Assembly: GCF_964355755.1 (NCBI RefSeq)
Contig: NC_092675.1
Coordinates: 24,902,412 to 24,966,411, forward strand
Length of the DNA: 64,000 nt
Direction of reading: 5' to 3'
Source: Antedon mediterranea
Taxonomy: Eukaryota; Echinodermata; Crinoidea; Comatulida; Antedonidae
Shown here: positions 1-64,000 of the stretch, piece after piece
Numbering within the stretch: the first letter of the stretch is position 1
Layout of the letters: every line of letters begins with the position of its first letter
The notes under the pieces: generated by a model
Seen by the model: only the letters and a program-made list of their open reading frames with translations
What the model was told of the DNA's origin: nothing
Database searches by the model: none
Translations under genes and position numbers: made by a program

Positions 1-1081
1 CCGAATGAAAATAACAATAGTGATGGTAGTGCATTGATACAGAGGTACAGAGGCTACTAATGAATTCATACAGTATATATCCACAAAAGGTCAGAAACAG
101 GACCAATGAAAGGCATTGGCTAATCATATTTATGAACTCTGTACTTTTACAAATGAAGGACTCATAAAAGCTGTCATATATTAACTATTAACAAATGCAA
201 TACCATCAAGAAAAAGATAAAATAATCACTATGGCTATATGACAAGTAGGAATGCAGAACAAGTTAAAGATACTATATTCCTGTACATTTTTCCAATCTA
301 ATTTAAGGTCACAAACTGTATTTTATTTTAAAGTATATATATACTATGAATGAGCCTATTATTACGATCAATTGTGTTGTTTTTATGGTTAAAATGTGAT
401 TTAAGCAGCTGGCTATGAATACCACATGCATGGATTGATATTTTTGTTATTGCTTCTGTAAATGAACAAATGGAATAACAAACTGCATGATATGCATTTA
501 TAGAGCATATAAAATATAAACTGCATAAGAACTTTATTGAAACAGTTCACACTATAAATAATCAGCATTTTGAACAAGTTTAGCTGAGGAAAAGAGATTA
601 GATATTAGCAGTAATACCTGATGCATCCAAAAAAAATTCTCATTGTGCTGTACTTACTGTACAATTATGGTAGATTAAAGCCTAGAAGTGATGGTGTTTG
701 GCCCAAACTAATTATTGTTAAATCGCAATCTCTAGTTAGGAGACTCTAAGGAATCCATAGTTGGCGAAAATCGTTAGCATTATCAAAAATGCAAGGGGTT
801 CTGGGTCTCGTTACTGCAGATGTCGGCAACTGCTAATCAAATAACCATTATTTTGCGTTGCATATCAATAACAAGTATTAACTGAATTAAAATGGCGAAT
901 AATTTGGGTGCTTTTGACCATTATTTTAATGCTGCAATTTAACCAGTTACTGAAAATTTAACCTGTTTCTGATGCCAAGAAGTTGGAGTTAATTTATTTA
1001 CACGGTTACTGGTATTTAGGAGCAGAAACAGAACCTTTGATTCATCAATATGAAAGGGTTAAAAAGAGTGCAAATGCTTAC
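1..1081. other. Intron of OSBPL9 running off the left edge
   Basis: This stretch lies downstream of the last recognisable OSBPL9 exon on the minus strand. The gene should continue to the left (coiled-coil and lipid-binding ORD regions), but I found no further exon here. It is AT-rich non-coding sequence with no convincing repeat. Confidence 0.5.
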
Positions 1082-3632
1082 CAGATATTGCTGATGTGAA
1101 TGCCTAAGAATAATATCCTCTAACGCCTTCACCCATTGACCTCTTTCATCTGAATCTCGAGCTGATAATAAATAAATAATAATATAAAATATAATTATAC
1201 TTATTGCATGAGAAAGTTATGCACTAAAGCCAATTTGATAAGTTTTAGCTATATAATCCTCACTGGCTCAAAGCACTCATCAACAATTGCTCTGGTGGTG
1301 GTAGAACTTGGTCTTTATTTTAAGGACTGGAGGTCCAGTGTACTGTACACATCTGCACTTTAAAGCCTAGGCCTAAATGCTAGTGTAGAAAGGCAAATTA
1401 GCTAAATGAAAAAGTGGGAACTAAAACTGATCTAGGCTAGTTTTGTTTTTCCACTTTTTGTATACAGTTGTCATTATTCAAAATCATGCAACGATTTAAA
1501 GCTAATTTGATGTCGGTCTGCAAAAACGTTAGTTTGTTATAATAGTGAATGTTTTTATTTGGCAAATATTGGGAGAATTCATTCATTCGTAAGAAATATC
1601 TATAGAACAAATCTTTCAATTCATGAAAATATTCTTCCTATTCAACATTTATTATTTGTATAATTACCTTGAAAATGGAACATTTTGTTGTCGCATGTGA
1701 TTGTAAATGTAGAGTCATCTTCATCATCTATACCAATCACAGCTCCCTAAAAGCAAGAAATAAAAAATCCCTAAAAAGAAAAATATCACGCTACCCTAGG
1801 CTATCCATTACAAAAGGAAATAGCTGTGCAGTTTGATAAGCATTCATACTCATAAAACTCTTTGGGTGTAAAAGAAAAGGTATTTAAAAGAAGCAACTTT
1901 GTACTGAAGAAATCAATTATCAGTAATATGAATTTTCAGCCAATTAAAAAAGAATTCAATTCAAGGTTTTTTGTATTAAGGTTGACATAATATGGTTAAA
2001 GACACCCTTAAAAATTAAAATATTTTTTTGTAAATTATACCTTCAATCTGACACAGCCTCTACGTGATCCTCTCACCATTTTTTCTTTTGACTAAAAATA
2101 AGCAAAAGAAATATTTAATAATTTATTAGTGTGGATGTAAATATCAGATGTACTACCGAAATGCACATTTTTTTCTTATATAGGCCTATTACTGTATAAC
2201 AAACAACATTTTTACATAGCAAAGTTAATGGAAAAAGCCAAAGTATCAAAATATGCTGGCCCTCGGGGAGGGATTCTCCTTCCCTCCCTTGGGGAGGATT
2301 GACTTCGCCCCAACCCCTAAAAAATAGGTTAATAGCTGAAATCCTGGCACACCACTGACTGGTATACAATACATCGTATTAAAGCACAAACATTTTTTAC
2401 GTTTCCTCGTGTATTATGACTTATATGTTCTGCATATGCGGATTGTAAGTAAGTTTTGATCGTTGACACACAAGTTACTTGTAAGTCAAGATATTGTCTA
2501 GTGTACCCAAAACGAACTAACTCAATCTTACTTTTCAACTTAAATTAATAATTGAGAGAATTTTTTTATTTTATATAGGCCTACAGTATTTACTAACATT
2601 GATATCAGCTCCTTATTTCATTTGTAAATTAAAGAAGAAATTTAAACTTTAATTATCATGTCGATGTTATGCGCGATTTGAACGATTTGCGCAATTTGAA
2701 ATTGCGCAAAAAAAATCCTTGCGCAATTTGAATTGAAACATGTGTTTCAAATTGCGCAAGCAACGTATTAAATTGCGCAAGTAATCTGCAAATTGCGCAA
2801 GGTTTTTCGACAGATTGTGAAATCATGCACACCCATATTTTTATAGTAATTTCTAAGAATGATTCAATTAATTAAACATTATCTTCATTGAAATGGTCTT
2901 ATTTATATAATAAAATACTACATTTTAAACTCCTCTGCCTAGGCCTAGCCTAGCCATGTATGGGAAAATTTACAGTTCGTTTTCAAATTGCGCAAAGGTG
3001 TCATATTGCGCAAGAACTATTTTGCGCAATTTACAAATTGTGCAGCGCAATTTAAAATTGCGCAAAGATTTTCTTGCGCAATTTGAAATTGCGCAAGTTG
3101 ATTGCGCAATTTGAAATTGCGCAAAAAAATCCTTGTGCAATTTTAAATTGCGCAAGAATTCTTTGCGCAATTTCAAATTGCGCAAGGATTTTTTTGCGCA
3201 ATTTCAAATTGCGCAAATCGTTCAAATCGCGCATAACATCGACATTAATTGAAAATTGGCAAAACTAGGAATATATAGTCATACTAAGTATAGGGGATCC
3301 GATCCCACATAATAGGCTATTAGCTAGCCTAGCTAGCTAGGCATAGTACTACTAGTACTACTGTACTTAGGCTTCACTCCAGTAGTCAGAGGGAGTAAGT
3401 AAAGTACTAATACTAGCTAGGCCTACCTAGGGCCTAACACTATAGTAGCGGCCTCTCTAGCCCAACCAACGCATAATCAATTATTATAGGCCCTACTACT
3501 CACAGTATAATATGATAAAAGGCCAGTTTCTTGGTCCAGAACAAACCATCTATATTGCCATCCTTTCATAACATTAGTCCATTTACTAAGTGGCCCCTCC
3601 ATTCCAAAACTAAGCACTGGAACCTCTGACAT
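1082..3632 (-). CDS. OSBPL9: OSBPL9 / ORP9, N-terminal PH domain (partial gene)
   Basis: Four coding exons in 5'-to-3' order: 3632-3504, 2091-2041, 1746-1668, 1161-1082. All have GT/AG borders and the frame is continuous (phases 0, 0, 1, 0). They encode about 113 residues of a pleckstrin-homology domain. Recognisable segments are [20 protein letters not shown] near the N-terminus, [24 protein letters not shown] and [15 protein letters not shown], which closely match the start of animal ORP9. ORP9 moves cholesterol and PI4P between ER and trans-Golgi; the PH domain binds Golgi PI4P. The start ATG (3630-3632) gives a short leader before the conserved EGPLSKW. The rest of the gene (FFAT motif and ORD) lies beyond the left edge. 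Intron 1 contains the iteron TIR element at 2665-3238. The gene is head-to-head with ZDHHC6. ORP9 is favoured over ORP10/11 by the [10 protein letters not shown] segment. Confidence 0.92.
2250..2357. mobile_element. Solitary DNA-transposon end fragment
   Basis: A G/C-rich run next to an end that reads CAGTGGTGTGCCAGG on the minus strand (2343-2357). It resembles the CAGTGGCGTATCCAG ends of the complete element at 51601-52870. No matching opposite end was found nearby, so this looks like a remnant inside OSBPL9 intron 1. Confidence 0.4.
2665..3238. mobile_element. Iteron-TIR DNA transposon, copy 1 (574 bp, TSD TCGA)
   Basis: The ends are inverted: TGTTATGCGCGATTTGAAC at 2665 and its complement ending at 3238. 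They are flanked by TCGA on both sides (2661-2664 and 3239-3242), a 4-bp target duplication. Most of both arms consists of palindromic units of the form TTGCGCAATTTGAAATTGCG, in both orientations, at 2690-2810 and 2983-3225. The two arms match copy 2 (33897-34775) almost base for base, but the middle section (about 2866-2970) does not. The short reading frames inside are translations of the repeats, not genes. The element lies in intron 1 of OSBPL9. The superfamily is undetermined. Confidence 0.85.
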
Positions 3633-4190
3633 CTCTTGTAAACTGGTTTGATGATAGTCACGCCGCCCGCCGGCCGAGCAACCAAGTAGGCCTAGCTCGC
3701 CGACCTGTACGCTCGAGAAAGGGCGCCTCTCATGGACGGCGAAAAGTATTGAAAGAACGCCCTCGTTTGTTTGAAAATTCCTTCACAAAAACACCACCAC
3801 GATCCGATAGAGATGCTGATGATGGTTTGTACGAATGCCTAGGCCTAGCTAGCCTAAGCGCTAAAATTAAATGTGTCTATTTATATAGGCTTTATATATG
3901 CTTATAAGCTAGCTAGGCGTTAAATGTTGACATAAGTCATACAACATGGTGTCATTTTAAAGACTATTATTTAGCCTAGCCTACCGCCCTCTCTAGTCTA
4001 GGCCTAGGCCTAGAAGTTGAACTTCTAAAAAAAATATAGATAGGGCCTAGTAGGCATAGCATAGGCCTAGGCCTACCTATTTTATTAGGCCTAGAGGGCC
4101 TAGGCCTACTCTTTTATATACATCTAGGCCTAATTATAATAGGAGAGACCTAGATCCTAGCCTACTAGGCTTAGGCCTAGTAATACTAAT
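3290..4190. repeat. TAGGCCTA / CTAG-rich island around OSBPL9 first exon
   Basis: Dense runs of overlapping TAGGCCTAGG and CTAGC words occur at about 3310-3350, 3410-3500 and 3835-4190, on both sides of the first coding exon of OSBPL9. A CpG-containing block at about 3660-3740 is a likely promoter region. The motif also occurs near other gene starts in this window. Confidence 0.6.
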
Positions 4191-4200
4191 AGTTAGGCCT

Positions 4201-5093
4201 GGTTTCGATCCAAGTCGGCCCTAAACCGTCTCGGCCAAAGTCAAGTCGGCCTCAAGTCAAGTCGGCCTCAAGTCAAGTCGGCCTCAAGTCAACTCGGCCT
4301 CAAGTCAACTCGGCCTCAAGTCAACTCGGCCTCAAGTCAACTCGGCCTCACGTCAACTCGGCCAAAAAATAATCGGTAAACTCGGCCCCGTTAAAGTATG
4401 GAACGCAAAAAGTGCAAATGAAGGGGATTGATAAAATAATATTTCTTCACAATTTTTTAACTATAAATAATTCAGACTTTTAATGAATATTAATATTTAG
4501 ACAATAATATATTTAGCAAAAAAAATAGGAATGATTTCACCAACTTTCCTTTATTAATACGTTTAATAAAATTTTAAATTGCACAATTGAAAACAATTCG
4601 TAGCTGCGCCTCCCTGCGCCTTTGGCAGCTTTTTCGATATCTACAACTGCTACGTGTTTTCACTGACCGGGGGATTCCCCTTTTTTTTAAACGCAAATCA
4701 TGGACAAAAACGATGTACAATCATTTTTTCTATGGCCAAATGGTGGAACGTAGGCCTCCGTCTTCGATTTACTAAAATGCGGTACCTGCACGTGTTTTTG
4801 TAACACGCGGGTACTTATATTCATATTGGCAATGAGTTCATTTTTTTATATGATATTATTTAATTATATTTTTTTTTTTATTCATTTTTTTTAAAGCGTG
4901 GATAGTAAGAATCATAATAATATTAAGCACTTTTTGCATTCCATACTTTATTGTGGCCGAGTTGACCGATTAGTTTTTGGCCGAGTTGACGTGAGGCCGA
5001 GTTCACTTGGGGCCGAGTTGACTTGGGGCCGACTTGACGTGGGGCCGACTTGACTTTGGCCGAGACGGTTTAGGGCCGACTTGACCTGCACCC
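4201..5093. mobile_element. Minisatellite-TIR transposon, Mutator-like (893 bp, 9-bp TSD)
   Basis: Flanked by the perfect 9-bp direct repeat GTTAGGCCT (4192-4200 and 5094-5102). Each end is a minisatellite of about 16-17 bp units (CAAGTCGGCCT and variants), inverted relative to the other: left 4212-4390, right about 4953-5083. Just inside lies an inverted block, TATGGAACGCAAAAAGTGCA at left (4398-4417) and its complement at right (about 4928-4947). The interior is AT-rich with no coding capacity. A 9-bp target duplication with long TIRs fits a non-autonomous Mutator-like element. It sits between the divergent OSBPL9 and ZDHHC6 genes. Confidence 0.8.
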
Positions 5094-5102
5094 GTTAGGC
5101 CT

Positions 5103-5905
5103 AGGTAGGCCTATATTATAATTTTTCCTAGAAATAAACAAATTCTAGCTGTGCAAAAAAAAAAACTGAAATCTTAAATCCATAAATATTTTTAAAAAAA
5201 ATTACAACAAATAATGTTTTTCTTAGTTTGCATATTGATTTAGCAATGAAAAAAACAAAATTTCCTGTATGTTGTATTGCATGTGATCGCAATAAAAAAC
5301 AATTCCTTTCGACGTGGGAATGCGTGAGATAATGATAAAAAACAATACTTTGTAGGTTGGTTTGAAATAAAAAACCATTAAGGGGGTTAATTAACATTGA
5401 TTATTTCATGTACAATAAATTCACATTTTCAGTGTTTTTGCATATTTTTTGCCTGTATCCAAATTTATAAAATTTACAACAACCCTCTGATCGCTGCCAC
5501 TAAACATTCCCCTTGCAACAGAGCCTTTTCAGATATTATCAAAAGCGTTTTGTTGTTTTTTAATTGGTTATTTTGGTCTGTTCCATAGATCCATTGGAGA
5601 GCAAAGTAATCTGGTTTTAAATTCAAGAACTTTAAATTAAAAATCTTTAGTCCAGACAAAAATATTGAAGATGCTGGTTGGGGTAAGTTTCTTTTTTTCA
5701 TTCCTGATTTTTAATTCTTCATTGAAGATTTAAATGACAATAACAAACAGCGATTTTTTAAATAGATATAGTTAAAATAGTATGTTTCTTCTTTTTCTGA
5801 CTTATGCATACTTTATTTATACAAACAATACTTGAAATGCTTCCAACATTTTTCATTTTTTGCAGTGACCTTGTAGAGGAAGGTAACAATCAATATCAAT
5901 CAATC
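5103..5905 (+). promoter_or_regulatory. ZDHHC6 upstream region and probable 5' UTR exon
   Basis: A good donor (G|GTAAGT at 5693) and a good acceptor (TTTTTTGCAG ending at 5865) suggest a non-coding first exon ending at 5692 and a second exon starting at 5866. No in-frame ATG precedes 5906 after splicing. The transcription start itself cannot be placed. Confidence 0.45.
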
Positions 5906-8900
5906 ATGTGTGTTGGTCCACTGTGGAGGCTATGTCATTGGGGTCCATTTGTGACTCTCTTTCTGATTTTGTACATTACCACATTATCGGTTTATTGTGA
6001 CCTTGTTTTCTGGCCTCCGACCTTTGACAGCTATGGAAGCATTGTGAATTTTACCATTCTGTCGTCTTGGATATTTTTCATTCTCTTCAATTATTTTAAT
6101 GCTGTGTTCCGTGGACCTGGATTTGTCCCACTTGGATGGAAGCCAGTAAGTTATGTTTTGACAATACTATCTACTATATTCATACTATATTCCTTCACAT
6201 TCTTAATCATATCACAATGAATTGTGCAATGTGCTTCCAGTTTTGTAGAATGAAAAGCAAGAATTTTGCTGATCATGTTTTAGCAGTAGCACACAATGTG
6301 TGAGAGCTGGGGACAGTTTTGCACTCAAATTCGAGAAATAAAACCCTTTTGGTGGCACTAAAAACAAAATTTATTACCTTTATGATTTGTGGCAAACTTG
6401 AAGCCCCTGAAATGTAGTACAGGAAAACTATGAAATATGGTTGAAAAAATTGCAACAGAATTTATTCCACCACAATGCATTTCTATAAGGTCTCTATATG
6501 AACATACTAAAAGTCTAGAAAAATCCAGGTAGGGGAAATAGGTTTTTTTAAACAAAATGGCCGCCAATGGCGAAAATTCCTAAAAAAGGACAAAAAAACA
6601 TAAATGATAGATCTAATTACCACTTTATAACAGTTTTTACAATGGTTTATATATTTCTTTACAATTTCGAAGATCTGACCTACAATAAACACATTATTTT
6701 AAGTGCTGTTAATTAGAAAATGGCCGAAAAACAAATGTTTAAGTATCTAGATATATCCCTATTGTTATAATAATATATAAAACGCAGTCCTTCCTATGCT
6801 TAATACATAGGATTACGGTGTCTATTAATAAATCAGTTCATTTACATTTGTACTGTTATAACAATATATTACAACATTGGTGGTGCCAGTGGGGAGGGGT
6901 ATAGGGATGGGAGATCAAATGGGAAGGGTGAGGGAGTCTGTCCGTCCCCCCATCCCCTCTCCACAATTGGCTATTTTTTATGTAGACAATATGATGATAT
7001 TTCCTAATATAAAACAATACCCCATTGAGTGCTGTTTCAAGGATTTTCATTTTTAAAAGTGAGTAAAACTACCCTTTACCGGTATAATATTATCGGAACC
7101 TCTGGGTGCGCTCCCATTGATGGCCCAGCCAATTGATGCTGGCTTCGCTCTCCACCCCTCTCCCCCCCCCCCTCATCGGGAAAATCCTTGCGCCACAATC
7201 TATTACCGTATTTATTCGGATAAACGCTACATTTAGAAAAATCAAATAAATGCCCCCCTCCCCCTCCATAGGACATCATTTTGAATAACCTACGCCACCG
7301 CACCCCCTCCCCCGCTCCCATCGGACATCATTTTGAATTTATTTCCTCGAATGTACGCCCCGCCACATGCATATTATACACAATATTGTATTTTAACACA
7401 TCTCTATTTGTAATAGAATTTACTGAATGGTGTTGTATTTGTTCATATCTAAAGGGTGTATTTATTTGATTATACACGTTTCCCACATTACACCCACAAA
7501 AATATACGCCTCTCCGAATAAACTCCTCACGACGATTACACGCCCCCACTACCCTCCTTAAAAATCAACCACCAAGGGCATTTATTCAAATAAATGCGGT
7601 AATTTCACTTTCATCTTGTTAGTATCTCATCCTCCATCTATTGGTGGGGAATTGAGCATGTGCTGATGCCGTGGCATTCTTAAAAAATAGTGGAGCAGCA
7701 GTCCAAACCATATTTTCTGCAACGGCAATTCATTTTACTACAACCTTATTTATTATTATTTATAGGTACATCTAATCAACTTTAATAGTTTCTCTGGTGC
7801 TGGTAGTCAATTTGTCATCAATACTTTCCATCTCTAGTCTGTGGGTTGAAGAGTATCTCCTATCCACTGCTATACCTGGTAATAAAGACTCACGAAATGA
7901 AATTTTGCAGCAAGGGAATAGATTTGCTTTTTGCAACTTTCTCAAAGAAAAGAGGCTGTCTAAAGTCTCCATTGACTTCCCTCCATAATATATAGGTACC
8001 AATGCCAAATTCCTGATGCAATGTTTTCTTTGTTTTTTAAACTGTTTGGTTTACAGAATTTGACATACAACTCCTACTGTGATGTGATGATTTTTAAGGC
8101 CAACACCTTTTCCTAAACCAAATTTACTTACGGCCCATAATTATAGCCATTAAACACAATAGTTTACTTTGCCTTCACATAACGTAATAAACATACATGG
8201 TACATAATAAGTGTCTTGAAATGTTGCTGTTTCGGGCCAAGAGGTTTGATGTAGCAAACAGTGGGCAGTGAGATGAAGGTTTCTGAGTAGTCTAGCAGTG
8301 TGTTTGGAGTTAATGGATTAAAAGAGGGCTGCAGGAAAAGTTTAAGATTTTTTTGTTGACCAAATGATGCATTGTGTATGACTGTCTCACATAGATGATA
8401 AAATAGTATATGTGAGGGAATGTGCACTGCTTCTTTATTGATGAATATGGTTGGTTTGACCCATGTGTTCTTTCCTCTTAAATTTATATTCTGTCACGGT
8501 TGCTTCATTTATTGATTTAATACTGTATGTTCTCGATGGGGGAGCACTGTGAATGCATGTAAAGTCTGTCCTTGGTGTGAAGCTCTGTAAAAATTAGTTT
8601 GCTTTTTATACATGGAATCCAGGGATATGATACTACATCCCATCTATTTGGTATAGGAAAAGGTCTTAAAAAGTCTTAACACCTGGGCAGTAGTATGCTT
8701 ACAAACTCTGTAAAACCAAACGTCTCCAAAAAAAAAGAAACCATCGCATCAGAGGAATTGGCATTGGTAGCTATACTGTATGGAGGAGGAATACGTTCTG
8801 GGAGAAAGTAGCAAAAAGCAAAACAGCACTTGAAATAAAGTCTATTCCCCCTACAACAAATGCTGCAAAATGTCATTCCCTGCGTTTATATTACCATGGT

Positions 8901-11900
8901 ACAGCAGTGGATAGAAAGTACTCTTCAACCCACAGACTGGAGGATGGAAAGTTACAAATAGCGTGATGTGTCCATTGATGACAAATTTACCACCAGTACC
9001 ACTGTTTGTGACGAATACCACGGCATCAGCACATGCTTAATTCCTACCTATAGACAGAGGATGATAACTGGACAATGAAAATGAATGGATTAATAGATTG
9101 TACGATTGTATAATTCTATTGTTGTGACAGTACAAATGTAAATGAACTGTTTTATTAGACACCGTAGTCCTGCATTATAATGCATAGGACTACGTTGTCT
9201 ATTATTATAACCGTGGTGATATCTTGATACTTAAATGTGTGTTTTTGTTGCTAAATAGCATTTAAATTAATATGTATATTGCAGTTTAAATGTTTGACAC
9301 TAAGAAATATAAAAAGCATTATAAAAAGTCAAGTGGTAATTAGATATAAAATATATGCTTTTTGTTCATTTTTAGACATTTTTCGCCATTGGCGGCCATT
9401 TTGTTTAAAAAAACCTATTTCCCCTACCTGGATTTTTCTAGACTTTTAGTATGTTCATATAGGGACCTTATAGAAATGCATTGTGGTGAAAAAAATTCTG
9501 TTGCAATTTTTTCAACCTTTTACTGATTCTGAGCATATCTTTCCTGTACTAATGGTAAATTGTAACTGTACTGTACTACAAATCAAAGAGCTACATAGGC
9601 AGGGTAAAAAATCAAACAAGTTAAATCTGCCTCAATAAAAGTTTATTAACACAACATGTTTCGGGCATAGCCCATCATCAGTATATCATATTTTCAAATG
9701 GTTGAGTGTTTTTACAATTCCCAAATCTTTATTATTAGCTATATGTGTTGCCTGAATATTTACATCAAACTAATTCATACATTTTAATAGGAAAAGGACG
9801 AGGATTGTCAATATCTTCAGTACTGTCATTCGTGTAAGAGTTACAAATCACCTAGGTCCCATCATTGTAGGCATTGTAAAAGGTAAAAATAAGGTGCATT
9901 TTTTTGCTATCAAAGTAGAAACCATTGCAAGGCAATCTATCAACAGGATGCTGAGCTCCGGAGATCAAAGGGTTTATCTGTGGCTGCGACACAATCAGTT
10001 TCTCACCCTAAACTGTTTAAATGATTTTCGCAGAGAATATGTACCTACTACAGTACTGTTGGTATTTGTCGCAGCCACACATAAGATCAAAGGACTATTG
10101 GGCCCTGATGTGAGATTGCCTTATTTCAATTATTTCATTAATAGTGTTTTGCTGTTCATTAACTGCATTATTGGGGCATGCCATTTTGTTAGAAGTATTA
10201 CATTATAATGTACTTGCAACATACCGCAGCTGGATGCTCATCCGCCTGCTTATAATAAATATTTGGAATTCGGGGTTTAAAATGTCATTCATTTGTCTTT
10301 TGTTTATTTTTTATTTTAATCTGATTTCTATTTTTAACCAAGAATAAAAACGAATACTCAGTTGTTCTGTTTCATTGGATTCTTTTATTAATATAAATAT
10401 ATTTATAATTAATTATTATTATGTGTATGAAATAAACTCATTAATGGAATGTATCTGTAATTTGTAGATGTGTAATAAAGATGGACCATCACTGTCCTTG
10501 GATTAACACTTGCTGTGGCCACCTAAACCATTCTAGTTTTACATATTTCCTATTTTTTGCTCCGCTTGGGTGCATGCATGGAGCGGCTGTACTTATATTA
10601 ACTGTCTACCATCAAGTTTATAAGGTAATTAATCATTTTTATTGTATATTTTAGTTTACAATAGATGACAATCATCAATTAATTTGGTTTTATACCCTAT
10701 ATGAACTATGGAATTACAATATACTGTTGCTTAGTATTTATATCGCTTTCTATTTGACTATTTCCCTCAAGTTGATAGAAACATCATTTTATAAAATTGG
10801 TTTGTTGATATTTTTCAGACCTTACATTACCCTAGGCATCGCTATCCTCATCTATATAAACCTACATTGGTTCAGTATGATGTCATTCACCTTATATTAA
10901 CATTCCTGGCGATTGGCTTTGCCATTGGTGTTGTGATAGCAGTAGGATTTTTATTTTTTATTCAAGTAAGTTTTGGTTTTCTGATCAAAATCTACAACTA
11001 TCAAACTAGTTAGACAAAAAAAAAGATAATATCATCATGTCCATATACAGTATGGGCACATCATGTTTTGTTGCATAGAGTTTAGAGTTATATTGTTTTG
11101 TATTTAAAGTTAAAAACAGAAGGATTATGTACAGGGTTAATTTGTCTTAAAATTGGAATTATCAAAAAAAGTTATTTCATAAGATTTTTTTTTAATAAGG
11201 TAATGTTTTAATATTAGTGAAGAAAAGTCTTTTGTGTTTTTTTTTTAGATGAAAGTTATAATAAAAAATGAAACTGGAATTGAGGCATGGATTAAAGCAA
11301 AGGTAAGAAGAAGTGGTTGAGATGAACATCTTTTCAATTGTACTTGAGTAGCAGGGACACAGTGTTAGAAACCAACATTGGTTTCTACACAGGCTTCTAA
11401 TAACTTTTTCACTTGTCATATTTTGATCTCCAGATTTATTAAGCATTTTCATTCACATATTCACGAACCTTGCAAAATCTGTTGGGAAAATACAGTTGGG
11501 GCGCTTTTTGACTATTATGCCTGTACTTTGATTGGTCAGTAAACACAAGACTGGTGGAACATCTCTGAACAAAAATGAGGCCCCTCATTATTGTGTTTTT
11601 TCCAAAAAAAACAAACCTGCTTATAACTAACAAGAAAAAAAATTAATATAAAATAAATATTTTTAGGCTGTCTATCGAAAAAGAGATGATGAATTTATTT
11701 ATCCATACCACTTGGGTTGGCGAGAAAATATGAGACAGGTGTTTACCTGGAGTGGAAAACCTAAATCAGATGGAATCATTTGGCCGGTAGCTGAAGGTTG
11801 CAATCAATACACACTGACGGTAATTCAGTATATTACAGTATATTAGATTAATATTAGTTCAGAGTTCATTCCAATTGTACAGCTTGTATAATACTGTAAA

Positions 11901-13479
11901 ACCATATAAGATCTATAAGTATTATTCCCAGTGGGCCGACATTTTCTGAAAATGAGAGTGAGATTTTGCTTCGCATGTGAGGTGTGTCACAACATCATTG
12001 TAGAAAGAACAGTCTCTGTCTAATTTTCCCTGCTGTATTTAAAGAAAAATGTAATATCATTGATCAGTTTGTTTTTTTTACAGATAGAACAGCTAAAACA
12101 AAAAGAAGAAAAACGATTAAGAGCTGTAAGTATTTGAGTATATACAGTAACTATAACCTGGGTTCATTATTCCTGCTGTCAAAAAAAAAAAAATGTACAG
12201 TATACATCATGATAGTTTGGAAAGAATATTACTTTATATCAGAGCACAAAACAACATGAGATAAAAATGTCTGTGGTATTCCATGCTGACTAGGAGAAGC
12301 ATAGCATTTTTAAGTGCTTGTGTTTTAGCTATAAAATCTATAATTGTCTTCACCTCAACTGGAAGAACTACTGTAAATAGAATTCTTAATCCACATTTGA
12401 CTTATCCAAGATCACTAGTTTTGCAATACTACTGTACTTTGGCAAAGCTTAATTTATCTGAGGGTACTAGTTTCTGAATACCATGCTGGCAAAGCTGTAG
12501 TAGTTGATTACTCAGTACTACCAAAGAACTTATAACACAAGAATCTCCTGTTCGTCCGAAGCGCGTAACAATTTCGAAAGGCATTGTGGGATAGAATAGA
12601 GCTATGGGTGGCGCCATTGTGAGCCATGGAGTAGGGCACCCGCATCAAATTAGAAAGTCAAAATCATAGAGGGGATCTGCTAATGCTCTAGGGGGATAGA
12701 GTAATTGACTGAGGAGTAGGGCGCCCGCATCAAATTAGAAAGTCAAAATCATAGAGGGGATCCGCTAATACTCTAGGGGGGATAGAGTAATTGACTTCCT
12801 AGTTTGGAGGAGGCGCTGCTCCATGCTGTGAAATGGCGTCGCCCAGTTTGACCTTTTAACCCTGTACTTCCGATACTGTGTTTTGAATACAAATTGAAGA
12901 ACAGGAGATTCTTGTGTTATAAGTTCTTTGGTACTACCTTGTCAAAACTGTTGTATAGCTTTAATTATTTTTGCCTACTTTTCAGATTGAGTATATTGTA
13001 ATAGGAGACTACAGTGGTTCCTGGTTTCCAATTACTAAAGGGTTTTGTACATGTATACATTTACCTTTTACAGATGAGCCTCGCATTAAAATCAATGAGG
13101 ATGACATTATCTTGGTTACTAGATGGAAAAAGTATGTTTTATTATTATGAAGGTGTTTTATTATACCTATAATAAATAACTAGCATGCTTGCATGCGACT
13201 AACAATTGCAGGGAACATGCTTAAACGTGTTCTGTATTCTGCATGGTTTAACATGACATGAAATAAGATCTCTATGCTAATTATTTTTACATTTTTTAAA
13301 AAAATCATGTATTGTTTAGGTATTGGTTATATGGAGAACTGGTTTTTGAAGCTAACAAAGGAGGTAATAGTGAGAACAAGAAGAAAGTGCGTGGATGGTT
13401 TCCGAGTCGTTGTGCTATTCAGTATAATGTTGCAGATTATCCAGAAGGCAAAAGCCCAGTAAATAAGAAAGATAAATGA
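5906..13479 (+). CDS. ZDHHC6: ZDHHC6 palmitoyltransferase
   Basis: Nine coding exons: 5906-6145, 9791-9882, 10468-10624, 10819-10965, 11249-11302, 11667-11819, 12084-12125, 12986-13131, 13320-13479. The product is 396 aa (human about 413). It is an ER membrane S-acyltransferase that attaches palmitate to cysteines via its DHHC cysteine. Visible features: two N-terminal membrane segments (about residues 12-65); a cysteine-rich domain starting at C86/C92/C95; the catalytic DHHC at 117-120 followed by PWINTCCG; two more membrane segments (about 140-210); a C-terminal SH3-like region; and a terminal KKDK, which fits a KKXX ER-retrieval signal. The cysteines that human DHHC6 carries in the SH3-like region appear replaced (W308, F309, F323), with C316 and C318 nearby. 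The start is chosen because no upstream in-frame ATG exists. Intron 1 holds a large foldback element. Confidence 0.95.
6415..9550. mobile_element. Large foldback element (about 3.1 kb) in ZDHHC6 intron 1
   Basis: Long inverted arms: about 6415-6866 pairs with 9125-9550, and 7604-8000 pairs with 8680-9080. Examples are GTACAGG at 6417 against CCTGTAC at 9543, and AAAATGGCCGCCAATGGCGA at 6555 against its complement near 9384. The left arm is interrupted at about 6867-7603 by unrelated sequence absent from the right arm. The unpaired centre is about 8000-8680. No transposase coding is visible. A clear target duplication was not found. Confidence 0.65.
7202..7603. mobile_element. Nested MITE-like element with ATTACCG ends
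   Basis: The ends are inverted: ATTACCGTATTTATTCGGA at 7202 and its near-complement ending at 7603. The interior is rich in ATTTATTCGAATAAA-type words and C-rich runs. Together with the G/C-rich stretch at 6867-7200 it accounts for the interruption of the left arm of the foldback element. Similar words occur in the inverted repeats at 54.9-56.3 kb. Confidence 0.5.
9655..9690 (-). mobile_element. Possible retroelement 3' tail (Penelope-like)
   Basis: On the minus strand this reads GATGATGGGCTATGCCCGAA followed by an ACATG-type word. It is typical of the C-terminal coding tail found at the 3' ends of many Penelope-like elements. Similar GAAAC-type tails occur near 36915-36960, 41136-41165 (minus) and 56283-56310. 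Assignment is by motif memory only. Confidence 0.35.
12512..12948. mobile_element. MITE with 40-bp inverted ends and an internal tandem repeat
   Basis: Near-perfect inverted ends (TACCAAAGAACTTATAACAC at about 12518 and its complement near 12930) flank about 435 bp in ZDHHC6 intron 7. Inside, a block of about 80 bp is repeated in tandem (about 12632-12710 and 12716-12797), each starting GTAGGGC and ending near GTAATTGACT. No coding. Confidence 0.7.
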
Positions 13480-13935
13480 AATTAAACTATAGTATAGTAG
13501 TAGTATAGATATATTCTTATGGTGCTTTTAGGGAAGGGCATACCACTAGTAATTTAGGTTTGTTAAGCTTTCTTTTGGGGTGTATGGTAGTAATTTTATT
13601 TAGATGACATGTGTTGTTTCATTATTATTAGATTTTTTTTTCCACTTACTTTGGGTGAATCAATGTGTGAATTAAAAAAGGAATAATAATTTTTATGATG
13701 GAAATATTTATGTTTTAAATGTTGTGTTTTAAAATTGATAAATAATATTATCCGTAATATGAATTTGTCAATTAAGTTTTGAGCAACATTTGTGGTTTTT
13801 TAATAAGTCATAATTTAAAAAGCTATTTATATACCAAAACATTTCTAGTTTATAAAGTTTTGTGAGAGCATGTTTCTGTACTTGTGTTATGTGTTTTTAA
13901 AGTTGTTAATTATCATTTAGCTTTTTATCAGTAAA

Positions 13936-14085
13936 GCTTGGTTCCCACTAGGACACAATGCAAGGACATAGATGCAACGTAAGCGAGTTGACCAATCACA
14001 CATGACTGTTTGAATAATCTATCGCTTGTGATTGGTCAAATCACTTTGCATCCTTGGATTGTGTCCTAGTGGGAACCAAGTTTTA
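13936..14085. mobile_element. Palindromic MITE downstream of ZDHHC6
   Basis: About 150 bp bounded by CTTGGTTCCCACTAGGACAC (13939) and its complement ending near 14082. Further inverted pairing continues inward (ACCAATCACA against TGTGATTGGT). It would form a strong hairpin. It probably lies in or just beyond the ZDHHC6 3' UTR. Confidence 0.75.
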
Positions 14086-16160
14086 TAAGTCTGGGAATCT
14101 TGTAGGAAGGATGTTTTTTACAATGCTAATCTTATAATTTATGAGAGAATACTCAAACTTGTTGTTCATACCTATAAACGACAGAGCTTGCACTTGTGAG
14201 TTTTAGATCACAAGCCAAAGTAAACAGCAGGTACTGTAATAATGTTTATACATACTGTATATTAACTATGATGCATATATAACTATACTGAGTTTCGAGC
14301 ATAAGTTATGTCAAATAAACAAATAATTGATGACACTGTACTGTAGGGGCAAGTTTTCACTTTAAACTAATAATATTATGTGCAGAATTATGCAGGTCTG
14401 TGTCTGGTATACAATAATTGTCTAGCTTGTGAAGTTGACGCAACACACAAAAAATAGGAGTGTTCTCCTCAAAACTTATTATCACATTAATGGAAAAATA
14501 TAGAGATGAAACCGCTAAAGCAAATTTTTTTAGCGAATGTAGGTGGGGAGAAAATTACTGTAATAATTAAGAATAATAAACGCACACCTTGAAAATGGTC
14601 AATTTCCTGCTGTGATAGGGGGCCGCCAGCCCTTATTAGCTCTTCCTCATTTTAGAAGTCCTGGATCTGCCCCAAGCAGTACCTTGTGCTATAGAGTCTA
14701 TTTAGTTAATGTTGTAGAAGTCTAGTGTAATTTAGTCAATTCACTCAGTTTACAGGCCTGAAAAAAGCATAAAAAATTGGAAAAATCATTGTACATGTAA
14801 TTGGTAATTAAGATGTGTTTCATTTACATTGTAAGATCAAGCGACACGTTTCTTTATTTGGTTAAAACAAAGTTTAAACATCACAACTAAGTACAACAGT
14901 TGCACAGTTGATTTTAGATCAACCTATGACATGTCTGTATTATTGATTTTATTAGTTTTTAAATAATATTATGAAAGGAATAATTATTTTTGCTTTGTGC
15001 TTCCACCAGAATTAAATGGGCATTCTTAATTATATGTAATGCCAAAAAAACTATAAACATCATTTTAGCATTTTGTAATAATTTAATTTTATATACAATT
15101 TAACATTTTTTACTTTTTTTTATAATTAGGATTGCCCCATTTATTGTCTTTTTTTTATGTTAGTTCACATGTCAGTGTTTTACATTTTGTCTGAAAGTTG
15201 TAAGCTCAAGTATTATACATATGAAACGCCAAATTATTTGTCTTTTTACTTATATTATGGTCTAGAACCTAGACTACCGTATGATTATTCCTCTGAATTT
15301 TGCAAATGACAAATATTTATTGAATATATTGATTGCGACACATTATGCAATAGTTCTAAGCTTATGGTTTCTACACAATCAGATAATTTAAAAAAATCAA
15401 GTGTCCATGATCAATCATATGACCATTGCACCAAGCACTAAATCCCCACAATGCAACAGGGGTCAGGTCACATTCATCTGATTTGAATTAGATAATTGGT
15501 GGTTAGTGTATTTAGTAGTTATTCTTAACTTTTGGGTTTAGTACTGTGAGTAATGCAATAAACATGAAAACTGAATGATATTGGCAACATATTACTATTA
15601 TATGACTTCTTGTACATCCATGATTTACTGCAATCTACAAACAAATGTTTTAATCAAAAAATGAAAGTCTGTGGTTGACAAATGGAGTGAAAAAAAAACT
15701 ACTACAGTACTACTCTGTACGACTATACTAAAATAAATAATATAGCCTACCATTATATATATGTATACTGTATACCGCTGGTATTCTTTTCAAGATAGTG
15801 TGAGCTTCTTTTCTATATTTGAATATCAAAGGAACAAAATGCCAGATAACTTGGGTTATGCAGATATAAATGTAAAGTTTTATGTGATATTTTTTTAATG
15901 GAATTTTGATCACAAATTATTTAAAAGTGGTAGGTATGTCTAAACAATTCTAGTAAATTCACAAACTTGACAGCATTCACATATTAATATTATATTATAT
16001 AAAAATAATAAATCATGGTGTATTTGTGATATAAATTAATTCGTAATTGAGGCATATTATTATTATTTACTAAATAATATACTATTGTCAGTTTTGCTTG
16101 TTGTAATACTATCAAAATACATACTCTCTTTTGGAAATGTATGCCTTGCACACATTTTCT
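14086..16160. other. Intergenic region ZDHHC6-PPWD1
   Basis: About 2 kb of AT-rich sequence with no supported gene. The short reading frames show no recognisable similarity. I see only scattered homopolymer runs. Confidence 0.6.
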
Positions 16161-16308
16161 TTAAATCTCCGGTGTGGCCCACATGACTCCCCTACCTCTC
16201 GCTCTCTCTCCTCGTGCGCCGCGCCTCGCTGCCTCGCACACCCTCTTTGTGTTATTTACGTATAATAGAGGGCGTTTTAAATATTTTCCGAATTTCAAAC
16301 GCCAAAAC
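16161..16308 (+). promoter_or_regulatory. Likely PPWD1 core promoter / 5' UTR
   Basis: A CT- and CpG-rich stretch (CTCTCTCTCCTCGTGCGCCG near 16203) stands out against AT-rich flanks immediately upstream of the PPWD1 ATG. The reading frame stays open upstream to about 16174, so a longer N-terminus is formally possible, but MADSAT is the natural start. Confidence 0.4.
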
Positions 16309-19300
16309 ATGGCTGACTCTGCAACATCATGTCAACAAGACGCTACAGAATCTAACCGAAAACGAGAAATTTCAAATGATAATGACGAAGACAACGAATG
16401 GATCGGACCCTTGCCGACTGAGGCTGTTCAAAAAAAGAAACGAAAAGGTGTGTAGGCCTAGTATTGGTGGTGTATGTTATGCTAGGCCTACTCCTATACT
16501 ATTATTACGTAAGAGAGCTAGCCTAGGCCTATATAGGCTTGCCGAAGCTAGGTGCGGGCCTGCCTACTAGACTCTGGAGAGGCAGGCCTAGGCCGATGAC
16601 TTGCGACGCCATTCATCCGGCCGCCGTGTAAATAATCGCTAGTTCCCTATTTTAAACTCCAAATAATATATTGTTAACCAACTTTATCCTGAATAATTTC
16701 TTTTTTTTTTCTTTTCAGTTTTGGAATTCCAAGATGTTTACCTACAAAATTTACCATGTGCTGAGGGATATGAACAAAGTTTTATGCATCGTGATGTTGT
16801 TACACATGTTGCAGTGTCAAAGTAAGTGTCATACTGACTTCAAGTTCAAGTTTTTATGCACTTGTCAATTGTATGAGCTACAGTATGACCCACTATACGA
16901 CCCCCCCCCCCCCCCCACCCCGGGAAAGGTGTGTCAAGGGTGAGTCATTTACAAATAATTACTGCGTGCGTCAAAAACCTAAAAGGTACGTCACATCAAT
17001 AAACAATGGTGTGTCAATGTTCGTCACTTTACCACTCAACACATAAACAACATGGTCACAGTGCGTAAAAATGAGTGCATCATGGTCACCTAAAGGTAAG
17101 TCACATTTTTTACGCATGGGTGCGTCATGGTATGAAGACATCAGACAAATGACGCACCTCTCCCGGGGGTTTTATAGTGGGTCATACAATTGAAAAGTGC
17201 ATTAACTTGTTACTCTAGCCCGGGATTTCATTTGTTTTTTTACTTGACATCAATAAAAGAAAACTCTGATTGAAAAAATTAGCATCTAGCTTTAAAAGTA
17301 GACAAACTAACTGTAAATGGTGAACCTAATAAGTACTGTACACTAATTGTTTTATTTTATTTTATCATATTAACCAACAGCAATGAAAGTTGCCACTTAA
17401 TGGTATGAAACAAAAACAGATACAATTAATACTCTAAGTATGAAGCAAACTTAAATAAAGATATGTTAAATAGTATACAAATAATGAATGTTTATGAGTG
17501 CAATGGTACAAATAATGGCACGAGGTGAATGATGAAAGGTTATATCAACGAGGCAAAGCCGAGTTGATATAACCTTTCATCATTCACCAAGTGCCATTAT
17601 TTGTACCATTACACGAATACAAAACATTCATTATTTGTTTTATATAACATCTAGACGTTTTTTTTTTGTACACAAAAATGTTTCAAAAAGTACTATTTAA
17701 CGATCGTTGAATAGTGCGTACTATTGCACGCCATGTGACCCACATTCGTCCAATCAAATGACAGGAATTTATATAGGTGTTATATAATAAAATTTAGCCT
17801 ATTGAGCACTATTTAATTATTAAAAAAAAAAGTTTGGGAAAATAAATAAATAAAATGGATGTGTGAATTCTATTGATTAATATTTGCAGGACAAACTTTG
17901 TGATAACAGCCAGCATTGATGGCCATGTGAAATTCTGGAAGAAACAAGCAGAAGGAGTGGAATTTGTCAAACATTTCCGGGCACATCTTGGTAATATGCA
18001 ATTCATCTATACAAATAATGAAAGTTTTTGAGTGCGATAGCTCAAGTGAAAATAGAATTTCATACTTCACTAAATGAAATTATTGTACGATCGCATGAAT
18101 ATAAAACATTCATTATTTGTTTTATATTACATCTAAGTAGATTCTTGTTATAAACATTATTGCCTTAGTTCTGATATTGTTTTGAAGGAAAAACCTTATG
18201 CCATTATTTGTACCATCACACTCATAAACATTCATTATTTGTATACTATTGCATGCCACGTGAAAATATTGTAGTTACTAAACCACTTTGAAATCAGTAC
18301 ATTCGTATTGAAAGTGCGTTTCAGATAAAAGAAAATATTTTTCTGAAAATCAGTAGGTATGATCTGTACTTTAAAAGTTATCTATGTTATTGTATTATAA
18401 TTTTATTTTGTTAAGTAATGATAATAGTTCTTTATTGTATTTTATAATACAGGCTCTATTGTTAGTATATGTGTGAGTAGTGATGGGCTACTACTGTGTA
18501 CAATATCAGATGATAAAACATTAAAGGTTTTTGATATTATTAACTTTGGTAAGTTTTTATGCATATACTTTTATTTAATAAGTAATATGTTACACAAATG
18601 TGTTTAGTTTATATTTTATAGTTGCAATATGAGGCATATGATGTTAATTGAACATTGGATTATGTTTATATTTAAAATTTGTTGGTTGTCTTGTCTGTTT
18701 GTTCTATAGGCCTACTAATTTATCTTTGCTAAATATTCATACTGAACTTTATTTCTGAATAGTTTCCGGTGTATGTGGAAGGCTAAACAAATAATGATTC
18801 TCGATATTCAGAAAATGAATTTGATGCATACTGTATAACTATCGTTTCAATGCATGCAACTCATGATTTGAAGGCCATTCAGCTTCAACATTCAATGTGT
18901 AACATCATAACACCATTTCACAGCAGTCATTATACAAAACATACTATATAATTTTCTACTTTATTTTTCTTTTAATATAGACATGATAAATATGATGAAA
19001 CTTCCATATGTACCAAGCTGTTGTGAATGGGTGTACAAATCTGGTGATGCTATATCAACATTAGCAATGTAGGTTTGTTTGTGTCGTTAGCGTACAGAAA
19101 CAAAGTAGCTGCTGAAAAAATTTGTCTTTTACTAATTTTGATTAAAATATATTTTATTTATAGTATAAATGGAGTAAACCAAAGCTTTATATTTTCAGAG
19201 GACAACATGATAATGGTGTGATAAATGTGTATGATGGACGAGGTGAAAACAAGCCACTTAAAACACTAGACAGTCTACATTCAGCACAGGTTATTTTTAT

Positions 19301-22300
19301 AAAGGTAACAAGATTTATTTCAATGCTATTTACAGATTTACATTTGGGACCCTCAGAAGAGTATACAGTGGTTCCCACTTTAAGCTCTGTCTACACTATT
19401 AAAGTTTATGTAACTAAAGAATGTGAGGTGCCCAAATATGGACATAATGATGTCATATCACTAACATATTTGGGTACATCACACTTTTTTTGTCAAACTA
19501 GTTTGATAGTGTAGACAGAGCTTAAGTCTTTGTTTGGCCCTCTTTGCCACTATAATATTTATAGATTTCCCTTTTGCTTATGAACATGTTTAAATTATTT
19601 TCCAGTACAATCCTGTTTATGAAGTGGCGATCTCCATAGATAAGCAGGGAATGGTGGAATATTGGACAGGACCAAAGAAAGATTATCAGTTTCCAAAGAA
19701 TGTAGCTTTTGGGTATAAAACAGACACAGATCTATATGAATTTCTAAAGGTATTATGTTCTTCAGTCAAACATAGAAAAAAAAAAAAAAAAACTTTTTTC
19801 TTCATCAAATGACCTTATTCTCTCCATTCAATGAAATACAAAACATTCATCATTTGCTTTTATAACACTCTACTCTACAATATATTGTGAATTATTTAAA
19901 GAACATGGGCCTAGGCCTAGACTTTTTTGTGTAGAAAGCAACCTATTTCTGCCTTCCTTCCTTCTTAGTAATGCAAACAATTGAGAGGGAAAATAATCCT
20001 TAGACTGATTATGACATCATAAATGTTTCTACTGTAAACTTATTTTAATTGATTTCTGTTATTGTGTATTTTTCTATTACAGAGCAAAACAATTCCTTTG
20101 TGCTTAGCATTTTCACCAGATGGAAAACAGTTTGCTACAATTTCAAAAGATAGAAAGGTTAGTTTTAATTACATCATTGCTACCCAACAATATCAGCCCA
20201 TTATTAACTTTCAGATAAAGCTTCCTTACATCCCATTTCCAAAAAAAATGTCTGTGGTAGCCATCTTCTGTGCTAGTATGTAAGCGATCCATGGAAGTTG
20301 GCATTCTCAGAGTTCACATGGATTCCAATTCATGTAGACGAGAAAAAGCATGTCATGTTGAAGAGGACCAATAAGGATTGTAACACCAAATTGCAATGGG
20401 TAAACAATTGCTATATCAAATACTAATCAGTTAAATAAATATATGTCGCATCTACTATATTTGTTTTTGATCTACTATATTTGTGTTTGTAGATCCGTAT
20501 TTTTAAATTTCAAACTGGTAAAATGACAAGGGTACTGGATGAATCATTAAAGACCTTTACTGAACTACAGCAGATGAAACAACAATTACCTGATATGGAG
20601 TTTGGTAGGAGAATGGCTGTGGAGAGAGATCTTCAAAAGTCAGATGCTTATGATAAAGCTAATATAAGTAAGAATTTGTTATGATTAACTAACCTTTGTA
20701 AATCTCTATCTACACTATCAAATGTTATGTGAGAAAAAAAATGTGATGTATACCATATTTGGACATGATGACATCACATCACTACCATATTTTAGCAAAT
20801 CCTACTTTTTTGTCCAACTAGTTTGATAGTCTAGACAGAGCTTTAGGTTAAAATGTTTTTGTTCCATGATTGCATAATGTCTGCTTTTTAACTGAAAAAT
20901 CAAATATGTTTTGAAATAAAGACATACCATTTTTGCTAATGACAAATTACAACTATTATCTTTTCAGTTTATGACCAAAGTGGTTACTTTTTACTGTATT
21001 CGACGATGTTAGGAATTAAAGTTATTAATTTGTATAATAATACATGTTCAAGGTTCATTGGTAAGGTAAGCTGAAACAACAAACAAAATAAATCTTTTTT
21101 AAATAATAATAATAAAAAATTTTTAATAACATTTATATGATTGATCTACAAGTTTATGATAATACTCACTGTACTTGCTTTTAATAGTTCTTGACATTTT
21201 TATCTTACATTTCAGACAGAGAATGTGCGCTTCTTACAATTAGCCCTTTTCCAAGGTAACGTAAAGGAGAAAAAAGCTGCACTCACCATAGAGATGAAGG
21301 CATCCGATAATCCAGCTTTACTGGGCCTAGAACTTGATCCTACCCTGTTTTGTACTGGGTTTAAAAAGAACAGGTTCTTTATATTTTCAAGAAGGGAACC
21401 AGATGAAACTAAGCAGTAAGAATCTCTTTATCTCTTTCTTGTCTTTTGTACATTCAAGGTTTAATATGATACTATTTTAACTGTTCCATTGACAGTATTC
21501 CTTGGCCTAACTTTCACACTAAATAACTTACCATACATACTACAACTTTTAATAGAGTATTTCATTTTTATATATCTCATTCAAATACATTTGCATTGGC
21601 TGATAGGTGTCAGTGCCTTATAAATACATTGACAATAAGTTTTCTAAACTATGCATCTATAATTGTTGTATATATAAATGAAACAAGTACACTAAAATAA
21701 GTTTATTTCTTTGTTTATTAGTGTTGGTAATGATCGAGATGTCTTCAATGAAAAACCATCCAAGGAGGAACAAATCGCAGCCTCACAGGTACATAAATTG
21801 AATTAACTTAATTAAGGCTGTGCTATTTTCATGTGTACATGCATTTTGAAGCTAGCAGTTTTCTTGTCTTAATTTGTTGTTGTCTCTTAAAGGATGATAA
21901 GATATGATACAAAAAAAATCTTGATAAAAATTAAAACAAAAAGGCATATATAAATAATTAAAAACTTGTTGATACCACAGTATAACATTTTTAAGGTTAC
22001 TATTCAATTAAAAGACATCAAACGTTGTTAGAAAATAAGACTCAGTTATACAGATTACTGTACCACTATTTGACCAAAGAGACCAATTATATTTAGTATT
22101 GAAAGTTTGGTTTTTACTCTAGGGAGAAGAGATTTGCATTATTATTATAATGTGTGTTCCTCTAGCTTCAAACAATAGATTGTAAAGTATATGCTTTATT
22201 TGAAATTTTCCCTTCACAACCAGCTGTCTGATGGAAGTTGTTTATTTGAAAATGTTTTGATGGTAATTAAATTGTTGATTTATGCTTATGTTTCAGTCTG

Positions 22301-23826
22301 ACATGTCGTTGAAGTTGTCTAACCTTGCAGTGATGCATACTACAATGGGGGATGTTGTCATCAACTTGTTTCCCAAAGAGTGAGTAGCTATCGACGTCGT
22401 ATTGATTAATATCATTCAATTTTAAAGTTTTAACAAGAAATTTATTTCATGAAATCGCATAACTTCTAGAATGTTTTACTGTGTTTAGTGTGGCACTTAT
22501 GATGTATAAATACAAAATACAATCAACTTTATTTACCCCATCGCCATTCAATCCCTGTAGTGTTATAAGCCAGTACCTCAGTTATTTCAATTGATCAGAA
22601 AGTTCAAGAAAAAAAATATGTTGCTTATACTATACAGAGAGACCCAGGTTCAATTCCCGACAACTCCCAGTCTACTCAGCTGTAAATGAGTACCTGGTTG
22701 AAAATAACAAGGAGGATAAGGCAGGGTGGAAATGAATTGGCCACCCTACTACATAATGCCAAGGCTTAGTAAATTGAGCTAACAGCTCATTCCCCTACGT
22801 TCAGAAACAAATACCTATACTAAACAATAATTGTTATTTCTAAATTCCAGATGTCCCAAGACAATAGAAAACTTCTGTGTACACTCTAAGAATGGATACT
22901 ACAATGGACATTTCTTCCATCGAGTTATTAAAGGCTTTATGGTACAAACTGGAGACCCATTAGGTATGTAACCAAACCTAACCGTTGACTCACTATCAAT
23001 GGTTCAATGACTTGATGACAGATGCAAGAAAGTTTCCATGGTGTTGCATATATAAGATAAATGTTAAGTTGATGTTACTAATGACAGCTATTTATTTGTT
23101 AGTCTTGTCTAAACAAGTGTAATGTGCCTAAATATTATGGTAGTGATATGACATCATCATCTCCGTGAGCACATCACACTATACAGTATAGATGCATGTA
23201 GAAAAGTGTTTTTATTGTTAAAATAAAGCATCTTTTAATATCAATTGCGTATATCATATTTGATGGCATTTTAATAATACATACATTATTACTCTGAAGG
23301 CAATGGAACTGGTGGAGAGTCAATTTGGGGAGGAGAATTTGAGGATGAGTTTCACCCTCGTTTGAAGCACGATAGACCTTACATACTGAGTATGGCAAAC
23401 GCTGGACCAAATACAAACGGATCACAGTTCTTTATCACAGTTGCACCATGTGTAAGTATCATTTGTGCAGTGTTTTGCGGCTATTTTATTCATTTCGAAA
23501 AAGCTCTCGATGGAGAAACAGAGTATACATATTAATAGTAATCACATTTTGAAGTCCTAAATAGAGAGAAATGAAATTATAATTATCAATAAATTTATTT
23601 ATCTTTAATTTCACTTTTACCCATGATTTTATGATGATTTTAACTAATGAATTAAATTACATGATTTTTTTTCTGAATATAGCCTTGGTTGGACAACAAG
23701 CACACAGTGTTTGGAAAAGTGACAAAGGGAATGGATGTTGTACAAAAAATATCAGAGGTGAAGACAAACTCAAAGACAGAAAAACCAATGGAAGACATAC
23801 GCATTATTAATATTGCTATTAAATGA
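16309..23826 (+). CDS. PPWD1: PPWD1: WD40 and cyclophilin peptidyl-prolyl isomerase
   Basis: Sixteen coding exons: 16309-16447, 16719-16821, 17890-17990, 18453-18548, 18981-19068, 19199-19304, 19606-19749, 20083-20157, 20493-20667, 20968-21065, 21216-21415, 21722-21788, 22297-22379, 22851-22963, 23300-23451, 23683-23826. The product is 627 aa (human 646). An acidic/basic leader (EWIGPLP) is followed by WD40 repeats (about 55-330; GHVKFWK and YWTGP visible), a linker with NEKPSKEE, and a C-terminal cyclophilin domain (about 475-627). Isomerase residues seen are R516, F521, M522, Q524, W582 and H587 ([35 protein letters not shown]). PPWD1 is a nuclear prolyl isomerase associated with the spliceosome. 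The frame is continuous through all junctions. Introns carry two Harbinger-type MITEs, a SINE and a near-perfect hairpin. Tail-to-tail with SASS6. Confidence 0.96.
16450..16600. repeat. TAGGCCTA-rich island in PPWD1 intron 1
   Basis: Immediately after exon 1, repeated GTAGGCCTAG, AGCCTAGGCC and CTAGGCCTAC words occur. They are of the same kind as around the first exons of OSBPL9 and of SASS6/TMEM259. Confidence 0.6.
16878..17192. mobile_element. TIR element with poly-C run (PPWD1 intron 2)
   Basis: Bounded by AGTATGACCCACTATA (16882) and its complement TATAGTGGGTCATAC (17174-17188). Next to the left end is a C17-like run and CCCGGGA; next to the right end is TCCCGGGGG. The interior has repeated GGTGCGTCA/GTGTGTCA words. 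Non-coding. Confidence 0.65.
17478..17640. repeat. Near-perfect 70-bp-arm hairpin (PPWD1 intron 2)
   Basis: The left arm (about 17478-17550) and right arm (about 17564-17638) are inverted copies around a loop of about 13 nt (GAGGCAAAGCCGA). Both contain GGTACAAATAATGGCAC-type words and end in AAATAATGAATGTTTT. Diverged relatives occur at 18010-18125, 18185-18245, 19810-19865, 37355-37405 and 45420-45490. Confidence 0.75.
19381..19525. mobile_element. Harbinger-type MITE (PPWD1 intron 6)
   Basis: Ends TAAGCTCTGTCTACACTAT and its complement GATAGTGTAGACAGAGCTTA, about 145 bp. Family members also lie at 20699, 25549, 30030, 31048, 41790, 42642 and in part at 44985 and 23099. TTA/TAA flanks suggest a 3-bp target duplication as in PIF/Harbinger. 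Confidence 0.8.
20699..20846. mobile_element. Harbinger-type MITE (PPWD1 intron 9)
   Basis: Same family as 19381-19525. The left end reads AATCTCTATCTACACTATCA and the right end TTTGATAGTCTAGACAGAGC. The interior shares the GATGTGCCCATATATGGACATGATG-like core in diverged form. Confidence 0.75.
22606..22830 (+). mobile_element. tRNA-derived SINE (PPWD1 intron 13)
   Basis: Contains a B-box-like GGTTCAATTCCCGA (22649) followed by AGTCTACTCAGCTGTAAATG and AGTACCTGG, a central region found in widespread animal SINEs. The leader AAAAATATGTTGCTTA also occurs at 24130. The tRNA-like part is degenerate and not a functional tRNA. Confidence 0.55.
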
Positions 23827-23875
23827 AACATCATATGTAAAACGTATTTGAGAAGAACAATGCTGTTACTGCAAT

Positions 23876-24140
23876 ATAGTAATAATAATAATAAAAATGG
23901 TAGTCTTATATAGCGCCTAATACTAATGTTTCTAAGCGCTTTACACAGAAAGATGATCCATAAATATCCTAAGATAACCAACAACAAAAATGAAAAGTAG
24001 AGGAACCATTTACACCCATACACTCCATTCTCCAGCACTTTGAAGCTCCTGTATGAGCGCTTGCCGGAACAGTATTTACAGGGGCTCTATTGAAAAAGGC
24101 ATCTGTCTATCCTACCCAAATAGGAAGAAAAAATATGTTG
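23876..24140 (-). mobile_element. LINE 3'-end fragment after PPWD1
   Basis: An AATAATAATAATAA run is joined to TCTTATATAGCGCC and, about 30 bp on, AAGCGCTTTACACAG. Read on the minus strand this is the usual 3' tail of CR1/L2-type LINEs, as at the end of the LINE at 48.7 kb. It probably lies in the PPWD1 3' UTR or just beyond. Confidence 0.45.
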
Positions 24141-24834
24141 CTTAATATACAGTAATGTTTATAATCCTTCCATGAAAAGCTAATGAAACAGCTGTGTCAA
24201 AAACATAAGTTCTGCATTGGGTATAAAGATTCAATGTATTCTATATTTTACTTCCTATCGCCAGACTCATCTCTAATATTATTTCCAAATGGTTTAATTA
24301 TTTTAACCATAGACTTCATCAGGCAGTCAGTAAAGCCCACAGACAAATGCATGAAACCTAAAAATCTGTATTGGCAATGACAATTTTAAATCAATTTCTT
24401 TGCTGCAGACAAATTTCTCAACACAGGCTCTGAAATTTCTTTTTACATGGCTATCTTTATATTTGACTTATGTAAAATTCCATTGCACTTGTATCAATAA
24501 AACAATCAGTTTGTGAAAAACTGCATCTGCAACTTTGTTGTACATAATACCTTTTTTATGTAATAAATATACATATTTCATACTATTTCTTTGTTTGTAG
24601 TTTTGTTGTACAAATAATTCATATTTAGAATCATTATTATAAAACAGAAATTGTGAGATGTAATATTTCATAGCAACATTCATATCTTATTGAGGGAAGA
24701 TTAGGGTAGGAATGTTACCAGTAAGTAATGAAAAGGGGAAAAACATACATCTTTTCTTATGTGAAGGCATTTTTGCCAGTCATGCCTCTAGAGTGTGTAT
24801 CTCCTGTATTCTCGACTATTGTTGTACATCATGT

Positions 24835-25200
24835 AATAAATGTTCCGTATCCAAGCAACTAAACATCTACATCTCACCAAAGTTAAGCAATGTTGAGCCT
24901 GGTTAGTGCTTGGATGGGAGACCATCTGGGAATATTGGGTGCTGTATAAGGAGCTGGGGTCCCGTTACGCATTTGAAATCAGCATTGCCGACTCTTATGG
25001 CAGCCCCTGCATGTAGTATCTGCCTCAGATGTATTGGCCCATGCCTTTCCTCTGGTCAAGGTGGGCACTGGACAAGATAATCCCTTGATCCATGTTAGGA
25101 CCAATCAAGGTGCTTTAAACAGTCCTGGCTTTGTTTGTATTAAACCTGTTAGTGGCGGTAATTATCGCTGTTGGTCTCGATTGAATAAAATAAAAATGTT
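24835..25200 (+). mobile_element. 5S rRNA-derived SINE (SINE3-like) or 5S pseudogene
   Basis: 24870-24950 closely follows the 3' two-thirds of animal 5S rRNA: AGTTAAGCAATGTTGAGCCT, then GGTTAGTGCTTGGATGGGAG, ACCATCTGGGAATATTGGGT and GCTGTA. The 5' third is degenerate. Unrelated sequence follows to an A-rich end (AATAAAATAAAAATG, about 25185), as expected for a 5S-promoted SINE rather than a true 5S gene. It lies between the convergent PPWD1 and SASS6 genes. Confidence 0.7.
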
Positions 25201-25548
25201 CATAATTAATAGCGTGGACCTCCAGGTCCATGATTATATCATCCTATAATCCAACTGTACCATCCATAATCATTCCCTTTAATGGAATTTAATTAATGAC
25301 AACATTCAAAATAGATATCGCATTAATCTTTATTATTTTTCACAATTAGAGTACAGTAATAATAACAAATCTATTTTTGTAATTTTTTATATAATTATCA
25401 TTCTATTGTATTATTTTAATCTACACAAAAATATTTATATTTACATATTTACAATACATTTTCAAGAAGCATTTAAATTTGAAGCAAACAGACATTTGGA
25501 TTGAATGCACATCCATGTTGCAATCATAAATAAGCACTTTATTTACAT

Positions 25549-25694
25549 AAAGCTCTGTCTACACTATTGAACTAGTTTGACAAAAAAATGTGATGTGCCC
25601 ATATATAAACATGATGTCATATCACTACCATATTGTATTTGGGCATATCACACTTTTTTTGTCAAACTAATTTGATAGTGTAGACAGAGATTTA
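25549..25694. mobile_element. Harbinger-type MITE in the SASS6 3' UTR region
   Basis: Ends AAGCTCTGTCTACACTATTG and TTTGATAGTGTAGACAGAGA. It ends 20 bp from the SASS6 stop codon, so SASS6 transcripts probably include it. An AATAAA on the minus strand is present just beyond (about 25536). Confidence 0.75.
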
Positions 25695-25713
25695 GGTGGA
25701 ATGTAGTGAACCT

Positions 25714-28700
25714 TCAAACTGAAGCTTGTGGTCGCAATCCTGGAAAATAAGCACTCATAAGTGGAGGAGTAACTGGTGCTGGTTTTACCGACCGAGCATT
25801 AGTTTTTACAGGGGCTTGGCTCTGTTTTGTTGTTGGCTTAGGAAATGAGTGCATTGGTTGACTAGCCGGGGTAGAATGATCAACTGGGCCTCTGAGTATT
25901 TCACCATGATGATTTAGGCTTGGCTGAAGAAACTTAGCATCTAATGCTGGTTCACTGCAAACAAAAAATCAGAAGGTGAATGGATATTAAATGGATAAAA
26001 AAAATGTGGTTATTTAGTTAAATGAACAATTATTTTTCCTATCCACTCTATGCTATGTGTTGACAAGCTTTTAGGGGTAGCCTGTACATATGTATGATCA
26101 GATAAACTACAGTAAGGTTATATTCATCAAACACACAATATTTAGGTTGAAGCGACTTTCATTTAGTGTATAGTGTACAGGTTTATATGCATGCTTTGGT
26201 CATACAAATGTTGTATCTCTAGAAACGACTAAAAATGCCTAATTTTCTTCTTTTTTCAACTTCTATCGCATCAAAGCATATGGTTACTCCATCACTGTTA
26301 CAGTAGATCAGGTGGTAATAACATGATGAAATGTCATAATAATAATGATTGTATACCTCTGTCTATTTACTACTATTGGTGCTCCTACAACTGGCGTGTT
26401 AGACAGTTCCTCTGGTATGCTACCAATTCTACTAGGTTTTTGACTTATCGAGTTTGCTTTTCTTATCAATTGAGGATTGTACTGAATCTTAAAGAACAAA
26501 AAAACTATTTTTCTAGGGTTGTATTATTGGGTTAAAAATATACTTTACAGTGCAGTGAATGGTCTCACGAACCAAGTATTGTACATCAATTTAATGACAC
26601 ACTATGCCAGCCTAATAATATACTAAATCAAGTTCTACAAACTATGAGCTGCAGCCCAAAAAATTTTTTGCAGGAAACATTTTGAAGGGCTGTTTTGCAA
26701 TAGTACAGAACATGCATTTTAAAAAAAGATTTCAAAAGTTATTTTAACAAGGAGGGCCAGGATTTTATTCGCAAAGTGAATTTTTTAGACAAATATTTGG
26801 GGCGAATATCTATTTTGTAAGAATATATCTTCTAGTAACACATAATAGTGTATCCCCAAAAACATCATTCTAAATGTCCATTTAAACATATTATTACCTG
26901 CTGTTGAATAGAACTAGGCCTTGAAGGATAGTTGTGATGTGAGAAGCGCGAATCACTCAGATTTCCTGGAATACTACTAATATTTGTTGTACTCAGTGGC
27001 TGAAAGAAAGTTTAAATACCTATACAATATCCTATTGAAAATTGCAAAAATGTATCTAAGGCTATAATATATTTAACAACATCAATGATTTTTATAAAAG
27101 AAGGGTATGAACACAATTTCTGCTGAGATTTTGCATAATTAATGGTAACCCGACTAAAATGATTAGATCAAAAACAGGTAGACAAAAAATTGAACCCTGT
27201 AGAAATAATCATTTATAATAAATATAAATATGTACCTGATTTGGTTGAAATGTTGGTTTGTAACCAGTGGTAGCATTGGAAGGCATGTCGTAACCGCCAG
27301 GTAGCTTTCTAGATAGTTGGGCCTCATTCACTTGTTTGTTCAACCAATTAATAACTGGAAAATATTAAATTTGTAATTAATAATTTCATCATCATTATTA
27401 TTCTGTGACTTTTTCCAGTTAGAAAATAAAATATTGTATGCTCATTAAATCATGCTGGATTCACTACAGAGAAATAATACGTTTTCCCCTTCAATCCCCA
27501 TTGTTTTCAATCAAATGAATGGTTCAACAAAATCAATGCCAGGATGATTTCTCAACTAGCTGTTCTTACAAAATATACACACTAGAACTTTAACAAAATT
27601 AGCTCACCATTCTCATTTGTTTTAAGAAGTTCTCGACTTTCTTCAAGCTTTTTCTTTACATTCTCAAATGACTCGCTTAAAATCTTGTTCTGTCAATAAC
27701 ATTAACCAAGAGATTACATAATGAAATATTTATAATACAAATATGAACCAGAAGGCGTTTTACAATGTTTTAGAATGTCATAATTATAAAAATTTCAAAA
27801 AGAAGCACATCTTTGCTTGAGACTGATTAATACATTTACTGTACTGTAATTAAAGACACTGTAAACTCTGTTTCCAACAGTTGTTTTTAATTCTTCACAA
27901 TGTATATAACATTAGAGGGTCACATTATTCCTGATAATAGTGGTTTCTTCGCTTTTGTCCCTGATCCTCCACTTATATTGTGTAATAAAGTATATTTTCT
28001 TTTTATTAACCATAGAGCTTTCATAAAAATTAAGTTATTAGCACTTTAAAGTCCTACATCAGAACTGTCTTCCAACCTTATATGAGACACTATAGTATTA
28101 CTGGTATTATGCAAGTAATTTAAGATTTAAATTAAAAATGAATAAAAAACAAATAAAAAATTCTTTCATACTTCACTTTCCAGTTGTGTTATTTTCAAAT
28201 GAATTTGTTTTAACTCCTCCTGAGATTTCACTAGCTCTTGTGACTTTTCACCAAGAACCTTTTCTTGCTGTGTAGTCAAAGTGTTCTTTAACTTAATCTA
28301 AAAAAGATATATAGTTACAGTAAATTAAGGGTCAATTGTAGATTCATGACCCAACAAAGGTCATAGTGTTTACACAAGAAACTTGATTTCTTCTAAAGAA
28401 GACTCAAAATGATGGCTTATTACCATGTTTTCATTTAAATAATGTACACACCTATATATTACACTGTTAAAAAATATGCCGTTGTTGAACAAATAAATGT
28501 TTTTTGAACTTGAACTTGAAAATTTCCCATTGTTCGTTTCACAGAACAAAGTCCCTTACATAGAGGTGTCCCCTAATTAGTGTATATAAATTATCATTTC
28601 AATGTCATTTACATACAGTATATTTTGCCATCTTTATTTTTTTAAATAAATTAAATTGTAATTGATTATACATACAATAAAAATGTTTGAAAGAAAATTA

Positions 28701-31700
28701 ATTTTAAAATAAGAATGAAACTGGATATGATAAAGAATAAACGTTGTCTACCTTAGCCAAGTATGTTTTGTTTTCTGCTCTTAACTTTTTTATTATGTCA
28801 TTTCCCTGAGAAAAAAAAATTAATCAAAGGATATTAGGGTTTAAAAAATGTTTTTTTTATTTAGAATAACAAGCAAGAAGAAAGGACCTTTCATACATCC
28901 TGACATTATGTAGATTTTAATCCAACACATGATTTCAAAGCTCTTTTTAAAAAGCTCAATATTGTTTAATGACTTGCATGCCAAAGAAAAACTATTAAAG
29001 TATGCATTGTAGTATATTGTGTACTTAGTCGTTGCTATTTTTGTACCCTGTTTATTTTGCATTGCAGTACATTGTAGTCTTAGTCATTGTTGTACAATTG
29101 AGTGGTAAGGAAACAATACTCTCTACACGAGTACAAAAACAAATATTTAGTTGCAATATTTTACCTTATGAACTTCTTGTGTCATATTCTTAAGTGTTGT
29201 TTCTAATTTGGTAATTCGATGTCTTAACTGGCTACAACTTTCTTCAATCTTGCTCTATTAAACAAATTTGTAAAATTAATTAAAAAACATGAAAATAAAA
29301 TACAAGAATGTAAATTGTCATAATAATATTTTCAGTAAAGTAATATATTATTTTATTCTGAATATGAAATGTTGTATCAAATTTTAAAAATCGACACTGC
29401 AGCTTGTTAAAAGCCTTCATGTAATGCATGTACAATTATGCTGTATAAAAGAACACCATCTTTATACCGTAAAACACCAACCATAATAAAAACAAACCTT
29501 GTGTTCATTTGCAGATTCAATTAACGTGTTATTTTTCTCAATAAGGATATCCTTATCCCTGACTTCCTGTTCCAAAACTGCGACTTTCGTTCGTAGTTGA
29601 CTAACTGCCTTGTCGCGCTCGTGGCACACTGTTTCAAGACCGCTGTTGTCTTTACGCAATGTCTGCAATTCTTGACGAGCACGGTGGTAATCCTAGCAAT
29701 GACCATGAAAGAAATGTGAACAATAATCAAATAATAATAATAAAATTATTAATATTAAATTTAAAGCAACAACAACCATCATAACAACCCTACCTCACTT
29801 GTACCTAAAATTTTGCTTGGGTTAATTTTACGTTTACCTCTAAGCAGCATGTATATTTATATGTAGATAATTTATGTAGATACCTGTAAATAAACAACTT
29901 ACCTCTTCTAACCCACTGAGTTTGCCTTTTAGTTCACGAATGTTTGATTCCGAGCGATATTTACGATCCACAAGTTCCTAAAGTAATAAAGACATATTCA
30001 AGCGCATATTTTTCAACTTTTCTGATTGTAAAGCTCTGTCTACACTATCAAACTAGTTTGTGATATTCCCAAATATGGTAGTGATATGACATCATCATGT
30101 CCATATATGGGCACATTTTTTGTTACATAAAGTTTGATAGTGTAGACATAGTTTAAGGGGAAAAAGCATCCTATAGGCCAACACACTTTTTACAACCACC
30201 AATTTACACATGATGTAACCTACCTTATTATTAGTATCTTGTTTACACAACCTATCTTCCAGTTGTTGTAGTTTTTTTCTATAGTTCTCTTCCATTTCAC
30301 ATTTTTCCCTTTCAACTCTTGTTTGGTAGTCAGTTTGTTTCTAAGTATTAGATTTAATAATCAATTTAAAATATTTAGATATGCATACCTACCATTTTGT
30401 TTTTTGGGTCTCGTAATTTTACTGCATATGCTGAATATATGACACAAATTATACAAAATTCAGCACTAACAACATATTATTTTCTTTAGTATGTCATAAT
30501 GCCGTTTGTTTTGCGGATAACTAACTTGTCAAAGTGACAAATTCAAATAAGGTTGGTATTATTTTTGCTAAAATAAGTTGTTTGAAGAGCCATTTTTTTT
30601 TATCACTAAATAGAAAACATGTATTGTATGATACTAGTAAAAGCTTATAAATGATTCATCTAAGATCAGATGTTGTATACTATATTAGTTTTAGTACATT
30701 GTATAATGTAGCTAAGGAAAAAAAGTTTTTTTTAGAAGTGTTATCGAATTTAACCTTTAGAAAAATAATAATCATACCTCTACTGCCATCTTCCTTTCTA
30801 TTAATAATTCATTGGAATGTTCAGCTGTAAGATTACTCAACCGTGATGACCATTCCAGTTTCAAACTGTCCAATTCTGACCTACATGCTGACAATGCCTA
30901 AAATAATCAACAGTAAACACAAAATATGAGAAAAATGTATAGCATACATTTAAATTCATATTTGATTATGAAATCAATAAAAGCAATGGTCCTACATGAT
31001 GTAGTCGAATGATACTCTCAGCACTGCACATAATATTTCTATATATAAAGCTCTGTCTACACTGTCAAACTGTGAGTGACAAAAAAAATGGCCATGGACA
31101 TGATAATGTCATCACTACCATATTTAAGCATATCACTACCATATTTGGGCATATCACACATTTTTGTCACTAGTTTTATATTGTAGACAGAACCTTTTAC
31201 AGATACCAATATATCAATGATAAAATACACCCTGTCTTCATTTAAACGTATTGTGTTTCTGTGGGTGGGTTTGCAAAAAAACAGAAAATACCTCTTGAGT
31301 TTGGCGAAGACGCTGAGACAGATCTGCTTCCGTTTCTTTTAGTTTGGACTCAAGATTATGTTTCTCATCCTAAAATAATACAACATAATTGTATATACTA
31401 TGAATAACATGTTTTAGTAATGTTACTTTTACATTATATTGCCTCAATCAAAGCGCTATACTAATAGATTCAAATTTATAATGTCCATTACAGTGTGTAG
31501 CTAGATGATATCTACAGAGAGGGAACCATATGCAACAAGGTTACAACCCTCAACTTTTCAATCATTCAATTTTTAAAGTGCTTTGTTCTTATAGTGCACA
31601 GAAGCCAAATTATGTGTACACTGGACCTCCAGTTTTAAGTTGTTATTCCAAGAAAAATTGTTCTTCCACCACATCTAGAGTTGATACAGTATTGTTAATT

Positions 31701-33504
31701 TAACTTACTATCATTAGAATTATGTGTTACAACATACCTTAAGATTTTTCAGACAATCAGCAAGATATTTCTTGACATCACCATCCATTCCAGGAAGAAG
31801 TTTGAGCGATAAGTGTGTCAAATGTTTAAAAGCATTTGTTTGGATGACACTTAAGCTAGCTATGCTCATGCTGCTTAAAGATGGAGTATCAAGTTGTAGC
31901 AAAAATCTAATAAATTAAACCAGAAAAAGCTTATGATTATTATTGATATATCTAATATTTGCAAATGATATGTCATGCAGAATTTGTCTTACAGTATTCT
32001 GTTTAGGAGTTGGTATAAGATAAGTTCTTTTACTTCTAATTCCGATCCCTGAAACAGCTCCTAATTATTGATACCATTTAATTTATTGTAAAGGTATGCT
32101 TGTTGTTTTTTTTTCTTGGATGGTTAAAAAAAAAATGAGAATCAATTTTTTTTTTAAATTGATTGAAAATACACTTTATGTGGAAGTGTAATGCAATAGG
32201 ACCTTTTTTGTTTGTTTTTTTTTAAACTAAACAATGCTCAGGTCAATACAAATATTGTGCAACATAAATGTGAAGGATTTAAGGTAAACTATCAAATTGA
32301 TGTTGTTCTTACTGCGGAACATCTTTGTCCTGTTCCTGTAAACATAGCTCGAGTAGGTCAATGAACTTTTGTGGAAAAGCACCAAAGTCAACTAGCAACC
32401 CCTGTTGGTTTTTCAAACTGAAAATAAAGCATTTATAAACCTTTTACAAACAAACTAAATGTAGACCTTTATTAAATGAGATGAATAAAGAGAAATTATG
32501 TTATGTTGAAACTACAAAATGGCGTATTAAAAGTCTGATTTTATTAATCTTCATTTTTCATGCTTTCTAGTCGATATGAATAGTATTAGACACTTTCTCC
32601 TGAATTCACAAGTTGTGCAATTTATTAAAAGAAGCCAGGTATGAGAATTTAGATAGATTACTAGTGCAACAGAATGTTATATTACCTTTGAAAATCTTCT
32701 TCTCCAAGAGTGAGGTTGTAGAGGAAAAATGGATCATTTTCATCTGTCAGTCTCACCTTCAAATCCTTATTGAAATAAAAAACATTTGAATGCTACAAAT
32801 AAATCACTGTACTATTAAAGTTAAATAAAATGAATTCATTTATTTTTAAAAAGAAATATGTAAAAAAAATGTGTACCGGTAAAGTGGAGAAAATTGATAT
32901 TAGACAAATAAACCCTGTATTGGCTAACACTAACGTTTGTGCCTTGGTGCATCCTCATTTATTAAGTATTACTGGGCCTTTTCTCTGTTAATGCTTATGA
33001 TGATAGCAGTTTTAACCATTTAAAATGGTATGGTGGAACAGCACTAGATTTGTCTGGGAGGTTTAAAAGTTTCTTGTTTCCACAAAAAAAAAACAATTTA
33101 AAATTGTTTTAAAGCAAAAAACTTCACCATTCTCACAGCAATTTACATACCTTTTTGTGAAGAGGGGACGTTACAGTACATAATTCAACAGTTATTTTGA
33201 TATGATGTTTTCTAGGAAATTGAGATAAAAACTGAGTAAACAGAAGGATGAAACAAAAACAAATGTAATTGATATTATTGGCAAGTCAAATTAACAGTGA
33301 CTTTTTATTAATTTTTTTCGATTTAAAGAAAGATCTTGTATGTTTGATATTGGTTATCATTAATACTGTATTAATATTTAGCAGTAACTGTACTAATGTA
33401 AACAATATTCTTGCAGTTATTAACTATAGTTTATAGTCCAACCTTTCTTCTCTATCTGCAGATTTCATCTGTAGAAGTAATACTTTACTATACAGGTTCT
33501 CCAT
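25714..33504 (-). CDS. SASS6: SASS6, centriole cartwheel protein SAS-6
   Basis: Eighteen coding exons: 33504-33443, 33211-33151, 32765-32686, 32417-32313, 31906-31738, 31369-31292, 30897-30778, 30340-30224, 29977-29903, 29692-29498, 29254-29165, 28805-28752, 28297-28172, 27689-27608, 27354-27236, 26999-26898, 26487-26357, 25954-25714. The product is 668 aa (human 657). SAS-6 dimers form the nine-fold hub and spokes of the centriolar cartwheel. The N-terminal globular head (about 1-160) includes [36 protein letters not shown] and [15 protein letters not shown]129 corresponds to the head-dimerisation phenylalanine. A long coiled coil follows (about 165-470; [21 protein letters not shown]), then a low-complexity tail with the conserved SAYFPG near the end. 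Introns carry two Harbinger-type MITEs. Divergent from TMEM259. Confidence 0.96.
30030..30155. mobile_element. Harbinger-type MITE (SASS6 intron)
   Basis: Ends AAAGCTCTGTCTACACTATC (30029-30048) and TTTGATAGTGTAGACATAGT. Same family as 19381-19525. Confidence 0.75.
31048..31196. mobile_element. Harbinger-type MITE (SASS6 intron)
   Basis: Ends AAGCTCTGTCTACACTGTCA and ATTGTAGACAGAACCTT. A short interior segment (CACTACCATATTT) is duplicated relative to other family members. Confidence 0.7.
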
Positions 33505-33896
33505 ATTCAATTAGAGTCTATCAGGTATAGGCCTAACAAAAAATGAAACATTATGTAATTCATATGTAAAAAAAAATCATCTACTGTCATGCACTGTTTT
33601 ATGTATTTTTCTTTGTTGTTTTTAATTATACCAAGCAAAAAGGAATTTCCATTTTAAAGTGGAGCAATCAAATTTGTTGAATATTGAACAGCACCAGAAA
33701 AGTACAGTACAAACTTACAGATCATGAGAAACGAGCCTGTGGATATTATGGATTTATATAGGGATTCCTCTTTTACAATAACAACAGAATAACAGACAGC
33801 TGATAAAATAATTGAATTAAATCACTAATACAAACAAAACAATTGATATAAAACTGCTGCTAAACACAAACGATTTGAAAAGGCATGTAGTGAACA

Positions 33897-34775
33897 TGTT
33901 ATGCGCGATTTGAACGATTTGCGCAATTTGAAATTGCGCAAAAAAAATCCTTGCGCAATTTGAATTGAAACATGTGTTTCAAATTGCGCAAGCAACGTAT
34001 TAAATTGCGCAAGTAATCTGCAAATTGCGCAAGGTTTTTCGACAGATTGTGAAATCATGCACACCCATATTTTTATAGTAATTTCTAAGAATGATTCAAA
34101 ATTAAAGATAAATATCGCATTTCCTTATTTTAGTAGTGCAAATATTGTTATAAGTTAGCATACCGTCGAAGAACCGACGAAGGAAAACGAAGCGGTGGTG
34201 TTCCACCAGGCGGGCGTGGCGCGGGCGGCCGGCTATACTACTCTAGCCTAGCTAGGGTCTGGACTACTGATACTGACTAGGTTACATGGCCTAGCTTAAA
34301 CTAATATTAAAAAGTAAATTTTTACATTTATTTTGATTTATTTCAAGTTACAGTGATAATATTATTTAATTGTAATAATAAATGTTATGTATTTATTATA
34401 CACATGTTATCTTCGCATTTATTATGTTTTATTTTGAATTATTTAGTTTCCAATAAATTATTATAATACCGATTGTCTGGTAGAATTTTGTTGCGCAATT
34501 TGAAAATTTACAGTTCGTTTTCAAATTGCGCAAAGGTGTCATTTTGCGCAAGAACTATCTTGCGCAATTTACAAATTGTGCAGCGCAATTTAAAATTGCG
34601 CAAAGATTTTCTTGCGCAATTTGAAATTGCGCAAGTTGATTGCGCAATTTGAAATTGCGCAAAAAATCCTTGCGCAATTTTAAATTGCGCAAGAATTCTT
34701 TGCGCAATTTCAAATTGCGCAAGGATTTTTTTGCGCAATTTCAAATTGCGCAAATCGTTCAAATCGCGCATAACA
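33897..34775. mobile_element. Iteron-TIR DNA transposon, copy 2 (879 bp, TSD AACA)
   Basis: Same ends as copy 1 (TGTTATGCGCGATTTGAAC at 33897, complement ending at 34775), flanked by AACA at 33893-33896 and 34776-34779. The outer arms (33897-34097 and about 34503-34775) match copy 1 closely, including non-iteron sequence such as ACAGATTGTGAAATCATGCA. The interior of about 400 bp (34099-34500) is unrelated to copy 1. It contains a CpG-rich patch (GGCGGGCGTGGCGCGGGCGG near 34210) and CTAG-rich words. The element lies about 390 bp upstream of the SASS6 ATG, between SASS6 and TMEM259, so its interior may contain promoter sequence. Confidence 0.85.
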
Positions 34776-44504
<9,729 letters not shown>

Positions 44505-44984
44505 CTAAATTCAACTGCAGGGTTTTTGGTGAACTAGAAACAACAACATTGGTAAATAGTATGCGATAGTAGTACATCAAATTACATTAACAGCCACAGA
44601 TGTCTACCATTTTATAGTTGTTATCAAGAACAATGGTGTCAAGAGTTCTGATGGTGTGGTGGAAGATGATAGCCACGTTGAGATCACAAACTTGTTATGA
44701 TGAAATTATGATGTTGATTTTAAAACAGAACCACACTACACGTTAAGAATATATTACACTGTGTAGAAAATTTACTTCTGGCAGCAGTATACCTTATTAA
44801 AATGGTGATTTAATAAGCAGGCATCTACAATACATTGAATGTCGTAAAGGATGTAAAGTAGTAAAATTAATGATACATTATTGAATGTACTGTACTTACC
44901 AAAAAATGATTGAATTGAACACCCACCTATTGAAAATACCAATGTTTTTTAACTGAGAACACAGAACACATTTATGATAAGAAA

Positions 44985-45083
44985 GTGTGATGTGCTCAAA
45001 CGTGGTAGTAAAGTGATGTCATCGTGTTCATATAATTATGACATTATCTGTCATATAAAGTTTGGTAGTGTAGACAGAACTTA
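44985..45083. mobile_element. Truncated Harbinger-type MITE downstream of TMEM259
   Basis: Only the interior and the right end are present (GTGTGATGTGCTCAAACG to AGTGTAGACAGAACTTAT). The left terminal repeat is missing. Confidence 0.6.
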
Positions 45084-45639
45084 TAAAGCCATGTCCTGGA
45101 GGTATATCTATACAATACTTTTACAATTAATCTCTTTTTCTATTTTTCAATTGAGTAAATTAAAATTTTGACAAACCAATAATACTAACCCTAAAAATCT
45201 TATTTCTCATCCCCTGCTTATAAGTGTAACACATAATTTTATTTTATCAAAAAAATATACATAACATTTATGTAATTTATTTTAATATTTTTTGTTTTGG
45301 TGCCATTAACTATGAAATGTATAAACTGATACATAAAAACATGACAAAAATATACTATAAATGTTATATAAAATAAATGATGAATATTATTTTTATATTT
45401 GTGCAATTGAAGAAAATATAATGTTCTATTTCATCTTTCACCTCATGATGAAATATTTGTACCATTGCACTACAGTAATAAAACTGACAAATCATCATTA
45501 CATGTTGAGTAGTCGATGGATAATATGATTTTGTTTTCAATTTAAATGATATAGAATTACAATAATAGGATTACTGGCATAAGGATTTATACAGAATTGT
45601 ACACATATTTATTATAATATGAGATGTTTTCCTGAGCAT

Positions 45640-45990
45640 CGATATTTCTTTTCGTACATAAGTTGGGGACCCTCATGACACGTCACAAAATAAACATGAA
45701 TATTAATTAATCATATCCATAAGGTTTGACGTAAGAATTGGGCTAACTACAATTCACCAATGCAAACGCTTTCTGCCGTCTGTGTAGTCGAATGGATTAG
45801 ACTATGGACTTTACATGTCGATGTATGGGGTTCGAATTCCATGAGCAACTTCTTTTTACTTTATAGTGAGAGAGATTATTTAGAGGGTAAGGTTTAGTTA
45901 GTTGTTGTTGTTTAGTTATATTTAGGAAGTAGTTCGGCTATCTTTCACATAAGGGGTCCCCAACTTATGTACGAAAAAAAAAATCGCTTC
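45640..45990. mobile_element. tRNA-like core flanked by inverted repeats (hybrid SINE/MITE)
   Basis: Inverted arms TTCGTACATAAGTTGGGGAC (45651-45670) and its complement (about 45953-45975) flank about 280 bp. Near the centre (45775-45855) is a tRNA-like segment: an A-box-like TGTAGTCGAATGG and a B-box GGTTCGAATTCC within a plausible 5-bp T-stem and 7-nt loop. The acceptor stem does not pair, so this is not a functional tRNA gene. The coexistence of SINE-type promoter boxes with terminal inverted repeats is unusual. Confidence 0.55.
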
Positions 45991-47109
45991 CGGCCAACCC
46001 TAAACTTTTAGTTAAGTGTATTCAAACTAAATTTTATTAAGATATCTAAATTTGTAATTGGTTGATTTGCTTAAATTATATAAAATATTTTATACTCCAA
46101 ACATTAATTTGAGATATTTGGTCTGTCTTATCATTATGTATATTACTGTAAAATAATTATAATAAAAGTGTAACCTATTTAATGTGTTAGTATAGAGAGA
46201 TACCGAAAGTTTGTGGCCATGTAATCATCTTGCAGTATGTCAGTCATTAAATAATAATGTGTTAATAATAATGGTGTTTATTGTTTTATTTGTGCAAGTT
46301 GATTTCTCAAAAAAATTATTTGTACCATTCCATGAATATAGACACTTATTATTATTTTGTAGCGTGTGTTTGTTACTTGGCAAAAAAGAATTTTGCCAAG
46401 TATAGTATTAACTTTGGCAGGCAGAGGCGCCGCAAATCGGCACAGATTCAAGACACTCCTCGACCATTATTCTGGTCAATCTTGATTTTAGAAAGGTCAT
46501 TGTTGCAATGCCGGAATTGTTTGTATCAAAAACTATTTAAACCAATTATTAACCCCAGCAGGATTTTAACCATGTAAAGCTAATACCAAAAGCAAAAACA
46601 AACATGCTCCCAGTCAGTGGATATTATTTTGCCAAGTACTTCACTCAGTTTCTGAGTGCTTTCATTTATTTGTTTGTTTGCTAGCAGGATTACTCAAAAG
46701 TTAATTACGATATTTACCAAAATATACAGATAGATATGTGGTCAAGGACCATTCCATTACATTTTGGGACCATGGTCCCAATTCTGGACCAATTTTTAGT
46801 ATACTTTTCAGACCTGCTAGTGTTAAAAGATAGGACAGAATTTTTCAAAAGCCGGCGAGCAGTCTTAAAGTAACAAGTAAACTGGAATTGCATTTTCTCG
46901 AGAACTACTTGTCCAAAAAACTTCATTTTTGTACAAGAGGCAAGAGTTATAATTTGTGATTGTAATTTTGAAACATAATTTGATTTAATGTGCACGTTTT
47001 TTTATGCAAGTAGTTTAAAAAACCTATTTCTTTTCAAATTCACTCGTTTGATTTTCGCGTTGCTGTTCTATTGTTAGTCAACTGAAGCTATTGTTAATTA
47101 AAATTAATT
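45991..47109. other. Intergenic, no gene seen
   Basis: AT-rich non-coding sequence. The short reading frames at 46211-46577 and 46714-46995 show no recognisable domain. Confidence 0.5.
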
Positions 47110-47515
47110 AAAAGGCTTGTTACATAACTATAATCAGGGTACCTTGCGATCTCTCCAGGTATGCTACAATAATGGTTTAAGAATGTTGCTACAAAGGCCT
47201 CGACATTGCAGTGCCAGCCTTATGTTTACGGAATGTAGAATTCCTTCTTTTTATGAATTGTTTAAAAAATCAATATATGGCCTGATGGGTAGACTAAATG
47301 CAAGCGAAAATGTTTTAGTCTCAACGATTATAAACAATGTCTTAGTTAAGTCGAAAATGCTCTCCAGGTGGAATGCCATCCAGGTGGAATGCCATCCTGA
47401 GATGAGTAGTAGTAATTAGTCTTGTTTATTTTATTTCATTTATATGTAATTTTTACTTTCTATGGACCAGAGATTCCGAAATAAAAGATTGAATGAATAA
47501 ATAACCATTACACCA
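47110..47515 (+). mobile_element. LINE 3' fragment (reverse transcriptase C-terminus)
   Basis: An open frame at about 47117-47419 encodes the region after the RT domain typical of non-LTR elements (LRSLQVCYNNGLRMLLQRP, SASLMFTECRIPSFYELFKK). It is followed by a short 3' UTR and an AATAAA-rich, GAATAAATAA-type tail at 47480-47505. The 5' part is missing, as in 5'-truncated LINE insertions. Confidence 0.75.
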
Positions 47516-47984
47516 AACTAGCATACACATGCTTGTAGTGAAATTAGCCTAAATCACAAACAGCATTAAGACACACACAAATATATATTTTTTACCAGAG
47601 AAATCTTATGTAGGAGAATTTTACAGTAGGCGAAGGTATGCACTCTCGGAATGGCTTTCTAGTTTTTTGTTTTTTTTTAATTATATATTAAATATTATAT
47701 TTTAATATTTGAATTTTACAATTTGTTTAAAATGCTGTACCCAAGCCTATTATTATCTCTTTGTTTATGTGAGACTCAATTGCATACAAGCCTTGAATTT
47801 TCTGATAAAAAATATGAAAATGTAAAATATATATAACGTATAAATAAAATATTATATTCGTTATTTTCATAATAATATATTGAATAACAATTCAACCAAG
47901 GCTATATCAAACGAACAAATACATCCATAAAAAATGGGTTACCATGCCTACTTTTTAATGGACTATATAATAATAATAAAAGAA

Positions 47985-48032
47985 GATTAGAGAGAGAGAG
48001 AGAGAGAGAGAGAAAGAAAGAGATTAGAGAAC
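47985..48032. repeat. (GA)n microsatellite
   Basis: An AGATTAGAGAGAGAG-type run of about 45 bp bounded by two AGATTAGAGA words. Confidence 0.9.
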
Positions 48033-49309
48033 GACTATGACAATTGATGACGTTAAGAGGATTTATAACGGATTATTTCGACTGTGAATTATTCGTCAAA
48101 CTTGCTAGTATAAAAGGTGGAAACGAAACGTTCTGTTGGTTTCACATCAGGTCTGAAAGGAACAAGATATCGAAGAGAGAAAGTAACAACCATCCACAGG
48201 TAGGAAGAATAAGCCATTTCAGTAATAGCAACTGACCCTTTTTTTTGACAGAGCTCTAGAATGTTGCTCAAAAAATAAGATTATTCTGGAGGACTATTAA
48301 GAGGGCTGCCCAAAGAGTCCAGGGCTGTAGACACGTGTCACGATGGGGTCGTTAAATGATTAAATGGCCGCAAATGGTACTCACGCACGTAATATTCATG
48401 ATAAATGGAACCGCTAGTTCGCCGGAAATGTCACTCTATTGTGCGCTAGCAAACCGAGTATTGTGTAGCCTATATTATTCCGCCGGTAATAAGATTTAAG
48501 ATTAGTAATAGTAACCCACTACTCTATAGTAACCCCCTCTAATAGTTACCCACCCTAAAAAACAATCAAAGAATAATAACCCAGGGTTACAATTAGAAGA
48601 TTTACGTTTAAATGCTAAATAAAGTCAGAAGGTAAAACCACAAAATTTCCAAAATTTATTTTCATTTATCCACTATAAACACTGTATAAATATAAATAAA
48701 TAATAATAAGATTTTTATAGCGCACATACCACTCCAGAGTGCTCAAGGCGCATTTAAAAATAAAAAAGAAATAAATCATACAAATTCCTGACAAATAAAA
48801 TGCAATTTCTTTGGAGGGTCCCCATCCGTTGTCGTTCTGTCGCGGTCCCGAACCCCTACCTAGGTGACCAAACAAAGGAGCAGGATACACATTTGCCTTG
48901 CCACAGACGACCGGGTGCTCAGACAACAACCAAGACAGAGGCACCCCAAAGATAATGCTGGCCAGGAAGAGGTATACAAAACAATTCTAAGTCTAAACAA
49001 CTTTAAGAAACCTCATGATTTCCATATGCCTTAATGAATAAATGTGTTTTTAATAATTTTTTAAAAGTATCAACAGTTTTGCAAAATCTTATAGAGCTCG
49101 GTAGAGCATTCCACAGACGAGGAGCAGTAACGGAGAATGCTCTGTCACCCCATGACTGATGTAGAAGCAGCGAGTCACTAGAGCGCAGATTACGTCCGGG
49201 AACATACAGCCTAAGCATGTCAGAAATATATTCAGGAGCCATGCCATTTATAGACTTAAAAACAAAGAGTAATATTTTAAAAACAATGCGGTACCTAACA
49301 GGGAGCCAA

Positions 49310-51046
49310 GGGTGTGTAGAAAGCGACGACCTCGAATTGGACGACCCCAACGACCCGGGCGACCTCGAATTGAACGACCTCGAATTGAACGACCCATAAC
49401 ACGAAACCGACGACCCCTATAGCCTAGCCTAGGCCTAAGTGTGGTATAACATCCCGAAGTCGAACATAGCCAAAGATCTTTAAACTATACCTTATTATAT
49501 AATACTCGCAAGCAAGCAATTGATTGAAAAAATACAGAAATATCGCCATTTGATACTGATTGTGTCGACACGAACAAACGAAAAGATATGGAACGCCAAG
49601 AGTGCATCATTAAAAACTGCATTTGACATATTAAAAATAAATTAAAAAGAAATAAATATTATACAATACATGGTTAAACCATAGACGTATAATTACATCT
49701 AGTCTTCTTATAACGAACACTATAGGCCTACCAAGCAGCGTAACATGTCCATGGGGGGATATGACCGGTTGGGCCGCCGACAAGTTGAGCCGCCGGTAAT
49801 TTCTATGAAACGGCCAGTGCGTCTTTTACGACATTTCGCGTAGTGATAGAGTGGTGTCCTAGTAGGCCCTACATAAGTTCATGGTCTTTAGGTTTATTGT
49901 GTCATGAAAATAAATAATAATTACATACTACAATTTTGTTGGTTTGAAACAGCAAAGGAAAGTAGTCATATTTAATAATCTAATTGTTTTTAATCTTTCA
50001 AGGTAAAAATGCAGTGCACTCCATAATATTTTTCTCGCGTGTATACCACGTAAAATCACGTTGTCTCTCAGGACTAATAGAGTATTGATATTCTTCGAAT
50101 GAGGTTAAATAATTATTATTTTTTATTTACTATCTTTTAATATCATATTTTATTGAATTTTACAATGTTAATACACAAAATATTTTACTAAAGAACGGTG
50201 ATTTTATGCAATTATTTTACTTCAACTGCCGCCTGAGGGGGCAACATGTTTACGTGATTTTTGGCTAAAAACGATCATTTTCGGTCATGTTTTAGGCCTT
50301 ATATTTTGGAATCTACAAGTCAGATATTCATAATTATTACTCTTTAATTATAATATTTAATAATATATACTAAAAACCGTGATATATAAACTTTGGAATA
50401 TACATCGTTATATCTAATAATTAATATAAATAGAACTTCTATTAAATAGAAACGAGCACCGGCGAAAGTAAGCATTTGGCGTTTCATAGAAAATAACGTT
50501 TTTCTGGCGGCGCCTCAACTTGTCGGCGGCTCAACTTGGCCTAATTCCTGCATGGGGAGGGCCATAAGAAAGCTTTACATTTCACAGTATGCATCGGTCA
50601 AACCATGGAGGTATAAAAATATGTTTATACCTCCATGGTCAAACCATGGAGCTGGTCAAACCTTACCCGCCGCTGTAAAAGGGGCCTGGTTTGTCATGTT
50701 TATGATATTTCGTGTGCTAATCGAGTCGAATGCAGTTTTAATGATGCACTCTTGGCGTTCCATATCTGTTCGTTTGTTCGTGTCGACACATTCAGTATCA
50801 AATGGCGATATTTCTGTATTTTTTCAATCAATTGCTTGCTTGCGAGTATTATATAAGGTATGGTTTAAAGATCTTTGGTTATGTTCGGCTTTGGGATGTT
50901 ATACCATACTTAGGCCTAGGCTAGGCTAGGCTATTATAGGGGTCGTCGGTTTCGTGTTATGGGTCGTCCAATTCTAGGTCGTCCAATTCGAGGTCGCCCG
51001 GGTCGTTGGGGTCGTCCAATTCGAGGTCGTCGCTTTCTACACACCC
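49310..51046. mobile_element. Minisatellite-TIR transposon inserted in the LINE (1737 bp, 10-bp TSD)
   Basis: Perfect 10-bp target duplication AGGGAGCCAA (49300-49309 and 51047-51056). TIRs of about 310 bp start GGGTGTGTAGAAAGCGACGA. They contain an array of about 15-bp units (CGAATTGGACGACCT) and then unique sequence (TTGATTGAAAAAATACAGAA) up to a TATGGAACGCCAAGAGTGCA block (49587-49606; complement about 50744-50763). The long TIRs and the 9-10-bp duplication are Mutator-like. The interior includes a nested element (49759-50550). No transposase is visible. Confidence 0.85.
49759..50550. mobile_element. Nested element inside the 49310-51046 transposon
   Basis: Flanked by CATGGGGGG (49750-49758) and CATGGGGAG (50551-50559), a probable 9-bp duplication with one mismatch. 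Inverted ends share GCCGCCGACAAGTTGAG and TTTCTATGAAACG. The part at about 50030-50400 is homologous to about 52312-52700 in the CAGTGGCG element. Non-coding. Confidence 0.6.
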
Positions 51047-51600
51047 AGGGAGCCAATGCAATATTTCCAAAGTATTTGATATGTGTCCATATCTTGGTAA
51101 TTTTTTAACAACTCGTGCCGCTGTATTTTGAATCAGTTGGAGCCTGTGGAGTTGTTTTTGTGGTAGCCCGTATAGCAAAGAGTTTCCCATATCTAGTCGT
51201 GAAGTGACAAAAGCATGAACAAGTTGTTTAGCTGCTGTCTCATTTATAAACTTACGAATCCTTCGAATGTTTCGCAAGTGAAAAGACGACGCAGAAATAG
51301 CATTTCAACCCCAAGATTTCTAACCTGCCTAGCCGGGTCAATTTGGGTTTCACCAATGTGAATAAAGCTTGGTGGCAGTTTTTCCAACTGCTGTTTTGAT
51401 CCAAAGAGAACAAATTCTGTTTTTTCATCATTTAATTTAAGAAAGTTGTTTTTCATCTAGACACGCAATTCATAGATACAATGTTGGAGCAATTCCAAAG
51501 AAATGTCACTGTGTTTCATAGTAGGTTTAAAAGAAATATAAATCTGAGTATCATCAGCATAAACATGATAGCACAGATCATATTTAGGCCTACTTATGAT

Positions 51601-52870
51601 CAGTGGCGTATCCAGTAGGGGGGCCGGGGGGCCCGGGCCCCCCTGATTTCGTTTCCGTCGGCACATCATCGCGGCCGTCGGCAAACAAAGGTGCCGGGAA
51701 AAAAAAATAAACTATTTATTCTGACAATAATTGAACTGTAAACATAATTCTTTTGAGTGTTTGTTTATTTACATATCATATCATCATTGATCCCTTCAGA
51801 TCAACTATTTTTTATTTTCATTACATCTAACGAAACACGTAAAAAATGTGTAGCACGTACGTACGGCCGTACGCGGTAGATTGTTTACTCAAAAGTCTTT
51901 GACCTTACCCTAAAACCTTGTTTTTGCATGCAGTTGAGCCTCTCATGACCTGGGATTTGTATGTCTTCCTACGCTAAGAGATTATATAGTTCCACATGCC
52001 ATGTGCTTTTTTGTCTAAGATATATTTATTATAAGTGCCAAAAACCCGTTTTTTTTCTCGATATGAAGCCTTTATTATTCAAAATTTTTAAAGAAAAAGC
52101 ACATATACCATAAAAAATATCCATATAGGCCCTATTTCATTTTTGGAACAGAATATTCCGTGAGGCTCAACTACAAAACCACCATTTTGTGATATGATGT
52201 CATCGTAAGCCAATCAAAGCTGAGCTTTCTCGCGATTGGCATTGCTCACGGTTGAATGATTTAGGATTCTAGCTGATTTGATTGGTGAATTAGGGAATCA
52301 CCCGCAGCGGAATGTTTTCTCTCGCGCGTGTACCATGAATCTCTCTGATCGTTACTACACAAAGTTAGAGCAATGAATTTGTCCGAATTCCGTTAAGTAA
52401 ACAACTTTATATATTTTATAAGCATTTAATAACATGTTTTATTGATATTTGCAATGGTGATATATAAAATAAATTACTAAAAAACGTAATTAAATGTAAT
52501 TATTTTAACCAAAAATGGCGTAGTTAATAGAATTGTCGACTGAGGCCGCAAATTGTTTTACTTCTTTCGTGGCTAAAAACGATCATTTTCGGCGATGTTT
52601 TAGACCCTATATTTCGAAAACTACAAATCATATTTTCCTAATTCTTTCTTTATTGTAATATGAATACAACATACTAACAGATAATGTTGGTTTGGTTTTA
52701 ATTTTGCATCGTTATCCCATATAAGACAATATGACTATGTAATCCTAGAAAATATATTGATCAGAGACGTCGTGTATGTACAGCAGATAATGACACCAAT
52801 TTTGTCGGCAAATTGGCAATTCCCGCCCCCCCCCCCCCCCCCCAACTTCAAAATCCTGGATACGCCACTG
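51601..52870. mobile_element. CAGTGGCG-ended DNA transposon inserted in the LINE (1270 bp)
   Basis: A perfect 15-bp TIR, CAGTGGCGTATCCAG, occurs at 51601 with its complement ending at 52870. AT on each side fits a 2-bp duplication and restores the LINE reading frame. Subterminal G-rich (51617-51645) and C18 (about 52826-52843) runs are also inverted. The interior is non-coding. The superfamily is uncertain; the 2-bp duplication is compatible with an ISL2EU/Harbinger-related element. Confidence 0.8.
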
Positions 52871-52889
52871 ATATCCCGTATCGGGTGTA

Positions 52890-53907
52890 AATAAATAGTA
52901 AACCATTGCGGCCCAAGAACAGATCCTTGTGGTACCGAAAAGTTTAGAAAAGAAGCTTTTGAAATAGCATCACCAATACATACGTGTTGAGGTCGTTTTT
53001 CCAAATATGACCGACACCAATCAAGTGCATTTCCTTCAATACCAATATAAGTACTGAGTCTATTTAGCAACACAGAATGATCAACCGTATCAAATGCTGC
53101 ACTTAAATCTAATAATACTAGAGCAGTTAGCTTTCCATCATCCATCCCACGTAGGATGTCATTATTTACACGAAGTAATGCCGTTTCAGTACTGTGATGC
53201 GCTTTGTAGGCAGATTGATACGGATCAAGTAGGCCATGTTTTTGTACATGCGACAAAATCCGTTTAGAAACAACCTTCTCAATTATTTTTCCTAAAAAAC
53301 TAAGATTCGAGATAGGTCTGTAGTTTTTCAGAATCTCGGGATCTAGACCTGTTTTTTTCAATGTGGGTCGAACATGGGTGACTTTTAGAGACTCTGGGAA
53401 AGAACCACTTTCAAGAGACTTATTAACAATATGTGTGATTAATGGAATAAATGCAGAAGTACATTTCTTAATCAGTGAAGTTGGTACCGGGTCAAGTGCA
53501 CACGATTTAGAGGGAGAATTTTTGACAATTTTTAAAATTTCCTCATCACTTGCAGGTTCGGACTGAGAAAACCGTATAGACCTAGTTAAACCATAAGATA
53601 TATTACATTTATCAGAAGCAGTTATAACTTCGCCAGTATTTTCATTTTCTAGTGAATCACGAATTGATTTAATTTTATTTACAAAAAACACAGAAAATCT
53701 TTCAGCAAGAGCTTCATCGGAGACAGACGAAGGAAGGACCGATGACTTGGAGTGATGTAAAAGTTTATTTACTATATTGAAAAGTTTCTTTTGATCACCT
53801 GTGCAGTCACTAACCAGACTAGAGTAATACCGCGTCTTGGCCTTTTCAATCAGTCCATTTACAACGCATCTTTGAACACAGTATTCCTGTCTATTCTTAG
53901 GAAGCAA
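52890..53907 (-). pseudogene. LINE reverse transcriptase fragment
   Basis: An open frame of about 340 codons encodes the RT palm and fingers of a CR1/L2-type LINE. Landmarks are YRPISNLSFLGKIIEKVV, DPYQSAYKAHHSTETALL, LLDLSAAFDTVDH (first catalytic Asp) and NFSVPQGSVLGP. The second catalytic motif (YADDTQIY) lies at about 51560 beyond the inserted element, so the enzyme is split. The frame continues artificially into the insert down to 52735. Confidence 0.85.
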
Positions 53908-54179
53908 CAGTGTTGCTTAAATCACACTCCAAAATAAAACAAAGACAATTTGCAGAAAGAAGCAAACTTTGCTCTGCTACCGGTATAACATGGTTCAAAG
54001 TTGGGAACGTCCATAATTTACTACGGAAATTCGTAGAGCGTTTCTTCTTTGATTGAATAATTTTGTTTGTTTTATACAGCAAGTTCATTTTGGATTTTCA
54101 GTAAATTTAAAACTAAGACCGTCGACAAAGTAGCCTTACCAATGGTTTATCAGGGCGGTCGCAGAACTATTTTAAGAGG

Positions 54180-54380
54180 GTTTGTTGAGCCGTGAAATGT
54201 GCAAAAAGTCACATTTGTGCAAACAATTACATTTGTGCAAACATTTTACCTTCAAATGAGCAAATCTGTAAAAATTTATAAACCGCAAATGTGCAAAAAT
54301 CACGCTTTTAAATGTAAAAACGATCAGTTTTTACGTTAAATGTGCAAAAGGTATTTTACAAATGTGCAAATCATTTCTTC
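54180..54380. repeat. AAATGTGCAAA repeat cluster
   Basis: About seven words of the form AAATGTGCAAA or CATTTGTGCAAAC occur in 200 bp, at the boundary between the truncated LINE 5' end and the palindrome at 54481. The spacing is irregular. It is reminiscent of, but distinct from, the GCGCAATTT iteron arms. Confidence 0.6.
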
Positions 54381-54480
54381 AGTCAAATTCCTAAGTACAT
54401 TTTATATTTTTGAGGTCTTTGAAAGTAGAAATAACAATAGGAAAAAGAGTCTAATAAATCTAAAATGTTCAATATCATAA

Positions 54481-54888
54481 TTAATAACTAATTATACTGT
54501 TGTATTTTATTATGATCAAAGGCTTTAACCCGTCTCAGCCAAACTCAAGTCGACCCCAAGTCAACTCTCCCTCAAATCAATTCGACCGCAGGTCAACTTG
54601 GCCTCACGTCAACTAGGTTACGTTAAAGTATGAAACGTTACTATTATTCATCTCTGTAACATTCGTACTTCGTCTCTATTATTTTCCTCTGATTTCGGTT
54701 GAAGAAAATAATTTATTTATTAATTAACATTTGTTTGTTATATCAGTCCTATTTATTTGCACTTTTTGCGTTCCATATTTTAATTAGTTTTTGGCTGAGT
54801 TGACGTGGGGCCGAGTTGAGTTTGGCTGAGACGGGTTAAAGCCTTTGATCATAATAAAATACAACAGTATAATTAGTTATTAATATAA
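54481..54888. repeat. Palindrome with perfect 67-bp arms around a minisatellite-TIR remnant
   Basis: Perfect inverted arms, 54481-54547 and about 54822-54888. The outer part is unrelated to the 4201-5093 element. The inner part is its GTCTCAGCCAAACTCAAGTC-type terminus. Inside lie diverged CAAGTCGGCC units and a GCACTTTTTGCGTTCCATAT block (about 54757-54776). Confidence 0.75.
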
Positions 54889-54908
54889 AAAAATAACATT
54901 ATGTCAAA

Positions 54909-56292
54909 ATGCTTGGTAAATTGTAGATTATGGTAATTAATGAAATGTGTTGTGATACAATTATTTTGTAAATGCATGTGGCGGAGCGTTTATTCCACAT
55001 GATGTTCTATTGGAGGGAATGGAGGCTTTTATTCAAAGCGGGTGTTAATTCGAATAAATACTCGAGCTCAACAGTTAAGAATGCTAGAAGTAACTTACTA
55101 TAGTTACCCGAATAAAAGGTCCGGGCATTTAGTTATTCAGGGAAGGCGTTTATTTTGTTTGGGTGTAATAATGGTAACATGTATAATCAAATAAATACAC
55201 CCCAGATAAAAAAAAAAAAATTAATATAATAAGAATAATAACTGGATTAAACCTCATTCTATCCTGTTGCAAGTACAATCATGTAATAAAAGGTATCACA
55301 GACAACTATAATAGACCAATTCATTGTCATGATTCCGTAACACTGTTGCATAATATTTTTGAATGTTACCGACAAAACTTATAATATAAGTTTTGTCGGT
55401 GTATATTATACAAGTCTGTTCCCAGTGTAGATAATAAAACAATATATGTTTCTGGAGATTTATTATCAATACCACTAGAAACTTTGACATGTTTTAGGTA
55501 CTGAATTCATTGATAATAAAAGCATCAGAAGTTATCATGATAAAATCATACTACAACACTGTACACAAGGGTGTTTTCAGGAAAGCTGGACATATTGTAC
55601 AATAGTAATGAAGCTATGTATTGGCATTTAAAAATATGCAAAAGATTGTTGTCAAATTGTAGTCACAAACAAACAGATGATAGAATGAAGATCCATTATG
55701 AGTGCAATTGTGTCAGGATAATGATGTGTCATTGTTTTATATCATTATACTGGCACCTGGAAGAGAAGATCCATTTAATGTTATCTATGACAGTGTCACT
55801 TTTATTCTAAAAGACAGAAACATTTCGTTAAAAAGCATAAAGAAAACAACGAATCATGTAAAGTACCTTTTATCAGTTGAGAAACGAATTATAATTATTA
55901 AAATTAGAGTATTTATTCGAATTAACACCCGCTTTGAATAAAAGCCTCTCTCAAATAAACGCCACCATTCCCTCTAATAGAACACCATTACATGTGGAAT
56001 ACGCCCGCCACATGCATTTACACAATGATTGTATCACAACACATTACATTAACTACCATAATCTACAATTTACCAAGCATTTTTTTCACTTTTTGATATT
56101 AATTGTGCTGTATTTTTTTTTACATCTAGGTGGTATTTATTTGATTATACATATTACCATATTATACCACAAATAAAGATGCCTCCCCTGCCCCTAAAAA
56201 CCCCTTTGAACAATAAATGCCCGGGGAGTTTAATCGGATACACATGGCAAGTTACTTCTAGCATTCTGAAAAGAACTGTTGAGCTTGACGTT
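54909..56292. mobile_element. Interleaved inverted-repeat element(s)
   Basis: Two arm pairs are present: A (54909-55063) with A' (55907-56085), containing TTCGAATTAACACCCGCTTT; and B (55065-55205) with B' (56110-56292), containing TGCTAGAAGTAACTT. The order is A-B-A'-B', not A-B-B'-A'. A local palindrome (CCGACAAAACTTATAATATA and complement) lies at 55370-55400. B' ends in a GAAACGTC-type word near 56285. No coding. Confidence 0.6.
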
Positions 56293-56439
56293 TCTATCAA
56301 TGTTCTTGGGGTCAGCAATAACTAGTACTTGAAATTGAAACAATTTAAAGTATCAGTTATTGCATAACATTACTGTCTAAGGATAAGTTATGTAGAGATA
56401 TGTTTTTTGTTTGAAACATTAGTAATAGTATTTCTGTTC

Positions 56440-57075
56440 ATCTTTTAACCACATTTTCTATTAAAATGAATGTAAATATGTATATTTCGAACAATTTGAT
56501 ACCAAATTTAAGTTTCTAAGACCAGTACTTACAGAGATATGAAGATGCCATGATATGTGGGTCAAAGGTCAGAAATGGCATTTCTGATAATTTTTGACTA
56601 AAATGTCCCATTAGATTGAATATGAAAGCATGCCTTTTGAACATTTTGAGACTAAAATTGACTTGCTGCGACGAGTGGTTGCCGAGATACAAGTATCTAT
56701 TTTTATTTGTTCATATAACCTCTGACCTTGACCCTTTGACCTTTTGTAACATTTTTAAAAATGTGCTACAAATAATAAATATTTATTTCAAACAATTTAA
56801 GACCAAATTTAAGTGTCTACGATCAGTAGTTACGGAGATACATACATGCCCTGAGGTGTGGGTCAAAGGTCAGAAATGGCATTTCCGGTCATTTTTGACT
56901 AAAATGTCCCATTAGACTGAATATAAATGTATACCTTCTGATCAATTTGAGACCAAAATTACTTCGCTGTGACCACTAGTTGTTGAGATTTAAGGACATA
57001 TTGGTGTTTGGTCTTATGACCTTTCACCCTGACCTTTTGACCTTTCGCCACATTTTCAAAATGTGTAACCAAGCC
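56440..57075. repeat. Tandem duplication of a unit of about 311 bp
   Basis: Two diverged units (about 56455-56765 and 56766-57075) share GGGTCAAAGGTCAGAAATGG, TTTTTGACTAAAATGTCCCA and, at their ends, CTGACCTTGACCCTTTGACC-type words. It lies immediately upstream of the METTL27-like gene. The short reading frames inside do not match between units. Confidence 0.75.
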
Positions 57076-57253
57076 AAAAATGATTGTTTGACCACCCTAA
57101 ACCAATTTCTGGAGTCAAATTCTCTGGACCTCAAAGTGCATACGAAAGTTGATCTAGCTACTAGAGTAATAATAAAAGACTTCGTGATTTGTTTAAACAA
57201 ATAATATTAACACTGTTATTATATGAAATATAACTACTGCTTTTTAGTTCACG

Positions 57254-59511
57254 ATGGCTGATTGGTCGAAAGAAAAGATACAGAAGTTCGTATCAAATTT
57301 GAAAGATTTACATACGCATGAAAAACTAGGACAATTCTATGATGATTTTGCTCCACAGTACGATAAAGTGAGTTAATGTCAGTTGTACTTTTTACTTAAA
57401 TGGTAAATTAAAGGTACATTGAAAAGAGAAATAATAAACATACACTCTAAAATTGTATACAATTATGTAGAGGTGTTATCTACTACTACTTTCAGGTACT
57501 GTAGGTCCAAAATCTTTATAAATTATTTTATGAGTTGTCAAAACCAAATCTGTACACAATTGTATACAATTATGTAGATGTGTTGTCTACTACTTTCAGG
57601 TAGGTCTAAAATCTTTATAAATCATTTTATGAGTTGTCAAAACCAAACTGTACTAAACAATGTTGATGTTTTTAAATGAAATCAAAGTAAAATATATCTT
57701 AATTAGGCAGTGAAATCTTTTGGATACGTCGGTCCTTCTATTGCTGTAAAGTTACTTAACAAATATGTTAAGTCAAAAGATGCGTGGATATTAGATGTCG
57801 CAGCAGGAACGGGCCTTGTAGGCGAATATGTAAGTACTATTTTATTGACCAAATCATTAACATAGCAACAGCAAGTTAATTTCAGATTATACTTACAGAT
57901 AAACAGTTATAATATCTGATTTGATAAGAAGAAAATTGTTCTATTCCAACAATTCATTGACCCATCATCTAAAGTCCAAGCAATTCAATTTAAATTTTTT
58001 TCGCATTTCATTCTTTAAATTTCATTTTCAAACCCCCTCAACCCCCCCCCCCCCCCCCAACAAAATAACAATTTGAAACAAAAAGCAAAACTTACACAAT
58101 TATTTCTATCTCAATACAAACTTATAATCTCAAATAAACACGGTTAAATTAACTTCTGATTGTGTCCTTTATAATTTCAGCTGGTTGATTCTGGTTATAC
58201 CAACATCGATGCAGTTGATGGCAGTGTAGCAAGTACAGAAGTAGCTCGTAAAAAGAACATATACAAACATCTATATGTTCAATGGCTTGGTGGTGACAAC
58301 AAATTGAATACCAACAATGGTAAATAATATAATAATATGTTAATCTCTGAATTGGTGCAAATACAATTTTAAAAAGGAGTATTTAACGAGAAAATTAGAT
58401 TGAATTACCTTGTGGTGTGTTGAATGTTTAAAAAAACAATTCGGTGTATTACAGAGTGTAACGAACATTTCATTTGATTCCGTTTGAGATTTATTTGTTT
58501 AGTCATTCAAAATGAAAAATTAAGGTGATTTTTCATAAGAACGCCAAAAGACGTTCTTATTAATTATTATTATTAATTTAGCGGATAGGCGTAAGTTATT
58601 TGATTTAATTTTTCTTTTTAAGGCTATGAAATCAATTTTTCATGGTAATTTTGAAGTGTACTTTCCTATTTCTGTTCCACAATATCAATTGCGTAATCCT
58701 GCTATATTTTCTATATCAAGAGGGAGGGTAAATATTACTAAAAATGTTATACCACTCACTATGTAAAATTGATGGATCTGTTGATATTTTTTTTTATTCA
58801 CTTGCTTGTTTCCGTCACAAGGTTTTGTCTAATGTCAGTAATATTTAAATGTTGTCTTGTTATCTGTTGATTTTTGCTTGTATATAATATATTATATTTT
58901 ACGACTTTCAACCCTGTTAATGGTGATGTTTGGTCACTGTAGGGTGATGATGTTAAAACTATCTTTATAGTCTATATCAACGTATTCTTTGATTGCCCGT
59001 AATCTTTCTTTCGATTTTTCTTGTTTGGTTCCATTTACCTCATCTAATCTAACTTTTTTTTTCTTGTTGAATTTTATTTCCTGACCTACCTGTATATACT
59101 TTACAGAGGGCTATGATGCATTAGTATGTGTCGGTGGGTTTGCACTCAACCAATTAAAATCGGATGTTTTCCCGGAATTTATTAGAGTTGTAAAACCAGG
59201 TATGTAATTACCGTTAACTATAATTACATAATTCTGGAAAACATTTTACACTAACTACATGAACATTAATTTGGATATAGATACAATTTTGATCTTGTTT
59301 ATTTTTGTAATAAATAGGGGGTTTCATTGTTATCAATATCCGAACAAATTGGTTGGATCGTGAGGCAAGCTACTCGGACGGAAAGTTTGAACGGGACATG
59401 GCGCAAATGGAAACAAATAGAAAATGGAAACTAATTGAGAAATATCTTGATATTCAACAAGAAGAAAGCGTCAATCAGGATTCAGTAACATTTATTCATC
59501 AAGTTTGCTAA
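57254..59511 (+). CDS. METTL27: METTL27-like SAM-dependent methyltransferase
   Basis: Five coding exons: 57254-57367, 57707-57829, 58181-58319, 59107-59199, 59318-59511. The product is 220 aa. It has a single class I (Rossmann) methyltransferase fold. FYDDFAPQYDK (about 28-38) is typical of the family lead-in. Motif I is ILDVAAGTGLVGEY (66-79, the SAM-binding glycine loop). The acidic residue of motif II is D92 in AVDGS. Then come YDALVCVGGFALNQ (128-141) and VVKPGGFIVINIRTNW. Human METTL27 (WBSCR27) is closest by recall; its substrate is not established. The start matches the domain onset. AATAAATAAA near 59709-59718 is a likely polyadenylation signal. Intron 1 has a duplication of about 110 bp and intron 3 a LINE-like remnant. 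No operon-like relation to its neighbours. Confidence 0.88.
57449..57650. repeat. Direct duplication in METTL27 intron 1
   Basis: Two copies of a unit of about 105 bp (about 57449-57558 and 57559-57652) share TGTATACAATTATGTAGA and TTTATGAGTTGTCAAAACCA. The second copy lacks a short segment. Confidence 0.8.
58540..58830 (+). mobile_element. Possible LINE C-terminal remnant (METTL27 intron 3)
   Basis: A frame reading GNFEVYFPISVPQYQLRNP and then SRGRVNITKNVIP resembles the end of non-LTR reverse transcriptases, but stops interrupt it. AAGAACGCCAAAAGACGTTCTT at 58538-58559 forms a small hairpin just before it. Confidence 0.35.
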
Positions 59512-59519
59512 GAATGTGT

Positions 59520-60150
59520 TTGGTGTTTGATGTCTAGGGTAATTTTTGTATTAATATTTGAACTTTTTAATCTTTCTCGTTGGTTCTATTGTTGTAAATT
59601 TGTATTTTATTGTTGGATGATTATGTTTTGTTTTGGAGACCCACTTGATAGTTTGGTTTAGTTCACTTTTGGGAATCCTGTCTGTCTATATTGTTTTCTT
59701 TTATATCTGAGAAAAAATAAATAAAATGAAATGAAATGTTTTTATTTTAAAAAGAGCTTTGTGTAAAATGAATTTCCATACCATAGACCAACAATAATTA
59801 TAGTTCATGAAATACTGAAATATTTAATTTGTTATGGCCATTTATATACTAATTATGTGCATTGTAATTTAAATAACGATATAATAATAGACCAGCATGA
59901 CACATTTAATGTGTTATTTTAATTTTATTTACACGAATGTAGTAGTACAGTGTTTCAAACATGTTCATTTTAACAGAAAATGGGATTAAAACTCTTATTT
60001 AAATGGGAAATACGGTACCTATCTTAGTATTTTTTAAACTAGATAGTCAATTCATGTAAATGTGTGGTATTTAGTTCACATTCAAATGTTAATTGAATTA
60101 AAGTTAAAGGTGATTAGATAATTTATAATTACATGTTGCCGTGTGATTCT
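59520..60150. other. METTL27 3' UTR and intergenic sequence
   Basis: Contains the probable METTL27 polyadenylation region (about 59707-59740, with an ATGAA-type simple tail that could instead mark a LINE 3' end). The rest is AT-rich with no gene. Confidence 0.4.
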
Positions 60151-60152
60151 AA

Positions 60153-60330
60153 GGTTGCAGGTCAACTCAGCCCTAAACCGTCTCGGCCAAAGTCAAGTCG
60201 GCCCCTAGTTAAGTCGGTCCCAAGTCGTGTCGGCCCCACGTCAAGTCGGCCACACGTCAACTCGGCCTCAAAAGTCAACTCGGCCTCACGTCAACTCGCC
60301 CAAAAACTAACTGGTCAACTCGGACCCAAT
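60153..60330. mobile_element. Solo end of the minisatellite-TIR transposon
   Basis: Starts GGTTGCAGGTCAACTCAGCC and CTAAACCGTCTCGGCC, then diverged CAAGTCGGCC units, matching one end of the 4201-5093 element. It stops at about 60330 with no TATGGAACGC block, interior or opposite end. Confidence 0.75.
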
Positions 60331-60960
60331 CGATCGAATTCGATTCTAATTAACTAATTAATGTGAAACGGTTAAATTATTATGACGTATAGTTATTTTA
60401 ACAGACTACTATTTGTATAGAGGATATTGAACATTCACCCTCTTGTTGAAGAATTATCTTTTTACATTCATTAAATTTATCATATATTATATTTGCGTTG
60501 GTTTCTAATTTATGTAAACCTTAAAAATATAAACTTGTTCAATCTATTTTCAAAGTATTTTAAGAAATTTATGCTGCTGCAAATCAATGCCCGTTTTAGA
60601 ATCCTATAATACAATTAGTGATTATGCTAATTAATTTGCATACGACACATGATAGATAGCTTTACGCTATTAGATCAGTCGGTGGTCACCATTACAAGCA
60701 ATACTTGTGTACACAACGTGCTTTTATGAATTGTATTCTTTCAGGAAATTCCACGGATAATTTTATTGAAAATATTATAATGTTCTGTAAAACCCCTTGG
60801 CCATTAGAATGTATATAATTATCAAAAAATATAATATTCGTCATATATTACATTAATTACATGTTTTTGTAAATAAAAAGTAAAACAATATTCTGAACTG
60901 AAGCCGATGTTATATAGGAGGGTTTTTTTTTAATAAACAAGAATATTTTACACAAACCAG
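60331..60960. other. Intergenic, no gene seen
   Basis: AT-rich sequence between the solo transposon end and the 3' end of the TIR-SAM gene. It probably includes that gene's 3' UTR. Confidence 0.5.
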
Positions 60961-60961
60961 A

Positions 60962-63326
60962 TTAAAAACATCCCCCTAATGACTCCATTGCTTTTGTAAA
61001 TCTCAAAATAGTTAATAAATCTTTTATGCCTAGATCCTGTCTGAGGGCAGAATAGAAAAACTCCGGTGCGGTTTGAGAAACTGCATACAGTTGACCCAAC
61101 ATTTCTCCGTCGTAACGTGACAATTTCTTCTTTAGCTGTGCAAGTCCACAGTCTTTCAACCATTTCTGGACATCCTTTTTCGACCACTTCAGAGCCTTTT
61201 CCGGGACAAAACTTTTTCGATTTGTATCTGTTGTAAGCGGGACAGTTTCTTCATGTGATTGGTATGGAGGCGGTTCATTGTCTGCTGCCACCAACGCTAA
61301 ACAATGAGCACCTTCGGGCTCTGCTGGTAATTCTAATACAGTACATTAAAATAAAATAAAAATAAATCAAAATATGTACAAAAACTAGACGTAGTTTAAT
61401 TAAGTATTTACAAGTTTTATATTTGTTGCCTGCTCTAAAATGTTGATTTGAAATATTATTTTAATAGCAAAAATAATAGAAATCCGACTAGTTTAGGTTC
61501 TGTATACTGTGTTTCGACATAATAATAGTAAAAAGATAAATGTTTTGGCATATATGGCGTTTCATATGTATATTAATTTTTTTTTTTCGGGAAACGCCGA
61601 CTGATGGATAACTACAGGGAACCTCCATCAAATAAAAAGACGATATGTTTACCATGTGAACTATGGTCGTCTGTAAAGTCTTCCGCGTCTTGGTCGCCGC
61701 GCGCGTCCTCTTCTTCAGACTCTTCCCTTTGAACACTTCTTTGAGCAACATTTGACATTCTGGGAGAAACACTTTCAATTATGTGCATCACGTCGGGGAG
61801 AAAAGAAGACAGATGTCCTTCGTCTAGATACAGATACATCGGTTCGTTTGTTTCGATTTCTGACAACCAGCCGTCCGGCTCATAGTTTGCTTCCATGATC
61901 AATGGGATGATCGGTTTGTTTAATCTCTTGGCGTAACTTAACTCTGTATTAATAATTGAACAAATAATACTGTTTATATACGTCATGATACATTAATATA
62001 AAATATTACGAGGAAATCTACTGATGGAACACAATAATTGTTGATCGTTTGCTAATATTCAATGACTTTAAATAATATTGCATACTTGTAAATAGTAAGT
62101 CAATTGGCGCAGAAGTTCGCATAGTGAGGTGTGTTTATAAAAACGAAAACATGTATAAATAATAACATTAAAAATATACTAATATTGTGTGTAAAGTGAT
62201 ACATTATGAGATAGAATGAAAATAATTAAAATTATATAGGAGTGGGGAAAAGGAGAAATATATATCTGCCACTGTAAATACTTCACGCGATCTGAAAGCC
62301 ATTAGGTCATTTTAAGAACGAAGCATTATAATATACTGGTGAATGGTTGAGGAATTATTTCCTTACGTCCACAGTTAAATTAGTGTTTACATAATGTACA
62401 ATACAGTGTTTACCTGTTCTGCATCCCAGGCTATTTCTGTAGCTCGAAGACATACCGACGATTACCACTGCCGCATTCTCAACAGCCTGTGACATTGATG
62501 TTATGAGATCACCTCCTAATAACATTTAAATAAAGGAAATAATAGTATAGAAAAAAACGAAGTGTAAAATAAATGCTACGGGATCGACGTTTCAAACGCA
62601 TTCTAAATCATACATACAGTCAGTTATTACTAATTGCATGGCAAATAACATAACAATGGCAAGTTTATGGATGCGAAAAAGGAACCGTATTGTGTGACGA
62701 TATAGAGGGTGAACACTACATATTGTATATGGCTCTAAATGTATGCTCAGAGTCGGATTCAATAAATCGTTGAAATGTGTTAATTTATAATAGATGTTCG
62801 TACTTCCAATGGCGAATTAAAACAAAACCCTTTCTGGATTCAGATCAGACATAAAACATTTGTCGGAATCACAGCCTCTGAACAAACAATGTCATAGAAC
62901 AGTGTTATAGTTATCGTTTTAATAGTTACGTTGCCTTTATATATTAATTTTGTATTATGTATGTGATTAAATGAAATAAAAAAAAAACAAAAAAAAAAAC
63001 AGTGTTATAGTATAATTTATTCAGTTGTTTCTACTTAGTGATTGTTAATATAATATATTTTCACTAACCTGTTTTATCTTCTTCCATCCATACATTGAAT
63101 CCATGTAACTGTATCCTTTCTTTTAATAAGCTCAATGCCATTTTTGAAGAGTCTTCGTAGCTTATCATAACATGTTCAACGATTTTTCTACTAGGTCTGT
63201 TACCACCTGTAGCCCCGCCTTCACCGTCACCTTCTAAGTCTTCTCCTTTGAAAACCTCCCAAAGAACACCGGTGCAGGCCTGCTTTATTTTGACATCTTG
63301 ATTCGTGCTTGCATTTTCTTGTAGTG
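60962..63326 (-). CDS. TIR-SAM domain protein (3' part of gene)
   Basis: Four coding exons in 5'-to-3' order: 63326-63069, 62515-62414, 61943-61653, 61332-60962 (stop at 60962-60964). The frame is continuous. Encoded in order: a short segment KIKQACTGVLWEVFKGE, resembling the end of an armadillo repeat; a TIR domain (HVMISYEDSSKMALSLLKER, NVWMEEDKTGG at the BB loop, ENAAVVIVGMSSSYRNS, CRTELSYAKRLNKPIIPLIM); an acidic low-complexity linker (EESEEEDARGDQDAEDF); and a C-terminal SAM domain (WSKKDVQKWLKDCGLAQLKK to MESLGG). The Glu in CRTE occupies the position of the catalytic Glu of TIR NADases. The order (possible ARM)-TIR-SAM differs from SARM1 (ARM-SAM-SAM-TIR). Such proteins are multiplied in amphioxus and echinoderms and are presumed to signal in immunity or NAD metabolism. 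Upstream exons lie beyond the right edge. Confidence 0.85.
62911..62997 (+). mobile_element. 87-bp retroposed insert with poly(A) and 13-bp TSD
   Basis: Flanked by the perfect direct repeat AACAGTGTTATAG (62898-62910 and 62998-63010). The insert ends in an A-rich tail (AATAAAAAAAAAACAAAAAA) after ATGAAATAAA. This is the signature of target-primed reverse transcription. The source is not recognised. It lies in the intron between the first two TIR exons. Confidence 0.75.
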
Positions 63327-64000
63327 CTGAAAAAATACAAAGATATATAATTATTTTTTAGTGATCCATAGAGGTAATCCTAATTACGTAACGTGGTCAA
63401 TAACGGAGAGGATCAAAGATTATAATTTTAAATAGTATAGTTCTAAAGTTAAAATATAAATAACAAATAATACAATGATACAATGCCAATAATTTTATGA
63501 AAACTGTTTTGCAACAGCATTATAATTTACATCCTGGGGTGTGCCAAGTAGGTTAATAAGATTGATTTAACAGCGTGGCAATCTTATAACAGGCAAAATG
63601 ATAACACATTGAGGCGTCGTATCGTCGTTTCAAGAAACAATTGTTTATAAATGAATAATATAGAAATTTTGCATCAATAATGTACATTTTGTTTTGAAAT
63701 TCCACGAATTAATCAAATTTTGTTTTTATTTTACAATGGCAAAAGGGCGTATACAGGATGTTCCTAAATAGTGAATCTCCAGTGTTTTACCCTAAAGAAA
63801 TACAAGAAATACAAGCACACAAGAAATAAAGATGTCATTAAAGTGAGCCACTGTTCTTGCGCAACGAGAAGGCTAAATCAATTCACTTTTAAAATTGCTA
63901 TTTTATTTCTCTGAGGGATAAGAAACTCCCGTCTAAGTCGGAATATGCCAAGGATAGTTCCAAACTGACATTATTTATATTAGTGTTTCCTTATTGAGTC
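63327..64000. other. Intronic sequence of the TIR-SAM gene to the window edge
   Basis: No additional minus-strand exon could be recognised. An upstream exon must exist, because the exon at 63326 begins mid-codon (phase 2). Confidence 0.5.

Follow-up and report, generated by a model that had tools for sequence, protein, structure and literature searches.

It is an open question why the arms of certain transposons are filled with repeats, and the element described here represents a compact case. The analysed window is a stretch of 64,000 nucleotides from the genome of the crinoid Antedon mediterranea (contig NC_092675.1, positions 24,902,412 to 24,966,411). In the initial annotation, an element with terminal inverted repeats (TIRs) and TCGA on both sides had been placed at 2665..3238; its ends proved to be exact at 2665 and 3238 and are inverted relative to each other. 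A second copy in the window, hundreds of copies in the genome and a resemblance of the element's tip to the repeat unit were observed beyond that annotation. The element quite probably represents a young non-autonomous cut-and-paste family with foldback-type arms, moved in trans, as it seems, by a Ginger2-type DDE transposase. Features of both copies are as follows, with the strand given where one applies:

2661..2664: left target-site duplication (TSD) of copy 1, TCGA
2665..3238: copy 1, 574 bp, non-coding, corresponding to the common 799-bp family form minus 225 bp of the middle
2665..2714, plus strand: left TIR of copy 1, 50 bp, perfect
2669..2682, plus strand: terminal motif ATGCGCGATTTGAA of copy 1, 12/14 match to the half-unit TTGCGCAATTTGAA
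2687..2800: left-arm array of copy 1, six exact TTGCGCAA cores
2868..2963: interior of copy 1, 93/96 bp matching the right half of the genome-copy middle (match in 38/38)
2988..3216: right-arm array of copy 1, 13 exact cores and one TTGTGCAA, four full 23-bp palindromes
3189..3238, minus strand: right TIR of copy 1, 50 bp, perfect
3239..3242: right TSD of copy 1, TCGA
33893..33896: left TSD of copy 2, AACA
33897..34775: copy 2, 879 bp
33919..34032: left-arm array of copy 2, six exact cores
34100..34313: interior of copy 2, left part, matching the genome-copy middle (match in 38/38)
34314..34490: interior of copy 2, right part, outside the family match and resembling the right interior of subfamily L090
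34491..34753: right-arm array of copy 2, 15 exact cores, five full 23-bp palindromes
34776..34779: right TSD of copy 2, AACA

The termini of copy 1 read TGTTATGCGCGATTTGAAC, and their inverted identity is perfect over 50 bp, extending to approximately 68 bp with one indel in an A-run. Foldback elements are expected to have inverted repeats of several hundred bp, and a strict TIR of 50-68 bp is short by this measure; the palindromic arms pair further inward. The ATG/CAT symmetry beyond TCGA of copy 1 belongs to the target; copy 2 shows AGTG/CACT at this place, and its TSD is non-palindromic. An extension of the element end to ATGTCGATG was also considered, but copy 2 and the copies elsewhere in the genome rule it out. 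Comparison of the left arms of both copies revealed 0 differences in 203 columns before the first difference, the local alignment continuing to 216 columns at 98.6% identity, and the right arms showed four differences in 275 columns (three substitutions and one A-run indel). The interior of copy 2 matches the family over its first 214 bp, and the 177 bp that follow fall outside this match. The possibility that the interiors of copies 1 and 2 are unrelated was discarded in favour of deletion and partial exchange within one family.

No open reading frame of at least 80 aa was found inside copy 1, and Pfam scanning of all 41 stop-to-stop frames of at least 90 aa in the window yielded no transposase. 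Rfam gave 0 matches in the window, and a protein search with a repeat-derived 112-aa frame of copy 2 returned two candidates, none of them at E 0.001. Furthermore, viral contigs gave 0 matches to the tip (30 bases) and 0 to the unit (23 bases), and 0 matches were likewise obtained for the unit against prokaryotic genome contigs.

Exons of an oxysterol-binding-protein-related (ORP11-like) gene were located around copy 1 on the minus strand (1670-3600); the copy resides in an intron of this gene, and ORP11 is the best match of the PH-domain exons once these are joined (2d9x, E 2.6e-15). Exons of a membralin gene are located on the plus strand at 36031-44504, the corresponding frame being closest to Apostichopus japonicus (61% over 22%). 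Among the best 120 of 7915 hits, the nearest to a reverse-transcriptase frame of the window comes from Antedon mediterranea (75% over 52%); both affinities agree with an echinoderm host. Moreover, a second inverted-arm family, whose arms consist of 16-bp units of the CTCGGCCTCAAGTCAA type, is present at 4211-5088, 54480-54884 and 60149-60330, with paired arms in the first two cases; TTAGGCCT flanks 4211-5088 on both sides, possibly as an 8-bp duplication, in an AGGCCT-rich region. Further inverted repeats were observed at 49310-51046 (arms of about 320 bp, 93% identical) and 6439-9517 (arms of about 400 bp, 81% identical).

Both arms of the element had been described as largely made of inverted and direct copies of one unit, and this description holds: with up to three mismatches, the unit TTGCGCAATTTSAAATTGCGCAA occurs 14 times in the window, seven times in each copy, versus 0 occurrences in each of 100 dinucleotide shuffles. 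Exact TTGCGCAA cores number 19 in copy 1, 21 in copy 2 and one in the remaining 62,547 bases, the corresponding values for cores with one mismatch being one, none and 19. Many of the cores are paired as TTGCGCAATTTNAAATTGCGCAA and have TTTNAAA in common. Adjacent cores are spaced 15-16 bp apart in 9/18 cases in copy 1 and 11/20 in copy 2, and full 23-bp palindromes total five and six, respectively. The tip ATGCGCGATTTGAA agrees with the half-unit at 12 of 14 positions; when the 22-base tip was shuffled 200000 times, this value was reached in 22 cases, the half-unit having been picked after the sequence was seen. Elsewhere in the window, a match at this level was found at one place (9 of 62430 overlapping 22-mers). 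Tip and unit both contain ATTTGAA. From the match between tip and unit, we infer that a protein, either a transposase or a host factor, may bind the units.

The genome searched comprises 354.4 Mb on 18 contigs. The 19-base tip, with at most one mismatch, was found at 371 forward and 361 reverse places, and the same pattern read backwards, serving as control, gave 0 and 0. In the genome similarity search, 40 of 436 candidates were scored, and all 39 places besides copy 1 were retrieved. The 4-bp TSD initially proposed was confirmed by these copies: both tips (up to three mismatches each) are present in 38/39, and among these 38 the TSD is exact over 4 bp in 31, exact over 5 bp in three (L011, L035, L047) and affected by one mismatch in four. 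In a separate set of 14 tip pairs from tip-search loci, two of which are common to the 38-copy set, ten pairs carry an exact 4-bp TSD; two of the other four match over 5 bp read from the flanks and two do not. The 38 copies, picked by best score, are 98.6-100% identical to the majority sequence (median 99.75%), and 25 of them are distinct. The most frequent copy length is 799 bp (15/38), and a typical copy (L012) contains no stop-to-stop frame longer than 77 aa. Fixed TGTTATGCGCG ends, direct duplications of 4 bp (rarely 5 bp) and arms of TTGCGCAATTTNAAATTGCGCAA are the constants of the family; the middle varies between copies, as seen from the deletion in copy 1 and the different right middle of copy 2. 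The element is a young, non-coding transposon family with a few hundred copies that was recently active. It is not a dispersed satellite, the option under which the annotation would have failed, since the insertions are dispersed and each has its separate duplication. Short, older-looking elements at three further loci (L080, L086, L096) carry the shared tip, with A as the next base, and contain one or two exact cores; they perhaps represent a sister subfamily without the array.

Target sites were deduced from the 31 exact 4-bp cases. The TSD is preceded by a purine and followed by a pyrimidine (R-NNNN-Y) in 28/31; T two bases before it occurs in 26/31 and A two bases after it in 27/31. The commonest TSD is TATA (7/31), and all seven of these sites read RTATAY. 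Both window TSDs fit R and Y, not TATA; it is the larger genome sample that establishes the RTATAY preference, beyond what the two window copies showed. TSDs of the Ginger1 type (CCGG or CCGT/ACGG) are represented by 0/2 window TSDs and none among the 38 genome copies, and the same counts apply to TTAA, the rule given for Kolobok and piggyBac in the part of PMC9587614 relevant here.

One alternative is that the palindromes bind nothing at all and arose as by-products when slippage and foldback repair took place, their uniformity being due to the young age of the family. We regard this as improbable. Two-unit blocks including their spacer are inverted copies of one another (54 nt at 96% and 52 nt at 92%), so the array owes some of its uniformity to duplication, and the spacers of one pair agree to 88% in the better orientation. 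As judged from these repeats, passive block duplication explains much of the array, which, together with the spacers being taken in by duplications and inversions, is in line with a by-product. The very stable hairpins (DNA fold of -185.1 kcal/mol, z -22, 0/100 shuffles) point in the same direction. On the other hand, the 12/14 agreement between tip and half-unit speaks against a by-product, as do several spacers that vary in length and sequence next to cores that remain exact. Across the 38 copies, core cells differing from the majority amount to 3/6072 (all at CpG) versus 25/8613 for other arm cells, corresponding to p 7.5e-4 in a cell count that ignores shared descent. Counting separate changes is the fairer test because the copies share descent; it gives three changes at 160 core sites versus ten at the 227 remaining arm sites (p 0.25, Fisher test), a non-significant result compatible with a by-product. 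Between the window copies, one of three substitutions falls in a core. These comparisons are at most suggestive of constraint on the cores among copies. The block duplications and the change-level test nevertheless weaken the preferred reading of the units as binding sites and strengthen the by-product alternative.

The initial annotation had also called for a full-length copy encoding a transposase; a search for such a copy was negative at the tip places examined. These places were the first 100 of 732, all on one contig. Twelve unpaired tips among them were followed inward for about 7 kb, and for 11/12 a second tip (up to four mismatches) was detected within 1.6 kb. For the twelfth (L081), no second tip at up to four mismatches was found within about 7 kb. 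At this locus, a right tip with one unit occupies 6900-6937; an array does not precede it, and a left tip (up to four mismatches) is absent from the 7 kb upstream. The next 6.9 kb beyond (L091) contain five weak tip matches at up to five mismatches and no cores. No transposase was found at any of the 14 tips with another 20th base, one of which was viewed only within the 3-kb locus L055. Of the frames at these tips, one each was scanned at L094, giving a reverse-transcriptase match below the cut-off, and at L095, giving none. Among the 150 of 998 candidates scored for the integrase zinc-finger family, only that of L090 lies less than 5 kb from the listed tips according to a by-eye comparison. 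Among the matches listed for the tip places examined, neither an H2C2 and DDE transposase nor an autonomous copy was identified.

The locus L090 is a 6.9-kb tip-to-tip span consisting of an element copy with an LTR retrotransposon nested inside. The latter (L090:477-6511, genome contig C10) has identical 443-bp LTRs, encodes the integrase before the reverse transcriptase and is flanked by CTAT. This structure bears on the idea that the element itself is the solo LTR of a retrotransposon, for which the TGT...ACA ends and the duplications of 4-5 bp could be quoted. However, the inverted ends of 50-68 bp and the inverted arrays do not fit, LTRs being described in the corresponding section of PMC9587614 as having no TIRs beyond TG..CA, and the only 6.9-kb tip-to-tip span holds a retrotransposon whose LTRs are its own and different. 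A solo LTR is therefore extremely improbable; the copies found across the genome add weight to the transposon reading at the expense of this explanation and of that involving host C/EBP sites discussed below.

Among DNA transposons, the closest agreement was noted with Ginger2, for which the main text of PMC2836005 gives TGTNR ends, a 4-bp TSD (5 bp in TDD-4/5), TIRs of approximately 50-180 bp and an RTATAY target. The TGTTA termini of the element fit TGTNR, its 4-bp TSD and the occasional 5-bp TSD correspond to those of Ginger2 and its members TDD-4 and TDD-5, and TIR length and RTATAY target fit as well. In contrast to Ginger2, the element is devoid of a transposase in the places examined, and its arms are palindrome arrays, whereas the words 'palindrom' and 'foldback' do not occur in the main text of the Ginger paper (PMC2836005). 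Since ends, TSD length, TIR length and target fit but the transposase was not found, the element is termed 'Ginger2-like' and is not assigned to Ginger2. Its classification goes no further than a presumably new family of TIR elements that are foldback-like and non-autonomous; among the titles and abstract openings covered in the literature, no description of the element was found.

Repeat-filled arms are known from other transposons. For Galileo, a member of the P superfamily in Drosophila, the THAP domain of the transposase was reported to bind repeats inside the TIRs (PMC3688188, relevant part). Galileo and the element share inverted arms that are internally repetitive, and they differ in that Galileo TIRs exceed 1 kb and belong to a P-type transposase. 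TSDs of Galileo are also longer than the 4 bp of the element. Tetris, as far as described in PMC4079207, is a non-coding foldback with repeat arms and a variable middle, and a sea urchin foldback is mentioned in the same paper. The element resembles Tetris and other foldbacks in being non-coding and in having repeat-built arms and a variable middle, but Tetris, according to that description, features 220-bp units and TSDs of 8-10 bp as opposed to a 23-bp palindrome and a 4-bp TSD here. Within the echinoderms, the TU elements of sea urchin are foldbacks with short units in their arms, like the element. They differ from it in their direct-repeat units and 8-bp TSDs.

By analogy with Galileo, the units are best read as multiplied transposase-binding sites in foldback-type arms. 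The transposase, probably of Ginger2 type, would be supplied in trans, and its DNA-binding domain would read the half-unit (A/T)TGCGC(A/G)ATTTGAA, which is present once per tip and many times inward. Several transposase molecules could then load per arm and promote pairing of the ends; many sites would raise occupancy, and specificity could be gained from a short motif. The array presumably grew by duplication and inversion of blocks, and the middles may have been altered by deletion and by exchange between subfamilies.

A different user of the same units could be a host bZIP protein of the C/EBP type; the array would then be a cluster of C/EBP sites that moves with the element and serves as an enhancer or promoter. 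This explanation is considered unlikely, more so than a passive origin of the palindromes. TTGCGCAA is the core of ATTGCGCAAT, which was used in repeats as a C/EBP reporter according to the relevant part of PMC3569692, and a C/EBP reporter primer in the corresponding section of PMC8257693 also contains TTGCGCAA. The window copies offer 19 and 21 such cores, and copy 1 is situated between exons of the ORP-like gene. However, the perfect 10-bp ATTGCGCAAT is present only once per window copy (1/19 and 1/21 cores), so an array of full sites does not exist; TTTNAAA, common to paired cores, goes beyond a C/EBP site, and the tip has the unit's ATTTGAA but is a poor C/EBP site. A further occurrence of ATTGCGCAAT, in PMC12489913, was set aside, being a sequencing tag in the part concerned. 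Both functions could also be combined in a Ginger2-type transposon with evolved foldback arms, in which an oligomeric integrase-like transposase acts on tip-derived palindromic arrays that additionally serve as a mobile C/EBP-responsive intronic enhancer; this combination likewise appears doubtful.

With a short, sharply delimited unit that can be recognised at the tip, and with hundreds of tips in the genome, the family makes binding and deletion tests simple. If neither the Ginger2 nor the C/EBP reading holds, the element merely adds another family to the small transposons. Should the core be used by C/EBP proteins of the host, a strong site cluster would be spread with every insertion, and if the Ginger2 assignment is true, foldback arms would extend to integrase-like transposons.
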